Positions 1 to 64,000 of a stretch of 64,000 nucleotides of DNA are shown one piece after another. A program made the position numbers and the translations under genes. Position 1 is the stretch's first letter, and each line of letters begins with the position of its first letter. Origin of the DNA: Mucilaginibacter lacusdianchii (GTDB lineage Bacteria; Bacteroidota; Bacteroidia; Sphingobacteriales; Sphingobacteriaceae); NCBI RefSeq assembly GCF_009770985.1, contig NZ_WSRW01000001.1, positions 930,001 through 994,000 on the forward strand, in the 5' to 3' direction. The notes under the pieces are model-generated. The model worked only from the letters and a program-made list of their open reading frames with translations. It searched no databases and had not been told where the DNA came from.

Positions 1-78
1 TGTGGTTTGCGCCATTGCGTTTAAAGTTTGTAAGGCCCCAAAACCTACTGTCAACAATATTGCCGTTATTTTATGCAT
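1..78 (-). CDS. 5' end of an exported protein (partial)
   Basis: This is the first 26 codons of a gene that runs off the left edge of the window. The ATG is at 78-76 and the frame stays open to base 1. The translation (MHKITAILLTVGFGAL..., then LNAMAQTT) has a Lys-containing n-region, a hydrophobic core and an AMA-Q cleavage site, so it is a classical signal peptide. The mature protein is outside the window and its function cannot be told. It lies downstream of the terminator that follows the DUF5689 gene, so it is probably a separate transcription unit. Confidence 0.6.
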   Translation of the reverse strand, partial: MHKITAILLTVGFGALQTLNAMAQTT

Positions 79-143
79 ATCCCTTGGCTATCCTTTTTTT
101 ACAAAAGGAATTATTAAATGTGAACTTTGTGTTAAATTAAAAT

Positions 144-171
144 AACCTCGCCGCTATAATGCGGCGAGGTT
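144..171 (-). terminator. Rho-independent terminator after the DUF5689 gene
   Basis: A perfect 11-bp stem (AACCTCGCCGC and its reverse complement) encloses a 6-nt loop. Read on the minus strand it is followed by a T-rich stretch. It lies 22 nt past the stop codon of the last gene of the SusC/SusD operon. Confidence 0.8.
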
Positions 172-193
172 ACGTATACACAGTTTTTATTAT

Positions 194-1753
194 CTAGTTA
201 GACAACTTTGTTACATCCGAACCGGTTTCAATATCGGCCAACGTAGATGTCATGATAAGAATTATAAAACTATTACCACGTGGAGTAACCCAACTTTTGG
301 TTGTAGTATTAAACTCACCACCAAGTCTCATAAAGTTACCTAAATCGGCTACTGCTTGATGCGGAATGATATAATTATTGGTTCCCTGTCTAAAAAATGG
401 CTGCGCTGTACCGGTAGTGGCATCAGTAATGCTATAATGATCGTTATTCGGGATACGGTAACCAGTGCCTTTTGTAGCATTGTATAGGGTAGTTACACCT
501 GTGCCTCCAAAAAACACGGCATCCATTGGCACTGATTTTTCTTCCAGTACAATGCCCGAGAACACAGCCACCCCACCGGCATTACCACTGTTAGGCAGTA
601 AGCCAGAGGTTTTATTACCAAAGCCATCACCATCATTAGTTACATAAGCAATTGCCCTGATCCATTTAGCCGAGCTGATGTCTGTTGAGTTAGGTCCGTT
701 AATTTTTTTATTGCTGCCACCTACATAAAAGAATTCACCTTTGTTAACAATTCCCGATGTAAGGTTAAACTTATACGTACGGCCACCGCCCGTTACCCAA
801 CCGGCACCCGGTGCATCGCCCGGATTAGGCTCGGCACTGCCTGCGTTGGTACAAGTTACCACAGCCGCCGGCGTTTTAGAAAAATCTATATCGCGGGTAG
901 CTCTAAACTGGAAATATTCATAGTTACCGTCGCCGCCTTTGGTATCGTTTATAATACCTGTAATAATGATATCCCCTGTTTGCAACGCTGCTGCGTTAGG
1001 ATCAAGTGGAGCAGTAATTTCGCTGATATCTGATAACACGCGTGGCCAAACCTGCAATGAGCGGTTACCGCCGGTGTTTTGTTTAACTACTAAAATTCCG
1101 GCAAAAGTTGCTGTTGCGGGTACGGCAGCCGTTGCAAAATGCGCAGTTGGCTCTACATGCAGCACAATACTGTCAGCGCCGTTAACCAGGTACTTTTCGC
1201 CAGCATATGAGTCGCCAAATTTAGGAGCGGGTGCTACGGTAGCCGTTTTAACCTGTACCAGCGTGCTTTCATACAAATCAGGATTTTGTTTGATAGAGTA
1301 ACTGGAAACACTCACCGGTTTAACCGCGTTACCAGTTGATACCTTTTTAATAGCCGATTCTGTTACCCCGGTGATTTGCAAAGCGCCATCCTGACGTTTC
1401 AGTACCCCACCTTCTACATTTACCACCAGTGAATCACCTGCATGATAGTTAACTGCTGTTGCCCCCAGCGGCAGTAAAATACCGCGCGATTTTCCATTAC
1501 GGGTGTTTTGCAACACCACAAAGCCCGAAGGCGCATTGCCCGAATCGGGGTTGGAAATTACAGTACCAATAATTTGATGTGCACCCAGCATATTTTGCTG
1601 GTTTAAGGTCACGTCTGTGCCTTTGTAAATGGCGCGCACATCACCAATAGCCATAATAGGGCTCAACTGCCCATCGGCAAAATTGTGCTTTTTACAGGCG
1701 GCCCATAGCAGGGCTACACCTAAAACTGAAACTAATAGAAATATCTTTTTCAT
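194..1753 (-). CDS. DUF5689 domain-containing lipoprotein
   Basis: A 519-residue exported lipoprotein, last gene of the sigma/FecR-associated SusC/SusD locus. The signal peptide ends in a lipobox with Cys at residue 20 (LLWAAC). The N-terminal half, with GTVISNPDSGNAPSG and a following FVVLQ segment, resembles the DUF5689 domain often found in lipoproteins beside SusC/SusD pairs. The C-terminal half is a Gly/Asn/Thr-rich beta domain that I cannot name. The frame is open a further 41 codons upstream, but that stretch lies in the end of the susD gene and has no signal peptide, so the ATG at 1753 is chosen. A role in binding or processing the ligand of the neighbouring receptor is inferred from position. 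Confidence 0.8.
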   Translation of the reverse strand: MKKIFLLVSVLGVALLWAACKKHNFADGQLSPIMAIGDVRAIYKGTDVTLNQQNMLGAHQIIGTVISNPDSGNAPSGFVVLQNTRNGKSRGILLPLGATAVNYHAGDSLVVNVEGGVLKRQDGALQITGVTESAIKKVSTGNAVKPVSVSSYSIKQNPDLYESTLVQVKTATVAPAPKFGDSYAGEKYLVNGADSIVLHVEPTAHFATAAVPATATFAGILVVKQNTGGNRSLQVWPRVLSDISEITAPLDPNAAALQTGDIIITGIINDTKGGDGNYEYFQFRATRDIDFSKTPAAVVTCTNAGSAEPNPGDAPGAGWVTGGGRTYKFNLTSGIVNKGEFFYVGGSNKKINGPNSTDISSAKWIRAIAYVTNDGDGFGNKTSGLLPNSGNAGGVAVFSGIVLEEKSVPMDAVFFGGTGVTTLYNATKGTGYRIPNNDHYSITDATTGTAQPFFRQGTNNYIIPHQAVADLGNFMRLGGEFNTTTKSWVTPRGNSFIILIMTSTLADIETGSDVTKLSN

Positions 1754-1781
1754 GTATGTATGCCTTAATGAAAATGAATGC

Positions 1782-3224
1782 TTATGGTTTTTGCCACCAA
1801 ACCAGTGTGTTAATATCGTCGGTACCTTGTGCGGCAACAGCGGCGTTGTAATTCTGAGTGTTGGTTGATTGTACATAGGTTGGGTAGGCTAACCGTGCCG
1901 GAATCATACCATTATTATCCAAGCCCGGACCTTTCGGCAATATAGGATGCCCGGTGCGGCGATACTCAAACCATTGTTCCAAATCAGTAAAAAATAGGGC
2001 GTAATATTTTTGACGGTGTATCAGCTCCATTTTCTGGTCAAGCGTATAATTGTCATCCCATTTTACCATCTGATAACTCAGATAGCCCGACGGAACAGTA
2101 AGACCCCATAAAGTAATGGCATTGCTTACGCCGGATTCATAATACCCCCGTCCAGAGCTGGCAATCCAACCTTTAGCAGCCGCTTCGGCCAGGATAAGCT
2201 GAACCTCAGCATAATTCATTACGTTACCTAAAAGCGGCTCAACCTGCAATGAGGTTAATAAGGTTGATCTTGCCTCGGGCGGTTGACCAGGCAGGTAACC
2301 ACTAGGTACGCCGCCATACTCGCCCTGATATTGCGTAGCCCAGCGGCCAATGCGCGGATCGCTCATCTCGTTCAGGTTATCCACAAAAAAGCTACCCAGT
2401 TTTGGTGTATACCAATCGGCCGGACGCCAGGTAGCAAACGGTGATACATAAGGTGCCGTACCCGACCATTTTAAGATAGCCGACTCGCTGTTATTGGCGA
2501 TGATAGGATAGTTAGCCGGATTAGTGTCAATCATCTCCTTGATCTTGGCAGCTGCATTAGTTTCGGCTTTTGCCGAAACCCTTAACAGTAACCTCAAATA
2601 TAGCGAGTTACCGAACTTGCGCCATTTGGCAGCATCGCCGCCGTAAATAGGATCGCTCGATGAGGCTACGTTGGTGCCTGTTTTAAGTAAGGTATTGGCC
2701 AGCTCTAGTTGCTTGAACAGTTCGGTGTAAATAACCTGCTGTTTATCAAACGCCGGGGTATATTCTCCCTCTTTACCTTTATTGGCTTCAAAGTATGGCA
2801 CATCACCATAAGTATCCGTCAGTAGTGAAAATACCCACGAACGGCAAATTAAAGCAATGCCCTGATAGGTGTTATTGGCCGTTTCTACACCGCCATTATA
2901 CACATCGTTAATATTGGTGAGTTGCAGATACCAGTTACGGTATAAGTATTCTGACTCCGACCGGCGTATTTCGTACCTGAATATTTTACCTTCTACATCG
3001 CCCATGTTTACGGTTACCTGCATCAGCTCATTCTGAATACGCTGGCTACGGTTCATGTTGGCGCTTACAATATTGGTAATAGCCGGTGCCAGCAAGGCTT
3101 GTGGCAAAGCATGATCACTGGTATTGGGGTTAACCGCCAGCTTTTCAAATCCTTTTTTACAAGAGGATGCCGAAACGGTTAATGTTATTGCTGTTAAATA
3201 AGTTATGTATCTTTTTGCTTTCAT
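1782..3224 (-). CDS. SusD/RagB-family nutrient-binding outer-membrane lipoprotein
   Basis: A 480-residue SusD homologue. The lipobox Cys is residue 22 (VSASSC), and the mature start KKGFEKLAVNPNTSD is typical of the SusD-like_2 subgroup. SusD proteins cap the SusC barrel and bind the substrate at the cell surface. The gene starts 10 bp after the SusC stop and is followed 28 bp on by the DUF5689 lipoprotein, so the three are probably co-transcribed. The ligand cannot be read from the sequence. The neighbouring phosphoesterase hints at a phosphorylated substrate, but that is inference. Confidence 0.92.
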   Translation of the reverse strand: MKAKRYITYLTAITLTVSASSCKKGFEKLAVNPNTSDHALPQALLAPAITNIVSANMNRSQRIQNELMQVTVNMGDVEGKIFRYEIRRSESEYLYRNWYLQLTNINDVYNGGVETANNTYQGIALICRSWVFSLLTDTYGDVPYFEANKGKEGEYTPAFDKQQVIYTELFKQLELANTLLKTGTNVASSSDPIYGGDAAKWRKFGNSLYLRLLLRVSAKAETNAAAKIKEMIDTNPANYPIIANNSESAILKWSGTAPYVSPFATWRPADWYTPKLGSFFVDNLNEMSDPRIGRWATQYQGEYGGVPSGYLPGQPPEARSTLLTSLQVEPLLGNVMNYAEVQLILAEAAAKGWIASSGRGYYESGVSNAITLWGLTVPSGYLSYQMVKWDDNYTLDQKMELIHRQKYYALFFTDLEQWFEYRRTGHPILPKGPGLDNNGMIPARLAYPTYVQSTNTQNYNAAVAAQGTDDINTLVWWQKP

Positions 3225-3234
3225 CGTTGTCAGA

Positions 3235-6200
3235 TTAAAGACCTATAGTTAAGTTAAAGCCAAAGGTTCGGGTAGATGGGAACTGCCCCAGTTCAAACCC
3301 ACGCGCTATAGTAGAATTGCCCTGGCTGTTAAGTGTGATGGTACCAAACTCCGGATCAAAGGCAGGCCATTTGGTGATGATTAATAAATCGCGGCCGTAA
3401 ACACCTACGGTTAATCTTTGCATACCCAGCTTGTTGGCCAAGCGGGTTGGCAGGGTGTAATCCAGCCTGGATTCGCGAAGTTTAATAAAATCGGTTGAGT
3501 AGGTTGCGCCCTCTACGTTATCACGGCCATAATGCGCTGTGTAGTAACTCCAAACATCCTGTGCTACCACATCATTAGGACGGAAGCTTCCGTCGGGGTT
3601 TTGAATTACACCATTGCCGATGATACCATTGTAACGGCCAGGCAAAGTATTTTTGGTTTTGCCTTGCTCGGCCAATACTGCTGCCGTTAAGGAATATCCT
3701 ACAGCACCATATTGTGCATCTACCAAAAAGCTGAAGCTAAATTGTTTGTAACGGAATTGGTTACCTAAACTAGCTTTCCATTTTGGGATAGTGTTTCCAA
3801 TATAAATACTGGTATCGGTTAATTTAGGCAGGCCGTTTTCATAAACAATCTGACCGTCGGGCGAACGTTTATAACCTAAGCCATACATCGATCCCATACT
3901 GCCGCCTACCTGTGCTATTACCAAACCGCGGTTGGCCGGGCCGCCTTGCAATATCAGCGGCATATTATCGGGCAAGGAAATGACTTTGTTTTGGTTGGCC
4001 GAAAAAGTGCCGTTGATGGTCCAGCTTAAGCCGTTGCGGGTTTTAATTGGTGTACCATTGGCTTGTATTTCGATACCACGGTTTTCAACATTACCGGCAT
4101 TGATCACAGCCTCGTTGTAACCGCTCGAAGGGTCTACGCCGTTGCGCAGAATCTGGTCTTTGGTGTTGCTTTTATATAAGGCAATATCTATACCTAGGCG
4201 GCTGCCAAAAAAGCGTAAATCGGCACCAATTTCATAACTCTTGGTAAATAATGGCCTTAAATCGGGGTTAGCTACCAGAGTTGGATTTACCAAACCACCC
4301 GGAAACGGGGTAGTTGGTTTGCTATAGGTGTAAGACGTTAAATACGGTGTTTGATCGCCGCTGCCTACACCGGCAATTGAACCGCGCAGTTTAGCAAACG
4401 TTATAAATTTAGGCAGATGAACCATATCTGATATAATAGCGCTCACACTTGCCGAAGGGTAAAAGAAAGACACGTTACCTGTTGATGTTGGACTAGCCAG
4501 AATACTGCTCCAATCATTACGGGCGGTTACATCTAAAAACAGGTAATCTTTATAGTTGGCGCTAAACAAGCCATAAAAGCTGTTGATCTTATATTTCTGC
4601 TTATTGGGTAGAGCCACCAGCACACCAGCCGAATTGGCTAAAGTGAACACACCAGGGTAAAGCAACGAGTCGGCACGGGTTTCATCCTGATTATAGTTAT
4701 TTGCCAGCATACTACCACCGGCTGATATGGTGGCCGTAAAATCTTTAGTTACCTTTTTGTTATAACGCAATAAGAAATCGTTGTTAATCTCCTGCGAAAA
4801 AATGTTTTGCGTACGGAACATGCCTTTTCTAAACTTTTCCGTATCGTAAGGCCGTTGTTGCGAGCGCTGATCATATGACATGGTTAATGCAGTACGCACC
4901 ATAAAACTAAAATCTTTTGTAAAGTTGTAAGTGGCCTGTACGTTACCCACCAAATCATTCCGGTTTGATTTGTTGAGCATCTGGTAGGTAATTAAATACG
5001 GATTGTCCGGAAAACTACTGAAAGGATAACTTTGAGAAATATTTTCTTTACCTGGCAGCCAGTAATCTTTCAACCACTCACTATTACCGTTGGGCACCCA
5101 AAACATATTCCAGTACATGAGCGACTGGTTATTATAACCGGTAGACGGCAGGTTATCGCTTGAACGGTTAGTGTAGTTTACTTTTGCCGAAATTTGCAGC
5201 TTATCGGTTGTTTTTTGATTGGCCGATAAAGCTATGCTGTTACGGGTGTAACCTGTATTAGGAATAATCCAGGTATTTTTCAGGTTAGTGGCCGAAAAGC
5301 GAACGCTGGTTTTATCAGTTCCACCATCCAGCGTTACGCTGTTGGTAAACGTTTTACCGGTTTCAAAAAAGTTTTTGCGAGCGTTGGGATAAGCAACCCA
5401 AGGCGTACGGGTAGTACCTCCGGTGTGCGTAACCGGATCATACTGAAAAAAGGATTGCCCGTCGAACTTTGGCCCCCATGCCGAACTGGTGCTGCGGGTG
5501 CTGGCGCCATCGGCCGTGTTGCCAAATGAATAATAATTTTCGCCGGCTGCGCCCTGCCCGTACTCATATTGATAATCGGGCCAGCGTGATATTTGTTCGA
5601 TGCTGGTGTTGGAATTGATGGTTACACCAATACCCTTGCGTACCCTGCCCGATTTGGTGGTGATAACCAAAGCACCGTTGGCACCACGCTGCCCGTACAA
5701 AGCCGCAGCAGCCGGACCTTTCAGTACCGTTACATCTTCAATATCTTCGGGATTCAAGTCGTTTAAGCCACTACCAAAATCAACCGGCGATTCGCCATCT
5801 AAGTAAGCATTGTTGCCGTTACTTACCCTGCGGCCGCTACCGTGGTTAATTACCACACCATCAACCACAATTAACGCATCATTTTCGCCGGTAAGGTTGC
5901 TCTCGCCCCGTAATATAATGCGGTTAGAACCATCCGGGCCACCATTAGAGCGGATAAGGTTTAAACCGGCCACTTTACCCGAAAGGGCGTCGGTCCAGTT
6001 GTTGGAAGGCGCATTGGTGAGTTGCTCGCTTTTAATTTTAGTTACGGCATAACCCAAAGCTTTTTCTTCGCGCTTAATACCTAAAGCGGTCACCACTACT
6101 TCGTTTAATGATGTATTAGAAGGTTGCAGCTTAATGATAATACCCGATTCGTTTCTGCTGGCAGGGCGAGTAAAACTATCGTAGCCTACCATTGAAAAGC

Positions 6201-6672
6201 TAATGGTTTCGCCCTGCTCTACCCGTACCGAAAAATTGCCGTTTACACTGGTTACGCCATAATTGCGTTTCTTGCTATCGGTAATAGTAACGCCGGCCAA
6301 AGGCTGGTTATCATCGGCAGACACCAAGGTGCCGCTTAATACCACCGATTGTAGCCTTTTGATGATTAAGTTGCCATTATTGTTGCGGATACCTACTGAT
6401 GCCTGCCGTTCTATCTGTTTAAGTAAATCAGACAAGCTTAAACTGGTAGACGGCAATGTAATGGAACGTGCCGTGTTTAAATCTGCATCATACGATACTT
6501 TGAATTTGTACACAGATTGCAGCCGGTCTATAATATCGGCTATAAGCACTTGTTTGCTGCTAAACGTTACTGTGGTATTGCTTTGGCTTTGTGCGTAAGC
6601 AGGCACAAGGCTCAAACTTAACAGCACACCCAAACACAGCTTACACAAGTTTAGTAGAGGTTTTGAGTACAT
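3235..6672 (-). CDS. SusC/RagA-family TonB-dependent receptor with STN signalling domain
   Basis: A 1145-residue outer-membrane receptor. In order: signal peptide (to about residue 27, PAYAQ), an STN (secretin/TonB N-terminal) domain (about 35-105), a carboxypeptidase-like regulatory domain (about 110-195), a plug domain opening with the SusC signature NEVVVTALGIKREEK, then the 22-strand barrel. The STN domain is what such receptors use to signal through FecR to an ECF sigma factor, and fecR lies directly upstream (14-bp gap). The locus is therefore probably induced by its own ligand. Length and domain order are normal for the family. Confidence 0.95.
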   Translation of the reverse strand: MYSKPLLNLCKLCLGVLLSLSLVPAYAQSQSNTTVTFSSKQVLIADIIDRLQSVYKFKVSYDADLNTARSITLPSTSLSLSDLLKQIERQASVGIRNNNGNLIIKRLQSVVLSGTLVSADDNQPLAGVTITDSKKRNYGVTSVNGNFSVRVEQGETISFSMVGYDSFTRPASRNESGIIIKLQPSNTSLNEVVVTALGIKREEKALGYAVTKIKSEQLTNAPSNNWTDALSGKVAGLNLIRSNGGPDGSNRIILRGESNLTGENDALIVVDGVVINHGSGRRVSNGNNAYLDGESPVDFGSGLNDLNPEDIEDVTVLKGPAAAALYGQRGANGALVITTKSGRVRKGIGVTINSNTSIEQISRWPDYQYEYGQGAAGENYYSFGNTADGASTRSTSSAWGPKFDGQSFFQYDPVTHTGGTTRTPWVAYPNARKNFFETGKTFTNSVTLDGGTDKTSVRFSATNLKNTWIIPNTGYTRNSIALSANQKTTDKLQISAKVNYTNRSSDNLPSTGYNNQSLMYWNMFWVPNGNSEWLKDYWLPGKENISQSYPFSSFPDNPYLITYQMLNKSNRNDLVGNVQATYNFTKDFSFMVRTALTMSYDQRSQQRPYDTEKFRKGMFRTQNIFSQEINNDFLLRYNKKVTKDFTATISAGGSMLANNYNQDETRADSLLYPGVFTLANSAGVLVALPNKQKYKINSFYGLFSANYKDYLFLDVTARNDWSSILASPTSTGNVSFFYPSASVSAIISDMVHLPKFITFAKLRGSIAGVGSGDQTPYLTSYTYSKPTTPFPGGLVNPTLVANPDLRPLFTKSYEIGADLRFFGSRLGIDIALYKSNTKDQILRNGVDPSSGYNEAVINAGNVENRGIEIQANGTPIKTRNGLSWTINGTFSANQNKVISLPDNMPLILQGGPANRGLVIAQVGGSMGSMYGLGYKRSPDGQIVYENGLPKLTDTSIYIGNTIPKWKASLGNQFRYKQFSFSFLVDAQYGAVGYSLTAAVLAEQGKTKNTLPGRYNGIIGNGVIQNPDGSFRPNDVVAQDVWSYYTAHYGRDNVEGATYSTDFIKLRESRLDYTLPTRLANKLGMQRLTVGVYGRDLLIITKWPAFDPEFGTITLNSQGNSTIARGFELGQFPSTRTFGFNLTIGL

Positions 6673-6685
6673 AATTTAAATGGAA

Positions 6686-7651
6686 TTAGTATAAGATGAT
6701 TTTATTTTCGTTTTTAAATCGGTATTGAATGCCGGTGGCATAAGCCAGGCCGTCGAGCAGGTTGCTGATACCGGTGTCTTTCATTTCGCCGCTGAAACGG
6801 GCATGCTGATAAGCTGAAGGCAATACCTCTACCTCCACATTATAATAGCGCTGTATTTTAAGGGCTATTTCATCTACCGGGCTGTCATGAAAATACAGTG
6901 TGCCGTTTTGTAAGGCTGATGCTTCGCGTACATCCACCCGCTGTATATGCAGCTTTTGGCCGGCAACCTGATAGCTCAACTCGTTACCGGCTTTGATGTA
7001 GTGCGTTTTACCATTAACAACCACACCAACCAAACCGGTAGCTACCTTAATCTCTTCATTTTTTTCTTTTTGGGTAAGTACATTGAAGGAAGTACCCAGC
7101 ACATGCACAACGGCGTTATTAGCTGTAGTTACCGTGAAAGGTACGTGCGCATGATGTTGCACATCAAAAAAGGCTTCGCCTGTAAGGCTAACTTTACGGG
7201 TACCTTGGCCATACTGGCCACTTACCTTTAAAATAGATTTAGGCCCCAGGTAAGCCACAGAACCATCAGGCAATTTAAATTCGCGGCGCTGGTGGGCCGA
7301 TGTTTTTAAAACGGTATATTCTTGGTTAATGCCAACTGAAGATCTTAAAGAGAGCCAGGTTAGCAAGCTGGCCAGCAAAAGAGTTGCTGCAATGCCCAGC
7401 CCCCAAAACATGCGTACCGATTTATTGATGGTTTCTGGCTTAGGGGTTTCTAAAATACGATCAAGCAGCTTGGTCCATTCGTTGTGTACGGCTTCGTCTT
7501 TAAGCGGCTGATTCAGCTGCTCATGCTTTTCCTGCAGTTGCTTAAGCAATAGTTTATTGGCGGGCTTTTCTTCCAGCCATTTCTCTACCTCGGCATTTTG
7601 CCCGGGGGTAGTTTCGTTAACAATGTATTTGGTTAAAATCTCCCAGTTCAC
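6686..7651 (-). CDS. FecR-family anti-sigma factor
   Basis: A 321-residue inner-membrane anti-sigma factor. An N-terminal cytoplasmic segment (1-80) with conserved Trp residues is followed by one membrane helix (about 81-102), a periplasmic FecR domain (about 115-215) and a C-terminal DUF4974 domain (about 250-318). The start is GTG: in-frame stops upstream exclude an earlier ATG, and the chosen start gives the expected MNWEILTKYI-type opening. It should relay receptor occupancy from the STN domain of the downstream SusC. The probable partner sigma factor is not adjacent but 1.7 kb upstream, beyond the phosphoesterase gene. Confidence 0.92.
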   Translation of the reverse strand: MNWEILTKYIVNETTPGQNAEVEKWLEEKPANKLLLKQLQEKHEQLNQPLKDEAVHNEWTKLLDRILETPKPETINKSVRMFWGLGIAATLLLASLLTWLSLRSSVGINQEYTVLKTSAHQRREFKLPDGSVAYLGPKSILKVSGQYGQGTRKVSLTGEAFFDVQHHAHVPFTVTTANNAVVHVLGTSFNVLTQKEKNEEIKVATGLVGVVVNGKTHYIKAGNELSYQVAGQKLHIQRVDVREASALQNGTLYFHDSPVDEIALKIQRYYNVEVEVLPSAYQHARFSGEMKDTGISNLLDGLAYATGIQYRFKNENKIILY

Positions 7652-7754
7652 TCGTGTGATTATTTACTGGAAGAGGTTTGCCAACCCGTTTTCCACCAAA
7701 AGAAATCGTTAAGTGTTTATGAAGATTATGTTAACACCCCCAGATTTTAAAGCG

Positions 7755-7787
7755 CAAAAGCCGCTTGGTTTGAACAAGCGGCTTTTG
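7755..7787 (-). terminator. Terminator between the phosphoesterase and fecR
   Basis: A perfect 13-bp stem (CAAAAGCCGCTTG and its complement) with a 7-nt loop, ending in TTTTG on the minus strand. It lies 22 nt past the phosphoesterase stop. It probably separates sigma/phosphoesterase transcription from the fecR-susCD unit. Confidence 0.8.
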
Positions 7788-7809
7788 TGATATATCCTGA
7801 GTGCTTTTT

Positions 7810-9303
7810 TTACAGACTGATTTCTTGCGAGTACTGTTTACCGAACCTGTCGGTAGCCACTACCTTGATCGCTTTTGCACCTGCCGAGGGCTTGGCAAAA
7901 AACAGATGATCAGTTAAAGTAGGGTCAACAAACTTATGCTTTTTAGGCAACTGCGGGCCTTCATATAATTCAACAGACCAAGGGTCGAAATCAACACGTT
8001 GCTCCATTTCACCTTTGGCATTGCCATCCTCAAACCATTGTACCTTCCAGGTTTTATCCCAGTTCCAAACATTGGCTACAACCTCATCGGGCGATGTTTT
8101 CAAGTAACCTTTTGGATAAATCTTCAACTGGTAATCTTTAGGCTTACCGGTTGATTTGTAATACCAGCTAATGTCATTGCCTTTTACATCATATACGGCG
8201 TAACCTTCGGGCGTACCGTCGCTGCAAATGGGGCCCGTCCACCAGGCGCCGCAAACTGTGCCATGCACGTGTTCTATAACGTTACCGTCTTCCCATTTTT
8301 CATTCATATGGGTGTGGCCCGACATAATATGCACTTTATAAGGCGCCAAGATTTTATATAGTTGTTCGCGGTTAGATACCGTGCCACCCAACTCTTCTTC
8401 CTTTAGTTTGTTACGACGCATAGAGCCGGTGTTGGTAGGTATATGCAACGCTACAACCACGGTGCTGCCTGGTTTTACATGAGCTAAATCCTGCTCTAGC
8501 CATTGCAGCTGTGTTTCGGTTAAATAACCGATGTACTTTTTAGCCGTACCGATAAAAAACACATCATCCAGTACTACATAATGAATATTACCACGATTGT
8601 AAGAGTAATAAGTAGGACCGAAATGACTTTTAAAGGTTTGCGCCGAGTAATCGTCGGTACGGGCGGTAAGGTCCATATCGTGGTTACCTATCACGTTGAA
8701 AAACGGAATACCGCTAATGCTTACCGCTTTTTTATAATCTTCATATAACTCAAAATGATCCCACACTAAATCGCCACAGCCAATGGCGTGTATCAGCGAA
8801 CCTGCAGGATAAGTGCTTACCAGATTACGCAGATCGGGCGCTGATTGCTCTATTAATATTTGAGTATCTTTTTTAGAAATCATTTGCGGATCGGCCCAAA
8901 CTACGAACGTGTGATTCCGGTCATCTCCTTTTAATTTGGTTAGTTTGAAATCTGCAGTAAAAACGGGTTTACCTTTTTGAATAGTTTTGTAAAACTCGGC
9001 AATACCCTGGTTGTGCGGGAACTCATATCCGGCCGGAACACTGATGTATACAAACTGAGCGGTTTTGTTACTTAACAACTGGTAATTACCGCCTTTATCA
9101 GTATACACTATGTTAAAGCCATCGGTAACGGCCACATGAGCAACGCCTGTGCCATTGGCCAGCACCCGGCCTTTAAGCGTAATATTAGCAATATCTGCCT
9201 TAGCTGATTCAGCATAAGTATCAGCCGCCAGTACTACCGACGGAACGGTGAGCACCGCTCCTGTTAAACCCAGGTTTTTAATAAAATCTCTTCTGTTAGC
9301 CAT
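7810..9303 (-). CDS. Secreted calcineurin-like metallophosphoesterase
   Basis: A 497-residue exported phosphoesterase. The N terminus MANRRDFIKNLG plus a hydrophobic stretch looks like a Tat signal. A beta-sandwich domain (about 40-125) precedes the catalytic domain. Metal-ligand motifs are ADPQ (137-140, in place of the usual DxH), GDLVWD (177-182), GNHD (206-209), a His at 287 and GHTH (329-332). A further C-terminal beta domain follows (about 365-497), as in phosphoesterases annotated with calcineurin-like N- and C-terminal domains. It should hydrolyse phosphomono- or diesters outside the cytoplasm. It sits between the ECF sigma and fecR genes, so it may work on the receptor's ligand (inference). 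Confidence 0.9.
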   Translation of the reverse strand: MANRRDFIKNLGLTGAVLTVPSVVLAADTYAESAKADIANITLKGRVLANGTGVAHVAVTDGFNIVYTDKGGNYQLLSNKTAQFVYISVPAGYEFPHNQGIAEFYKTIQKGKPVFTADFKLTKLKGDDRNHTFVVWADPQMISKKDTQILIEQSAPDLRNLVSTYPAGSLIHAIGCGDLVWDHFELYEDYKKAVSISGIPFFNVIGNHDMDLTARTDDYSAQTFKSHFGPTYYSYNRGNIHYVVLDDVFFIGTAKKYIGYLTETQLQWLEQDLAHVKPGSTVVVALHIPTNTGSMRRNKLKEEELGGTVSNREQLYKILAPYKVHIMSGHTHMNEKWEDGNVIEHVHGTVCGAWWTGPICSDGTPEGYAVYDVKGNDISWYYKSTGKPKDYQLKIYPKGYLKTSPDEVVANVWNWDKTWKVQWFEDGNAKGEMEQRVDFDPWSVELYEGPQLPKKHKFVDPTLTDHLFFAKPSAGAKAIKVVATDRFGKQYSQEISL

Positions 9304-9371
9304 ATATAAATTTTGAAGGATATACTTTTAAAGAAGAGTAACTGAACCGGCTAAACCCCCAAAACAAAAGG

Positions 9372-9947
9372 TTAAAAAACTGTTAAGATTATATTAACCA
9401 ACATCAAACCACCGGCTATGGTAGCGCGGTCAAAGTTACTCTGGTTCATGTAATAGCTTAACTGCTCAATGGCTTCACGCATGTGGTATTCTACCTTTTT
9501 TTCGGTAACATCCAGTATACGAGCAATTTCATGGTTTTTTAACCCGTGCAAACGCAGCTGAATCATCTCTTTGCGAACGGCCGGCAACTTTTGCATCAGC
9601 TGTTCTACAATTTTGATTGATTCTTTGGCCACAATGCGCTCAAAGGGATTGAAAGACTCTTCGGATATATCCAAAAAACTTTCGGATAGTGGTGTGGATG
9701 ATTGTGCGCTGATGGCTTTAACGGCACCATTGCGCGCAGAACGAAAAAGATAGGACTTCAAATTATGAATATCCAGTTTATCTTTTTGCATCCATAAATT
9801 CAGAAACAAATCAGATAGCACGTCTTTAGCTAAATCGGAATCTTTAACTATAGATTTAACATACCGGAACAATGACGAATAATGCTCCTTAAACACACAC
9901 TCAAACTGCTGCAAATCAATTACGGGAGTAGCCAACGCGGAATTCAT
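9372..9947 (-). CDS. ECF RNA polymerase sigma-70 factor, Bacteroidota FecI-like
   Basis: A 191-residue ECF sigma factor. Region 2 (about 17-85, FKEHYSSLFRYVKSIVKD, then AKDVLSDLFLNLW) binds core polymerase and the -10 element. Region 4 (about 125-175, with LHGLKNHEIARILDVTEKKV) is the helix-turn-helix for the -35 element. A hydrophobic C-terminal tail (GGLMLVNIILTVF) is common in this group. It probably pairs with the FecR protein encoded downstream to control the SusC/SusD locus. A good TAnnTTTG element lies just upstream of its start. Confidence 0.92.
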   Translation of the reverse strand: MNSALATPVIDLQQFECVFKEHYSSLFRYVKSIVKDSDLAKDVLSDLFLNLWMQKDKLDIHNLKSYLFRSARNGAVKAISAQSSTPLSESFLDISEESFNPFERIVAKESIKIVEQLMQKLPAVRKEMIQLRLHGLKNHEIARILDVTEKKVEYHMREAIEQLSYYMNQSNFDRATIAGGLMLVNIILTVF

Positions 9948-9955
9948 AACGCCTA

Positions 9956-9963
9956 CAAAGGTA
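9956..9963 (-). promoter_or_regulatory. -7 promoter element (TACCTTTG) of the ECF sigma gene
   Basis: Exact match to the Bacteroidota TAnnTTTG -7 consensus, 8 nt upstream of the sigma-factor ATG. The -33 element was not clear. Confidence 0.5.
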
Positions 9964-10065
9964 AGCTACGTTTTTAGGCAGCCGAAAAAAGGTTAGTTAA
10001 GTTTATGTTAAGATTTGGTAACGCAGGTAAAGTAAATGTTAAGATAAGTATTAATAACTAGCGTT

Positions 10066-11262
10066 TTAAATTGAATCATTACTACTTGCAGTAGCCGCGT
10101 TTGTTAATTCTATAGCCCTTTGCAAAGCATCGGCATAAGGCACATGCAATATGCGTTGATGCAACCCCTTTTTATCAGATAGCTGATCCCATAAACCAGA
10201 ATGGTGCCAATAATTTAAATCGTCCCAATCCGGACGATCAATAATTGGATAAAGGCATACACCCCACAATGGAAATTCAGTTTCCAATAATAATTGACAT
10301 TCTTTTGCAATGAAGCTTATCCAGTTAGGGCGGTCGATACCCGAGTGACTGGTTTCTGTAATAACCATTGGTCGTTGGTATCGTTTATAAGCCTCTTTCA
10401 ACAAACTGCTTAAAGATCGCCATCTGGGATCGGGTTCCAAGTTAGCCCAGGGTAAAAATCCTTGCTGCCCAATTACCCATTGGTTATTATAATAAAAATT
10501 AAATCCTAGTATGTCAACATATTCCGGCTTGCCACCTAATTCAGGACAAATTTTACCACAAAGCATATCTACCGATTGGTATTGCAGTTCATGCTCTTGA
10601 ATTGCCTCTTCACTTTCCGCTGATGTAGGATTCAAGGGAGGCACCATGTTTACTAGTGGCTCTGTGGTTAAAATGCGTATAGACGGATCCAGTTCGCGCA
10701 TGGCAGCAACACCTTTTATATAAGCCTTCATCAGGTGATACTTAACATCCCAGCCTTTTCCCTTACAGTAAGGTGCCGTACCGGCACACTCGCCCCCTAA
10801 CCACGACAGGTAGCTTACTTCGTTAATAGGCGTTACTATTAGCGTATCATCCGGCAACTGTGAACGGTAAAACCGCACAAAAGCGCAACACAAAGCAACG
10901 AACCGGTCTGTAAATTCAGGACTGAACGGATCTAAGTCATCCGGAAAACCAAAGTGACAGATGTCCCAAATTTGCTGAATGTCCTGCTTTTTACCGCTCT
11001 GTAGCATGTGCTTTACGGCCGACCAATCATAACAGTAAGGTTGAGTTTCAACCACACTCCATCTGATACCCTCGCGCACTGTTTTTATGCCAAAAGGTTT
11101 TAGAAGATCATAGTCGGCATCTATTTGTTGTAAATGGCCTGTTTCTGAAAGCAGATCAACACGCTTACGGTGAATGTTCAATTTATCTGAACATTCATAA
11201 CCCGCCATCCAAAAAGAATAAAAGGGAGAAATATCAGCAGAAGATAGGGTAAAATTTGGCAC
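10066..11262 (-). CDS. Clan-A (TIM-barrel) glycoside hydrolase, beta-glucosidase-like
   Basis: A 398-residue cytoplasmic protein with no signal peptide. It has the features of a clan-A retaining glycosidase: an Arg-rich early strand (KTVREGIRWSVVE, 60-72), acid/base Glu in TPINEVSYL (N147-E148) and a nucleophile Glu in VITETSHSG (E303). It resembles the family-1-like proteins annotated as beta-glucosidase, sometimes fused to or beside RmlD/UDP-galactopyranose mutase-like partners. No such partner lies nearby and the substrate is unknown. It stands alone between the sigma gene and tRNA-Arg. Confidence 0.75.
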   Translation of the reverse strand: MPNFTLSSADISPFYSFWMAGYECSDKLNIHRKRVDLLSETGHLQQIDADYDLLKPFGIKTVREGIRWSVVETQPYCYDWSAVKHMLQSGKKQDIQQIWDICHFGFPDDLDPFSPEFTDRFVALCCAFVRFYRSQLPDDTLIVTPINEVSYLSWLGGECAGTAPYCKGKGWDVKYHLMKAYIKGVAAMRELDPSIRILTTEPLVNMVPPLNPTSAESEEAIQEHELQYQSVDMLCGKICPELGGKPEYVDILGFNFYYNNQWVIGQQGFLPWANLEPDPRWRSLSSLLKEAYKRYQRPMVITETSHSGIDRPNWISFIAKECQLLLETEFPLWGVCLYPIIDRPDWDDLNYWHHSGLWDQLSDKKGLHQRILHVPYADALQRAIELTNAATASSNDSI

Positions 11263-11558
11263 TATAAGTTTGATGTAACTTTAAAAACTGTTTGTTTTTC
11301 TGCTTTGCTAAGCAAACTTAACAGTAAACTCACAACCAGCCCTTCTGTTTGCACGACCTTACTCCGATTTGTAGTATAAGTTTACTTCATTTGCTTACTT
11401 TGAATGTAAAGAGAAACCTGTAAGCGAAAAAAGATACATCAGAGCCTCATTGAGACAACCTCAGCAAAAGAAATCAATTTTATAGCTTATATCATTTAAA
11501 ACGCACAATAGCGATGTGTTTCTTATAGCCTACGATGCATTCAAATCAACACAAACAA
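11263..11558. other. Intergenic stretch upstream of the glycosidase
   Basis: About 300 bases of AT-rich sequence with no convincing ORF, RNA gene or strong hairpin. A promoter for the glycosidase probably lies here, but I cannot place one confidently. Confidence 0.4.
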
Positions 11559-11593
11559 AAAATGGCTTTTCTATATTATAGAAAAACCATTTT
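11559..11593 (-). terminator. Terminator of tRNA-Arg
   Basis: A 16-bp stem with one G-U wobble and a 3-nt loop starts 6 nt past the tRNA 3' end. Its distal arm runs into a TTTTTTG tract on the minus strand. Confidence 0.8.
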
Positions 11594-11598
11594 ATAAG

Positions 11599-11670
11599 TA
11601 GCCCCGACGGGAATCGAACCCATATCTAAAGTTTAGGAAACTTCTATTCTATCCGTTGAACTACAGGGCC
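11599..11670 (-). tRNA. tRNA-Arg (anticodon CCT)
   Basis: A 72-nt cloverleaf folded by hand. The acceptor GGCCCTG pairs with CGGGGCT. The D arm is GTTC/GAAT with loop AACGGATA. The anticodon stem GAAGT/ACTTT has loop TTCCTAA, giving anticodon CCT, which reads AGG. The variable loop is AGAT and the T arm is ATGGG/CCCGT with loop TTCGATT. The discriminator is A and CCA is not encoded. A TAATTTTG promoter element lies 18 nt upstream and a strong terminator follows at once, so it is a single-gene unit. Confidence 0.97.
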
Positions 11671-11688
11671 TGATGTTTTGCAAAAATG

Positions 11689-11696
11689 CAAAATTA
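11689..11696 (-). promoter_or_regulatory. -7 promoter element (TAATTTTG) of tRNA-Arg
   Basis: Exact TAnnTTTG match on the minus strand, 18 nt upstream of the tRNA 5' end. Confidence 0.55.
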
Positions 11697-11756
11697 AAGG
11701 CATAGTAGCAATCAAGCAGATAAATATTGCAGGTTCCCTAAAAATAGGCTTAAATG

Positions 11757-12548
11757 TTAATTATCATCATCCGACGAAGAACCAGATGCACTACTGATGG
11801 TTGACGCAGTGCTCATATTTTTTGCAGTGATAAATACATCGCCCCGCTTGTCCCGATAGGTTTCCCAATTTTTAGGGTTGGTCATTGTGCTGATGAGTTG
11901 CGATACAAAAAAGTTTTGCTGGTAAGTTTGTACTTTTTTGCTTTCGCCTTCGGTTGTATATAGGGTTAAATAACTCTTAAACTTTAAAGGAGACGTTTCT
12001 GCCGTAAATTTGGCCTGTTTAGCTCTCACAGCCATTGAACTGCCGTTGTCTGCATCAACGTAATACACCTGTGTAACAGCCAATGCACTGTCTGGAACGT
12101 TTAACAATCCGCTTACTACCGTAAGTGGCACATTGCTTATACGCGAATGAGGTGGCAAAAAAGTGACATCTGTAGGTAATGTTGCCACAGCATTAAGGTT
12201 ACCGGATGTTGAACTTACAGAACCAAACCGGTATCCGCTTGTGCTGATATCACCGTTTATGTGTACATCTTTACCGGCATAACTTACCGCATTATCGCCA
12301 ACAATTACGGCCGACTTTTGCCAATCTATATATAAAGGCTTATCTAATTTGTTATAAACCTGAATTTCAACCGGGGCGTTGATACCATAAAATGAGTAAG
12401 ATATTTTTACAGAATCATTTTCCATATTAAATGTTCCTGTACGCTCATCTTTAGTAATATTAGTACTGCTGATAGTACTGGCCTGGTAACGACTGCAAGA
12501 TGCCAATAAGCACAATATGCTGGCAAAAGGTAAGATGTACTTTTTCAT
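11757..12548 (-). CDS. Lipoprotein of unknown function
   Basis: A 263-residue lipoprotein. The signal peptide MKKYILPFASILCLLASC puts the lipidated Cys at residue 19 (LLASC). The mature part is predicted beta-rich (SVKISYSFYGINAPVEIQVY, then NKLDKPLYIDW). It ends in a low-complexity Ser/Asp tail (SASGSSSDDDN). I do not recognise the family. It lies downstream of metG on the same strand with about 90 bp between, including a long-loop inverted repeat, so co-transcription is uncertain. Confidence 0.8.
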   Translation of the reverse strand: MKKYILPFASILCLLASCSRYQASTISSTNITKDERTGTFNMENDSVKISYSFYGINAPVEIQVYNKLDKPLYIDWQKSAVIVGDNAVSYAGKDVHINGDISTSGYRFGSVSSTSGNLNAVATLPTDVTFLPPHSRISNVPLTVVSGLLNVPDSALAVTQVYYVDADNGSSMAVRAKQAKFTAETSPLKFKSYLTLYTTEGESKKVQTYQQNFFVSQLISTMTNPKNWETYRDKRGDVFITAKNMSTASTISSASGSSSDDDN

Positions 12549-12582
12549 TTGTGAAACTCGGTTTAATTAATGTAAAGGTTGA

Positions 12583-12629
12583 CTGGTGTTTATTTAGACT
12601 ACTAATATAACTAAAGGTTTAAACACCAG
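12583..12629. other. Inverted repeat between metG and the lipoprotein gene
   Basis: Perfect 10-bp arms (CTGGTGTTTA and complement) enclose about 27 nt, and pairing can extend outward with mismatches. It lies 11 nt past the metG stop. On the minus strand, the direction of both genes, no U-tract follows; on the plus strand TTTTTT does. A terminator role for metG is possible but not clear. Confidence 0.45.
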
Positions 12630-12639
12630 CCAACTTTTT

Positions 12640-14715
12640 TCATCGTACTACCGAGCCATTGTGCATCCCCTCTCCGGGCGATACAAAGGTGAGTTTACCT
12701 TCGGCGTTTTCGGCCATTAAAATCATACCCTGCGAAAGAATGCCTTTAATTTCACGCGGTTCCAGGTTTACCAGCATAGATACCTGTTTGCCAATAATAG
12801 CTTCGGGCTCAAAATGCTCGGCAATACCTGACACTACCGTACGCTGATCTATACCGGTATCAATAGTAAGCTTTAGCAGCTTTTTAGTTTTGGTCACTTT
12901 CTCGGCAGTTAATATGGTACCGATGCGGATATCCATAGCAGCGAACTGCTCAAAGTTGATGTTTTCTTTAGCCGGTAAAACTGCCGGAGCTGATACTTCA
13001 ACTTCTTCGGCAGGCGCTTCAATAGCCTGTTTTTTGTTAATTAATTTTTGAATCTGCTTTTCAATTACTTCATCTTCCAGTTTTTCAAACAACAACGAAG
13101 CAGCGTTTAATTGATGTCCGTTGGCAAACACAATCTCTTCATCAAAATGAATAGTTTGGGCAGGCCAGTTTAACATATTTAAGATCTTGTTAACCGTATT
13201 AGGTAAAAATGGCTGCAAACCAGTGGCGATATGGCCAATCAGCACTAAACAGTTGTGCAGAGCGTCGCGTGCAGCTTCAGGATCGGTTTTGATAGTTTTC
13301 CAAGGCTCTTTTTCAGTTAAGTAACGGTTGCCTAAACGGGCCATATCCATTACTACCTGTTGCGCCTGGCGGAATTTATAGCTTTCGAAACTTTGTTCCA
13401 GTTCTTCATATAACCTGCCTAGCTCCGTTTTAACGTTTTCATCTGTCAGCGTTATTTTATCTGCACTAATTTCTACTTTACCACCAAAAAACTTGTGCAT
13501 TAATATCATTACCCTATTTACCAAGTTGCCCAAAATGGCCACCAACTCGTTATTTACTCGTGCCTGATAATCTTTCCAGGTAAATTCACTATCGCTGGTT
13601 TCTGGTGCAATGGCGGTCAGGTAGTAACGCAGCTCATCTACCCTATCCGGAAAGTCTTCCAGGTACTCGTGCATTTCAATGCTCCATCCCCGGCTGGTCG
13701 ACATTTTATCGCCTTCCAGATTCATGAATTCATTGGCCGGTACATTTTCGGGCAGCACAAATTCGCCATGCGCTTTAAGCATAGCCGGGAACACGATACA
13801 ATGGAATACTATATTATCTTTACCAATAAAGTGCACCAGTTTGGTTTCCTGATCTTGCCAGTATAACTTCCAGTCTTTGTTATGATCTAAAGCCCACTGC
13901 TTGGTAGCCGATATATAGCCTATAGGCGCATCAAACCAAACATATAACACTTTACCTTCGGCTCCGGCAACCGGAACTTTAATACCCCAATCTAAATCGC
14001 GGGTTACAGCACGGGGCTGCAAGCCACCGTCAATCCAGCTTTTGCATTGGCCGTACACGTTAGTTTTCCAATCATGTGAATGCCCTTGCAATATCCACTC
14101 ACGCAACCAGTTTTCATACTTATCCAACGGCAAATACCAGTGTTTGGTAGGGCGCAATATTGGTTGGTTTCCGCTTAGGGTAGAGCGGGGATTAATCAAT
14201 TCTTCAGGACTTAATGATGTTCCGCATTTTTCACACTGATCGCCATACGCATTCTCGTTAGCGCAAACCGGGCAGGTTCCCACTATGTAACGGTCGGCCA
14301 GGAAAACGCCGGCTTGCTCGTCAAAATATTGTTCTGATTCTTTTTCGATGAAATCGCCTTTATCATTCAGTACCGTGAAAAAGTCTTGTGCTGTTTGATG
14401 GTGAATAGGTTCACTGGTACGATGATAGATATCAAACGAGATGCTTAATTTTTCAAAGCAGTACTTAATCAGCTCATGATATTTATCAATAATGGCGCGT
14501 GGTGTGGTACCTTCTTTCATGGCCTGGTTGGCAATGGCGGTTCCATGTTCGTCTGATCCGCAGACAAACACTACATCACGACGTTTAAGGCGCAGATAGC
14601 GCACATATAAATCGGCCGGAATATAGGCACCGGCTAAATGACCAATGTGTTTGGGGCCGTTGGCATAAGGTAATGCCGCAGTTATGGTATATCGTTTATA
14701 TTTTTGAGCTTCCAA
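12640..14715 (-). CDS. metG: Methionyl-tRNA synthetase
   Basis: A 691-residue class I aminoacyl-tRNA synthetase that charges tRNA-Met. Visible motifs are HIGH (23-26) after ALPYANGPK, a zinc knuckle with CPVC (C148, C151) and CEKC (C161, C164), and the KMSKS variant KMSTS. A C-terminal tRNA-binding (EMAP/Trbp111-like) domain covers about 590-691 (FAAMDIRIGTIL, then LKLTIDTG). This is the long, dimeric form typical of Bacteroidota. The start is the ATG shortly downstream of a TATCTTTG element and divergent from the LD-carboxypeptidase gene. Confidence 0.98.
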   Translation of the reverse strand: MEAQKYKRYTITAALPYANGPKHIGHLAGAYIPADLYVRYLRLKRRDVVFVCGSDEHGTAIANQAMKEGTTPRAIIDKYHELIKYCFEKLSISFDIYHRTSEPIHHQTAQDFFTVLNDKGDFIEKESEQYFDEQAGVFLADRYIVGTCPVCANENAYGDQCEKCGTSLSPEELINPRSTLSGNQPILRPTKHWYLPLDKYENWLREWILQGHSHDWKTNVYGQCKSWIDGGLQPRAVTRDLDWGIKVPVAGAEGKVLYVWFDAPIGYISATKQWALDHNKDWKLYWQDQETKLVHFIGKDNIVFHCIVFPAMLKAHGEFVLPENVPANEFMNLEGDKMSTSRGWSIEMHEYLEDFPDRVDELRYYLTAIAPETSDSEFTWKDYQARVNNELVAILGNLVNRVMILMHKFFGGKVEISADKITLTDENVKTELGRLYEELEQSFESYKFRQAQQVVMDMARLGNRYLTEKEPWKTIKTDPEAARDALHNCLVLIGHIATGLQPFLPNTVNKILNMLNWPAQTIHFDEEIVFANGHQLNAASLLFEKLEDEVIEKQIQKLINKKQAIEAPAEEVEVSAPAVLPAKENINFEQFAAMDIRIGTILTAEKVTKTKKLLKLTIDTGIDQRTVVSGIAEHFEPEAIIGKQVSMLVNLEPREIKGILSQGMILMAENAEGKLTFVSPGEGMHNGSVVR

Positions 14716-14742
14716 AATATCAATCAGCTTTGTTTATTTTGG

Positions 14743-14750
14743 CAAAGATA
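14743..14750 (-). promoter_or_regulatory. -7 promoter element (TATCTTTG) of metG
   Basis: Exact TAnnTTTG match on the minus strand, 27 nt upstream of the metG ATG, inside the 42-bp divergent spacer with the LD-carboxypeptidase gene. Confidence 0.5.
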
Positions 14751-14757
14751 AGTCAAT

Positions 14758-15657
14758 ATGAGCATAACTCCCCCATATCTTCAAAAAGGTGATCGCGTGG
14801 CGATTATATGTCCGGCAAAAAAATTACCCAAGCCCATGGATGATGCCGTAAGGCTATTACAAAGCTGGGGATTGGAAGTAATTTTAGGCGACACGGTAAC
14901 GGCCGATTACTACCAATTTGCCGGGGACGATGCTTTACGTGCGGCCGATTTGCAACGCTTTGTTAACGACGACAGTATTAAGGCCATATTTGCCGCCCGA
15001 GGTGGCTATGGCACCGTACGTATTATAGACAGGGTTAATTTCAACCGATTGACCACCAATCCTAAATGGATCGTCGGGTTTAGCGATATAACCGTATTGC
15101 ACGCTCATTTATACACCACATTGCAAATATGCTCCATACACGGACAAATGCCCATCAATATTCCTGATGGCACAGCTGCTTCGGTAGAAACTTTACGACA
15201 AGTATTATTTGGCGAAACTTTAAGTTACCAACCTGTACCACATCCTTTAAACCGCCTAGGCTTTGCACAAGGCACACTTATAGGCGGTAACCTGGCCATT
15301 TTGGTGTCAGTAGCCGGCTCGGTATCTGATTATGATTACGATGGTAAGATATTGTTTATTGAAGATGTAGGTGAATACCTGTATGCAATTGACCGAATGA
15401 TGCGTATGCTTAAACGAGCTGGCAAACTCAAAAACCTGGCTGGTTTAATTGTAGGTGGCTTTACAGATATCAAAGATAACGACATTCCGTTCGGACAAAC
15501 AGCGGAAGAAATTATCCGTAGTGTAGTGGATGAATTTGATTACCCGGTTTGTTTTAATTTTCCGGCTGGCCATGTGGCCGATAATTGGGCAATGCTTTTT
15601 GGGAAAGAGGTAAATTTGCAAATAACTACCACTGATATGAACATAACATACAGCTAG
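14758..15657 (+). CDS. LD-carboxypeptidase, peptidase family S66
   Basis: A 299-residue S66 peptidase, related to LdcA, which removes the terminal D-Ala from murein tetrapeptides during wall recycling. The Ser-Glu-His triad is visible: S109 in VGFSDITVLHAH, E202 in FIEDVGEYLY and H272 in FPAGHVADNW. There is no signal peptide, so it is cytoplasmic as expected. Length and motif spacing are normal. It is a single gene, divergent from metG and convergent with the susD gene across a shared terminator. Confidence 0.92.
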   Translation: MSITPPYLQKGDRVAIICPAKKLPKPMDDAVRLLQSWGLEVILGDTVTADYYQFAGDDALRAADLQRFVNDDSIKAIFAARGGYGTVRIIDRVNFNRLTTNPKWIVGFSDITVLHAHLYTTLQICSIHGQMPINIPDGTAASVETLRQVLFGETLSYQPVPHPLNRLGFAQGTLIGGNLAILVSVAGSVSDYDYDGKILFIEDVGEYLYAIDRMMRMLKRAGKLKNLAGLIVGGFTDIKDNDIPFGQTAEEIIRSVVDEFDYPVCFNFPAGHVADNWAMLFGKEVNLQITTTDMNITYS

Positions 15658-15672
15658 CAAATCCAAAAACGT

Positions 15673-15706
15673 AAAAAGCCCGAAAGGATATCCTTTTGGG
15701 CTTTTT
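15673..15706. terminator. Bidirectional terminator (LD-carboxypeptidase / susD)
   Basis: A 16-bp stem with one wobble pair (AAAAAGCCC arm with GGGCTTTTT) and a 2-nt loop, flanked by A- and T-runs on both strands, between two convergent genes. Confidence 0.85.
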
Positions 15707-15722
15707 ACGAAAGCACCAATAC

Positions 15723-17231
15723 TTAATTATTGGTTATAAGCTTATTATACAACAGCTCATTATTTGAAATTGGCCAAATGTATCTTGGATCAGATGGCGC
15801 AATAGCCTGTACTAACACCGTATTACCACTGGTTTTAGCCGGGATAGTTTGCTGTGTACGCATCAAGTCGATATTACGTAAACCTTCTCCCAAAAATTCA
15901 ATGTTTCTTTCCTGTAAAATAGCATTTATTAAAGCCGTACCATCTGCAAAATTAGCAGCTGTAAAAACGGTGCTTGCATCGGAGCGACCACGTACTGCAT
16001 TTAACAATGCAATAGCTTGTGCATCTATGCCTTGCGTACGTGCCCGTGCTTCTGCCAAGTTTAATAATACTTCAGCATAGCGCATTACAGGGGCCCAGTC
16101 CGGGTATGGACTTGGCTGGTTATACTTCGTAATATAAACCCGTCCGGTTGACGCATTGGTAAACAACAAACCCGTTTTTCTGGCATCCGTTGCTTTCCAG
16201 TTTGGATCGGCCAGCACACCTGTTGGATTTAAGTAATATTCAGCCGCACCCTGTGTACTTGCATTCTGATAAAAATAGTAAGCTAACTGATTTTGCGTTC
16301 CGGGATTTTCGGTACCTGCAACAAATGGCATTGAAAATATAGATTCTGTTGTAGTATACGGCGCTCTGAATACATTAACAATATTTGACTGTAAAGCGTT
16401 GGCCACCCTACCAGCAGGACCAGAACCAGCAGCAGCGGTAAAGGTAGTACCGCCTACCATTTTGTTAGCTTCAGTAATTACATCTGCGTAACGGCCCATG
16501 GTTAAGTAAACTCGTGTTTTTAAAGCGATAATAGTATTGCGATGAGCACGGGTTGTATTATCAGCCGCAGTAGTGTATGCCAAAGGAACTTGCATTTCAG
16601 CTTCATTCAAATCTTTTAAAATTTGGTTATAAACCTGAGCCACAGTACTTCTGACCATATCAAAGTTTTCGTAAGAGGAATTTCCGGTTAAACGCAATGG
16701 CAAACCAGGGCTTGTGCCATTATTTTCGGTATACGGACGTGCATACAGTTGCAATAAACAATAATAACTCAGCGCCCGAACAAATTTAGCTTCGCCAATA
16801 TAGCTTTCAGCCAGTACCGGATTATTCAAAGTTGCTTTACCAGTAGCTTCCATACCTTCCAAAAACAAGTTTACGCTATTAATGGCATAATAGGCCTGCC
16901 GCCATACGTTAATAACTTCATCGGTAGTTGGCGTTACATTTTGCGACCATGTATTGTAAGCGGTAAAGCCATTATTTGATAGATTAAGCCAGTTCTCTGC
17001 CTTTACATCATTGTAAATCTGATATCTACCGCTCAAAAAACCAGAGGAATTGCCTCTTAAGCCTTGTGCATACAAGGCTAGCACCTGACTCTGAATACGC
17101 CCCGCGGTACTAAATGGCTGCCCATCGGCATCCGCAACCTGTGTTTGATTTTCGGGCGTTAATAAGTTTTTTTGGCAGGAGCTTAGCACTACTCCAACGC
17201 CTAATATGATAGTTAAAAGTTTCTTTTTCAT
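15723..17231 (-). CDS. SusD/RagB-family outer-membrane lipoprotein
   Basis: A 502-residue SusD homologue. The lipobox Cys is residue 19 (VVLSSC). The N-terminal TPR-like region and the C-terminal SusD domain (VMRYAEVLLNLAEARARTQG; FLGEGLRNIDLMR) are clear. It is encoded 18 bp downstream of the SusC partner, so the two form one transcript ending at the bidirectional terminator. No glycosidase, peptidase, sigma or anti-sigma gene is linked, so the substrate cannot be predicted from context. Confidence 0.94.
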   Translation of the reverse strand: MKKKLLTIILGVGVVLSSCQKNLLTPENQTQVADADGQPFSTAGRIQSQVLALYAQGLRGNSSGFLSGRYQIYNDVKAENWLNLSNNGFTAYNTWSQNVTPTTDEVINVWRQAYYAINSVNLFLEGMEATGKATLNNPVLAESYIGEAKFVRALSYYCLLQLYARPYTENNGTSPGLPLRLTGNSSYENFDMVRSTVAQVYNQILKDLNEAEMQVPLAYTTAADNTTRAHRNTIIALKTRVYLTMGRYADVITEANKMVGGTTFTAAAGSGPAGRVANALQSNIVNVFRAPYTTTESIFSMPFVAGTENPGTQNQLAYYFYQNASTQGAAEYYLNPTGVLADPNWKATDARKTGLLFTNASTGRVYITKYNQPSPYPDWAPVMRYAEVLLNLAEARARTQGIDAQAIALLNAVRGRSDASTVFTAANFADGTALINAILQERNIEFLGEGLRNIDLMRTQQTIPAKTSGNTVLVQAIAPSDPRYIWPISNNELLYNKLITNN

Positions 17232-17249
17232 TCTAATTTAAATCAAGCA

Positions 17250-20200
17250 TTAAAATTTAGCAGTAAAGCCGGCAGTAAGGGTGCGCTGGTTAGCAGCTGA
17301 ATTCCTGTCGATACCTTGCGTAGTGTTACCAGCAGAACCAGCACCATTTGAAGAAACCTCAGGATCTGAACCCGGATATTTTGTAAAGACAAATAAGTTG
17401 TAACCACTTACATAAAAGCGCAAATTAGATAAGCCTACTTTACTTAATAGTGGCTTCGGTAAAGCATATCCAAAATTAAAGCTTTTCACTTTTAAAAAGT
17501 CACTTTTAAACACGTTGGCAGACATAGGCAATGTTGAGCCATTAGATACGTTATCATTAGCCACCACACGAGGGATATTGGTAACCTGGCCTGGGGTAGT
17601 CCAACGGTTTAAGATATCTACATTATTATTCCAAAAACGCTGATCGTGCAACCCTGCGTTAGTACCATAATAGGTATAACCACCCAACTGATAAGTAAGT
17701 AATACATTTAGATCAAAACTTTTATAACGGAACGTGTTACTGAAGCCACCAAACGCTTTAGGTGCTGTTTGCTTGTAGTTAACAGCATCGGCGCTTTGTG
17801 TGATTGCCGGTGCACGTGTACCATCGGTATATTCCCATTGGAAGCGACCTGTTGCCGGAACATGGCTATATAAAACTTCGCGACCTGCCGCATTTAAAAA
17901 TATCCGGCGTCCGGATGCTGGATCTACACCGGCTGTACGTACAATGTATAAGCTACCTATTGAATGCCCAACTTCGCTGATACTTGCAGTTTCGCTACCT
18001 GATGTAGTAGAGGTTATTCTGGTTTGCCCCTCTGCCAAGCTCACCAACTGGTTGCGGTTGAATGAAATATTGAATGAAGAGTTCCAGCTGAAATCTTTTG
18101 AGCGGATAGCTTCAGCATTCAAGCCAATTTCTACGCCTTTGTTAAACATTGAACCGATGTTAATTACCGGTCTTGATGGTAAACCCGCTGATGGAGCAGT
18201 CTCTACCGGAAGAATCAAATCTGTAATATTACTTTTATAGTAGGTAACTTCGGCAGTAACCCTGTCATTTAAGACGCCAAAATTAGCGCCTAAATCTAAT
18301 TTACTTATCGTTTCCCATTGCAAATTAGGATTTCCGGTCTGGTTGAAGTATAAAGAACCTGCGGTATTATATAAGCCTGTTGCATATAAACCATATGAAT
18401 CATATGCACCTATATTGTTGGCATTACCTACACGACCATAGCTGGCACGTAATCTGAAGCTGCTAAAAATTTTGTCTGCATTTATAGAGTTCCAGAATTT
18501 TTCTCGTGCAATTTCATAAGCAACTGCACCGCCCGGAAAGTAACCAGCTTTATTATTAGCACCAAATGCCGAGAACTCATCCCTTCTTAAAGTACCGCTG
18601 ATATAATATTTTTTATCAAAATCATAATTCAAACGACCAAAGAACGATACTAGGTAATCTTCAGAATAAGCCATACCTGAAGGGACATTGGTTGCATAGC
18701 CAGCCTGTACAACATCAAATGCCGGATCAGATATTACAGTACGGTTTATACCAAAACCACGGCTTGCGGTACGTTGCTGCTCGTTGCCCAACAACAAGCT
18801 TACGCTATGTTTGGCCGCAAAAGTGCGGTCAAACTGCAAGGTATTATCCCAAACCCATCTTTGATTTTTATAGAAAGTACCTGTTGCCGAGGCTGTGGGA
18901 TTACCATCGCCCTGTATAGGGTTTTGATAAGTATCAATATTCCGATACAAATAATCAATACCGTACTGTGATTTAAAAGTAACCCAAGATAATGGCTTGA
19001 TTTGTACATACAAATTTGATGAAACTTGGTTTATCTCATTACTTGAGCGGTTCAAATCCAATAGTGGAACAATGTTGTAGTAACCAATACCCAAGCCTTT
19101 GTTTGCGCCTAAGCCTAGGGTATTACCGTTGATGTTATAAGTACCGTTTGCATTGTAAGGGCTGATATTGGGGGGCAATACTAAACCGATACGACCTAAA
19201 CCAGTGATACCAAATGCCTCACCTTCTTGTGAACCAGAACTGGTGGCAGCAGTGTTTAAACTATTGCTGTATGATAGTTTTCCGCCTACAGTTATGATTT
19301 TGCTGGCCTTATGATCAAAATTGGCCAACATCTGCTTTCTTTCAAAACCGTTTTTTTGAATTAAACCTTCCTGTTTACTCCAGTTTGCCGATAAATAGTA
19401 GCTAGTGTTTTCATTGGCACCAGATAAACTCATAGTGCTATTGTAAGAGGTTGCAGTTCTGTATATATAGTCAAACCAATTGGTATTAACAATATTACCG
19501 TTAGCATCCAAAGTGTTTTCGTAATACAAATCATTAGTAGCACCTGTTCTGCGATAAGTACCAGCATTTACTAAGCCTTCGTTTTTGATGATGGTGTAAT
19601 CAGCTGCATTTAACAATTTGGGTAAACGATAAGGCTTGTTCATACCAATCCAGCTATCTAAAGTAACAACCGTTTTACCTTTTTTACCTTTTTTAGTGGT
19701 AACGAATATTACGCCATTGGCGGCACGGCTACCATAAATAGCTGTTGCTGCAGCATCTTTTCCGACATCTATACTTTCTATATCTTCCGGATTGATATTA
19801 GCCAAAGCATCGCCGGCAGCAGCTGTACCGCCATTTTGATTACCGCTAAAGCTTGGCACACCATCAATCACATACAAAGGTTGAGAACTACCATTAATCG
19901 AATTGGTACCGCGAATACGGATTACCGGAGTTGAGTTTAACACACCTGTCGGAATGTTTACCTGAGCACCAGCTACACGTCCACCTAAAGCCTGCTGAAT
20001 GTTTTGCACTGGTTGCTGAGCAATATCTGTTCCTTTTACAGTGCCAATACTACCAACCACATCACGTCTAACCTGCGTGCCGTAACCTACTACTACCACA
20101 TCGTTTAATGTACTGGCAGTTCCAGACATCACCACATCCACCCTATCACCTGTTGGTGTAATACTTTGCGAGGTAAACCCAACAAAACTGAATGTTAATA

Positions 20201-20408
20201 CCTGACCTGAAGCTATTTTAATGGAATAAGAACCATCGGGACCTGTTTGCGTGCCGGATTTTGAGCCCTGAACCATAACACTTACACCTGGAAGACCTAA
20301 TCCGTCATCTTTTCCGGTTACTTTTCCGGTTACTGTGCGGGTTTGCGCATAAACTTGCGTGCTTAGCAGGAGCAAAACCCATAAAAAATTGAGTAGAACT
20401 TTTTTCAT
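17250..20408 (-). CDS. SusC/RagA-family TonB-dependent receptor
   Basis: A 1052-residue outer-membrane receptor. In order: signal peptide (1-21), carboxypeptidase-like regulatory domain (about 24-105), a plug domain opening with the SusC signature DVVVVGYGTQVRRDVVGS, and the C-terminal barrel. Unlike the receptor at 3235-6672 it has no STN domain, so it should not signal through FecR. It is followed by its SusD partner. The 516-bp upstream region is long and AT-rich and carries a perfect palindrome. Confidence 0.95.
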   Translation of the reverse strand: MKKVLLNFLWVLLLLSTQVYAQTRTVTGKVTGKDDGLGLPGVSVMVQGSKSGTQTGPDGSYSIKIASGQVLTFSFVGFTSQSITPTGDRVDVVMSGTASTLNDVVVVGYGTQVRRDVVGSIGTVKGTDIAQQPVQNIQQALGGRVAGAQVNIPTGVLNSTPVIRIRGTNSINGSSQPLYVIDGVPSFSGNQNGGTAAAGDALANINPEDIESIDVGKDAAATAIYGSRAANGVIFVTTKKGKKGKTVVTLDSWIGMNKPYRLPKLLNAADYTIIKNEGLVNAGTYRRTGATNDLYYENTLDANGNIVNTNWFDYIYRTATSYNSTMSLSGANENTSYYLSANWSKQEGLIQKNGFERKQMLANFDHKASKIITVGGKLSYSNSLNTAATSSGSQEGEAFGITGLGRIGLVLPPNISPYNANGTYNINGNTLGLGANKGLGIGYYNIVPLLDLNRSSNEINQVSSNLYVQIKPLSWVTFKSQYGIDYLYRNIDTYQNPIQGDGNPTASATGTFYKNQRWVWDNTLQFDRTFAAKHSVSLLLGNEQQRTASRGFGINRTVISDPAFDVVQAGYATNVPSGMAYSEDYLVSFFGRLNYDFDKKYYISGTLRRDEFSAFGANNKAGYFPGGAVAYEIAREKFWNSINADKIFSSFRLRASYGRVGNANNIGAYDSYGLYATGLYNTAGSLYFNQTGNPNLQWETISKLDLGANFGVLNDRVTAEVTYYKSNITDLILPVETAPSAGLPSRPVINIGSMFNKGVEIGLNAEAIRSKDFSWNSSFNISFNRNQLVSLAEGQTRITSTTSGSETASISEVGHSIGSLYIVRTAGVDPASGRRIFLNAAGREVLYSHVPATGRFQWEYTDGTRAPAITQSADAVNYKQTAPKAFGGFSNTFRYKSFDLNVLLTYQLGGYTYYGTNAGLHDQRFWNNNVDILNRWTTPGQVTNIPRVVANDNVSNGSTLPMSANVFKSDFLKVKSFNFGYALPKPLLSKVGLSNLRFYVSGYNLFVFTKYPGSDPEVSSNGAGSAGNTTQGIDRNSAANQRTLTAGFTAKF

Positions 20409-20924
20409 TCGCTAATAGTTTGATTAATTAAGGGCAATTTATAATAAATATTTACTTCAAAGTACTAAATGATGATTTTTTATTAAATAATCGGTCATAT
20501 TTTTTAATTTATTTTATAAATACTAAACAATTTACCCTAATAGCATCATTTTGATTAATTAATTTGAGATAATCGGATTTTTACGCCACAAAAAACCTCA
20601 TTTCGCTAGAAAACGAATGCAGATAAAAGAATTCCTAGAAAAAGTGGCTGTTTTTTTTAGATGAAATGGATTGGAATACCATTCATGGCCTAAAATATAG
20701 ATTTAATATTAAAATGTAAAAAACTTGTTACATTTATTTACAACCATTGGTTGTAAAAGATAAGGTTGAAGCAAAATGCAATACTGGTATTGAAGATCAG
20801 CAAGTAAGTAAGCAACTGGCATTGCTTATTGCCTGACATTAAAAGATTAGATTATATACTAGAATTAAAGGCTAGCGTATGACAGTTAATTAAAGTTTGA
20901 TTGTCCTCCGTCTTAAATATATCA
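20409..20924. promoter_or_regulatory. Long AT-rich control region upstream of the second SusC gene
   Basis: 516 bases with no convincing gene. It contains a direct repeat of TTTGATTAATTA (near 20419 and 20551) and a perfect 21-bp palindrome at 20737-20757. No exact TAnnTTTG match was found at a good distance from the SusC start; GTACTTTG about 50 nt upstream is the nearest. The region probably holds the susCD promoter and operator sites. Confidence 0.45.
20737..20757. promoter_or_regulatory. Perfect 21-bp palindrome, operator-like
   Basis: The arm TTTACAACCA, one central T, then the exact reverse complement of the arm. It sits 329 bp upstream of the SusC start and 168 bp past the end of the TPK-like gene. 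No U-tract follows, so a protein-binding site is more likely than a terminator. Confidence 0.45.
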
Positions 20925-21494
20925 TTAATATCTTTCTGCTATCATCAAATAAGGCTCTTTAAAAGTCAATTTAAAAAACCCATCATTGGTAGTTGAATAT
21001 TGATTATGCGTTAACGGTGCCAGACCTTCTTCCAACAACTCAATAGATGGCCCTAGTATTTCAATTAATTCACCAGCTGGCTTCCATTTGCTGAAACCCG
21101 ACATGATTGGATATATTTTTTGCTGATTACAAAAAACCACCCAATCAATTTTACCAACATAAGCTTGATACGTTTTAAAATCAAACCCACTGGTAACGAT
21201 ATTTACAGCTGGATAACCCTGCTCTATTAAAAATTCAAGTGCCGCATTCAAAAGCGGCTTACCTGCACTCTTAAGAGTTTTCACATCAGATTGTGCAATA
21301 CTAAAGCCTTCATCACCTATTATGTAATCTACCTTAATATCATAAATGGCCAACTGTTCGGCCATGGCAGAAACGGCTATCACTGTTGGGCTCCATTCCA
21401 GCAATTGCCCTAGCTCTTCGTCTGTAAATTGATCCAGGCCTAATATTAATAAAGCCGGTTCCTGCTTTTCGCGAACAATATGATGTGACGACAT
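20925..21494 (-). CDS. Thiamine-pyrophosphokinase-like protein with atypical motif
   Basis: A 189-residue cytoplasmic protein whose first part looks like the catalytic fold of thiamine pyrophosphokinase: an ALLILGLDQF strand, then VIAVSAMAEQLAIYDIKVDYIIGDEGF. In true TPK the last segment is GDfDS followed by a TD-x-E motif. Here it is GDEGFS (60-65) and the Asp-rich follow-on is missing (GKPLLNAALEFL). Either a divergent TPK or an inactive or repurposed relative is possible, as is a distant MptE/DUF115-like pyrophosphokinase. It lies 3.3 kb from the thiamine-uptake operon, which itself lacks a TPK. Confidence 0.6.
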   Translation of the reverse strand: MSSHHIVREKQEPALLILGLDQFTDEELGQLLEWSPTVIAVSAMAEQLAIYDIKVDYIIGDEGFSIAQSDVKTLKSAGKPLLNAALEFLIEQGYPAVNIVTSGFDFKTYQAYVGKIDWVVFCNQQKIYPIMSGFSKWKPAGELIEILGPSIELLEEGLAPLTHNQYSTTNDGFFKLTFKEPYLMIAERY

Positions 21495-21522
21495 AATTTA
21501 ATTGGTTTGCTAGACCGCATTT

Positions 21523-21563
21523 CATACTCAAGTAGTATGTTTGCAAAAGTGTTAATTCACTTT
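21523..21563. promoter_or_regulatory. Two adjacent dyads in a divergent promoter region
   Basis: CATACT-5 nt-AGTATG (21523-21539) and AAAGTG-6 nt-CACTTT (21546-21563) are both perfect. They lie in the 94-bp spacer between the TPK-like gene (minus) and the glycosyltransferase-like gene (plus). They may be operator half-sites; this is inference from symmetry and position only. Confidence 0.35.
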
Positions 21564-21588
21564 CATAGCCCACTTATACAAAGGTATA

Positions 21589-22443
21589 ATGAATAATAAC
21601 GATAGCCAACAAAATCAATTTGCCTTACTGGTACATACTTGCGACCGGTATCGCTTTTTGTATCCGGGCTTTAGTTACTTTTTTGACAAATACTGGGATT
21701 TTGGGGCACATTGCAACTATTATTTCGCTACCGAAGAAGCAGAAACGGCTTTACCACATTTCACCAATATCAAGTCGGGCAATGGTGAGTGGGCCGACCG
21801 GTTACGTTATTTATTGGAACATATTATTCGAGAACAGTATGTACTATACTTTCAGGAAGATATGTGGTTAAACCAACCTACCAGCGGAAGCTTTTTTAAC
21901 AAACTGTTTGCGCTGGCACAAGCCAACAACTGGCAACAGATAAAATTAGGAAGCGCCAGTTTGTACAAAACGCAGCCTACACCTTATTATATAGAAGGGT
22001 TCAATGTAACGCTGCTCGATAACCAAGCATCAGATTATCTGATGTCGCACCAGGTTACGTTATGGAATAAAGATTTTTTGATTCAACAATTACATAAAGG
22101 GGAACATCCCTGGCGTAACGAAAGGCGGGGCACCAAGCGTCTCAAAAAATTAAATCCTCAAATTTTCCATGTCGACTACTTTGCCGAAAATGGTCAGGGT
22201 ACCATTAACAACAATCAGCCGAACGCCATACGCAGTGCATATTATACCATATCGGGCAACAGCATGTTGCAAAACCGTGTGGAACCTTATATTACAGCAC
22301 TATTACAAGGAACGCCTGAGCAACAAACTTACGCTGCACAACTAGAATATCATTATCAAAACCAGCTCACGCACGATGGCTTACCTAAGCCGCGAAAGGA
22401 AGACATCTTTAAAAAGATTAAAAATTGGTTATTAAATAAATAA
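21589..22443 (+). CDS. Glycosyltransferase-like protein, family not recognised
   Basis: A 284-residue soluble protein. The opening FALLVHTCDRYRFLYPGFSY resembles the N-terminal nucleotide-binding strand of a GT-A-type glycosyltransferase, and YVLYFQEDMWL near residue 85 could supply the acidic metal site. The C terminus is basic (PRKEDIFKKIKNWL). I cannot assign it to a named family, and the call rests on these two segments. It is transcribed away from the TPK-like gene and ends at a terminator shared with the phosphatase gene. Confidence 0.5.
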   Translation: MNNNDSQQNQFALLVHTCDRYRFLYPGFSYFFDKYWDFGAHCNYYFATEEAETALPHFTNIKSGNGEWADRLRYLLEHIIREQYVLYFQEDMWLNQPTSGSFFNKLFALAQANNWQQIKLGSASLYKTQPTPYYIEGFNVTLLDNQASDYLMSHQVTLWNKDFLIQQLHKGEHPWRNERRGTKRLKKLNPQIFHVDYFAENGQGTINNNQPNAIRSAYYTISGNSMLQNRVEPYITALLQGTPEQQTYAAQLEYHYQNQLTHDGLPKPRKEDIFKKIKNWLLNK

Positions 22444-22470
22444 GGCCTGCATTTTTGCGCAGGCCTTATT
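22439..22470. terminator. Bidirectional terminator between convergent genes
   Basis: A perfect 12-bp stem (AATAAGGCCTGC and complement) with an 8-nt loop, flanked by A/T-rich runs. It overlaps the stop codon of the plus-strand gene and lies 6 nt past the stop of the phosphatase gene. Confidence 0.85.
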
Positions 22471-22475
22471 TATTA

Positions 22476-24134
22476 TTACTTTTTCAGAGCTTCCTGTACT
22501 ACTTTACCTATACAGCCACTTGGCATTTGAATGTGCAATAAGCCAGCTAAAGTGGCCGAAATATCCGTCATATGCGTATCGCGGTTTAGGCTACCGTGCT
22601 GTATGCCCCATCCCATCAATACAAATGGAATGTGCGTATCGTACGGCGAACTTACCCCATGCGAAGCGCCGGTTGCCGAACGGCCTGCATACCATCCGGG
22701 CTGTAGTATTACTTGAATTTCGCCGCTACGATCGGCATTGTAACCGTTAATAATACGCTCGCGCAATTCGGCAGGCACGCTGGCCAGTTGCACTTTTTGC
22801 ATATCCACGGCATATAATACACCGAGTTGCTGCGTCAGCCAGTCTATGCAATCCTTTTTGATGGCCTCTTTATTAAGATTTTTCTGCGCAATGGCTTTAT
22901 TGTTCAAATTTATCTGATAGCTATCGATGCCTCTGATTAATGGGCTGATTTTGTATTTATCTTCCAATAAATTATTTAAAGCTTTAGTAGCTGCACCTGA
23001 ATCCCAAAGACCGGACGGAATATTATGACTTTTGGCAAAAGTTGCATTATGAGCAGCACCATGATCGGCTGTTAAAAAAGCAGTGTAATTACCTTTACCT
23101 ACTTTAGCATCCAGATATGAAAAGAAGGCTGCCAGATCTTTATCCAAGCGCAGGTACACATCTTCTGCTTCAACGGAATTAGGGCCAAACTGATGACCTA
23201 CATAATCGGTTGATGAAAGGCTAACCGCCAGAAAATCAGTAACGGGCCCCTTGCCTAACTGTTCGGCATCTAAAGCTGTTTTGGCAAATTCCAGTGTTAA
23301 TGTATTACCGAAAGGCGTAGCCCGAATGGCACCAAAATCACTACCTTTTATAGTTGGCAAATCATGCGGAAACACCGGTGCTTTTTCACCTCTTGATGAT
23401 GTTTCGGCCGGAGAATTATCCGGTGCGCTTTGCACATAGCTTTCAATTGGATATAACGTATTCCAAGGCTGGCTCAAATACTTATTTACCAACCCTTGAT
23501 CGTTAAACTGTTTTACCCAAGCAGGCAAATCACCCATGTAGTAGGTACTGGTAATCCAACGGCCACTGGCATCGTCAAACCAGTAAGCACCATTAGGTGT
23601 ATGGCCGGCAGGCAAAATACTGCCCCGGTCTTTTAAAGCAATACCAATTACCTTTGAACGGAAATTGGTTGCCAGTTTCAATTCATCTGTAATAGTGCTG
23701 GCCAGTAAATTACGTGGTGACATTTGTCCGGCTTTTGACGGACTTCCTACCGTTTGTACGGTGGTATCTTCGGTACAATAGGTATACCGGCCGGTTGCCT
23801 GTATAAAGAATGAATTAGCCGCAATACCATGAATGGCCGGTACCGAGCCGGTGTAAATACAACTATGGCCGGGCGCGGTTTCGGTAGGCAGGTAATCGAT
23901 ATGGGTATTTTCACAAGTAAAACCCTCGTTTAACATCCGTTTAAAACCGCCGGTTTGGTAACGGTCGTAAAAACGATACAAATAATCCCAACGCATTTGG
24001 TCAACCACAATACCCACCACCAGTTTAGGACGAGGCAAGGTTGTAGCATTTGTTACGGGAGTTTTAGCTTTTTGTGCTGATGAAAGCATTGGCATTACTG
24101 CCATGCCTATTAATACCCAGTTCTTAAATTTCAT
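22476..24134 (-). CDS. PafA-type alkaline phosphatase
   Basis: A 552-residue secreted phosphatase of the alkaline phosphatase superfamily, similar to Flavobacterium/Elizabethkingia PafA. A signal peptide (1-20) is followed by metal ligand D45 (VGIVVDQMRWDYLYR) and a Thr nucleophile region in TETAPGHSCIYTGS (84-97). The K-x-R pair that marks PafA-like monoesterases is in ALKDRGSILPAGH (K168, R170). A distal metal site is in TADHGAAHN. It releases phosphate from organic esters in the periplasm. It lies on the same strand as the thiamine-uptake operon but 690 bp away, across a repeat element. A role in dephosphorylating thiamine phosphates before uptake is possible but unsupported. Confidence 0.9.
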   Translation of the reverse strand: MKFKNWVLIGMAVMPMLSSAQKAKTPVTNATTLPRPKLVVGIVVDQMRWDYLYRFYDRYQTGGFKRMLNEGFTCENTHIDYLPTETAPGHSCIYTGSVPAIHGIAANSFFIQATGRYTYCTEDTTVQTVGSPSKAGQMSPRNLLASTITDELKLATNFRSKVIGIALKDRGSILPAGHTPNGAYWFDDASGRWITSTYYMGDLPAWVKQFNDQGLVNKYLSQPWNTLYPIESYVQSAPDNSPAETSSRGEKAPVFPHDLPTIKGSDFGAIRATPFGNTLTLEFAKTALDAEQLGKGPVTDFLAVSLSSTDYVGHQFGPNSVEAEDVYLRLDKDLAAFFSYLDAKVGKGNYTAFLTADHGAAHNATFAKSHNIPSGLWDSGAATKALNNLLEDKYKISPLIRGIDSYQINLNNKAIAQKNLNKEAIKKDCIDWLTQQLGVLYAVDMQKVQLASVPAELRERIINGYNADRSGEIQVILQPGWYAGRSATGASHGVSSPYDTHIPFVLMGWGIQHGSLNRDTHMTDISATLAGLLHIQMPSGCIGKVVQEALKK

Positions 24135-24247
24135 TATAGCTGTTATATTAAGGGGGCAAATATCAGCAATGTAAATAAAAGGCAGTGTGATTTTTTTGTT
24201 ATGGAATGAAGAAAATAGGGTTTTATGCTTTAGGCTATGCTTTTAAA

Positions 24248-24806
24248 TTTGTGCTTTTCTAATTAGCTAATGCGTTTTTAACATCCTTTAGTGTTTTTAA
24301 ACCTACTTCGTCTGCTCATTGCCGCAGGGGCTAGTTCTTTTGTCATAGCTACAAAAGAACCAAAAAAGCCTAGCTGTTGCGATCACCTGTCTGCCCGCAA
24401 GGCCGTCGCTGGCCCGGGCGCAACAGCGGGCCACTGCGCTTCTCATATATCTATCTCGCAGGAGTTAACTTCAACGTAAAGCACTACCAGAACGAGCTTA
24501 AAAAAAGAATCGGCATTCAGCTTCTTTCGGTAGCTTCTAACTTAAGTATAAGTACTGACCTAAGTAGAAAGAAGGTGCGGCCGAGAGCGTTATTCACTTA
24601 ATGTTAGTTTTTTAACGGTGTTCATGAGATCGCTAACGCTAAGTTTTCTTTTGGTTACTTTTCTTTTTTGCGGTAAAAAAGAACGGCGAAGCCCTCTTGA
24701 GTGCCTATAAAAACAATTAAACAATACGAAAAAAAGTGACTTCCACAGGCAGTGGTCAAACAACATCCTTATCCTAACAAGGCACAACCTAAAGTCAAAG
24801 CACAAA
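24248..24806 (+). repeat. Hairpin-rich dispersed intergenic repeat, copy 1
   Basis: About 560 bp of non-coding sequence that recurs at 61227-61697 with long identical blocks. Shared landmarks in order: TAACATCCTTTAGTGTTT; a perfect 10-bp hairpin GTTCTTTTGT/ACAAAAGAAC with loop CATAGCT; CCTAGCTGTTGCGATCACCT with its GCTGTTGCG answered by CGCAACAGC; AAAGAATCGGCATTCAGCTT; AAGAAGGTGCGGCCGAGAGC; a hairpin with loop GCGGT; and CTTCCACAGGC. It fills the space between the phosphatase start and the end of the thiamine operon. Short ORFs inside it have no shared frame between copies and are not genes. Confidence 0.85.
24590..24647 (-). repeat. 60-bp module in copy 1, inverted relative to copy 2
   Basis: Read on the minus strand this segment (AAAACTTAGCG, then AGCGATCTCATGAACACC, ending AAGTGAATAA) matches 61325-61384 on the plus strand over nearly its whole length. 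In copy 1 it sits to the right of the GGCCGAGAGC block; in copy 2 it sits to the left of GCCTAGCTGTTGCG. Both ends lie next to ACCAAAA-type sequence. Confidence 0.8.
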
Positions 24807-24824
24807 AAAACACAAGACGCTCTC

Positions 24825-25931
24825 CTATTCACTAAACGTCAACAAAGCATGCTGACCAGCCGTATGCAAATCCCGCCATACCTGGTTAATCTCCGTATCG
24901 GGCGAAGCAGCTTGTAAGCCACAGTATGGATATAAAGTATCGACACTTTCGCGTGCAATCTGGGCTAACAAACGACTAGCGCGGCTAACAGCTTGTAGCT
25001 GCACATCTTCAATATGATGACTTGTTTCCATGGCCTGCCAGGAAGCGTCAAGTGCCTGATAAAAATTATCGCGCATGGCCTGTATATTCTCTCTTACCCC
25101 TTGCAGTGTATTCAGTAACACTTCGCGGTGTACATCGGTTAAACGCTTCTGTTTTAATTTCTCATGAAATATAGGCTCGCATAAATCAGCAAAATGTATA
25201 GCCATCCCCGAAAGGTTAGCAGCCAGGGTAGCTTCGGCCAGTTGCAGGAATGGATAGCGGTATAAAGGTCCGTCAATTAAGGTATCTTCTGCATTGATTT
25301 TAAAACTTCGGTTGGCACTTACCCCAGCATCGTGCAGTGTAAAAGCATGACTACCGGTACCCATCATACCTATATATTTCCAAGCAGGTACCAAGCTAGC
25401 AGCGTCTTTATCAATCACAAACGATAATATCATTGGCTTACCGCTGGAATCCATTACTGGTTTATTATTATCAATAATCTGACAGCTGGCCGTAAAGTGG
25501 GTTGCATGCCGAACGCCGCTGGCATATTTCCAGCTACCATTAAGCACATAACCGTCATCAGTTATAGTAGCCGTACCCGAATCAGCACCACTACCTGCCA
25601 GGCAAACCCTAGGGTCGGCAAATATCGATTGAGCTGCTTCGGGCGCTATAAAGCCGCCAAACCAGCCTGCTCCGGCACATAAGGTAACTACCCAGCCCAG
25701 GCTGCCATCAGCCCAAGCCAATGCTTCTTCCAAGCGAACTAGATCTGGCAAAGGCATTTCCACACCACCATAAGCGGCAGGTATTAATAGCTTAAACCAT
25801 TGCTGCTCATAAATAAGCTCAAGCTGTGCAGATTGCAATAATCCTGCTTGCTCGGCAGCAAAAGCATTTTTGCGGATAACAGTTACCCATTCAGGCTGCA
25901 ATAGAACAGAAGGATGAGGTATGGCAAGCAT
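24825..25931 (-). CDS. Acyl-CoA-dehydrogenase-fold flavoprotein (monooxygenase-like) in the thiamine operon
   Basis: A 368-residue protein with the three-domain acyl-CoA dehydrogenase fold: a helical N-terminal part (LLIPAAYGGVEMPLPDLVR), a middle beta domain (YVLNGSWKYASGVRHATHF), and a C-terminal helical domain ending in NQVWRDLHTAGQHALL. The GSWKYASG and WRD-x-H-x6-H features resemble the HsaA/DszC group of flavin monooxygenases more than true dehydrogenases, but this is a motif-level judgement. The gene starts one base after the pnuT stop, so it is tightly co-transcribed under the TPP riboswitch. Oxidative salvage or modification of a thiamine-related compound is the natural guess, with no direct support. 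No terminator is seen before repeat copy 1. Confidence 0.8.
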   Translation of the reverse strand: MLAIPHPSVLLQPEWVTVIRKNAFAAEQAGLLQSAQLELIYEQQWFKLLIPAAYGGVEMPLPDLVRLEEALAWADGSLGWVVTLCAGAGWFGGFIAPEAAQSIFADPRVCLAGSGADSGTATITDDGYVLNGSWKYASGVRHATHFTASCQIIDNNKPVMDSSGKPMILSFVIDKDAASLVPAWKYIGMMGTGSHAFTLHDAGVSANRSFKINAEDTLIDGPLYRYPFLQLAEATLAANLSGMAIHFADLCEPIFHEKLKQKRLTDVHREVLLNTLQGVRENIQAMRDNFYQALDASWQAMETSHHIEDVQLQAVSRASRLLAQIARESVDTLYPYCGLQAASPDTEINQVWRDLHTAGQHALLTFSE

Positions 25932-25932
25932 A

Positions 25933-26553
25933 TTAGTTCAATTGAGGTTTTAACTGGCTTTGCCGGTATAGCTTACGCCAGTCAAAATAGCCAAAAATGG
26001 CCACTATAAATAAAAACGCAGTTAGCAGCGCAAATAGCGGCAAGTGCTTATGGAACAACAGCGGAATAGCAAATAGATTGGAAACGTTAAGCACCACCCA
26101 GTTTTCTATCCGCCTGCGTGCCAGTAACCAGGTACCTGCCCAAGCCGATGACGACACCCAGGCATCCCAAACCGGCACGGTTGAATCGGTAAAATACTTA
26201 AGCAGTACAAAAATTACTCCCCAGCCAACAAATGCAATCAGTATGGTAATAACCCACTCCTGCTTTGTGGCATAGGCAATTTGCACTGGTGCTGCATTTT
26301 TACGGCGTACCCATAACATCCAGCCATAAATACTCATGCCTACATAGTAGGCGTTTAGGGCCGAATCGGCATATAGGCCCGCCTTAAGTAGCAGAAATAT
26401 GGTGATAGCCGAGCCGGCGATACCTGCAGGGTACAACCATACCTTGTTTTTACGGGCCAGCAATACTTCGGACATGCCAAAAAATACGGCCAACCACTCC
26501 AAAGGAGTAGTTTGCCGTATTTGCGTTATTAATAAATCAAGCCACTGCTGCAT
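25933..26553 (-). CDS. pnuT: PnuT-type thiamine transporter (PnuC family)
   Basis: A 206-residue inner-membrane protein with seven or eight hydrophobic segments. PnuC-family features are LEWLAVFFGMSEVLLARKN near the N terminus and NAYYVGMSIYGWMLWVRRK, with the conserved Trp/Tyr lining of the pore. PnuC proteins take up nicotinamide riboside; the PnuT branch takes up thiamine. The thiamine assignment comes from position: it lies 6 bp downstream of an outer-membrane receptor that is preceded by a TPP riboswitch. Confidence 0.9.
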   Translation of the reverse strand: MQQWLDLLITQIRQTTPLEWLAVFFGMSEVLLARKNKVWLYPAGIAGSAITIFLLLKAGLYADSALNAYYVGMSIYGWMLWVRRKNAAPVQIAYATKQEWVITILIAFVGWGVIFVLLKYFTDSTVPVWDAWVSSSAWAGTWLLARRRIENWVVLNVSNLFAIPLLFHKHLPLFALLTAFLFIVAIFGYFDWRKLYRQSQLKPQLN

Positions 26554-26559
26554 AACTTA

Positions 26560-29052
26560 TTAAAATCTCAGGTTAACAGAAGCCAGGAAGTTGCGGGTAG
26601 CCTGCGGAAAATAATAATTGTAATTTACCAAGTAGCCACTTTCTACATCCGGGTAAGTAGCACCGTTGGCTTCATACTTTTTGCTGAAGATGTTATTTAC
26701 CAATAAAGTAACACCAATGTTTTTAACCCCTTTAATGGCAAAATTGTAATTTAGGCGAACATCGTTCACAAAGTACGATTTCAGGTAACGGTTAACAGCA
26801 TAAGGGTTAGCCGCTACATCCGGCGAGGTAGTTACACCAGTTGGGTTGATATTGGATGTATTATCCAGGTACTGCTTGCTTACATACTTACTTAAAAACG
26901 CAATACTGCCATTTTTGACCGGCGAAAAAGTAATCTCACTACCTGCAATCAACGATGGCGAAAAAGCCAAATCTGATTTTGCCAGGGTTTGCACCACAGA
27001 CGGCAGCGGATCATAATTCTCATCTGATGCATTTAACGTCTGAACAAAGTTCTTTACCTTATTGGTACTTAAAGTAGCATTGGCACCCCACGTTAATGCA
27101 CGGGTAATACGCACGCGCCCTTCGGCTTCTATACCGGCACGGTAGCTGTCTTTTACATTAGTACGCACTTGTGAGCCTACATCATTCAACTGCCCGGTTA
27201 GTACCAGCTGGTTTTTATAAATCATGTAAAAGCCATTGATGCTTCCATTAAAGTTAGCCTGATTGATGCGGTAGCCCAACTCGATATCTTTCAGATTTTC
27301 TGATTTAGGCAGCGGCTGACCGGCCACACGGTCGGTAAAGTCATTACGATTAGGCTCGCGGTTACCAATAGCAAATGAGGCATATACATTATTGTTAGCG
27401 TCAATCTCGTAAGTAATACCGGCTTTGGGATTAAAGAAATTAAAGGTTGCCTGATTGTTAATCTGCTGCATCTTGTTCTCCAAGCCGAAAATATTGTAGT
27501 ACACATGGCGGTACTGCAAATCGCCATACAATAACAGTTTACCCAACTGATACTCGGCACGGCTATAAATGTTAAAGTCGTTCTTTTTAGCGTTGTTGCG
27601 GTAGTACTCGTAGTTCGGAATGATGCCGGCACTTTGCTCAGTGTATAATACATTACCAAAATGGTCGCCATCGTATTTATTATATGCACCACCAATAATC
27701 AGGTTTAGTTTGCTGGGGTGATATTTTAGGGAGTACGTTACGCCATAAAAATCATTATCCAGCCAGCGGCGACGAGCCAGATTAGTATTCTTAATGGTGG
27801 TACCGCCAATAGTTACCGGCTTTATACCATAAGTATTCTGCAAATCATCGTCTTCACGATATTCTTCATAATAGCCAGAACCTTTGGTATAATGCAAGGC
27901 TCCGCTGAAAGACAGCACACGGGAAATAGTCTGGTCATACAACAACTGGTAATGCTTCTGTGTATAATCATCTACCTGGTCTCGGTAACGGTCGCCATTC
28001 GGCATAATACCCAGTTCATTGTAACGACGAGGGTTTTCGCCAATTGACGCTGCATAGTCCGGATCGCCGATGATATTATCCGGAACACCGTTCCATGCTT
28101 GATAAGTACGCTCGTGCCCGGCAAATACATTGGCACGAATCACATTGGTTTTGCCGTAGTAAGCACCGCTTAGAAAATACGATTGCAAATTGGATGAAGC
28201 CATATCAATGTACCCGTCTGACGCAATGCGCGACAAGCGGCCATCAAACGTAAACTTACCGCCCAACAAACCTGTACCTAATTGTACCGTATTTTTTACC
28301 GTACCATATGAACCGGCTGAATTGTTCAACTCCGCGTAAGCACTATCCCGGCGGGTGGTAGTAGATATATTGATGCTACCCCCAAAAGCACCGGCGCCAT
28401 TGGTAGATGTGCCCACACCACGTTGTATCTGTATATTATCTACTGATGAAGCAAAATCGGGCATATCCACAAAGAATGAACCTTGGCTTTCGGCATCATT
28501 ATACGGAATACCGTTGATGGTTACGTTGATACGCGTACCGTCCGATCCACGGATGCGGATACCGGTATAACCCACGCCCGCGCCGGCATCAGATGTAGTT
28601 ACCACTGAAGGAGTTTGGTTCAGTAAAAGCGGCAAATCCTGACCCAGATTATTTTTTTGAATGTCCTTACGGCGCAGATTAGTAAAGGCTGTTGGCGAGT
28701 TATTAGACGCGCGGGTGGCACTTACCGTAACTTCTTCTGCTTGTAATGTACTGGCAGTAAGGCTCAGATTAATAGTTTGATTGCTGCTGAGGCTGAATGC
28801 CTTTTGTGCGTTTTGATAACCGATGTAGCTTACTTTTAATACATAGCTACCGGCTTTTACATTGTTAAACTGATAGGTACCGCTATTAGTGGTAACCGTA
28901 CTGGGCGACACCTGTAACCCCTGTAAAATAACAGTAGTACCGGGTAAAGGCTGACCTGTTTGCTGATCAACAATTTTTCCAGATACGGAGAACTGGGCCG
29001 CTGCCCAAAATGGCAACAGCAGGGCAACAAGTGCCGAAAGTAAATTTTTCAA
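26560..29052 (-). CDS. TonB-dependent outer-membrane receptor, probable thiamine transporter
   Basis: An 830-residue receptor with a signal peptide (1-19), a carboxypeptidase-like regulatory domain (about 22-105), a TonB plug (from EEVTVSATRASNNSPTAF; GAGVGYTGIRIRGSDGTRIN) and a C-terminal barrel. It is not a SusC protein. It is the first gene after the TPP riboswitch and 6 bp ahead of pnuT. This matches the omr1-pnuT arrangement described for Bacteroidota by comparative genomics. It should import thiamine or thiamine phosphates across the outer membrane, repressed when cellular TPP is high. Confidence 0.92.
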   Translation of the reverse strand: MKNLLSALVALLLPFWAAAQFSVSGKIVDQQTGQPLPGTTVILQGLQVSPSTVTTNSGTYQFNNVKAGSYVLKVSYIGYQNAQKAFSLSSNQTINLSLTASTLQAEEVTVSATRASNNSPTAFTNLRRKDIQKNNLGQDLPLLLNQTPSVVTTSDAGAGVGYTGIRIRGSDGTRINVTINGIPYNDAESQGSFFVDMPDFASSVDNIQIQRGVGTSTNGAGAFGGSINISTTTRRDSAYAELNNSAGSYGTVKNTVQLGTGLLGGKFTFDGRLSRIASDGYIDMASSNLQSYFLSGAYYGKTNVIRANVFAGHERTYQAWNGVPDNIIGDPDYAASIGENPRRYNELGIMPNGDRYRDQVDDYTQKHYQLLYDQTISRVLSFSGALHYTKGSGYYEEYREDDDLQNTYGIKPVTIGGTTIKNTNLARRRWLDNDFYGVTYSLKYHPSKLNLIIGGAYNKYDGDHFGNVLYTEQSAGIIPNYEYYRNNAKKNDFNIYSRAEYQLGKLLLYGDLQYRHVYYNIFGLENKMQQINNQATFNFFNPKAGITYEIDANNNVYASFAIGNREPNRNDFTDRVAGQPLPKSENLKDIELGYRINQANFNGSINGFYMIYKNQLVLTGQLNDVGSQVRTNVKDSYRAGIEAEGRVRITRALTWGANATLSTNKVKNFVQTLNASDENYDPLPSVVQTLAKSDLAFSPSLIAGSEITFSPVKNGSIAFLSKYVSKQYLDNTSNINPTGVTTSPDVAANPYAVNRYLKSYFVNDVRLNYNFAIKGVKNIGVTLLVNNIFSKKYEANGATYPDVESGYLVNYNYYFPQATRNFLASVNLRF

Positions 29053-29130
29053 AATGATGAATAGAACATTATGTTAAACCATCTGCCCGCTAAGGGTGTA
29101 AATTGCGTGCAGTACACTTAACTTATTACC

Positions 29131-29302
29131 TCTGTCCCTACGCCGGCATTACCCGGATCAGGTGTAGGAGTGTGCTGTGAGTGGCGGGTTGATCGTTGTG
29201 AATAATAATTTCACATAACCGACAACAGATAACTAACAACACTTCTCCATGGGTATGATCTCAGCCTGTCTTTCAGTTTGATTGCTCAAAGCAAGGCACC
29301 CC
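29131..29302 (-). promoter_or_regulatory. TPP (THI-element) riboswitch
   Basis: On the minus strand the conserved aptamer parts are all present and in order: GGGGTGCC, then GGCTGAGATCATACCC (P2/J2-4), then ACCTGATCCGGGTAATGCCG and CGTAGGGA (P4/P5 and closing strand). The P3 arm is greatly extended, about 80 nt with an inner TGTGAA/TTCACA hairpin. The aptamer ends 78 nt before the receptor ATG. I see no clear terminator in that gap, so control may be on translation. Confidence 0.95.
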
Positions 29303-29457
29303 TTAAGAAATTATGCAGCAAAAGTAGAATATGATTTCGGATTTCGAACTTTTAATTTCGATTTTTTACAAAGTTGATTATACCGAAGCAGATTTTGATA
29401 TGGCTCATTCATGACAAGGGAACTAAGCCGCATTTTTTTTAACAAAAGTTAAATTCG

Positions 29458-29465
29458 TAATTTTG
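29458..29465 (+). promoter_or_regulatory. -7 promoter element (TAATTTTG) of def
   Basis: Exact TAnnTTTG match, 5 nt before the def ATG. At the usual spacing the transcript would start at or very near the start codon, so the mRNA may be leaderless. Confidence 0.45.
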
Positions 29466-29470
29466 CAGCT

Positions 29471-30046
29471 ATGAAACTACCCATTGTAGCCTACGGCGAC
29501 CCGGTTTTGAGAAAAAAGGCGGTTGACATTATACCTGAAGAACAACCCGACTTAAAAGAATTGGTGGAAAACATGTTTGAAACCATGTATGCTGCCCGTG
29601 GCGTAGGTTTGGCAGCTCCGCAAGTGGGTAAATCTTTACGTTTGTTTGTAATCGATGCATCTCCGTTTGATGACGATGAACCGGAACTGAAAGACTTTAA
29701 AAAAGTATTTATCAACGCCCAGATACTGGAAGAAACCGGTGAAGAATGGCCTTTTAATGAAGGTTGTTTGAGCATTCCGGACATTCGCGAGGATGTTTAC
29801 CGCAAGCCTACCGTGCGTATATCCTATTATGATGAAAACATGCAACATCACGAGGATACCTTTAAAGGTTTGGCTGCACGGGTTATTCAGCACGAGTATG
29901 ACCATATTGAAGGCAAGCTGTTTACCGACAAATTAGGTCCGCTACGCAAGCGTTTAATTGAAAAAAGACTGAATGATATTTCGCGCGGGGTAGTGAAAGT
30001 AGATTATAAAATGAAATTCCCGGCAGCTAAAAAAGGCCGCTCATAA
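29471..30046 (+). CDS. def: Peptide deformylase
   Basis: A 191-residue Fe/Zn enzyme that removes the formyl group from nascent proteins. All three motifs are intact: GVGLAAPQVG (44-53), EGCLSIP (metal ligand C99) and HEYDH (H141, catalytic E142, H145). The length is normal with a short basic C-terminal tail. It faces away from the thiamine operon and is followed 3 bp on by a convergent gene. Confidence 0.97.
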   Translation: MKLPIVAYGDPVLRKKAVDIIPEEQPDLKELVENMFETMYAARGVGLAAPQVGKSLRLFVIDASPFDDDEPELKDFKKVFINAQILEETGEEWPFNEGCLSIPDIREDVYRKPTVRISYYDENMQHHEDTFKGLAARVIQHEYDHIEGKLFTDKLGPLRKRLIEKRLNDISRGVVKVDYKMKFPAAKKGRS

Positions 30047-30049
30047 TTA

Positions 30050-30691
30050 TTAATCATTGCTGCTCCGGCTTTTATCGCCGGCAGCAATAGATTTAATAAG
30101 CGATCCCCAGGCTATAGGGTTAAGCAGCGGGTTCGGAATTAATGAATGTGAATTCAGTATACGCGTATGCATATCCTGCCCTATAGCCGATTGTATTTCA
30201 CCGGCATCACGTGCCAATGTACTGTTAGCCGCAGCTAACGAACTTTTGCTCAAATTTTTACGGGCATTTTCCAGGTCGTCACTAGCCACTTTCATCGTCA
30301 AAAAATCTTTCCTGAATTCATCCGTAGTAGCCCACGGAAACACATGGAAAGCAGGCAGGTTGATAACCTGCGGTTTCATTTTCACATGAACGGTATAGCT
30401 TTTATTGGTATTAGCCGGAATAACAATCTCCTGCGGCGCGAAACCCACTGCGGTAAACAGCAAGGTATCCTGTTCGTGAACCACGAATGAGAAGTAGCCT
30501 TTGTAATTAGATATATTAACTGTTTTTTTACTGTTTGCATTGGCAATAGAAACGTAAGGGACAATTACCTTGTTACTATCAGCATTTACCGTGATTCCCG
30601 AAAATTGCAGCAAAGGTTTTTCCTGCTGCTGTCCGAAAGCAACTACTGTGGCAAACAAAAAAAATAATAATCCAACTACACGCTTCATCAT
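30050..30691 (-). CDS. Secreted protein with carboxypeptidase-like regulatory domain
   Basis: A 213-residue exported protein with a signal peptide ending VVAFGQ (about residue 21). Residues about 28-110 form a carboxypeptidase-D-like beta sandwich (SGITVNADSNKVIVPYVSIA, FSFVVHEQDTLLFTAVGF). The rest is helical (TTDEFRKDFLTMKVASDDLE) with no recognised motif. Such stand-alone domains are common in Bacteroidota and their role is unknown. It is convergent with def. Confidence 0.75.
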   Translation of the reverse strand: MMKRVVGLLFFLFATVVAFGQQQEKPLLQFSGITVNADSNKVIVPYVSIANANSKKTVNISNYKGYFSFVVHEQDTLLFTAVGFAPQEIVIPANTNKSYTVHVKMKPQVINLPAFHVFPWATTDEFRKDFLTMKVASDDLENARKNLSKSSLAAANSTLARDAGEIQSAIGQDMHTRILNSHSLIPNPLLNPIAWGSLIKSIAAGDKSRSSND

Positions 30692-30801
30692 TAGCTCTAA
30701 ACAGTTGTAACTGTATTTACCCGGCTATAATTAAAAAGGTTTTAACGAGATAAAAATATGCTAAGGTGCTGATATACGCTAATATTTAACATTACTTAAC
30801 A

Positions 30802-31080
30802 TTAGCGCATGTTGGCCGGCAAAACCGCATTAGGGTCGTCCATATCAGTCAGGTTAAGTGCCTCAACAGCGCTTACCTCGGGCACGGCTTTCATAATGGC
30901 TTGCTCAATACCGGCCTTTAGGGTCATAATACTCATTGGGCATGAGCCGCATGAACCCAGCAGCTTCAATTTCACCACATTATCTGGCGTAATCTCTTCA
31001 ATTGAAACATTCCCACCGTCAGCTTCCAGATACGGCCTGATGGTATCTAATGCTGCTTCAACCTGCTCAAACAAACTCAT
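30802..31080 (-). CDS. NifU C-terminal-domain (NfuA-like) iron-sulfur carrier
   Basis: A 92-residue protein made only of the NifU C-terminal domain, with the cluster-binding CGSC motif (C44, C47) in KLLGSCGSCPMS. It should carry and deliver Fe-S clusters. It lies 37 bp downstream of the Mrp ATPase gene on the same strand, a sensible pairing because both act in Fe-S protein maturation. Confidence 0.92.
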   Translation of the reverse strand: MSLFEQVEAALDTIRPYLEADGGNVSIEEITPDNVVKLKLLGSCGSCPMSIMTLKAGIEQAIMKAVPEVSAVEALNLTDMDDPNAVLPANMR

Positions 31081-31117
31081 GTTTATAATTTTAGTTACGT
31101 AAAGATATTAATTTTTT

Positions 31118-32206
31118 TTAGTGATTTACCACATTCACGCCATCGGGTGCCTTGGCGTTAAAGATGGAAACCTGTTGTGCCACCCGCTCGGCAATATGCA
31201 TAAAAGCCTTGTTCATAATGCCATCTTCTGATAGTACCACCGGCTTACCTGCATCGCCCGATTCGCTGATACTTTTCACCAGAGGTATTTCGCCCAAGAA
31301 GGGTGCATCAATCATTTGCGCCAGTTTTAAGCCACCACCCTGTCCAAAAATGTAATATTTGTTTTCGGGCAATTCGGCCGGTGTGAAGTACGACATATTT
31401 TCAATCACCCCCAGTACAGGTACATTAATGGCATCCATCATAAACATGCCAACCCCTTTTTTGGCATCGGCCAAAGCAACATCCTGCGGTGTAGTTACAA
31501 CAACCGCACCGGCAATCGGGAAGCTTTGGGTAACCGTAATGTGTATATCACCAGTACCTGGCGGCAAATCCACCACTAAGTAATCCAGTTCGCCCCAGTC
31601 GGCATCGTTGAATAGTTGTTTTACGGCTGTAGAAACCATTGGCCCACGCCATGGCACTGGCTGGTTAGGGTCGGTAAAGAAACCGATAGATAGCAACTTG
31701 ATGCCATATTTTTCAATAGGCTCGATACGGGTTTTGCCATTTACCTGGCTGGCCTGCGGGCGGGCACCTTCCAATCCAAACATGATAGGAACCGATGGGC
31801 CATAAATATCCGCATCAATTAAACCTACGCTTGCGCCAGTAGCGGCTAAGCCTAACGCCAGGTTAGCTGCCACGGTAGATTTACCCACGCCACCTTTACC
31901 TGATGCCACAGCAATAATATTTTTAACACCCGGAACACCAGTGTTTTTTTGTGTTGTTACGCGCGATGTCATATTGATACTCACTTCCACATCCGGACTG
32001 ATAAAATGGCTGATGGCATTGCGGCAGGCATTTTCAATTAAACCTTTTAATGGGCAGGCCGGTGTGGTTAGTATAACCGAAAAGCTCAGTTTATTACCTT
32101 CAATATGTATATCCTGTATCATGTTCAAGGTAACCAGGTCTTTTTTCAAGTCAGGTTCCTCAACGTTGCTCAGGGCTTGTAATACTTGTTCTTTATTTAG
32201 TTGCAT
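31118..32206 (-). CDS. Mrp/NBP35-family P-loop ATPase, Fe-S cluster carrier
   Basis: A 362-residue protein with an N-terminal DUF59/MIP18-like domain (1-85) and a MinD-type ATPase domain with deviant Walker A GKGGVGKST (103-111) and VDLPPGTGD. Members load or transfer Fe-S clusters. The usual CPxC pair after ENMSYF, which binds the bridging cluster in canonical Mrp, is absent here (ENMSYFTPAELPENK). It is co-directional with the NfuA-like gene and has a good promoter element upstream. Confidence 0.93.
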   Translation of the reverse strand: MQLNKEQVLQALSNVEEPDLKKDLVTLNMIQDIHIEGNKLSFSVILTTPACPLKGLIENACRNAISHFISPDVEVSINMTSRVTTQKNTGVPGVKNIIAVASGKGGVGKSTVAANLALGLAATGASVGLIDADIYGPSVPIMFGLEGARPQASQVNGKTRIEPIEKYGIKLLSIGFFTDPNQPVPWRGPMVSTAVKQLFNDADWGELDYLVVDLPPGTGDIHITVTQSFPIAGAVVVTTPQDVALADAKKGVGMFMMDAINVPVLGVIENMSYFTPAELPENKYYIFGQGGGLKLAQMIDAPFLGEIPLVKSISESGDAGKPVVLSEDGIMNKAFMHIAERVAQQVSIFNAKAPDGVNVVNH

Positions 32207-32222
32207 AATAATAGGGTGAGTG

Positions 32223-32230
32223 CAAAATTA
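32223..32230 (-). promoter_or_regulatory. -7 promoter element (TAATTTTG) of the mrp gene
   Basis: Exact TAnnTTTG match on the minus strand, 16 nt upstream of the ATG. Confidence 0.5.
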
Positions 32231-32324
32231 CAAAAACAGGCGCGCAATGCTTTTGTTAGAGAAATAATTTACTTTGCGGAAACGTTTTATAGCCGATAAG
32301 ATTTAGTTTTGGAGAAATTTACAC

Positions 32325-34493
32325 ATGCATCGCCTTAATCCTAAGTATATACGTATTGCCAGTATCGTCCTGGGCATTCTTCTCTTGATTACTCTTATTG
32401 GTGGCTATCTGGCTTATTCTAAACGCGAAGCCATATTGCAGTCGGCCATTAACAAAGCTAAAGCAAAAGCGAAAGCGGAGTATAATTTAGATGTAAAAAT
32501 AGGTCAAGCTCATTTTACAGGTCTAAGCACCGTGGCTTTCAGTAATATAAGTGTAGTGCCCGAGCAGCGCGACAGCCTGTTGAGTATTCGCTATTTTGTG
32601 ATAAGCGTTAAGCTGATGCCGCTTATTATTGGGGATATTAAACTGGCTGATGTAGGTTTGCACGACGGGCATTTAAACCTGGTGAGCAAAAACGGTGTGC
32701 GCAATTTCGATTTCTTGTTTAAAAAGAAGAAGAACAGTAATAAAAAATCAACAACAGGATTGAATGATTTGGCCGATAACCTGATTAACCAGGTGCTTTA
32801 TAAAATTCCGGACAATTTAAACCTGACTAATTTCAATACTACTTTTACCGACGACAGCAATCAGGTAAAGTTATTTACGCGCTCGGCTATTATTAAAGAT
32901 GGCGATTTGATGTCGACCATTGTAGTGAACGATAATTATGCCACTTGGCACCTGGCCGGCAAGCTAAACCCTTCTGATAAAGAGATTGACGTAAAGCTGT
33001 ATGCCCAGGGCCGCAAATTTGAACTGCCTTTTCTGGAAAGCAAATTTAAGCTGAAGCTGAACTTTGACACATTAACCACCCGGCTAAATAAAGTAGAGCA
33101 CGGTAACGACGAAACACAGATATACACCTACTTAGCCGTTCGCAACCTGCTTATCAATCACCCGGCTCTTTCCGACAGCAATGTAACTGTACCGGTAGGG
33201 TCTATTGATGCCAACCTGTTTGTAGGTGGCCGTTATGTTTCGTTGGATAGTTCGTCGGTTATCCACTTAAAAAAGATTACTGCGCATCCATATGTGAAAT
33301 ATACCATGCGCCCTACCAAAATATTTGCGGTTAAAATGCATACCGACTGGTTGCCAGCGCAAGATGTATTTGACTCCTTTCCGCAAGGCTTATTTACTAC
33401 GCTTGAAGGTATAAAGGTAACCGGTAAAGTACGCTATAACCTGCATCTATTTTTAGATACTTCGCGCCCCGATGACGTACAGTTTGAATCGGGCATGGCG
33501 CAGCAGGGCTTCCGGATTGTGCAGTTTGGAAAGACTGATTTTGATAAGCTAAACAAGCCCTTTACTTATGTGCCATATGAAAAGGGCAAGCCCATGCCGG
33601 CACGTTTTATTGGGCCAAGCAACCCGAACTTCACCCCTATTGATCAAATAGCACCAGAACTGCAACATGCAGTAATGACAGCCGAGGATCCATCTTTTTA
33701 TACCCACCACGGCTTTGTTCAGGAATCGTTGCGCAGATCAATTGCTACCAACTTAAAAGAGAAGAAGTTTAAGCGTGGTGGCAGTACCATATCTATGCAG
33801 CTGGTGAAAAACACTTTTTTAAGCCGTAAAAAAACGCTGGTGCGCAAGGTGGAAGAAGCTATTATTGTATGGATGATAGAAAACACCCGTTTGATGAGCA
33901 AAAGACGCATGCTGGAGGTGTACTTTAACATCATTGAATGGGGCCGCAATATTTATGGCATTGGTGAGGCATCTCACTTCTATTTCGGGAAATCACCATC
34001 CGATTTAACTATTGGCGAAAGTATATATCTGGCTAGCATAGTACCTAACCCTAAAGCAGGCTTATATGCCTTTGAGCCCGATGGCACGCTACGCTACCGT
34101 TTACATGGTTATTTCAGGCTGATAGGCAACCTGATGGCCAGCCGAGGCTGGGCGCAACGCGATACTAACGCTTATGGGTTTTACAACGTACGCCTGCGCG
34201 AAGGACTAAGGCAACGCATAGCGCCTGTTGATACAGCCGTGGCCGACAGCATACTGGCCAACCCCGATGCTGCAGAGGGTGATGAACAAGTAGTACCGCC
34301 AGGTGTTACCGAAGCGCCTAAAGAACCCGGATTTTTCCAGCGTTTGTTTGGAAAGAAAGACACCTCTAAAGTGCAAGCATCTCCCGACGACTCGGCCAAA
34401 GCTAATCGTAAACGCGAACGTGAAGCCCGCAGAGAACAAAAGCGCTTAGAGAAAGAACGCCTGAAAGCTTTGCATGACAGAGGTTTAGGTTAA
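32325..34493 (+). CDS. GT51 peptidoglycan transglycosylase with AsmA-like N-terminal extension
   Basis: A 722-residue membrane-anchored protein. One N-terminal membrane helix (about 10-30) is followed by a long extension. Its ADVGLHDGHLNLVSKNGVRN stretch resembles the substrate-groove repeats of AsmA/TamB-like proteins. A complete GT51 domain follows: EDPSFYTHHG with catalytic E454, RGGSTISMQLVKN, KVEEAIIVWMIE and EWGRNIYGIGEAS. There is no transpeptidase domain. The C terminus is a charged Lys/Arg/Glu tail. It should polymerise glycan strands from lipid II. Similar monofunctional GT51 proteins exist, but the long N-terminal part is unusual. It stands alone and ends 20 nt before a perfect palindrome. 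Confidence 0.85.
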   Translation: MHRLNPKYIRIASIVLGILLLITLIGGYLAYSKREAILQSAINKAKAKAKAEYNLDVKIGQAHFTGLSTVAFSNISVVPEQRDSLLSIRYFVISVKLMPLIIGDIKLADVGLHDGHLNLVSKNGVRNFDFLFKKKKNSNKKSTTGLNDLADNLINQVLYKIPDNLNLTNFNTTFTDDSNQVKLFTRSAIIKDGDLMSTIVVNDNYATWHLAGKLNPSDKEIDVKLYAQGRKFELPFLESKFKLKLNFDTLTTRLNKVEHGNDETQIYTYLAVRNLLINHPALSDSNVTVPVGSIDANLFVGGRYVSLDSSSVIHLKKITAHPYVKYTMRPTKIFAVKMHTDWLPAQDVFDSFPQGLFTTLEGIKVTGKVRYNLHLFLDTSRPDDVQFESGMAQQGFRIVQFGKTDFDKLNKPFTYVPYEKGKPMPARFIGPSNPNFTPIDQIAPELQHAVMTAEDPSFYTHHGFVQESLRRSIATNLKEKKFKRGGSTISMQLVKNTFLSRKKTLVRKVEEAIIVWMIENTRLMSKRRMLEVYFNIIEWGRNIYGIGEASHFYFGKSPSDLTIGESIYLASIVPNPKAGLYAFEPDGTLRYRLHGYFRLIGNLMASRGWAQRDTNAYGFYNVRLREGLRQRIAPVDTAVADSILANPDAAEGDEQVVPPGVTEAPKEPGFFQRLFGKKDTSKVQASPDDSAKANRKREREARREQKRLEKERLKALHDRGLG

Positions 34494-34513
34494 ACTTGAC
34501 ACACCCGTTACAC

Positions 34514-34537
34514 AATTACATGTTTAAACATGTAATT
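34514..34537. promoter_or_regulatory. Perfect 24-bp palindrome upstream of the nitroreductase
   Basis: The arm AATTACATGTTT is followed directly by its exact reverse complement. It ends 19 nt before the nitroreductase ATG, where a repressor would sit. A TTTTAC tract follows, so a weak terminator for the GT51 gene is an alternative, but a stem with no loop is unfavourable for that. Confidence 0.5.
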
Positions 34538-34556
34538 TTACATCAAAAATAATTCT

Positions 34557-35186
34557 ATGTCACTAAAACAATCGCTAGAGTGGCGTTACGCTACCAAAAA
34601 ATTTGATGCTAACAAAAAGCTAAGCAATGAGCAGTTAAACGAATTACTGGAAACTGTACGTTTATCCCCATCGTCATACGGCTTACAACATTATGAAATA
34701 TTGGTTGTAGAAAATGCCGCTGTTCGCGAGCAATTACGCGAAGCCGCTTACGGGCAAACTCAGTTGACTGATGCTTCACAAATAATTGTGTTTGCTGCCG
34801 AAACAGAAATCAACGAAGCGTATGTAGAAAAATATGTTGATGAAGTAGCCCGCGTGCGTGGTGTAGAGCGTGAACAACTACGTCCGTTTGAAGAAAGTAT
34901 GTTGGGTGCTGTTGGTCGTTACACTGAGGATCAAAAGATTGCCTGGGCACATAAACAAGCTTACATTGCCTTAGGCGTTTTAATGAGTGCTGCATCTGAA
35001 ATGGGCATTGACAACTGCCCGATGGAAGGCTTTAACGCTGGTAAGTTTGATGAAATATTAGGCTTGAAAGAAAAAGGTTTAACTACTTCAGTAATTGCTT
35101 GTATAGGTTTCCGTGCAGAAGATGATGCTTATGCTCATTTTGCTAAAGTGCGTAAGCCAGCCGATGACTTATTTATCCGCATATAA
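34557..35186 (+). CDS. NAD(P)H-dependent nitroreductase-family oxidoreductase
   Basis: A 209-residue FMN flavoprotein of the NfsB-like group. The opening EWRYATKKFDANKKLS and LSPSSYGLQHYEILVV form the FMN-binding start. QAYIALGVLMSAASEMGIDNCPMEGF and a VIACIGFRAEDD segment complete the fold. It reduces nitro-aromatics or quinones using NAD(P)H. It is a single gene with a perfect palindrome in front and a terminator behind, consistent with a small inducible unit. Confidence 0.92.
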   Translation: MSLKQSLEWRYATKKFDANKKLSNEQLNELLETVRLSPSSYGLQHYEILVVENAAVREQLREAAYGQTQLTDASQIIVFAAETEINEAYVEKYVDEVARVRGVEREQLRPFEESMLGAVGRYTEDQKIAWAHKQAYIALGVLMSAASEMGIDNCPMEGFNAGKFDEILGLKEKGLTTSVIACIGFRAEDDAYAHFAKVRKPADDLFIRI

Positions 35187-35206
35187 TTATTAAACTATTT
35201 GTACTT

Positions 35207-35237
35207 AAAAGCCGCTTGCGTTAAACTAGCGGCTTTT
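35207..35237 (+). terminator. Terminator of the nitroreductase gene
   Basis: A perfect 10-bp stem AAAAGCCGCT/AGCGGCTTTT with an 11-nt loop, followed by a T-run on the plus strand. Confidence 0.85.
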
Positions 35238-35335
35238 TTGTTAAAAATAATATTTTACATATCACTTATTTCACATAAATTAACCCGCTTGCTTTCGAGT
35301 GGCATATTGATTGCTTATACTTATTTATATTTGCT

Positions 35336-35695
35336 ATGATAAAGAAGATATTAGTTGTGGATGATGACGCCGGTATACGCGATGCTATAGAAACGGTGTT
35401 AACCGAGTATGATTACGAGGTGCAAACCCTTGCTCGTGCAGAAGAAGTTTTTAAAACTATTAAAGCGTACCAGCCCGATTTAATTTTACTGGATATTATG
35501 CTGGGCGGTTTGGACGGCACTGTAATATGCTCGGCACTAAAAGCCATGCCCGAAACCAGCCACATTCCTGTTATCCTGATATCGGCACATTACCAGTTTG
35601 CGTCATCTTCATACGACAAGGCCGACGGTTTTATACCTAAACCGTTTGATATTAGTTATCTGCTGGAAAAAATTGAGACGCAGTTAGCCGCATAA
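35336..35695 (+). CDS. Single-domain response regulator
   Basis: A 119-residue CheY-like receiver domain with nothing else. The acidic pocket VVDDD (7-11), phospho-acceptor D53 in LILLDIML and switch Lys K102 in IPKPFD are all present. With no DNA-binding or enzymatic output domain it must act by protein contact. No histidine kinase lies nearby. It abuts the convergent pgpA gene with no spacer. Confidence 0.92.
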   Translation: MIKKILVVDDDAGIRDAIETVLTEYDYEVQTLARAEEVFKTIKAYQPDLILLDIMLGGLDGTVICSALKAMPETSHIPVILISAHYQFASSSYDKADGFIPKPFDISYLLEKIETQLAA

Positions 35696-36160
35696 TTAAG
35701 CCCAATGATATTGGTTGTTTAATACCACTAATACCTGCATACAAATATTAGCATAAACACCCGCCAGCACATCATCCATCATTACCCCGGTACCTGCCGG
35801 CAACTTCTCCATCCTGCGGATATACAACGGCTTCAGGATATCAAAAAAACGAAAAAAAATCAGTGCGGCTATTAAAAAAACGGGAGTTATAGGCACAAAT
35901 AACAGGGCTATCATTTGGCCGGACACCTCATCTATCACTACCCGGTAGCTATCTTCCCCCCAATCGGGCTCCACCTGGTTCCCTACATAAATACCAATAA
36001 GCGTTATTATCCCTGCTAGCACCGGCAACATCCAGGTACTGTCTAATAAGTGTCCGTTTTGCAGTAAGTATATTAATATACAAGTAACTATCGCTGCAAT
36101 GGTACCGCCACCTTTTATGTAACCAATCCCGAACCAGGATGCAATAAGTTTATGAATCAC
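35696..36160 (-). CDS. pgpA: Phosphatidylglycerophosphatase A
   Basis: A 154-residue inner-membrane enzyme that dephosphorylates phosphatidylglycerol phosphate. Features are the glycine-rich GIGYIKGGGTIAA near the N terminus, the acidic catalytic stretch DSYRVVIDEVSGQMIALL, PTSFF-like helices and FFRFFDILKPLYIRRMEKLP near the end. Four membrane helices are expected. It is convergent with the response regulator gene, their stops adjoining. Confidence 0.9.
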   Translation of the reverse strand: MIHKLIASWFGIGYIKGGGTIAAIVTCILIYLLQNGHLLDSTWMLPVLAGIITLIGIYVGNQVEPDWGEDSYRVVIDEVSGQMIALLFVPITPVFLIAALIFFRFFDILKPLYIRRMEKLPAGTGVMMDDVLAGVYANICMQVLVVLNNQYHWA

Positions 36161-36371
36161 GATCTATTTTATTGAAGGTGCTAAGTTCAGAATTTTTTTA
36201 TTGACTATACAAAATAGTGCAGATGAATGAATCGCCGTTAAAAAAATATCCACCAAGAAACAAGGAGTAGTAGTTAAAAACAGTATTAAACCAAAAAAGC
36301 TTTGCAATAATATAGCCACCACAAAAACCTGTCTTCATAAGCTTTGTATCGATATATTATTAGTTTTGTTT

Positions 36372-39149
36372 ATGAAGAAAATGTTACGTGCTACCGCACT
36401 GACCGCATTAGTTGCATTAGCGCTTCCAACTTACCTGAAAGCGCAAAGCGGCACAGTGAAACAGGTGCAGCTTTCACAGTTCCAACTACAGTCATCTGCT
36501 ATTGTTAAAACCGGCGGACAGCAATTATCCAGCAAAAGCTATCGCTCAACCGGCAAATGGTATCCCGTACGAGTACCATCAACTGTATTAACAGGTTTGG
36601 TAGCTAACAAGGTTTATCCTGACCCTTACCAGGCACTGAACAACATGCGCATTCCAGATGCATCAGACGAGTTTAATAAGCAATATGATTTAAATAAATT
36701 CAGCCACTTGCCCGGTAAAGTTAACCCTTGGGAAAAGCCTTACTGGTACCGCACTACCTTCAATGTGCCTGCAGCTGATAAGGGCAAGATATTCCAACTC
36801 ATATTTAAAGGTATAAATTACCGGGCCGAAGTTTGGCTGAACGGCAAACGCATTGCCGATTCGACCCAAATGGCTGGTATGTTTGCCGAATACAGTTTGA
36901 AGGTATCTAAACAAATTGTAGCCGGCGGACAAAACGTGCTGGCCGTAAAAATTTATCCATTAGATTATCCTGGTTTACCTGATAAAGAACAATTAGAGGC
37001 TTTGGGTTCATTCTTTTTGAACGGTGGCCCAACCGGCGACATTGGTAAAAACGTAACCATGCTATGTTCTGTGGGCTGGGATTGGATGCCGCCCGTGCGC
37101 GACCGAAACATGGGTATTTGGCAACCGGTTTACTTGCGTACCACAGGTGCAGTAACTATTGGTCGCCCAAAGTTGGTGACCGACTTAGCGCTACCTGATA
37201 CCAGTACTGCTAGCGTTTCTTTAAATTTAACGCTATCTAATCATAGTGCTACAACCACTAAAGGTAAATTAACGGTAAGTATCAAACCTGAAAATTTTAC
37301 CGGTGCCGCAGTACAATTTAGCCGCCCAATTGATGTCAATCCGGGCGAAGCCAAAGATGTTAAACTAACTCCCGCGCAAGTAAGCGAATTATACCTGCGC
37401 AATCCTAAATTATGGTGGCCCAATGGCTATGGCCGTGCCAACCTGTACCGTATCCGTTTACAATATGCCAATGGCAATAGCATTACTGATGACACGACTT
37501 TTGTATTTGGTGTACGCAAGGTAAGCAGCCGTGCAACTGATGTAAATGGCTTTACCCGCCGCGAGTTTTATGTAAATGGCAAACGCGTTCACTTGAACGG
37601 CGGTGCCTGGGTACCCGATATGATGGTAAACCGCGATTCGGCACGGTATGATTATGAATTACACCTGTGCCGCAATGCCAATGTAAACTTGGTTCGTATT
37701 TGGGGTGGTGGCGTTACCCCTCCCGATCATTTTTGGAATGCTTGTGATAAATATGGCTTGATGGTATGGTCGGATTTCTGGATTACCGGTGATACCCAAG
37801 GGGAATTTAAAGGCTCGCCCGATTATCCGTTGGAAGGTAATGTGTTTACCCGCAATGTCATCAGCACCATCTATCGTATCCGTAACCACCCAAGCTTACT
37901 GGTATGGACCGGCGGCAACGAAGGCCATGCCCGTAAAGAGTTGTACGATGTGATGCGCAATAGTATTATCACACTTGACGGTACTCGCCCATTCATTCCA
38001 AGTTCATCGGGTTTTGCCAAATTGCCTGCTGGATGGGAAGGTTCATGGCCTGACAACAAGCCTAGTGGCGTTTACAGCGGCGGCCCTTATGCTTGGAAAG
38101 ATCCGAAAGAATATTATAAACTGGCCGATGCCGGTAAAGACTGGGTATTTAAAGATGAAACCGGTATACCGTCGCAGCCGCCATACAATACTTTAGCTAA
38201 AAACATTCCGGATACTACCTGGGATAAAAGCCTACCGTTTCCGTTAAACCATATGTGGGGCTACCACGATGCCGCCACCGGTGCAGGCAAATATGATGAG
38301 TATTATAAAGATATGGTAAGCCGTTATGGCAAGCCTAGTACCCGTCGCGATTTCTCAAATAAAATGCAGTTGATGAATGCAACCGGCTATCAGGGCATTT
38401 TTGAAGCCGCCGGTCATAAACTGACTGAAACCGGCGGGGTAATGCTATGGAAATTAAATGCTGCCTTCCCAAGCGTTATCTGGCAAATATATGACTGGTA
38501 CCTGCAACCTAATGCCGGTTTCTATGCCATGCAAAATGCCGTGGAACCAGTTCATATTCAATTTAACTTAAACGACTCCACTGTAGCTGTATTGAACCGC
38601 ACTCATAAACCAACCGGTACTTTAATGTTGCAGGCAGATGTTTACGACATCCATACCAAGCGGGTATTCCACCAGGAAGCAACCGCCAACTTTACAGATG
38701 AAGGTGTGAAAAATGTTATTCCTTTGGCTTATGTGCTGAAACCATTAAAAGAGCTAAGTTTTGTGGTATTAAATTTGAAACACACCAAAGGCAATATCAT
38801 CTCCCGCAACGCTTACTGGACAGCGCCTGGTAATGATTATACCGCATTGAACACCATGCCCAAAGCCCAGTTACAAACCGCATTAGTTAAAACTACTAAA
38901 GGCAAAACTGAAAACAGCTGGACTATCAAGATCACTAACACTAGTAATCAGCTGGCATTTTTTGTGCGCCCGCAATTAGTAATAAAAAACGATGAGGTGC
39001 GACCAAGTTACTGGACTGCCAGTTATATTACCCTTGCGCCTAAAGAAACCACTACATTAACGGTAAGTGCCCCGGTAGCGAAAATCGGCAACCAAACACC
39101 AATTATTACAGTTGGCGGTTGGAATGTAAGCCAACAAGTAGTTAGATAA
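36372..39149 (+). CDS. GH2-family glycosidase, exo-beta-D-glucosaminidase/mannosidase-like
   Basis: A 925-residue secreted enzyme with a signal peptide ending LPTYLKAQ. Its layout is a sugar-binding jelly roll (about 25-215, KPYWYRTTFNVP; YRAEVWLNGKRIA), an immunoglobulin-like domain, a TIM barrel (about 350-690) and C-terminal beta domains. The acid/base is probably E517 in VWTGGNEGH and the nucleophile E596 in FKDETGIP. The late segment MLWKLNAAFPSVIWQIYDWY resembles CsxA-type exo-glucosaminidases. The start is the ATG at 36372; the upstream TTG only extends the frame by two codons. It is a single gene with its own terminator. Confidence 0.88.
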   Translation: MKKMLRATALTALVALALPTYLKAQSGTVKQVQLSQFQLQSSAIVKTGGQQLSSKSYRSTGKWYPVRVPSTVLTGLVANKVYPDPYQALNNMRIPDASDEFNKQYDLNKFSHLPGKVNPWEKPYWYRTTFNVPAADKGKIFQLIFKGINYRAEVWLNGKRIADSTQMAGMFAEYSLKVSKQIVAGGQNVLAVKIYPLDYPGLPDKEQLEALGSFFLNGGPTGDIGKNVTMLCSVGWDWMPPVRDRNMGIWQPVYLRTTGAVTIGRPKLVTDLALPDTSTASVSLNLTLSNHSATTTKGKLTVSIKPENFTGAAVQFSRPIDVNPGEAKDVKLTPAQVSELYLRNPKLWWPNGYGRANLYRIRLQYANGNSITDDTTFVFGVRKVSSRATDVNGFTRREFYVNGKRVHLNGGAWVPDMMVNRDSARYDYELHLCRNANVNLVRIWGGGVTPPDHFWNACDKYGLMVWSDFWITGDTQGEFKGSPDYPLEGNVFTRNVISTIYRIRNHPSLLVWTGGNEGHARKELYDVMRNSIITLDGTRPFIPSSSGFAKLPAGWEGSWPDNKPSGVYSGGPYAWKDPKEYYKLADAGKDWVFKDETGIPSQPPYNTLAKNIPDTTWDKSLPFPLNHMWGYHDAATGAGKYDEYYKDMVSRYGKPSTRRDFSNKMQLMNATGYQGIFEAAGHKLTETGGVMLWKLNAAFPSVIWQIYDWYLQPNAGFYAMQNAVEPVHIQFNLNDSTVAVLNRTHKPTGTLMLQADVYDIHTKRVFHQEATANFTDEGVKNVIPLAYVLKPLKELSFVVLNLKHTKGNIISRNAYWTAPGNDYTALNTMPKAQLQTALVKTTKGKTENSWTIKITNTSNQLAFFVRPQLVIKNDEVRPSYWTASYITLAPKETTTLTVSAPVAKIGNQTPIITVGGWNVSQQVVR

Positions 39150-39169
39150 GTTACCGAAAAACGAATATA

Positions 39170-39201
39170 AAAAAGGCTGGTACTATGATACCAGCCTTTT
39201 T
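39170..39201. terminator. Bidirectional terminator (GH2 / asparaginase)
   Basis: A perfect 13-bp stem (AAAAAGGCTGGTA and complement) with a 6-nt loop and T-runs on both strands, between convergent genes. Confidence 0.88.
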
Positions 39202-39227
39202 TATTAGATGAAGTTTGTAATCCTTTT

Positions 39228-40247
39228 TTAAGATACCGTTAGCTCGCCACGAATATCTGTTTCAATCCATCTCCGTACCTCATTCGGATCATCGAACATG
39301 TTGAGCAGGTACATAGTTTTGGTAACAGCGGCCTCAAAAGTCATGTCGTAACCATTGGCTACGCCGATATCTTTTAACTGTTTACTGGTTTCATATCGGC
39401 CCAGCTCTACGGTACCTACTTTACATTGCGAAATATCGACAATTACCTTTCCGCTATCAATAGCGCCTTTTAACAGGTCGGTAAACCACTGGTCGGTTGT
39501 AGTATTGCCCGAACCAAAAGTTTCCATCACAATGCCACGCACGTCGGAATTAACAATGGTTTCTACCACTTTTGGACTAATGCCCGGATAAAGCTTCAAT
39601 ACCGCAATATCATTTTGCATGCCCTTATGCACAATCAGCGGATCATCGCCTGGCTGGCGAATATCATTGATACTAAAGCGAAGATGCACGCCTGACTCGG
39701 CCAGCACCGGATAGTTTGGCGAGCGGAAAGCTTCGAATTTAGAAGAATTATATTTGAACGCACGGTTACCGCGGAAGAGCTTGTAATCAAAATAAATACA
39801 AACTTCGGGCACGCGCACTTTATCGTTCTTTTTGGCTTTGGCAATTTCAATAGCCGTCATCAGGTTTTCTTTGGCATCCGTACGGATAGCGCTGATGGGT
39901 AATTGGGATCCGGTGAAGATAACCGGCTTGGCTAAATTTTCGAGCATAAAGCTTAAAGCTGATGCCGAAAAGGCCATTGTATCCGATCCGTGTAAAACCA
40001 CAAAACCGTCTACTTCGTCATAATTACTTTCTATTAATCCAGCTAAACGTCCCCATATCTCCGGACTCATATTAGATGAATCAATAACTTCGTCGAAAGA
40101 GTGTACTTTGATACGGCAATTAAGGCGTTCCAGCTCCGGAACGTTTTCCATAATCTGATCAAAGTTGATAGGTACGAGCGCTTTAGTTTTGGGATCGCTC
40201 ATCATACCGATTGTCCCCCCGGTATAAATGATCAGTATCTGGCACAT
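39228..40247 (-). CDS. ansA: Type I L-asparaginase
   Basis: A 339-residue cytoplasmic asparaginase that hydrolyses asparagine to aspartate and ammonia. Both threonine motifs are clear: IIYTGGTIGMM at residues 7-17 and VLHGSDTMAFSASALSFM for the second. There is no signal peptide, so it is the cytoplasmic (AnsA) type rather than the periplasmic type II form. It is followed by a terminator shared with the GH2 gene and lies 55 bp downstream of the tatD gene on the same strand. Confidence 0.94.
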   Translation of the reverse strand: MCQILIIYTGGTIGMMSDPKTKALVPINFDQIMENVPELERLNCRIKVHSFDEVIDSSNMSPEIWGRLAGLIESNYDEVDGFVVLHGSDTMAFSASALSFMLENLAKPVIFTGSQLPISAIRTDAKENLMTAIEIAKAKKNDKVRVPEVCIYFDYKLFRGNRAFKYNSSKFEAFRSPNYPVLAESGVHLRFSINDIRQPGDDPLIVHKGMQNDIAVLKLYPGISPKVVETIVNSDVRGIVMETFGSGNTTTDQWFTDLLKGAIDSGKVIVDISQCKVGTVELGRYETSKQLKDIGVANGYDMTFEAAVTKTMYLLNMFDDPNEVRRWIETDIRGELTVS

Positions 40248-40302
40248 GTATTATATAATTGGTTAAGCTATAAATTAAAAATCGTGTTTATCAGGTTTGT
40301 GC

Positions 40303-41070
40303 TTATACGCCAAAAACCAGCTTAGAGTTTGCAGTAGTTATGCGGGCCACCTCTTCCAAACTGGTTTGATGCAAATCGGCTACTTTTTGCGCGATGTGTA
40401 CCAAATACGAGCTTTCGTTAGGCTTTCCGCGATAAGGCACAGGCGTAAGATAAGGAGAATCTGTTTCTAAAACCAGATGCTTTAAATCAATTTGCTGTAC
40501 TACTTTATCCAAACCAGCATTTTTATAGGTAACTACCCCGCCAATGCCCAGCACAAAACCTAAATCAATTACCTGTTGGGCTTGCTCCAGCGTACCCGAA
40601 AAGCAATGGAATATGCCTCGCAGCTTTTCATCTTGTTCTTGCTGTAATATTTCATACACCTCGGTAAAAGCTTCGCGGCAATGTATTACGATAGGTAAAT
40701 CGGCTGCCTTAGCCCAGGCTATTTGCTGCCTGAAAGCCTGCTGCTGCTCGGCAATAAAGGTTTTATCCCAATACAGGTCAATACCTATCTCACCAATGGC
40801 GTATACCTTAGTACGCTGCAAAGCTGCATATATTGTGTCTAGCTCTTGCTGCCAGCTTTCTTTAACATCACAAGGATGTAACCCCAACATGGCAAAACAG
40901 TTTTGCGGATAAGTATTAACCATGCCCTCAATCAGGGCTATCGTGCCCGAATCTACATTCGGTAAAAACAGGCGGCTTACCCCGTTATCTAGGCAGCGTT
41001 GCATCAGTTCAGCTTTCTTTGCCGGGTCAGATTCATAATACTGGTGGGTATGTGTGTCGGTTAGTACCAT
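40303..41070 (-). CDS. tatD: TatD-family metal-dependent deoxyribonuclease
   Basis: A 255-residue TIM-barrel hydrolase. Metal-ligand motifs are DTHTHQY near the N terminus, AIGEIGIDLYWD, IHCREAF, IFHCFSGT and LETDSPYLTPVPYRG. These are the standard TatD/YcfH set, so it is expected to be an active 3'-5' DNase or related phosphoesterase. It probably shares a transcript with the asparaginase gene downstream. A terminator separates it from the FKBP genes upstream. Confidence 0.94.
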   Translation of the reverse strand: MVLTDTHTHQYYESDPAKKAELMQRCLDNGVSRLFLPNVDSGTIALIEGMVNTYPQNCFAMLGLHPCDVKESWQQELDTIYAALQRTKVYAIGEIGIDLYWDKTFIAEQQQAFRQQIAWAKAADLPIVIHCREAFTEVYEILQQEQDEKLRGIFHCFSGTLEQAQQVIDLGFVLGIGGVVTYKNAGLDKVVQQIDLKHLVLETDSPYLTPVPYRGKPNESSYLVHIAQKVADLHQTSLEEVARITTANSKLVFGV

Positions 41071-41081
41071 GCTGCGAAAAT

Positions 41082-41114
41082 AAAAAGCCTTCTGTTGCTG
41101 GCAGAAGGCTTTTT
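41082..41114 (-). terminator. Terminator after the first FKBP gene
   Basis: A perfect 13-bp stem (AAAAAGCCTTCTG and complement) with a 7-nt loop, 8 nt past the FKBP stop. The core GCCTTCTG/CAGAAGGC is the same as in the hairpin at 42120-42149. Confidence 0.88.
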
Positions 41115-41121
41115 GATAAAA

Positions 41122-42105
41122 TTATTTATGTGTGACTTTCTTTTTCACCGGCGCTTTGCGCACAACCTTTTTAGTGGCCGGCTTTGCAGTTTTAGCTACC
41201 GCTTTATTCATGGGTTTAACTTTCACTACTTCTACATCAAAAACCAGCGAACTGAACGGCGGTATACTACCATCGGGCGTACCACGCTCGCCATAAGCCA
41301 ATTTGTACGGAATAATGAATGTTGCTTTAGAACCTTCATTCAGCAACTGTAAACCTTCATCCCAGCCGGGTATAACCTGCCCCATGCCAACGGCCAGCGC
41401 AATAGGTTCATATTTACGACCAGCCTGATATACGCCCGATGTTTTGGCAACCGGCTCTACACTGGTATCAAACACGGTACCGTTCAGCAATTTGCCGGTA
41501 TAGTTTACCCACACACTGTCGCCAGCCATAGGTTTACGGCCAGCCGAAGCACGGGTAACTACGTATTGCAAACCGGTAGTGGTGGTTTTAGGTGCCAGTT
41601 TGTTATCGGCAATGTATTTAAGTCGTGATGTTGAATCATTGCCACGCATTTTTGCCATGGCGGCATTGTTTTCGGCAATTACCTCGTTAAGGGTTTGTAC
41701 TCTTTCAATTTTTACCACAAAATTCAAAAAGCTTCCCTTTGGAAAAAATGGCGGGCGACGGTCTTCCTGTTTGGCAAACAAGCTATCAGCGGGTATCCTG
41801 ATCAGCGCACTGTCTTTTACGCTTAACTGCGGAAAAACCTCCATTAAATCCATCACATTTTGTGACGGGCGCACTTTGGTTTGCGCCGGCCGACCAGCTT
41901 GGTACGAACTTTCCAACACCGAATCTTTATCAGTTTTTACAGTGAACTGGAAAGTAATGATATCATCCTGCTTGATTTTGGCACCGTTGCCATGAGTAAT
42001 AATGCGATAACGGGCACCTTTAGGTGTCTGTGCAAAATCTGTTTGTGCTTTTGCGCTCAGCGCTACAGCAGAAAACAAGATTACAGAAGCAATTAGTTTA
42101 TTCAT
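41122..42105 (-). CDS. FKBP-type peptidyl-prolyl isomerase, double-domain (paralogue 1)
   Basis: A 327-residue exported protein with a signal peptide (MNKLIASVILFSAVALSAKA). The N-terminal half is a degenerate FKBP-like region (DDIITFQFTVKTDKDSVLES). The C-terminal half is an active-looking FKBP domain (DSVWVNYTGKLLNGTVFDTS, VIPGWDEGLQLLNEGSKATF, PYKLAYGERG). It ends in a Lys/Ala-rich tail (KKVVRKAPVKKKVTHK). It should catalyse prolyl isomerisation in the periplasm. Paralogue 2 lies 51 bp upstream with a hairpin between them. Confidence 0.92.
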   Translation of the reverse strand: MNKLIASVILFSAVALSAKAQTDFAQTPKGARYRIITHGNGAKIKQDDIITFQFTVKTDKDSVLESSYQAGRPAQTKVRPSQNVMDLMEVFPQLSVKDSALIRIPADSLFAKQEDRRPPFFPKGSFLNFVVKIERVQTLNEVIAENNAAMAKMRGNDSTSRLKYIADNKLAPKTTTTGLQYVVTRASAGRKPMAGDSVWVNYTGKLLNGTVFDTSVEPVAKTSGVYQAGRKYEPIALAVGMGQVIPGWDEGLQLLNEGSKATFIIPYKLAYGERGTPDGSIPPFSSLVFDVEVVKVKPMNKAVAKTAKPATKKVVRKAPVKKKVTHK

Positions 42106-42119
42106 ATTGTATCAGTAAA

Positions 42120-42149
42120 AAGGCCTTCTGTAGTAATGCAGAAGGCCTT
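42120..42149 (-). terminator. Hairpin between the two FKBP genes
   Basis: A perfect 11-bp stem (AAGGCCTTCTG and complement) with an 8-nt loop and a TTTT tract on the minus strand. It is related to the hairpin after paralogue 1, so it probably separates or attenuates the two genes. Confidence 0.75.
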
Positions 42150-42156
42150 ATCAGTA

Positions 42157-43125
42157 TTATTGCTGAGGCGCGGCCTGCGGCAGTTGTGGCGCTGCAGGTT
42201 TTGGCGCATTAGGGTTAGCATGGATAATGTCAACCAACTCAATATCAAAAGCAATTGGCGCAAACGGCGGAATTGTGTTTGGCGCACCACGCTCGCCATA
42301 AGCCAGCTTAGATGGAATAACCAACGTAGCTTTTGAACCTTTGTTCAGCAACTGCACACCTTCATCCCAACCCGGAATTACCGCACCGGCACCTACCGCA
42401 ATGTGAATTGGGCCGTAAGGACGCATTGGGTTGAAAATTTTGTTTTTCTGAGCCACGTCTTTAACGCTGCTATCAAACACTTTTCCGGTTAATAACTGGC
42501 CAGTATAATTAATTACCGCGCTATCGCCAGGCATAATTTTAGGACCAGAACCTTGTGTTTTGATCTCGTACATTAAGCCAGAAGCGGTTTTAGTCAGTTT
42601 CAAACCTTTATCAGATGCGTATTTAGCCATTTTACCTGACTCAGCATTTTTCATACGGGTTTTCTCAGCGGTAAAGTAATCAGTAATACGGCCTTGAAAC
42701 ACCTCATTGCTCAGTTTTCCTTTAGCAATTACTTTAGCTACTTTAACTTCATAAATTACATATTTGCCTTTGAAGTTTGGTGGACGCTGGCCCATGTGTG
42801 CAAACATAGTATCGGCACTGATTTTAAAGGTAGCGCTATCGCCTTCGCTCAGCATCGCTATACCTGAATAAATATCACCTTTATATTGCGGCTTAGGCAT
42901 CAGGCTTGGGCTTGCTTGTCCGTTATCGTAAGTATTGATCAATACCGAATCTGCATCGTTTTTAGCAATCAGGTTAACGGCTACAAAGTCGCCTTCTTTA
43001 ACAGTAGGGCCTTCTTTATCTTCATGGATGCTGTACAGCATGCCGCCTTCACCTTTTTTAAGTCCACTGTTGCAACTGGCCAGTCCAATAGCCGCAACAG
43101 CCAAAAACATTAAGTTTTTTTTCAT
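42157..43125 (-). CDS. FKBP-type peptidyl-prolyl isomerase lipoprotein (paralogue 2)
   Basis: A 322-residue lipoprotein (MKKNLMFLAVAAIGLASC, lipidated Cys at 18). It has the same two-part layout as paralogue 1: a degenerate first domain (EGDFVAVNLIAKNDADSVLI) and a full FKBP domain (DSAVINYTGQLLTGKVFDSS, VIPGWDEGVQLLNKGSKATL, PSKLAYGERGAPN). The tail is Pro/Ala/Gln-rich. It should fold outer-membrane or periplasmic proteins. It starts 2 bp past the NrnA-like gene's stop, so those two are one transcript. Confidence 0.92.
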   Translation of the reverse strand: MKKNLMFLAVAAIGLASCNSGLKKGEGGMLYSIHEDKEGPTVKEGDFVAVNLIAKNDADSVLINTYDNGQASPSLMPKPQYKGDIYSGIAMLSEGDSATFKISADTMFAHMGQRPPNFKGKYVIYEVKVAKVIAKGKLSNEVFQGRITDYFTAEKTRMKNAESGKMAKYASDKGLKLTKTASGLMYEIKTQGSGPKIMPGDSAVINYTGQLLTGKVFDSSVKDVAQKNKIFNPMRPYGPIHIAVGAGAVIPGWDEGVQLLNKGSKATLVIPSKLAYGERGAPNTIPPFAPIAFDIELVDIIHANPNAPKPAAPQLPQAAPQQ

Positions 43126-43127
43126 TT

Positions 43128-44141
43128 TTACTGTATTAATAGTGTTTTATATTCGGGTAATATGTCTTTAAATTTCTGTACGGTTTCCTGCAAGCCTGCG
43201 TCCGAATGTCCACCGGCCGCATTGCGGTGACCGCCACCGTTAAAATAGCGCTTGCAAATATCGTTAGCCGGAAACTCACCTTTTGAACGCAACGAAAGTT
43301 TTACGCGATCGGGCCGCTCTACAAAAAAGCCGGCCAGCCGTATACCTGTTATAGAAAGTGCATAATTTACAATTCCTTCGGTATCGCCGGTAATTACTTC
43401 ATACTTTTTCAGTTCTTCGTGCGTAACGGTAATGATAGCGGTATTGTATTCAGGCAGCACTTCCAGCTTATTAGCTAAGCAGTGGCCTAAAAAGCGTAAA
43501 CGCATTTCGGACGAATTATTGTATACCAACTCGTGAATACGCCAGTTTACAGCGCCGGCATCAATCAAATCGGCTACAATACGGTGCACGGCTGATGTGG
43601 TGTTGGGCAGACGAAACGATGCCGAATCAGTCATGATACCAGTGTAAAGACAGGTAGCTACATCAGCATTAATCAGATCAGGTCGATTAAGCTCTGTAGC
43701 GATGAAAGTGTACACCAATTGCGCAGTAGCACAGGCATTGATGTTCCAATAGCGGTAATCGTCAAAATCCTCTGGCTCCAGGTGATGGTCAATCATCACT
43801 TTAACGGCACTGCTTTGACGCACCAGTTCGCCCATTTGGTTAATACGGCTCAGGTTGTTAAAATCCAGGCAAAAAATTATGTCAGCCCCGGCTACCAGGC
43901 TGGCAGCCTGCTCTGTTTGCTCGGTATAAATAAGCACTTCCTCGTTTCCGGGCATCCAAGCCAAAAATTCAGGATAATCAGTAGGTGCAATCACTTTGGC
44001 GTGATGGCCCTGCTGAATCAGGTAGTTATATAAACCCAATGATGATCCCAATGCATCGCCATCTGGCTTATGATGCGTGGTAATTACTATTTTTTGGGGC
44101 TGGTTTAATAACTGATTAAGCGCGGCTGTATCTAACATCAA
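43128..44141 (-). CDS. DHH-family phosphoesterase, NrnA-like oligoribonuclease/pAp phosphatase
   Basis: A 337-residue protein with the DHH and DHHA1 domains of NrnA. Motifs are THHKPDGDALGSSLGLYNYL, DFNNLSR, IDHHLEPEDF and, in the second domain, FNGGGHRNAAGG. NrnA degrades 2-5-nt RNAs and converts pAp to AMP. It is the first gene of a short unit with the FKBP lipoprotein gene. It is divergent from ndk. Confidence 0.92.
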   Translation of the reverse strand: MMLDTAALNQLLNQPQKIVITTHHKPDGDALGSSLGLYNYLIQQGHHAKVIAPTDYPEFLAWMPGNEEVLIYTEQTEQAASLVAGADIIFCLDFNNLSRINQMGELVRQSSAVKVMIDHHLEPEDFDDYRYWNINACATAQLVYTFIATELNRPDLINADVATCLYTGIMTDSASFRLPNTTSAVHRIVADLIDAGAVNWRIHELVYNNSSEMRLRFLGHCLANKLEVLPEYNTAIITVTHEELKKYEVITGDTEGIVNYALSITGIRLAGFFVERPDRVKLSLRSKGEFPANDICKRYFNGGGHRNAAGGHSDAGLQETVQKFKDILPEYKTLLIQ

Positions 44142-44230
44142 CTAAAAAAAGAAGTGGCAAATTTAATTAAATTACTGAAATACAAATCATGTAATTTCTG
44201 TAAAAAGCTTTAAGTTTCAGTAACAAAACT

Positions 44231-44238
44231 TATTTTTG
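44231..44238 (+). promoter_or_regulatory. -7 promoter element (TATTTTTG) of ndk
   Basis: Exact TAnnTTTG match, 17 nt upstream of the ndk ATG in the divergent spacer with the NrnA-like gene. Confidence 0.55.
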
Positions 44239-44255
44239 CGGCAACTTTAAGAAAA

Positions 44256-44675
44256 ATGGAAACCAACAAAACTTTTACCATGATTAAGCCTGATGCTGTT
44301 GCCAACGGCCACATCGGTGCAATACTTGACCACATCACTAAAGGCGGGTTCAAAATCACGGCTCTGAAATACACTTATTTAAGCCCAGAAAAAGCCGGCG
44401 AATTTTATGCAGTGCATAAAGAGCGTCCTTTTTACGCTGATTTGGTTAAATTCATGTCATCAGGTCCTATTGTGGCAGCTATACTGGAAAAAGAAAATGC
44501 AGTAGCTGATTTTCGTACACTGATTGGTGCTACTGACCCAAGCAAAGCTGAGGCAGGCACTATCCGTGCGCTGTTTGCCAAATCAATTGACGCAAACGCC
44601 GTTCACGGTTCAGATTCTGACGAGAATGCAGCTATCGAAGGCAGCTTCTTCTTCTCAGCTTTCGAAAAATTCTAA
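44256..44675 (+). CDS. ndk: Nucleoside diphosphate kinase
   Basis: A 139-residue enzyme that equilibrates nucleoside triphosphates. The start [17 protein letters not shown] and phospho-accepting H117 in [12 protein letters not shown] are intact. Length is normal. A large hairpin follows its stop. Confidence 0.97.
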
Positions 44676-44688
44676 TTGTAACTTCTTT

Positions 44689-44736
44689 GATGTCAGAAGC
44701 AGTGTCACTTAGCTGGACTTAGCTGTTTCTGGCATC
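44689..44736 (+). terminator. Terminator of ndk
   Basis: A 10-bp stem with one wobble pair (GATGTCAGAA and TTCTGGCATC) encloses about 28 nt that contain the repeat TTAGCT twice, followed by TTTTA on the plus strand. Confidence 0.6.
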
Positions 44737-44846
44737 TTTTAGCTTTAGCGCAAGCCATTTTTAGCCTATAGATAATTTTGAGCGCTTTTTGCTCTAAAAC
44801 TGGCTTAATATTTTATCTCCACTAGCTAATAAGGTATATTAGCTAT

Positions 44847-45065
44847 ATGAAACCCGCGTTAAAGTATTTCTTATATTCCGTTACTATCGTATTATTCGTT
44901 TTAGGCAGCTTTGCTTTAATTAAAGCACACCCCGAAGTGCAATTCGTTTTTTATATTCCCGGCGTTTTAATTGTTTTATATGCCGTAATATATGATGATC
45001 TGTTTGCCAGGCCACATCATTTGAGCGCTTTGCGGGCTATGCGTGCTCACGTTAAAGAAAAATAA
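44847..45065 (+). CDS. Small membrane protein of unknown function
   Basis: A 72-residue protein with two hydrophobic helices (about 7-27 and 33-50) and a basic C terminus (LRAMRAHVKEK). I do not recognise the family. Its last 14 bases overlap the end of the convergent DUF721 gene. It has a plausible start and normal composition, so it is probably real. Confidence 0.6.
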   Translation: MKPALKYFLYSVTIVLFVLGSFALIKAHPEVQFVFYIPGVLIVLYAVIYDDLFARPHHLSALRAMRAHVKEK

Positions 45066-45342
45066 TTTCCTCAACCAATTTATCGCCGGCTTCAGCGTTT
45101 ATTTTTTCGATGATTTGCGAACGCATCATCAGCAGCTCGTTTTTAACAATAGACGACTCGATACGCAGAAACATCTTTTTGTTGCTGATGAAAAGCTCGC
45201 TGGTACGGTTAGCTACAGGTTTGCCCACAATATCGGGCCAGGCGGCTATGATACCTGTTTCATCAAACCGGCGTTTAATTTTATAAACGTTGAGCATTTG
45301 CTCAATAGCTTCTTTCATGGTCTTATCGTTCGGCTTGCGCAT
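45052..45342 (-). CDS. DUF721 (DciA-like) protein
   Basis: A 96-residue protein of the DUF721 family, which includes DciA, a loader of the replicative helicase in many bacteria. The family pattern is visible: IIAAWPDIVGKPVANRTSEL then MFLRIESSIVKNELLMM. It overlaps the recF gene by 20 bp, and that pairing is standard in Bacteroidota. A helicase-loading role here is inferred from the family. Confidence 0.88.
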   Translation of the reverse strand: MRKPNDKTMKEAIEQMLNVYKIKRRFDETGIIAAWPDIVGKPVANRTSELFISNKKMFLRIESSIVKNELLMMRSQIIEKINAEAGDKLVEEIIFL

Positions 45343-46435
45343 CTACTTCCCCTCCGGTTACTTTAAATAATTTTACGTCTACTTGTATCTGGTTAAATAT
45401 GGTTTCTACCCTGCTGATGCTGGCATCGGTAATAAACACCTGCCCAAACTCATGGGCCGATACCATTTGCATCAGTTTAGTAATACGCCTTTCATCTAAT
45501 TTATCAAAAATATCATCCAGCAACAACAGCGGCTTAAATCCCTTTTGCTGTTGCAAATAACTGTATTGCGCCAGCTTCAAAGCAATCAAAAAAGATTTTT
45601 GCTGCCCTTGCGAACCAAACTTTTTAAGCGGCATACCGTGGATGCTGAATACCAGATCATCGCGGTGTATACCAGCGGTGGTACGCTCCAGCACACGGTC
45701 TTTTTCAGTAGTTTTAGTCAACCATGACGCAAAGCTACCTTGCAGCAACTGCGATTCATAAACCAGTTCTACGCGCTCGGCTTCTTCGGTAATAAATTGG
45801 TAGTATTTATTAAAAGTACCGGTAAAACTTTCCATAAAAGCCCGGCGCTTTTCAAATATTACATTGCCTGATGCTACTAGCTGTTCATCCAGCACCTCCA
45901 GCAATCCGGGATCAAAGCGACCGGTATCAGCAATACTTTTAAGCAGGGCGTTACGGTTGCCTAGTATCTTATTATAAGCAATCAGCTCGTCGAGGTAATG
46001 ATTATCGGTTTGCGAGATTACGTTATCGATAAACTTACGCCGCTCTTCGCTACCCTCCATGATAATGCTTACATCGTACGGAGATACCATTACTAGCGGG
46101 AACAGACCAATATGGTCGGCCAGGCGCTGATATTCTTTTTTATTACGCTTAAAAATCTTTTTCTGGGCACGCTTTACGGAACACGCTACTGTTTCACGAA
46201 CGTCGTTTTTATCAAACGTACCGTTGAGAATAAAAAAGTCGGTCCCCTGCTTTATCTGCTGACTATCTACCGTATTAAAATAGCTTTTGCACAGCGACAG
46301 ATAGTGTATAGCATCCAACAAATTGGTTTTGCCTGCGCCATTATTACCGGTAAAGGCGTTTACGCCATCGCTAAAAACCAGTTCGGCCTCGGTGTAATTT
46401 TTAAAATTGATAATGGATAGCTGTTGCAGATACAT
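45323..46435 (-). CDS. recF: DNA replication and repair protein RecF
   Basis: A 370-residue SMC-like ATPase that loads RecA at single-strand gaps. Walker A is GNNGAGKT (30-37, followed by NLLDAIHYLS), the signature region is KKFGSQGQQKSFLIALKLAQ and Walker B is PLLLLDDIFDKLDE. Length is normal for the family. It is co-transcribed with the overlapping DUF721 gene. Confidence 0.96.
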   Translation of the reverse strand: MYLQQLSIINFKNYTEAELVFSDGVNAFTGNNGAGKTNLLDAIHYLSLCKSYFNTVDSQQIKQGTDFFILNGTFDKNDVRETVACSVKRAQKKIFKRNKKEYQRLADHIGLFPLVMVSPYDVSIIMEGSEERRKFIDNVISQTDNHYLDELIAYNKILGNRNALLKSIADTGRFDPGLLEVLDEQLVASGNVIFEKRRAFMESFTGTFNKYYQFITEEAERVELVYESQLLQGSFASWLTKTTEKDRVLERTTAGIHRDDLVFSIHGMPLKKFGSQGQQKSFLIALKLAQYSYLQQQKGFKPLLLLDDIFDKLDERRITKLMQMVSAHEFGQVFITDASISRVETIFNQIQVDVKLFKVTGGEVDAQAER

Positions 46436-46522
46436 AAAGCGGGTTCAAAGTTAGCACTTAGCGGCGTGCATTTATTAACATTGTGAATTTAAAAGCAGCC
46501 GAAATATTTTAAAATTTTACAA

Positions 46523-46553
46523 TTGTTAAAACATTTTGAAAATTGTATTTTTG
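46523..46553 (+). promoter_or_regulatory. Promoter of the TPR-protein gene
   Basis: TTG (46523-46525) followed after 20 nt by TATTTTTG (46546-46553), an exact TAnnTTTG. The chosen ATG lies 16 nt further on. Confidence 0.6.
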
Positions 46554-46569
46554 CAAACTTAATTTTAGC

Positions 46570-47253
46570 ATGGAAATGTCAAAGACAGAGGAGAATACAA
46601 AAGTTGCAGCCGAGCAAAAGATTTATGGGCAAACAGGCGGCTTTGTAAAAGAGAACCAAAAAAGCCTTTTATTTATTGGTGCGGCCATTGTTGCACTTGT
46701 AGTAATCTATATTGCTTACCAGAAACTTTACTTGGCTCCGCGCGAAGTTGAAGCAGCCGACCAGATGCATGTTGCGCAGGAATCGTGGAAAAATAAGGAT
46801 TGGGATAAAGCATTAAAAGGCGACGGCAGCTACCCTGGCTTTGAAACCATCATTGATAAATACAGCAATACCAAAGCTGCAAACCTGGCTTACTATTATG
46901 CCGGTACTGCTTACCTGAATAAAGGCGAGTACCGTAAAGCTATTGAAAACCTGACCAACTACCGCGGCGATGATAATATGGTTGCGGCAGAAGCATTAGG
47001 CAGCACCGGTGATGCCTATGTAGAATTAAAAGACTACGATAAAGCGGAAACCTACTTTAAAAAAGCGGTAGATAAAGCACAAAATAAATTCCTTTCTCCG
47101 TTTTACCTGAAAAAATTAGGACTGGTTTACGAGGCCAGGAAGGACAACAAATCGGCCGCCGAAAGCTACAAGAAAATAAAGGATGAATATCCGGAAAGTG
47201 CCGAAGCACAAAACATTGACGAATACATTTCACGTGCAGAAGCCAGCCTATAA
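46570..47253 (+). CDS. Membrane-anchored tetratricopeptide-repeat protein
   Basis: A 227-residue protein. After a short cytoplasmic start there is one membrane helix (SLLFIGAAIVALVVIYIAY, about residues 31-49). The rest carries TPR units (AYYYAGTAYLNKGEYRKAIE; GDAYVELKDYDKAETYFKKA; LGLVYEARKDNKSAAESYKK). The shape resembles YfgM-like or outer-membrane-assembly TPR proteins, but the partner is unknown. The frame opens 9 codons earlier with TTG inside the promoter; the ATG at 46570 is preferred. Confidence 0.85.
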   Translation: MEMSKTEENTKVAAEQKIYGQTGGFVKENQKSLLFIGAAIVALVVIYIAYQKLYLAPREVEAADQMHVAQESWKNKDWDKALKGDGSYPGFETIIDKYSNTKAANLAYYYAGTAYLNKGEYRKAIENLTNYRGDDNMVAAEALGSTGDAYVELKDYDKAETYFKKAVDKAQNKFLSPFYLKKLGLVYEARKDNKSAAESYKKIKDEYPESAEAQNIDEYISRAEASL

Positions 47254-47263
47254 AAGCTGGCTT
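47240..47263 (+). terminator. Terminator overlapping the TPR gene stop
   Basis: An 8-bp stem AAGCCAGC/GCTGGCTT with an 8-nt loop that contains the stop codon, followed by TTGCCTTTTT on the plus strand. Confidence 0.65.
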
Positions 47264-47308
47264 TTGCCTTTTTATAATACTTGCCTCTTATAAAACTTTT
47301 AACACATT

Positions 47309-47806
47309 ATGGCTACCCAACTTAAAAACCTTTCCGACTTTTCGAATACTACCATACCAGATGCTGCACCTTACCGCTTTGGCATTGTTGTAGCCGAGTG
47401 GAATGCCAAAATTACCGGCGCACTATACGAAGGTGCTTACCAAAGCCTGGTTGATAACGGTGTACTGGTTGATAACATTTTTACCTATAGCGTAGCCGGC
47501 AGCTACGAATTAATTTCAGCAGCTGATATTTTATTGAAACATAAAGAACTGGATGCCGTAATATGCCTTGGTTGCGTGATACAAGGTGAAACCAGGCATT
47601 TTGATTTTATTTGCCAGGCTGTTGCCAATGGAATAAGCAATGTTTCGTTAAAATACGAGAAACCCGTTATCTTTGGTGTGTTAACCACTGATAATGAGCA
47701 ACAAGCAATAGACAGAGCCGGAGGGAAGCATGGGAACAAAGGAGTTGAAGCTGCTGTTACTGCAATCAAGATGGCTGACTTTGCAAAACAATTGAAATTG
47801 AGTTAA
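47309..47806 (+). CDS. ribH: 6,7-dimethyl-8-ribityllumazine synthase
   Basis: A 165-residue riboflavin-pathway enzyme that joins the pyrimidine and the four-carbon butanone phosphate. Motifs are VVAEWNAKITGALYEGA, YSVAGSYELISAADILL (with S/A-G-x-E), CLGCVIQGETRHFDFIC with its catalytic His, and GVLTTDNEQQAIDRAGG. The other rib genes are not in the window. It may share a transcript with the tiny lipoprotein gene downstream. Confidence 0.97.
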   Translation: MATQLKNLSDFSNTTIPDAAPYRFGIVVAEWNAKITGALYEGAYQSLVDNGVLVDNIFTYSVAGSYELISAADILLKHKELDAVICLGCVIQGETRHFDFICQAVANGISNVSLKYEKPVIFGVLTTDNEQQAIDRAGGKHGNKGVEAAVTAIKMADFAKQLKLS

Positions 47807-47839
47807 AGAAGAGAAAACAGCATCAAGTATTAACAACAG

Positions 47840-47950
47840 ATGAAAAAAGTGATTTACATTGGTTTGGTAGCCGCACTGCTTAGCAGCTTTGCATCATGTT
47901 CTAACAAACTGTGCCCGGCTTACGGCTCTTACCCTCGCCGCGGACGCTAA
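47840..47950 (+). CDS. Tiny lipoprotein, 36 residues
   Basis: A short ORF 33 bp after ribH. MKKVIYIGLVAALLSSFASC is a complete lipoprotein signal with Cys at 20. The mature peptide would be only 17 residues, containing NKLCPAYGSYPRRGR. Signal-peptide form, position and the ending before the next promoter all argue for a real gene. The CPAYxxYP motif reminds me of other short Bacteroidota lipoproteins, but I cannot confirm this. Confidence 0.65.
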   Translation: MKKVIYIGLVAALLSSFASCSNKLCPAYGSYPRRGR

Positions 47951-48013
47951 TTAAAGTGTCATTTTATAAAATCAGCAAAACCTATCTCAATCGTTAAGTG
48001 TAATTTTGGGATA

Positions 48014-48021
48014 TAACTTTG
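48014..48021 (+). promoter_or_regulatory. -7 promoter element (TAACTTTG) of ytxJ
   Basis: Exact TAnnTTTG match, 10 nt before the ATG. A second match (TAATTTTG) lies at 48001-48008. Confidence 0.5.
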
Positions 48022-48031
48022 TATTTTTTAT

Positions 48032-48361
48032 ATGAATTGGACCGCATTAAATTCGGCAGATCAGTTAAGTGAGATTAAACAACAACCGGGCTATAGCTTA
48101 ATTTTTAAGCACAGCACCCGTTGCTCAATCAGTATGATGGCTAAACGCCGCTTTGAGTTGGATTGGGATAAACTGCCTGCCGATATGCCCTTATACTTTT
48201 TGGACCTGATCAAGAACCGCGATCTGTCAAACCAGATTGCCAGTGATTTTCAGGTACACCATGAATCACCACAATTGCTGCTGATTAAAGACGGTGAGTG
48301 CGTATTAGACCAATCGCACGGCGCTATTTCGGTTGAAGAAACGCTGGAAGTAATAGCTTAA
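48032..48361 (+). CDS. ytxJ: YtxJ-family bacillithiol-associated thioredoxin-like protein
   Basis: A 109-residue thioredoxin-fold protein of the DUF2847/YtxJ family. The single active-site Cys is C31 in FKHSTRCSISMMAKRRFE, followed by YFLDLIKNRDLSNQIASDF and a cis-Pro region HHESPQLLLI. YtxJ is associated with bacillithiol chemistry, so it suggests the organism makes bacillithiol. The redox role is inferred from the family. Confidence 0.9.
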   Translation: MNWTALNSADQLSEIKQQPGYSLIFKHSTRCSISMMAKRRFELDWDKLPADMPLYFLDLIKNRDLSNQIASDFQVHHESPQLLLIKDGECVLDQSHGAISVEETLEVIA

Positions 48362-48366
48362 TCTTT

Positions 48367-48462
48367 TAGAGCCAGGCACCAAGAGCCAAGACTGACTTGG
48401 ACAGTTTGTACATGATTGTAATGTAAAAAGTCTTGACTCCTGGCGCTTGTTTCTTGGTTCTA
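48367..48462. repeat. Imperfect palindromic element with AGAGCCA-type units
   Basis: The left arm (48368-48393) is built from degenerate AGAGCCA/CACCAAG units ending CCAAGACT. The right arm (48429-48462) reads as a related sequence on the other strand, starting AGTCTTGACTC and ending CTTGGTTCT. About 35 nt lie between. It fills the ytxJ-lipA gap. It may be a member of a dispersed palindromic family; no second copy was seen here. Confidence 0.5.
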
Positions 48463-48475
48463 CTTTTAAAATACC

Positions 48476-48483
48476 TATTTTTG
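48476..48483 (+). promoter_or_regulatory. -7 promoter element (TATTTTTG) of lipA
   Basis: Exact TAnnTTTG match, 4 nt before the lipA ATG; the transcript may be leaderless or nearly so. Confidence 0.4.
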
Positions 48484-48487
48484 TATC

Positions 48488-49366
48488 ATGATAGATTTGC
48501 CGGTAATTCCCGCTAACCAGGTTCAGCGTAAGCCTGATTGGTTAAGGGTAAAACTTCCTGTGGGTAAAGAATATGCACATGTGCGCAGTTTGGTGGATAC
48601 CCACAAGCTACACACTATATGCGAGAGTGGTAATTGCCCTAACATGGGCGAGTGCTGGGGGGCCGGTACGGCAACTTTCATGATTTTGGGTAACATCTGT
48701 ACGCGCTCCTGCTCATTCTGTGCGGTGGCCACCGGCCGCCCGCTGGCCGTAGATATGGACGAGCCTAACCGCGTGGCTACCTCGGTAAAATTGATGCAGG
48801 TAAAACACTGCGTAATTACCTCGGTTGACCGTGACGACCTGAAAGATGGCGGTTCTACCATTTGGGCCGAAACCATCAATGCTATCCGCCGCGAAAGCCC
48901 GGAAACTACTTTAGAAACTTTATTGCCCGACTTTAAAGGCAATTGGGACAACCTGGCCCGCGTATTAGCTGTACGCCCCGAAGTAGTTTCACATAACCTG
49001 GAAACCGTACGCCGCCTTACACGTGAGGTACGTATCCAAGCCAAATACGATCGTAGTTTGGAATGCTTAAAGCATATTTCAGAATCGGGTTTACGCACTA
49101 AATCGGGCATTATGCTGGGTTTAGGCGAGCGCGAAGAGGATGTGCTGGAAGCTATGCAAGACTTGCTGAATGCAGGCGTGCATATTTTAACACTAGGTCA
49201 ATACCTGCAACCAACCCGCAACCACCATCCGGTGATTGACTGGATTACGCCCGATCAGTTTAACTATTACAAAGAAGTTGGCTTAAACATGGGCTTTAAA
49301 TATGTAGAAAGCGGTCCGCTGGTACGTTCTTCGTATCATGCTGAAAAACACTTATTTGAAATATAA
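48488..49366 (+). CDS. lipA: Lipoyl synthase
   Basis: A 292-residue radical-SAM enzyme that inserts two sulfur atoms into protein-bound octanoyl groups. The auxiliary-cluster cysteines are C45, C50 and C56 in [13 protein letters not shown]. The radical-SAM CxxxCxxC is C71, C75, C78 in CTRSCSFC. The C-terminal Ser ligand is in [11 protein letters not shown]. Length is normal. The ECF sigma gene follows by 32 bp but with a different function. Confidence 0.98.
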
Positions 49367-49398
49367 GTTGTAACATAATATTCTATATATTTACAACG

Positions 49399-49950
49399 TT
49401 GGCTAAGAAGCATAAAATAAACCTTTCGGAAGATGAACTGATATCAGCTTTGCGCCGTCATGAAAAAGTGGCGGCCGAAGCCTTGTATGATATGTATTCG
49501 GCCTCGTTATACGGCGTTATTTTCCGTATTGTGAATGACACCACTACCGCCGAAGACGTACTGCAAGAGGTATTCGTAAAAATATGGAATTCTGCCGGCT
49601 CATACAGTGCCGACAAAGGCCGCTTGTTTACCTGGATGCTTAACATCGCCCGAAATTTGGCCATCGATAAAATTCGTTCCAAGGATTTTAAGAACCAGTT
49701 TAAAAACCAGGAGCTTGAAAATAACGTAGGTTATATTGACCTGCATAACAGTACTGTTTACAAACCTGAGTTGCTGGGCGTAAAAGATTTGGTTGAAACG
49801 CTTAGACCCGAGCAAAAATCAATATTGGATTTAATATATTTTAAAGGCTATACCCATACCGAAGCAGCAGAAGAACTGGGAATACCTTTAGGCACTATCA
49901 AAACCCGTTTACGTACAGCCATATTGCAGTTAAGGAAACATTTTAATTGA
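49399..49950 (+). CDS. ECF sigma factor (SigK/RpoE-like)
   Basis: A 183-residue ECF sigma factor. Region 2 (LYDMYSASLYGVIFRIV; TAEDVLQEVFVKIWNSAG; FTWMLNIARNLAIDKIRSK) and region 4 (LDLIYFKGYTHTEAAEELG; IPLGTIKTRLRTAILQLRK) are complete. No ATG is available upstream in frame, so the start is TTG at 49399. It overlaps the anti-sigma gene, a classic translational coupling. Confidence 0.92.
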   Translation: MAKKHKINLSEDELISALRRHEKVAAEALYDMYSASLYGVIFRIVNDTTTAEDVLQEVFVKIWNSAGSYSADKGRLFTWMLNIARNLAIDKIRSKDFKNQFKNQELENNVGYIDLHNSTVYKPELLGVKDLVETLRPEQKSILDLIYFKGYTHTEAAEELGIPLGTIKTRLRTAILQLRKHFN

Positions 49951-50780
49951 GCGTGGAAGATATTAAGGCATATATTGAATCAGGGGTGTTGGAGCTTTAT
50001 GTTCTGGGCGATTTAAGCGCAGAAGAAAGAGCAGATGTGGAGGCTATGGCTTTAAAATATCCGGAGGTAAAAGCAGAACTACAGGATATAGAACAAGCCG
50101 CCCAGTTATATGCCGATGTACACGATATTGAAACAGGTGATGATCTTCGCAACCGGGTACTGAACAGCCTAATGACTAATTTAGGCGATGACCGTAATTT
50201 TACCAAAGGCCATTATGGCCAGCCAGAAACGCCAGTACATTCTATAACTGGGCAGGCTACTCCTACTACCAGTGTTTTTTATAAATATGCTTTTGCGGCC
50301 AGTTTGCTGCTGCTATGCTTGTGCGGCGGTGCTTTAGCTATCGTTTCAAAACGTTTACAAAGCGCTAATCAACAACTGGTAACCTACCAATTGCAAAATC
50401 AAAAATTTAGTAAGCAGGTAAAATATATGGATCAGGAAATATCTGTTTTCCGCGATCCGTCTTTTCAGTTTATTAAGCTTAAAGGTAATACGTCATCCAA
50501 CAGTTTAACCGTAGCCTGGAGCCCTAAACGCAAAAAGGTAATGGTAGATATGACCAGTGCTGCATTACCGGCTACTGATAAAAACCACCAATATCAGCTT
50601 TGGGCTATTGCCAATGGCAAGCCAGTTGACTTAGGCATGATTGATGCAACTAAAGCCGACTCTGCCGATATGATGGAAATGAAACCAGCCGAGCAGGCAC
50701 AAGCCTTTGCGGTTACTTTAGAGCCCAAAGGCGGCAGTGCCAAACCTACCACTCCACCGCTGGTTATTGCATCACTGTAA
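49947..50780 (+). CDS. RskA-type anti-sigma factor
   Basis: A 277-residue membrane anti-sigma factor. The N-terminal cytoplasmic helices (DIKAYIESGVLELYVLGDLS, ERADVEAMALKYPEV) bind the sigma factor. One membrane helix (about residues 109-131, FAASLLLLCLCGGALAIVS) is followed by a periplasmic RskA C-terminal domain (VMVDMTSAALPATDKNHQYQ; LWAIANGKPVDLGMID). There is no zinc-binding HxxxCxxC motif. The start is TTG overlapping the sigma stop, or GTG two codons on. It controls the sigma factor encoded just upstream. Confidence 0.9.
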   Translation: MSVEDIKAYIESGVLELYVLGDLSAEERADVEAMALKYPEVKAELQDIEQAAQLYADVHDIETGDDLRNRVLNSLMTNLGDDRNFTKGHYGQPETPVHSITGQATPTTSVFYKYAFAASLLLLCLCGGALAIVSKRLQSANQQLVTYQLQNQKFSKQVKYMDQEISVFRDPSFQFIKLKGNTSSNSLTVAWSPKRKKVMVDMTSAALPATDKNHQYQLWAIANGKPVDLGMIDATKADSADMMEMKPAEQAQAFAVTLEPKGGSAKPTTPPLVIASL

Positions 50781-50782
50781 TT

Positions 50783-51379
50783 TTAAGGGATAAGCCAAGT
50801 GCCTTGCCAAGCGCCGCTAGGCTGTAAGGTAAACTGTGCCCGCCGGTTACCTGTAGGGCTTAGTTTTAGATATTCCATTTGTTTTACATCAATAACTACT
50901 ACCGCAAAATTTTCATAACCGTCTGGTGTATCACCATTACTTTGTGGGCTTGCTAAATATGACAGGCCGTCGTCTGGCTGTTCAATAGCTGTTGAAGGTG
51001 CCGGTTTTGCTAAATAGGACTTCTGCCCTTTGTAGCCCTCAACTTTCCAATTATGCTGTGCTACTTCATCTCGGTAATGAATGGTAGCCACGCCTTTGAA
51101 AATGAGCTGTATTTGGGTAGCCGGATTATAACCGCAAACAGTTAAACGATTATGACTACTTATTTGACTAACCTTTGGCGAACGGTAATCAGTGAAAAAC
51201 ACAAGTTGTTGCTCGTTAAAACCTATTTTTCTGAGCACTACAGTGTAAGCGTTGACATATTCATCTGCAATATGCGAGATAGTTATATTACGAAATGCTG
51301 AGTTGATGTGACCATTGCCATTAGTTAACCCATTCCAGCTATTTGCCAGTATCTGATACATACTTTTATCCATTAGCAT
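50783..51379 (-). CDS. Pyridoxamine 5'-phosphate oxidase-like flavin-binding protein
   Basis: A 198-residue split-barrel protein. The segments ISHIADEYVNAYTVVLRKIG, LVFFTDYRSPKVSQI and LTVCGYNPATQIQLIFKGVA match the FMN-binding core of the PNPOx-like superfamily, and the C-terminal half (WKVEGYKGQKSYLAKP) the dimerisation part. The conserved PdxH substrate residues are not evident, so it is probably not PdxH. The substrate is unknown. Confidence 0.75.
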   Translation of the reverse strand: MLMDKSMYQILANSWNGLTNGNGHINSAFRNITISHIADEYVNAYTVVLRKIGFNEQQLVFFTDYRSPKVSQISSHNRLTVCGYNPATQIQLIFKGVATIHYRDEVAQHNWKVEGYKGQKSYLAKPAPSTAIEQPDDGLSYLASPQSNGDTPDGYENFAVVVIDVKQMEYLKLSPTGNRRAQFTLQPSGAWQGTWLIP

Positions 51380-51490
51380 ATACTTTTTATAAATTTCACA
51401 AGACCATTAAATAATTGTAACGTTTTCACCAAAACTGCATCTTAATGATAATTAACAAGTATTAGTGTTCTTTATAAGGTCAGTTAATAT

Positions 51491-51526
51491 AAAAAACGGT
51501 TGTTCGGATACTTGCAACCGTTTTTT
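51491..51526 (-). terminator. Terminator of nnr
   Basis: A perfect 12-bp stem AAAAAACGGTTG/CAACCGTTTTTT with a 12-nt loop and a T-run on the minus strand, directly at the nnr stop. Confidence 0.88.
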
Positions 51527-53031
51527 TATGCAGTAAGCTTAGCCATTGTAGCAGGTAACTTAGCTGCCACCTGACCCGGCAACACTACATGCAGGCGGTT
51601 AGGTAAAGCCAATTCGTCACCCGCCTTGCCGTGTATATAAATACCTGCCAAACAAGCTTCAACCGGCGAATACTTTTGTGATAATAATGACGTGATAATG
51701 CCGGTCAGCACATCGCCCATACCGCCGGTGGCCATAGCGGCATTACTTGTTGAATTAAAATACAATTTACCATCGGGTGTACCTGTAATAGTATAATCAT
51801 TCTTCAGCACAATATAAATGTTCAGTTCTTTAGCTTTTTGCTGCAAGGTTTGCAAACGTTGCCACCAATTGGTATGATCGCCAAACAAGCGGTCGAACTC
51901 TTTCATGTGCGGTGTAATAATACTGCCTGCTGGCAGTTGTCTCACTAACTCATGATGCTGAGATAATAAGTTCAGTGCATCCGCATCCAGTACCAGCGGC
52001 TTATTATAATTTACCAAAATATCAGTTAATAAAGCCAAAGCATTTTCGTCTTTACCTAAACCGGGGCCTATACCTATAGCGCTGAACTTTTCATAGTCTA
52101 TATCAGGTAAATCATTGCCTTGACGAACGATAGCCATTACCTCTGCTTGATAGCTGTTTAAGGCCGTTAAACCAGCTTCAGGTATACAAGCTGTTGTTAA
52201 CCCGGCACCTGCATATACACAAGCTGATGAGCACAACAGTGCGGCTCCCATGGTTTGCGCTTGGCCAGCTACCATTAGCGCATGGCCAAATGTACCTTTG
52301 TTACTGAATTTATGCCGGGGCTTTAAAATAGCTTTAATATCCTTTTCTTCAACAAACTGGTAAGGCGAGCTGAGCGACTGTATATAACCCTCATTCAATC
52401 CGATATTTACTACCTCCCAACAATTTATAAACGCACCCGATTCGGGCAGTAAAAAGTTAAGCTTCGGTTGCTGAAAGGTAATTACCAAATCAGCCCTTAA
52501 TACGGTTGCCTCTTTATCTACATCGCCTTCGGTTAATAGTCCGGTTGGTACATCAACAGCCACTACCGTTTTGTTGAGCATATTCAAATGCTTTACCAAT
52601 TTTTCGTAATCACCACTTAAAGGTTTATTAAGGCCGCTGCCCAATAAGGCATCAATCAATATGCTGCTATCTTCGGGCGGAAAGCTTTCGTCTTTGTTGA
52701 TTTCCAACAACGGAACTTCAGTTTGTTGCAGGAGTTGAAAGTTAGTGTTAAAATCGTCAGTTGCTTTATTTGAGAAACGGGCTACTTTCACATTCAACTG
52801 GCCATAGCCATGCCCGTTTAAAATGCGCGCTATAGCCAAGCCGTCTCCCCCATTATTTCCTGTGCCGCAATACACTGATATGGCCTGCCTTTTGTCTGGA
52901 AAATGATTAATAAACCAGCTCACAAAAGCTTTAGAAGCCCGTTCCATTAAATCAATTGAAGTGATAGGCTCATGTGCTATGGCATGAGCATCAACCTCGT
53001 GTATCTGTGCTGAGGTAAGTAAGGGAATCAT
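51526..53031 (-). CDS. nnr: Bifunctional NAD(P)H-hydrate epimerase / ADP-dependent dehydratase
   Basis: A 501-residue repair enzyme that restores damaged NAD(P)H hydrates. The N-terminal YjeF epimerase domain (about 1-215) has VYCGTGNNGGDGLAIARIL. The C-terminal carbohydrate-kinase-like dehydratase domain (about 225-498) has GIGPGLGKDENAL, SIITPHMKEFDRLFG and ATGGMGDVLTGIITSL. Both active sites look complete. It is a monocistronic unit. Confidence 0.96.
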   Translation of the reverse strand: MIPLLTSAQIHEVDAHAIAHEPITSIDLMERASKAFVSWFINHFPDKRQAISVYCGTGNNGGDGLAIARILNGHGYGQLNVKVARFSNKATDDFNTNFQLLQQTEVPLLEINKDESFPPEDSSILIDALLGSGLNKPLSGDYEKLVKHLNMLNKTVVAVDVPTGLLTEGDVDKEATVLRADLVITFQQPKLNFLLPESGAFINCWEVVNIGLNEGYIQSLSSPYQFVEEKDIKAILKPRHKFSNKGTFGHALMVAGQAQTMGAALLCSSACVYAGAGLTTACIPEAGLTALNSYQAEVMAIVRQGNDLPDIDYEKFSAIGIGPGLGKDENALALLTDILVNYNKPLVLDADALNLLSQHHELVRQLPAGSIITPHMKEFDRLFGDHTNWWQRLQTLQQKAKELNIYIVLKNDYTITGTPDGKLYFNSTSNAAMATGGMGDVLTGIITSLLSQKYSPVEACLAGIYIHGKAGDELALPNRLHVVLPGQVAAKLPATMAKLTA

Positions 53032-53101
53032 ATACAGATTTAAAGGAAAATAAACAGGTAATTGTTTACAATTTGCATTATTTACAAATATCTACCAACA
53101 A

Positions 53102-53133
53102 AAATAGCGGCAGGTTTAAAACCTCCGCTATTT
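53102..53133 (-). terminator. Terminator of the sulfate-assimilation operon
   Basis: A 9-bp outer stem AAATAGCGG/CCGCTATTT around an inner AGGTTT/AAACCT hairpin, ending TTTTTG on the minus strand, 27 nt past the cysN stop. Confidence 0.8.
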
Positions 53134-53160
53134 AAATAAGCTTATTATAACGCTATAATA

Positions 53161-54411
53161 TTAATCAGCAATAGCGCGGAACATCAATGCCCCTACCGTA
53201 ACATTAGTACGACTGTCAATTAAGATAGCACCTCCGTTGGCTTTATTGTTTTGATAAAGGTCAAAAGCCAGTGGATCTGCCGTTTTGATGATGATGCATC
53301 CGATATCGTTCAGTTTAAAATCTTCGTCGTAAGTTTTTTCGAGCGTATTGATATTAAATTTATACAACACTTCCTGAATGCGGCAGCGGGTTAACTTGCT
53401 GTTGTGCTGTATAAAGTAGGTATGCGAGGTATCCAGCGCGCGGGTATCCATCCAGCATAAATCGGCTTCTACTAGCTGTGATACCTGCGGTTGTCCTTTG
53501 CTGCTCACCAGTACATCACCCCGACTGATATCAATATCATCCTGCAGGTGTACAGTTACCGACATACCCGCAGTTGCTTCCTCAAATTCTTTATCTAATA
53601 ATTCAATTTTAGTAACGGTTGAGCTAAAGCCCGATGGTAACACCGTTATCTGATCGTTCACTTTAAAGCTGCCGCTGACCACTTTACCTGCATAGCCACG
53701 GTAATCGTGCAGTTCTTCGGTTTGCGGGCGTACCACCCATTGTACAGGCATACGGGCATGTGAGGCGGTATCATCAACCGTAAGTTCTACCGTTTCTAAA
53801 TGATCCAGCAAACTTTTGCCACTGTACCAACCCATATTTTCCGAACGGTTTACAATGTTATCACCTTTCAGGGCGCTTACTGGGATAAAAGTTACATTAG
53901 TTAAATTTACCTTTGCAGCTAAAGCTTGGTAATCGGCAACAATCTGGTTAAAGGTAGCTTCATTGTAACCTACCATATCCATTTTGTTAACGCAAACCAC
54001 TACCTGTGGCAATCCCAACAGCGATACTAAAAACGAGTGACGTATAGTTTGCTCAATCACACCCTTACGGGCGTCAATTAAAATAATGGCCAGATTAGAG
54101 TTAGACGCTCCGGTAACCATGTTGCGGGTATACTGAATATGTCCCGGCGCATCGGCAATGATAAACTTGCGTTTATCGGTCTGGAAATATTTATAGGCAA
54201 CGTCTATAGTTATACCCTGCTCGCGTTCGGCTTTCAAACCGTCAGTCAGGATAGCCAAGTCGATGGTGCCATCATCGTTTTTGCGATTTGAGCGTTGCAA
54301 TGCTTCCAGCTGATCAGCCAGAATAGATTCGCTATCGTATAACAGGCGGCCAATGAGGGTACTCTTGCCATCGTCAACACTACCGGCGGTAATAAACTTT
54401 AAAATTTCCAT
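53161..54411 (-). CDS. cysN: Sulfate adenylyltransferase subunit 1 (GTPase)
   Basis: A 416-residue EF-Tu-like GTPase that drives ATP sulfurylase. G motifs are GSVDDGKST (9-17), DAPGHIQYTRNM and NKMDMVGYNE. The C-terminal beta barrels follow. No APS-kinase (CysC) domain is fused. The frame is open upstream inside cysD; the ATG at 54411, one base after the cysD stop, gives the normal MEILKFITAGSVDDGK start. Last gene of the operon. Confidence 0.97.
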   Translation of the reverse strand: MEILKFITAGSVDDGKSTLIGRLLYDSESILADQLEALQRSNRKNDDGTIDLAILTDGLKAEREQGITIDVAYKYFQTDKRKFIIADAPGHIQYTRNMVTGASNSNLAIILIDARKGVIEQTIRHSFLVSLLGLPQVVVCVNKMDMVGYNEATFNQIVADYQALAAKVNLTNVTFIPVSALKGDNIVNRSENMGWYSGKSLLDHLETVELTVDDTASHARMPVQWVVRPQTEELHDYRGYAGKVVSGSFKVNDQITVLPSGFSSTVTKIELLDKEFEEATAGMSVTVHLQDDIDISRGDVLVSSKGQPQVSQLVEADLCWMDTRALDTSHTYFIQHNSKLTRCRIQEVLYKFNINTLEKTYDEDFKLNDIGCIIIKTADPLAFDLYQNNKANGGAILIDSRTNVTVGALMFRAIAD

Positions 54412-54412
54412 A

Positions 54413-55318
54413 TTAAAAATAGCCTCCTTTCTTGCGGTCTTCCATAGCAGCCTCGGATACTTTATCGTCCATACGGGCACCACGTTCGCTTATTTTGGAG
54501 GTACTAATCTCGTCTATAATATCATCAATCAAAAATGCCTCGGATGCTACAGCAGCTGTACAGGTCATATCGCCCACGGTACGGAAACGTACGGTACGGC
54601 GTTCTACCACATCCTCCTCGTCCATATTCAGGAACTCGGCGGCAGCCATCAACTGGCCATTGCGGGTAATGACATCACGCTGGTGTGCGAAGTAGATAGA
54701 GGGCAGGGCAATGTTTTCGCGGCGGATATAGTTCCAAACATCCAGCTCGGTCCAGTTACTGATGGGGAATACCCGTACGTTTTCGCCTTTGTGAATTTTA
54801 CCGTTATAGATATTCCATAACTCAGGGCGCTGACGTTTAGGGTCCCACTGGCCAAATTCATCACGTACCGAAAAGATACGCTCTTTGGCGCGGGCTTTTT
54901 CCTCATCGCGACGGGCACCGCCTATACAAGCGTCAAACTCATAATGGGCAATGGTATCCAGCAAAGTAACTGTTTGCAGCGCATTACGACTGGCATTCTT
55001 GCCTTTCTGCTCTACTACTTTACCTTGGTCAATAGAATCCTGCACATGGCCTACAATCAGCTTTTCGCCCAGGCGGGCAATCATCTCGTCGCGGTATTGT
55101 ATCGTTTCCGGAAAGTTATGCCCGGTGTCAATATGCACTAATGGAAACGGGAATTTACCCGGACGAAAAGCCTTTTCAGCCAAACGCACCAGGGTAATAG
55201 AATCTTTACCACCCGAAAACAAAAGCGCAGGCCGTTCAAACTGCCCGGCTACTTCACGCAAAATATGTATGGCTTCCGCCTCCAGCTCATCCAGGTAATC
55301 TAGCTGATGTTTACTCAT
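54413..55318 (-). CDS. cysD: Sulfate adenylyltransferase subunit 2
   Basis: A 301-residue PP-loop ATPase that forms APS from sulfate and ATP with CysN. The PP-loop SGGKDS is at 35-40 (ALLFSGGKDSITLVRLAEKA). Other family segments are HIDTGHNFPETIQYRD, GGARRDEEKARAKERIFS and ISNWTELDVWNYI. It overlaps cysH by 4 bp and meets cysN with a one-base gap, so the genes are translationally coupled. Confidence 0.98.
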   Translation of the reverse strand: MSKHQLDYLDELEAEAIHILREVAGQFERPALLFSGGKDSITLVRLAEKAFRPGKFPFPLVHIDTGHNFPETIQYRDEMIARLGEKLIVGHVQDSIDQGKVVEQKGKNASRNALQTVTLLDTIAHYEFDACIGGARRDEEKARAKERIFSVRDEFGQWDPKRQRPELWNIYNGKIHKGENVRVFPISNWTELDVWNYIRRENIALPSIYFAHQRDVITRNGQLMAAAEFLNMDEEDVVERRTVRFRTVGDMTCTAAVASEAFLIDDIIDEISTSKISERGARMDDKVSEAAMEDRKKGGYF

Positions 55319-56040
55319 TTTTCTGTTATAATCTCTTGAACACTATGTAAACCACACTCCTTTTTCGATTGGTCTTCCCACCACCAGCGGCCGGCTCTAA
55401 AATCTTCGCCGGGCTGTACGGCACGGGTACACGGTGCACACCCAATGCTTGGAAAACCTTTATCGTGTAAAGGATTGTAAGGTATATTGTTTGTTTTGAT
55501 ATAATTCTTCACTTCATCAAGCGACCAGCTATAAATAGGATGATACTTGATAATCTGGTTACCTTCATCCCATTCTATATTATCCATATACTGGCGATTG
55601 GCCGATTGTTCGGCACGAATACCGGTAATCCAAACGGTATTACCTGCCAACGCACGCTTTAACGGTTCAATTTTACGAATGCCGCAGCACTCCTTCCGGT
55701 TTTCAACCGACTCATAAAAGCTGCTTGGCCCTTTTTTGCTCACCATTTCCTGCACCAGTTCGGTTTTTGGATAGTAAGCATAAACAGGCTGACCGTACAT
55801 TTCCATAGTACGGTTCCAAACATAATACGTTTCCGGAAAAATACGGCCGGTTTCTAAGGTAAATACTTTGATAGGCAGTTTCTGGCTAAAAATCATGTGG
55901 GTAATCACCTGATCTTCCCAGCCAAAACTGGTAGAGAAAACCACCTGATCGGGAAACTTATTAGCCAGCCAGGCCAACGCGCTGCCCGGTGCCATACCGG
56001 TAATCTCGGGTTGTATATCGTTAATTACTTTACTGTTCAT
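55315..56040 (-). CDS. cysH: Adenylyl-sulfate (APS) reductase, CysH family
   Basis: A 241-residue reductase that makes sulfite. It carries the four cluster cysteines of the [4Fe-4S] type: C118-C119 in ECCGIRKIEPL and C201/C204 in GCAPCTR, plus catalytic C229 in KKECGLH. This Fe-S type usually prefers APS over PAPS. That agrees with the absence of an APS kinase in the operon. It overlaps cysD. Confidence 0.96.
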   Translation of the reverse strand: MNSKVINDIQPEITGMAPGSALAWLANKFPDQVVFSTSFGWEDQVITHMIFSQKLPIKVFTLETGRIFPETYYVWNRTMEMYGQPVYAYYPKTELVQEMVSKKGPSSFYESVENRKECCGIRKIEPLKRALAGNTVWITGIRAEQSANRQYMDNIEWDEGNQIIKYHPIYSWSLDEVKNYIKTNNIPYNPLHDKGFPSIGCAPCTRAVQPGEDFRAGRWWWEDQSKKECGLHSVQEIITEK

Positions 56041-56041
56041 T

Positions 56042-57004
56042 CTAAAAAACTTTATCTACAAAACTGTAAATACTTTTAAGGCTCACCAGTATCACAATAA
56101 TGCCTACCGATGTCATGATAATTTTGGTAGAGATTTTATTGGATATACGAGCCGCAATGGGCGAAGCCAAGGCACTGCCGATAATTAGCCCAATGATAGC
56201 GTACCAATGGGCACTGTTAAGCATGCTCATAAAGGTAAGCGACCCCATAATAGCCACAAAAAACCGTGAAATTTTAACCGTACCTAAAGAAAACCGTGGA
56301 TGGCGACCACCCGCAATTAACGATGACAGCACAATAGAACCCCAGCCACCTCCACCAACGGCATCAATAAAACCGCCGCCTAAACCCAGCAAGGATATAC
56401 GCTTAATTTTATCGGCCGATTTTATGACTTTGGCACTGAATGCTTTTCTAAAAATTACGATGCCCAATATCAGCGTGTAAACAGATACTATGGGTTTAGT
56501 GTACATACTGTAATGCTCAAGTGATGACAGGATGTATGCACCCGTTACGGCACCAACAATGCCTGGTAGCAACAACAGCTTAAACAATTTCCAGTTGATG
56601 TTGCCCATGCGGTAATGCATCCAACCGGCAATGCCGCAACTGAATATTTCGGACAAGTGCACACCCATACTAGCCGAAGCCGGTGGTATGCCCATGCTTA
56701 ACGAAAACGTCGTAGATGTTACACCATATGACATGCCTACAGCGCCATCTATCATGGCAAATACAAAGCCCGCACCCAAAAAATAGTAGAACTCATTCGG
56801 CACATGTTCAACGTAATTTCTGAAATCGGGCTCGTTGTACCATAGGGCAGTTGTACCTAAAACCAGTAATAGCATCAGCGCAGCCCATATTAACCATTTA
56901 AAATTACGCTTATGAGTTGATACAGCTTTGCCCGGTACTGTTATGGCAGCCGGTGATGTGGTGTTACCAAGTACAATATTATTGCCTTTACGAGATGCTA
57001 TCAT
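56042..57004 (-). CDS. TauE/SafE-family sulfite/sulfur-compound transporter
   Basis: A 320-residue inner-membrane protein with about eight hydrophobic segments. Family features are GAGFVFAMIDGAVGMSYGV and a second GLGGGFIDAVGGGGWGS repeat half. TauE/SafE proteins carry sulfite, sulfonates or related anions; here it could bring sulfate or sulfite in or vent excess sulfite. It overlaps cobA by 17 bp and stops one base before cysH, so it is firmly part of the operon. Confidence 0.9.
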   Translation of the reverse strand: MIASRKGNNIVLGNTTSPAAITVPGKAVSTHKRNFKWLIWAALMLLLVLGTTALWYNEPDFRNYVEHVPNEFYYFLGAGFVFAMIDGAVGMSYGVTSTTFSLSMGIPPASASMGVHLSEIFSCGIAGWMHYRMGNINWKLFKLLLLPGIVGAVTGAYILSSLEHYSMYTKPIVSVYTLILGIVIFRKAFSAKVIKSADKIKRISLLGLGGGFIDAVGGGGWGSIVLSSLIAGGRHPRFSLGTVKISRFFVAIMGSLTFMSMLNSAHWYAIIGLIIGSALASPIAARISNKISTKIIMTSVGIIVILVSLKSIYSFVDKVF

Positions 57005-57755
57005 AAACTTCGTTTACAGATTGAAACTGCGGATGCAGCGATACGACCTGACCAAATATCATCAAAGCTGGTGCTTTAACCTCATGCTGCTTAACCAGTT
57101 CTGGCAACGTATCAACTACGCCTACCACAACTTTTTCATTTTGTGTTGATCCGCTTTGAATAACGGCTGCCGGTAAACGGTGCTTACCGGCGGCTTTAAA
57201 CAACTCGGTAATCTCTTTTATCTTATGAAGTCCCATCAACACCACCACGGTAGCATTGCTATGTGTGGCTTCCCGTAAATCGTCGGATATACGGCCATCA
57301 GCTGTAGTACCAGTTACCACCCAAAAGCTTTCGCTCATACCCCGGTGGGTTACCGGAATTTGCTGTAAACCCGGAACCGAAATAGAACTGGATATGCCCG
57401 GAATGACCTGTGCTGGAATGTTGTAAGATGCCGCATGCTCCAATTCTTCATACCCGCGACCAAATACAAACGGATCTCCACCCTTCAAGCGAACCACATG
57501 GCCATAATTGAGCGCATAGTCCACCATCAGTTGATTAATAGCCTGCTGCGATGCCGAATGATCGCCGGAACGCTTGCCTACATACACTTTAACGGCATGT
57601 GCAGGCACCAAATCCAGCAACTCTTCACTCACTAAGGCATCATACAATACCACATCGGCTGTTTGCAAAGCCTTCATACCTTTAATGGTAATCAGTTCTG
57701 CATCGCCGGGACCTGCGCCTACTAATGTTATGCTGGGGTGTTTACTGTTTTGCAT
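56988..57755 (-). CDS. cobA: Uroporphyrinogen-III C-methyltransferase
   Basis: A 255-residue SAM-dependent enzyme that makes precorrin-2, the siroheme precursor needed by sulfite reductase. Motifs are TLVGAGPGDAELITIKG, VRLKGGDPFVFGRGYEEL, VIPGISSSISVPGLQQIPVT and VVLMGLHKI. The CysG-type dehydrogenase/ferrochelatase domain is absent. First gene of the sulfate operon; a terminator-like hairpin lies only 12 nt before its ATG. Confidence 0.95.
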   Translation of the reverse strand: MQNSKHPSITLVGAGPGDAELITIKGMKALQTADVVLYDALVSEELLDLVPAHAVKVYVGKRSGDHSASQQAINQLMVDYALNYGHVVRLKGGDPFVFGRGYEELEHAASYNIPAQVIPGISSSISVPGLQQIPVTHRGMSESFWVVTGTTADGRISDDLREATHSNATVVVLMGLHKIKEITELFKAAGKHRLPAAVIQSGSTQNEKVVVGVVDTLPELVKQHEVKAPALMIFGQVVSLHPQFQSVNEVYDSIS

Positions 57756-57767
57756 TGTATACTTTGC

Positions 57768-57802
57768 AAAAAGCCTCTGGCAGTACGCTGCTGAGGCTTT
57801 TT
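57768..57802 (-). promoter_or_regulatory. Attenuator-like hairpin in the cobA leader
   Basis: A 9-bp stem AAAAGCCTC/GAGGCTTTT with about 15 nt of loop. On the minus strand the second arm ends in TTTTTG, as in an intrinsic terminator. It lies between a promoter and cobA, downstream of a small ORF. No gene ends here, so control of read-through into the operon is the simplest role. Confidence 0.6.
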
Positions 57803-57830
57803 TAAATTTATTTAACCATCATTAGTTATG

Positions 57831-57884
57831 CTAAACCGCTGGAAGAAACACATCAACCATCCTGGCAGGCATAACCGCGTTCAT
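57831..57884 (-). CDS. Candidate 17-residue leader peptide of the sulfate operon
   Basis: A short ORF, ATG at 57884 and TAG at 57831, encoding MNAVMPARMVDVFLPAV. It begins 10 nt past a TATATTTG promoter element and ends 28 nt before the terminator-like hairpin. No Cys is present, but there are three Met. If translated, ribosome position could control hairpin formation. Chance occurrence of so short an ORF cannot be ruled out. Confidence 0.4.
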   Translation of the reverse strand: MNAVMPARMVDVFLPAV

Positions 57885-57894
57885 TTTCTCAATC

Positions 57895-57902
57895 CAAATA
57901 TA
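57895..57902 (-). promoter_or_regulatory. -7 promoter element (TATATTTG) of the sulfate operon
   Basis: Exact TAnnTTTG match on the minus strand. It sits between the Rrf2 gene and cobA. A good TTG -33 is missing; a dyad overlaps that position. Confidence 0.55.
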
Positions 57903-57907
57903 TACAT

Positions 57908-57923
57908 ACTATACAGAAATAGT
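57908..57923. promoter_or_regulatory. Dyad ACTAT-6 nt-ATAGT over the sulfate-operon promoter
   Basis: A perfect 5-bp dyad just upstream of the -7 element, where a regulator would block or assist RNA polymerase. The Rrf2 regulator encoded next door is the obvious candidate binder; this is inference. Confidence 0.4.
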
Positions 57924-57967
57924 AGTATTTGTTTCTAAAAAAGACGCTGCGTTTACCAAAGCATTTT

Positions 57968-58405
57968 TTAAAGATTAAAAATCAGGTTGCTTTCGCGGGC
58001 TATGATATCGGCTATGCTGGTTTCGGTAAGTATTTTAAGCGTAGCATCACGCACTTGTACAAATACATCGCGTATGCCGCAGGTAGTTTCTTGATGACAC
58101 TCGTCGCATTTGCGGTAAAAGTTCAGACTGGCGCAAGGTACCATAGCTATGGGGCCATCGGTAATACGCATAATATTTACCAGCATAATATCTTTAGGGT
58201 CTTTGCTTAAGCTATAGCCGCCACCTGCACCTTTTTTGCTGTACAAATAACCTGCATTGCGTAAGTCCAATAGTATCTGTTCCAAAAACTTTTTGGGTAT
58301 ACGCTCCTCTTCCGCAATTTTTGAAATTTGCATAGGCGGATTATTTGCATTTTTTCCCAGAACTACCAAAGCCTTGATAGCATATTTAGTTTTTTTAGAT
58401 AACAT
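57968..58405 (-). CDS. Rrf2-family transcriptional regulator
   Basis: A 145-residue winged-helix regulator. The opening MLSKKTKYAIKALVVLGKNA, KKFLEQILLDLRNAGYLYS and KGAGGGYSLSKDP form the Rrf2 DNA-binding domain. Four cysteines (C91, C100, C103, C109) in PCASLN, KCDEC and TTCGIRD could hold an iron-sulfur cluster. The frame runs upstream, but the ATG at 58405 gives the family start and follows a promoter element. It is immediately upstream of the sulfate operon, suggesting a CymR/CysR-like control of sulfur assimilation. Confidence 0.9.
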   Translation of the reverse strand: MLSKKTKYAIKALVVLGKNANNPPMQISKIAEEERIPKKFLEQILLDLRNAGYLYSKKGAGGGYSLSKDPKDIMLVNIMRITDGPIAMVPCASLNFYRKCDECHQETTCGIRDVFVQVRDATLKILTETSIADIIARESNLIFNL

Positions 58406-58422
58406 ATTTAAAGTAAGGTATG

Positions 58423-58430
58423 CAAAGTTA
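58423..58430 (-). promoter_or_regulatory. -7 promoter element (TAACTTTG) of the Rrf2 gene
   Basis: Exact TAnnTTTG match on the minus strand, 17 nt upstream of the ATG, with a TTG 16 nt further up. A perfect dyad GTAGT-5 nt-ACTAC lies upstream near 58468-58482. The rest of the 305-bp spacer up to the ABC gene holds no gene I can support. Confidence 0.5.
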
Positions 58431-58710
58431 CGGAAAATCTGTGTTACAACCACTTTACTGTAGGCAAGTAGTAGCACACTACATATGTCTTGACATTTAA
58501 TAAACTTCCAAACGTTAAAAGTATTGCTAATAAACGCTTTTATCGCCACTGCACAACTTAATTAAATGCGTTACTGCTTGTTATAACCAACCATTTAGAA
58601 TTGCAAATGCTGTTTGTAACAATCATCCCACTTGCTTATCTTAATCATAAATTAAATATTAACTTACCTGTATACATTTTGTATATTTCAGCATTAATAA
58701 GACAACCGTC

Positions 58711-59484
58711 ATGAACGATGCCCCTTTGATTCAAATCCGTAATCTTTCCAAATCATATGGCCCCAAACTGGTTTTAAAACATTTGTCGCTGGATATTTAT
58801 CCCGGACAGGTTATTGGCTACATTGGTCCGAATGGTGCCGGAAAATCTACCACGGTAAAAATTCTGACCGGCCTGATACCCGAGTTTAACGGCGAGGTAC
58901 TGGTCAACGGCATCAGCATGCAACAAAACCCACAGGAAATAAAGAAACTGATTGGTTACGTACCTGAGAATGCGGAATTATATGATGTGCTGACACCAAT
59001 GGAATACCTGGATTTTATTGGCAAGCTGTACAACATGGACGAAGCCCAACTGCAAAGCAGGGCCCGTAAAATGCTGGCCGGATTTGGACTGGAAGCTGTG
59101 GCTGATAACCGGATGGACACATTCTCGAAGGGGATGCGGCAAAAGGTGTTGCTGATATCAGGCATTATTCATAACCCACAAATTATCATTCTGGATGAGC
59201 CGCTTTCGGGTTTGGACGCTAATGCAGTAATTTTGGTAAAGGAATTAATTACCCGTTTATCGCAAGAAGGTAAAACCATATTTTATTGCTCACACATGAT
59301 GGATGTGGTAGAAAAGGTGTCCGATCGTATTCTGCTGATCAACAAAGGAGAAATCATAGCCGATGGCACCTTTGAATCGCTGAAGCAAAACCATGCGGAT
59401 ACACTGGAGCAGGTATTTGCCAAACTGACCGGTCGTGATGAATCGACACAAGAAACAGATGCTATTTTAAACGCATTTGACTAA
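58711..59484 (+). CDS. ABC transporter ATP-binding protein
   Basis: A 257-residue ABC ATPase of the ABC-2 exporter type. Walker A is GPNGAGKST (39-47), the signature is FSKGMRQKVLLISG, Walker B is IIILDEPLSGLDA and the switch His is in IFYCSHMMDV. The permease gene follows after 8 bp, so the two form one exporter. The substrate is unknown. Confidence 0.95.
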   Translation: MNDAPLIQIRNLSKSYGPKLVLKHLSLDIYPGQVIGYIGPNGAGKSTTVKILTGLIPEFNGEVLVNGISMQQNPQEIKKLIGYVPENAELYDVLTPMEYLDFIGKLYNMDEAQLQSRARKMLAGFGLEAVADNRMDTFSKGMRQKVLLISGIIHNPQIIILDEPLSGLDANAVILVKELITRLSQEGKTIFYCSHMMDVVEKVSDRILLINKGEIIADGTFESLKQNHADTLEQVFAKLTGRDESTQETDAILNAFD

Positions 59485-59492
59485 GCCCTGCC

Positions 59493-61199
59493 ATGAATAA
59501 ATTATTTTTACGATTGATAGGGTCTTTTAACCCTCTGCTGCAACGAAGCGGCGTGGACACTTACCAGCTTCATGAAATCTTAAAATTAAAATTGTTGATT
59601 GATAACCGGCGTCCGGTTAACCTGTTTGCGCATACCAAACGTGCCACCAAAAAAGCCCCTACTGGCAAAACAGCCAGTTCATGGGGCACCTATCTGGTGG
59701 TTGGCTTAATGGGTTTGTTTATGAGTTTTACACTGTTTGCTTTTAAACTGCCACTGGTACCACAAACCATTTATTTCAGCATATTTATGATAATGCTGGC
59801 CATCACCATGATTACCGATTTTACTACGGTACTACTGGATGTGCGCGACCAATATATCATACTCCCCCGACCAGTAAACGACCGCACACTTACCGTATCC
59901 CGCATTTTACACATTGGTATTTATGTATCTAAATTAGCCTTGGCACAAGGTGCAGCCGGTATCGTACTCGTGGGCTTTGCTGATAGCTGGGCCGCAGTGC
60001 CTTTGTTTTTGGTGCAGATGATAGAAGCGACGTTTTTGAGTATTTTATTGGTAAACATCGTTTATTTGATATTGCTTAAAACAGTATCGCCTCGCAAGTT
60101 TAAAGACATTATCAGCTATTTTCAGATTGGTTTTTCCATCCTGATTTTTGCAGTATACTACTTGCTGCCCCGTTTAATAAACATGGCACAAATTGAAAAC
60201 TTCGACTTGTTGCAACACCCTTGGGCATATGCCCTGCCGCCTATCTGGATAGCTGCCTTAAATGAAGTGCTTATTCATCCGGGCAGATCCAATATCATCA
60301 CCAGCTTGTTAGCCATCGCCGGCGTTTTAGCACCTGTGGCAGGTTTGTGGTTTGTGGCTAAAGTACTGGCACCCGGCTTTAACCGCAAGCTGGCGGTAGT
60401 GGCTACATCTGATGCCAGTGCGGCTCCTACTACCACTGTTGTGCAGGAGAAACCTCGTTTTAATTTGGTAAACCGCATTGCCAATCTCATAGCGCCCGAC
60501 CCTGTTGAAAATGCAGGCTTCCGCATTACCTGGAAACTAGCCGCCCGCATCCGCGAGTTTAAAATTAAAGTATATCCCGCCTTTGCCTATGTGCCTATTT
60601 ATTTTGTATACTTTGCTTTTAACAGCAAAGGCAGCAACTTAAGCGACAAATATGAAGGCCTGCAACATAGCGGAAAATATATTTTGCTTATCTACCTAAG
60701 CACCTTTGTCATCTCCTCTATTTTACAAAACATATCGTATACCGAAAAGTTCAAAGCCTCGTGGGTATACTATGCTCTGCCTATTACGCATCCGGGTAAA
60801 ATTTTGTCGGGTATGTATAAGGCGGTATCTACGTTGTACTATCTGCCTTACTGCATTGTGCTGGGCATTGTAAGTATTGTGATATGGGGTCCGGCTGTGA
60901 TTAATGATGTTATTTTGGCCACATTTATGGGCCTGATTTATGGATTGCTCACCGCTTTATTTTTAATGAAAGGTTTACCTTTTTCCAAACCTGTGCTGGT
61001 AAAGCAATCGGGTGGCCGCTTTGTCACCTCCATGCTGATTGCCGGCTTCATCGGCATCGTTGGTTTAGGGCACTACCTGTTATCGCGTTGGGAGCTGCTG
61101 ATTTGGATACTGATTATTCCGGCTATGGGTATTTACTGGTTGATGCTGCATTATTATAAAAAGCAGAATTGGGAAGGTATTGAAATGGAAGAGTTGTAG
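59493..61199 (+). CDS. ABC-2-type permease
   Basis: A 568-residue membrane protein with about 10-12 hydrophobic segments, paired with the upstream ATPase. Examples are YLVVGLMGLFMSFTLFAF, LVQMIEATFLSILLVNIVYL, YLSTFVISSILQNISYTEKF and FVTSMLIAGFIGIVGLGHYL. A soluble insert around residue 300-350 carries a Thr/Pro-rich linker. It is larger than most ABC-2 permeases. No substrate can be deduced. The gene runs directly into repeat copy 2. Confidence 0.85.
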   Translation: MNKLFLRLIGSFNPLLQRSGVDTYQLHEILKLKLLIDNRRPVNLFAHTKRATKKAPTGKTASSWGTYLVVGLMGLFMSFTLFAFKLPLVPQTIYFSIFMIMLAITMITDFTTVLLDVRDQYIILPRPVNDRTLTVSRILHIGIYVSKLALAQGAAGIVLVGFADSWAAVPLFLVQMIEATFLSILLVNIVYLILLKTVSPRKFKDIISYFQIGFSILIFAVYYLLPRLINMAQIENFDLLQHPWAYALPPIWIAALNEVLIHPGRSNIITSLLAIAGVLAPVAGLWFVAKVLAPGFNRKLAVVATSDASAAPTTTVVQEKPRFNLVNRIANLIAPDPVENAGFRITWKLAARIREFKIKVYPAFAYVPIYFVYFAFNSKGSNLSDKYEGLQHSGKYILLIYLSTFVISSILQNISYTEKFKASWVYYALPITHPGKILSGMYKAVSTLYYLPYCIVLGIVSIVIWGPAVINDVILATFMGLIYGLLTALFLMKGLPFSKPVLVKQSGGRFVTSMLIAGFIGIVGLGHYLLSRWELLIWILIIPAMGIYWLMLHYYKKQNWEGIEMEEL

Positions 61200-61226
61200 T
61201 GTTTTTGAAGATATGCTAGTGTTGGT

Positions 61227-61697
61227 TTGTGCTTTAAGTTTAACATCCTTTAGTGTTTCTTTACTTCAGCTAGTCTGCTCATTGCCGCAGGGGCTAGTTC
61301 TTTTGTCATAGCTACAAAAGAACCAAAACTTAGCGCAGCGATCTCATGAACACCACTAAAAAGCAAAACAACAAAGTGAATAAAAGCCTAGCTGTTGCGA
61401 TCACCTCTCCGCCCACAATGCCATCGCTGGCCCGGGCGCAACAGCGGGCCTTTGCGCTTTTTTATCCTATAACACAAGGCACTGACAAAACAACTTAGAC
61501 AAAAAGAATCGGCATTCAGCTTCTTTCGGCAGCTACTGCACAAAGTACAAGCACTATCTTGAGTAGAAAGAAGGTGCGGCCGAGAGCTTTCTTTTTGGTT
61601 CCTTTTTCTTTTGCGGTAAAAGAAAAAGGAACTTCCACAGGCCGTGGTTAAAGAACATCTCTAGCCTAATGAAACGCTAAAGCAAGTAAAAGCACGA
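61227..61697 (+). repeat. Hairpin-rich dispersed intergenic repeat, copy 2
   Basis: The second copy of the element at 24248-24806, in the same orientation on the plus strand and containing the same landmarks in the same order. Its last hairpin is stronger than in copy 1: a perfect 15-bp stem (GTTCCTTTTTCTTTT and complement) around the conserved loop GCGGT. It fills the space between the convergent ABC permease and SprT-like genes. No gene is supported inside it. Confidence 0.85.
61325..61384 (+). repeat. 60-bp module in copy 2, inverted relative to copy 1
   Basis: Runs from AAAACTTAGCG through AGCGATCTCATGAACACC to AAGTGAATAAAA, inserted between AAAAGAACC and GCCTAGCTG. In copy 1 these two flanks adjoin directly and the module lies elsewhere, reversed. 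Confidence 0.8.
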
Positions 61698-61725
61698 CAA
61701 AACTGCAACAAAACAAAAGTGCTAT

Positions 61726-62340
61726 TTATAAACTCTCTACCAGCTCCACTTCCGCAACTGGGCTAAATAAATAAACCCTTCTCGTACTTACCTCAATACA
61801 TTTAAAACGTTTACGCAATTGTTCTTCTTTGCGGAACACACGGCCGTCTTTAAGCTTAAATACGGCTTTGGCAGGCAACGTTTCAACCGTAGTGACTGAT
61901 TCTTTAACCGCATCATACTTACGGAGGGAACGGTATAAGTTCAGGTCAGAACAACTGGAAGCGGCAGGGTTATTCAGATAAGCGGTTATGGCATAGGTGA
62001 TATCGGGCGGAAACACACTTTTTTCGAAAAAAGGCTGCATCATTTTTTTAAAGTTGCCTTTCCACTCGGTGCCATGCGGCTTTACTTTGTGCTGATGCTG
62101 GTTCCAGGTATACAGATGCGCAAACTCGTGCACGGTGGTTACCAAAAACGCGTAAGGATTTAAATTATGATTTACGGAAATTCGATGCCCTTTACCGGCA
62201 TAAGGCGGACGATAGTCACCAAACTTACTGTTACGGCTACGCGATATTTTAAACTCGCACTTAAAATGATCTATCCAGCGGCTTATTAAAGGGGCCGCTT
62301 CTGGGGGTAGGTACTTTTCTAAAACTTTTACTTTATCCAC
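61726..62340 (-). CDS. SprT-like zinc metalloprotease-domain protein
   Basis: A 204-residue protein with an SprT-like domain. The zinc motif HEFAH (H71, E72, H75) is in VTTVHEFAHLYTW; the preceding SRNSKFGDYRPPY is also typical. The C-terminal third, which often holds a zinc ribbon, has only one cysteine pair candidate and is short. Cellular role unknown; SprT/Spartan relatives process DNA-protein crosslinks. It is encoded 33 bp past feoB on the same strand. Confidence 0.85.
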   Translation of the reverse strand: MDKVKVLEKYLPPEAAPLISRWIDHFKCEFKISRSRNSKFGDYRPPYAGKGHRISVNHNLNPYAFLVTTVHEFAHLYTWNQHQHKVKPHGTEWKGNFKKMMQPFFEKSVFPPDITYAITAYLNNPAASSCSDLNLYRSLRKYDAVKESVTTVETLPAKAVFKLKDGRVFRKEEQLRKRFKCIEVSTRRVYLFSPVAEVELVESL

Positions 62341-62373
62341 AAAAACCTCAGCACAAATATAGGTGGTAGAGTG

Positions 62374-64000
62374 CTATTTCAGCAGTTGGTAGGTAATAAA
62401 GCTGGCTGCATAAGCCAGCAGAGTCATATATACAAACTGGGCAGCAGGCCAGCGCCAGTTCTTGGTTTCGCGGTAAACTACCGCTACGGTACTGGCACAT
62501 TGCATAGCAAACGCATAAAACATCATAAGCGAAGCAGCTACGGCAAAAGTAAACACCGGCTGCCCCGTTTCGGTATTGCGAGCGCTGCCCATTTTTTCTT
62601 TTACCGATTGTATCTCATCAGCATTACCATCTACGCTGTAAATGGTAGCCATTGTACCCACAAATACTTCTCGGGCAGCAAATGAAGTGATGAGGGCAAT
62701 TCCAATTTTCCAGTCAAAACCCAACGGGCGGATTGCCGGTTCTATAGCATGACCTAAGTAACCTGCATAAGAACTTTCCAGCTTTTCAGAAGCCTTAGCA
62801 TGTTCCAGTTCGCTTGGCTTCATTTTTTGACCATATTGCGGCTGGCTATATTTTTTCTCGATCTCGTCAAAGTGATTTCCCGGCCCGTATGAGGCAAGTA
62901 CCCACAAAATGATAGATACGGCAATAATTACCTTCCCGGCTTGCAATACAAAGGTCTTAGCCCTATCGAACATCGTTAAAAACACATTGTTCCACCTTGG
63001 CATACGGTATACCGGCAACTCCATGATAAAATAGCCACGCTCGCGTGCTTTTAAAATGTATTTCATTACCCAGGCTACCACAATGGCTGATACCAAACTG
63101 AGCACATACATACCGGTTAAGGCCAAACCTTGCAAGTTAAATATCCACCATACATTACGGTTAGGTACAACCAATGCGATCAGTAAGGTATAAACCGGTA
63201 AGCGGGCTGAGCAGGTTACCAATGGCGTTACCATAATGGTGATCATGCGGTCTTTCCAGTTTTCGATGGTACGGGTACTCATAATAGAGGGAACCGCACA
63301 GGCAAAACCGCCAATCAGCGGCACTACCGATTTACCGTTCAAGCCTACCTTACGCATCAGCTTATCCATCATAAACGTAACGCGGGCCATATAGCCGGTG
63401 TCTTCCAGGATAGAAATAAAAGCAAACAGGATAGCAATCTGCGGAATAAATACTAGCACGCCACTCAACCCGGCAACTACACCATCGGCCAGCAAATCGG
63501 TAAGCGGACCGGCCGGCATCAGTGTATGCACGCCTTTCTGCGCCCAGATGAACAATTGCTCAATTAAAGCCATTGGGTATTCCGACCACGAAAAAATGGC
63601 CTGGAACATAAACAGCAAAATGGCAAAGAATATTACAAAGCCAAATACCCGGTGGGTTAACACCTTATCTATCCGGTTACTGGTGGTTTCTTTATGTGCT
63701 GTTTCTTTTTTGCTGACAGTATCGTACAGCAAATCATTAATGTAATTGTAGCGCGCAATGGTTTCCGTAGCCTGTGCTTTCTGCGAGTGAAAACTATATT
63801 GCTGCTCAAGCTCTTCTATGCGGTTACTTTCATCGGGCGACAAAAACCTTAACGTTTCGTGCTGATGAGCCAGTTGCAGGGCGTAATACGGATTATCCAC
63901 CTGCATCTCTTCGCCTATGGTATCAATCAATTGCGGTGCCAATGATTTGACATCGATAGTATCTTCCTGCAAGGCAAACTGGTTGGCGTATGATATTTGT
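62374..64000 (-). CDS. feoB: Ferrous iron transport protein B, C-terminal part (partial)
   Basis: The 3' portion of feoB; the frame is open to the right edge, so the GTPase domain and start lie outside the window. About 541 codons are present. They cover the end of the GDI-like region and the whole membrane domain. The two Gate motifs are clear: GGFACAVPSIMSTRTIENW and TPLVTCSARLPVYTLL, with the metal-conducting cysteines. FeoB imports Fe(II) across the inner membrane using GTP. An apparent TTG start at 63972 is internal. Confidence 0.96.
   Translation of the reverse strand, partial: QISYANQFALQEDTIDVKSLAPQLIDTIGEEMQVDNPYYALQLAHQHETLRFLSPDESNRIEELEQQYSFHSQKAQATETIARYNYINDLLYDTVSKKETAHKETTSNRIDKVLTHRVFGFVIFFAILLFMFQAIFSWSEYPMALIEQLFIWAQKGVHTLMPAGPLTDLLADGVVAGLSGVLVFIPQIAILFAFISILEDTGYMARVTFMMDKLMRKVGLNGKSVVPLIGGFACAVPSIMSTRTIENWKDRMITIMVTPLVTCSARLPVYTLLIALVVPNRNVWWIFNLQGLALTGMYVLSLVSAIVVAWVMKYILKARERGYFIMELPVYRMPRWNNVFLTMFDRAKTFVLQAGKVIIAVSIILWVLASYGPGNHFDEIEKKYSQPQYGQKMKPSELEHAKASEKLESSYAGYLGHAIEPAIRPLGFDWKIGIALITSFAAREVFVGTMATIYSVDGNADEIQSVKEKMGSARNTETGQPVFTFAVAASLMMFYAFAMQCASTVAVVYRETKNWRWPAAQFVYMTLLAYAASFITYQLLK

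Follow-up and report, generated by a model that had tools for sequence, protein, structure and literature searches.

A class D flavin monooxygenase paired with a PnuT-like transporter under TPP-riboswitch control in Mucilaginibacter lacusdianchii: a candidate step in thiamine salvage

What does a flavoprotein contribute to an operon that is controlled by a TPP riboswitch? This question arises from a 64,000-nucleotide stretch of the Mucilaginibacter lacusdianchii genome (G000:C1:930001-994000, hereafter the window), in which a TPP riboswitch, a TonB-dependent receptor, a PnuT-family transporter and a flavoprotein of the class D flavin monooxygenases follow one another on the minus strand. The riboswitch aptamer (THI element; 29117-29313, minus strand) matched model positions 1-105 of RF00059 in cmscan with 43.4 bits and an E-value of 3.9e-7, and it was also recovered by a genome-wide search. 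Rfam requires 54.3 bits as its gathering score, more than this element attains, so a default scan misses it; the two long inserts in the aptamer are the likely reason. The core helices aligned along the full model, the E-value is significant, and the position is conserved in relatives.

The receptor (26560-29052, minus strand, TTG start) contains a carboxypeptidase-regulatory domain (PF13715), a plug (PF07715) and a beta-barrel (PF00593). A TPP riboswitch lies upstream of it in relatives too, and it is probably of the omr1/OMthi type, for thiamine or thiamine phosphates. The transporter (25933-26553, minus strand; PF04973, E 1e-49) is labeled as PnuC family by NCBIfam, with nothing narrower. 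It is a member of the PnuC/PnuT family by sequence and lies under TPP-riboswitch control, and from this regulation its predicted cargo is thiamine. The gaps are exactly 6 bp from the receptor to pnuT and 1 bp from pnuT to the flavoprotein gene (24825-25931, minus strand), and a search of the latter junction for minus-strand promoter-like or terminator-like sites found none. The initial annotation had placed the three genes under a single TPP riboswitch on account of these short gaps, and the RF00059 match and the exact distances bear it out. Further downstream, a phosphatase/phosphodiesterase gene of the alkaline phosphatase superfamily (22476-24134, minus strand; PF01663, E 3.7e-50) is syntenic with the thiamine block and adjoins the receptor or the monooxygenase in many relatives. 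With a gap of 690 bp, it is not clearly part of the operon; its product might remove phosphate from TPP or TMP ahead of PnuT.

We assigned the flavoprotein to a class by profile, sequence and predicted structure. It matched PF08028, an HsaA-like NCBIfam model and, in phmmer, Rv3094c (7e-27), as expected for the oxygenase component of a two-component type, class D flavin-dependent monooxygenase. The nearest database records were from Mucilaginibacter (54-74% identity), and the closest NCBIfam models were HsaA and p-hydroxyphenylacetate (HPA) 3-hydroxylase, whose equivalog cut-offs it does not reach (110.8 against 450 and 70.5 against 650, respectively). The nearest PDB entries were Rv3094c, HsaA, XiaF and HPA hydroxylase C2. 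The AlphaFold model (mean pLDDT 91.7) gave VIA-align Z scores of 43 with Rv3094c and ~40-42 with the other three, as opposed to 32-34 with acyl-CoA dehydrogenases, and Foldseek E-values of ~1e-20 with class D enzymes. By sequence and predicted fold, the protein is thus a class D flavin monooxygenase with an acyl-CoA-dehydrogenase-type fold, as its early description as a monooxygenase-like flavoprotein had implied (PF08028; Z 40-43). An acyl-CoA dehydrogenase was rejected, since profile, sequence and fold are all nearer to the monooxygenases.

The flavin-site residues, listed after Rv3094c (PMC9904262), are W80, G113, Y136, W184, T357 and H361, with conservation of 0.95-1.0 among 41 PnuT-linked proteins; all but Y136 were called invariant. 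H361 aligns with H368 of HsaA and with H351 of Rv3094c, the proposed proton donor to the hydroperoxyflavin (PMC9904262). Several pocket positions are also invariant among the 41 homologues, yet differ from those in Rv3094c and HsaA. These two sets of residues suggest an active enzyme that may have a substrate of its own. No flavin reductase gene is present in the operon, and no flavin-reductase domain was found among the 10 window proteins scanned; the nearest candidates in the window are a nitroreductase (34557-35186) and a PNPOx-like protein (50783-51379). Separately, six homologues in other genomes, mostly of one genus, carry one in-frame stop codon each, which reflects either decay or sequencing error.

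The pairing with PnuT is widely conserved. In a genome-contig scan, PnuT adjoined the monooxygenase on the same strand within 350 bp in 29/34 loci; adjacency was also found in all 29 top relatives (29/29) and in 16/20 loci of other genera, three counts with shared species that should not be read as independent. The median gap between the two genes is 44 bp. The pair spans Mucilaginibacter, several further Sphingobacteriaceae genera, Chitinophagaceae (three loci) and two more families of the class (four loci). Most linked loci have a TPP riboswitch ahead of the pair; a motif regular expression missed several that the covariance model caught, and at six linked loci no TPP riboswitch was detected. 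In a tree of 58 homologues, 41 PnuT-linked and 11 unlinked proteins fell into one clade, from which the six distant remaining proteins were separated (SH-aLRT 99). Since the linked proteins share a single clade, the linkage looks ancestral, with later losses. Furthermore, six relatives without the monooxygenase have a riboswitch-receptor locus that also lacks PnuT, and the two genes therefore behave as one cassette at this locus. A chance neighborhood was rejected because the linkage spans many genera. The initial annotation had made a thiamine role depend on such linkage in relatives and on an uninterrupted junction behind pnuT; the pair indeed recurs across many genera, usually with a TPP riboswitch, and the junction holds no minus-strand site of either kind. 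We regard the link of the operon with thiamine as strong and very probably real. As a separate observation, two homologues in Pseudomonadota MAGs (44% identity) lie beside katG without PnuT, representing either a separate context or a question of binning.

The initial annotation had further proposed that the flavoprotein holds the place of a thiamine pyrophosphokinase (TPK). A PF04263 search with positive controls recognized a TPK in 194 of the 395 Bacteroidota sampled and in none of 251 Sphingobacteriaceae genomes, and a recognizable copy is missing from this family irrespective of whether the monooxygenase is present. Among the sampled genomes with a PnuT-linked monooxygenase, 1/14 (G455) has a TPK (Fisher p 0.0016, uncorrected for kinship). 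A PF04263 search was rejected as sole proof of the absence of TPK homologues, because a degenerate copy, which that profile fails to detect, was found by start motif, alignment and fold. This open reading frame (20925-21494, minus strand) lies 3.3 kb downstream of the monooxygenase operon and was recognized by alignment with Flavobacterium-type TPKs, an AlphaFold model and Foldseek. It begins with MSSHHIVREKQEPALL, resembling intact TPKs of that type, whereas loss or deletion has removed the catalytic and thiamine-binding motifs GDFD, DKTD, ATGxRxDH and YRTGSSN from each of the aligned Sphingobacteriaceae copies. Its AlphaFold model has a pLDDT of 85; the top 28 Foldseek matches were all TPKs or members of the TPK family, the best being the B. 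thetaiotaomicron TPK 2omk (E 1.2e-9), and strongly significant matches were to TPKs only. According to the model and the alignment, the protein is a homologue with a TPK fold but without the catalytic motifs, conserved through the Sphingobacteriaceae.

At two related loci (L226 and L227), the riboswitch is followed in turn by receptor, PnuT, monooxygenase, PF01663 phosphatase, ThiE-like gene, degenerate TPK and GNAT. In Mucilaginibacter and Pedobacter-like genomes, the TPP-regulated receptor has a conserved neighbor, a ThiE-like paralogue with altered ND/metal-site residues (L189:4820-5446, L193:3059-3691, L226:2237-2866), which is absent from the genome studied here.

With the degenerate TPK located further downstream, there was no simple exchange at the tnr3 position; rather, the TPK decayed, and the monooxygenase stands beside PnuT. 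Class D flavin monooxygenases do not transfer phosphate, and G455 carries both enzymes, so a functional replacement of TPK by the flavoprotein was rejected. Of the proposal made for this position, it thus holds that the third gene encodes a flavoprotein and that no recognizable TPK is present, the latter refined by the degenerate homologue; the substitution of one function for the other does not hold. In G455, which has ThiC as well as TPK, the pair is for this reason accessory.

Riboswitches of the TPP class usually activate their genes at low TPP. Low TPP would release the riboswitch and allow expression of the operon, thiamine or one of its derivatives would reach the periplasm through the receptor, and PnuT would move the compound inward. 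The monooxygenase may oxidize a PnuT-imported thiamine derivative, as opposed to plain thiamine, to intact thiamine or TMP, which would finally become TPP via ThiL. A canonical ThiL (317 bits) is indeed encoded in this genome. In the two Chitinophagaceae-like genomes G339 and G512, the pair and ThiL are present, while canonical ThiE, ThiC and TPK are absent; the cassette product, if directed to TPP, should therefore be intact thiamine or TMP. We give the oxidative conversion of an imported derivative into usable thiamine a probability of about 0.4. The upstream riboswitch, the adjacency of the pair, the single clade, the invariant residues, the joint absence and G339/G512 count in its favor, while G455 with its TPK, the 11 unlinked close homologues, the loci without a detectable riboswitch and the missing operon-borne flavin reductase count against it. 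Salvage of an imported thiamine derivative, suggested already by the initial annotation, remains the best interpretation; its substrate, namely the imported compound, its reaction and product, the specificity of transport, and the presence and nature of a thiamine-to-TMP step are what we infer.

Recognizable TPK was lost across the Sphingobacteriaceae while ThiL and TPP riboswitches were kept, which exposes a missing enzyme. We propose, a shade more tentatively, the combined scenario of an O2-dependent flavoenzyme that regenerates intact thiamine from a modified, imported form of the vitamin, in a lineage that has no recognized thiamine-to-TMP enzyme and in which TPK decayed to a non-catalytic homologue. 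A study that includes Pedobacter Leaf132 (PMC9666465) calls this bacterium an auxotroph, and its strains were grown on glucose with thiamine supplied for B1; this is no more than a hint at the use of free thiamine by such bacteria.

The same operon and pairing evidence would also fit a protective function, in which PnuT admits toxic thiamine analogues and the co-expressed monooxygenase oxidizes and disarms them. The class D enzyme Rv3094c oxidizes a drug-like thioamide (PMC9904262), and protection would account both for the optional occurrence of the pair and for its coexistence with TPK in G455. However, an old, strongly conserved family with specific invariant pocket residues is easier to reconcile with a single physiological substrate than with a range of xenobiotics, and we consider protection unlikely, although it is the alternative that survives best.

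The thiamine enzymes of this genome bear on whether thiamine, or a degradation product of it, is instead split to pyrimidine and thiazole that are re-used via ThiD, ThiM and ThiE. ThiE-like genes do occur close to the block in many relatives. However, neither ThiC nor a convincing, true ThiD was found in this genome, and its ThiE is represented by one divergent homologue with changes in the QxR and metal-site residues and by no canonical copy; G339 and G512 likewise lack a canonical ThiE. Salvage of HMP or HET is accordingly disfavored by the absence of ThiD, ThiC and canonical ThiE, and re-use of fragments appears improbable.

A second TPP riboswitch (72 bits) was observed elsewhere in the genome, at the head of an operon (L114:2330-4969; G000:C1:574329-576968, plus strand) encoding a class I methyltransferase, a divergent ThiL-like/HypE-like protein and a divergent ThiE-like protein. 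The operon recurs in three other genomes (G195, G111 and G563), where a gene for a Trm112-like protein follows.

Retention of such odd thiamine-related genes, including the degenerate TPK, would suit an enzyme that turns thiamine into something other than TPP, such as a modified or signaling compound, with the riboswitch sensing demand indirectly. However, the second operon was found in only 4 genomes among those examined, and induction at low TPP points to supply, not consumption; a non-TPP product seems a poor candidate. Equally doubtful is the absence of any thiamine role, with the flavoprotein just sitting in the operon or serving a different pathway with a transporter of the same PnuT family: some close homologues do lie away from PnuT and at several linked loci no TPP riboswitch could be detected, but adjacency in the three counts over several families, mostly with riboswitches, and the joint absence of both genes in six relatives argue against it.

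Returning to the oxidative salvage of an imported derivative, the locus likely represents an undescribed step in B1 use, and restoration of thiamine by a flavoenzyme, if true, would be an undescribed salvage step in Bacteroidota. B1 salvage influences which soil, plant and water bacteria coexist, and the conserved pairing of an oxygenase with a thiamine-type transporter hints at a natural B1 form not yet mapped. We found no account of a flavin monooxygenase tied to PnuT or thiamine salvage in the searchable literature, which left most subscription journals and RegPrecise outside.

A receptor-PnuT-TPK operon under TPP control is already known as the omr1/OMthi-pnuT-tnr3 thiamine uptake operon of Bacteroidetes, as in B. 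thetaiotaomicron (BT2390, BT2396-2397; PMC5613172); the monooxygenase partner appears to be new. Both operons combine a TPP riboswitch, a TonB-dependent receptor and PnuT. However, the third gene encodes TPK there and a flavin monooxygenase here, with the degenerate TPK further downstream. Among enzymes, HsaA and HPA hydroxylase C2, class D aromatic hydroxylases, share the fold and class with the flavoprotein, and the C-terminal histidine corresponds to that of HsaA, whereas the flavoprotein scores far under their NCBIfam cut-offs and has no steroid or phenol catabolic context. Rv3094c, the ethionamide S-oxygenase of M. tuberculosis (PDB 7F70/7F72/7F74), is alike in fold (Z 43), flavin-site residues and catalytic histidine, despite an identity of 22%; Y136 here corresponds to F136 in Rv3094c. 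In the pocket, W115 of Rv3094c is replaced by G115 and the gate residue F221 by A232. Furthermore, the genomic partner of the flavoprotein here is PnuT, as opposed to an adjacent flavin reductase.
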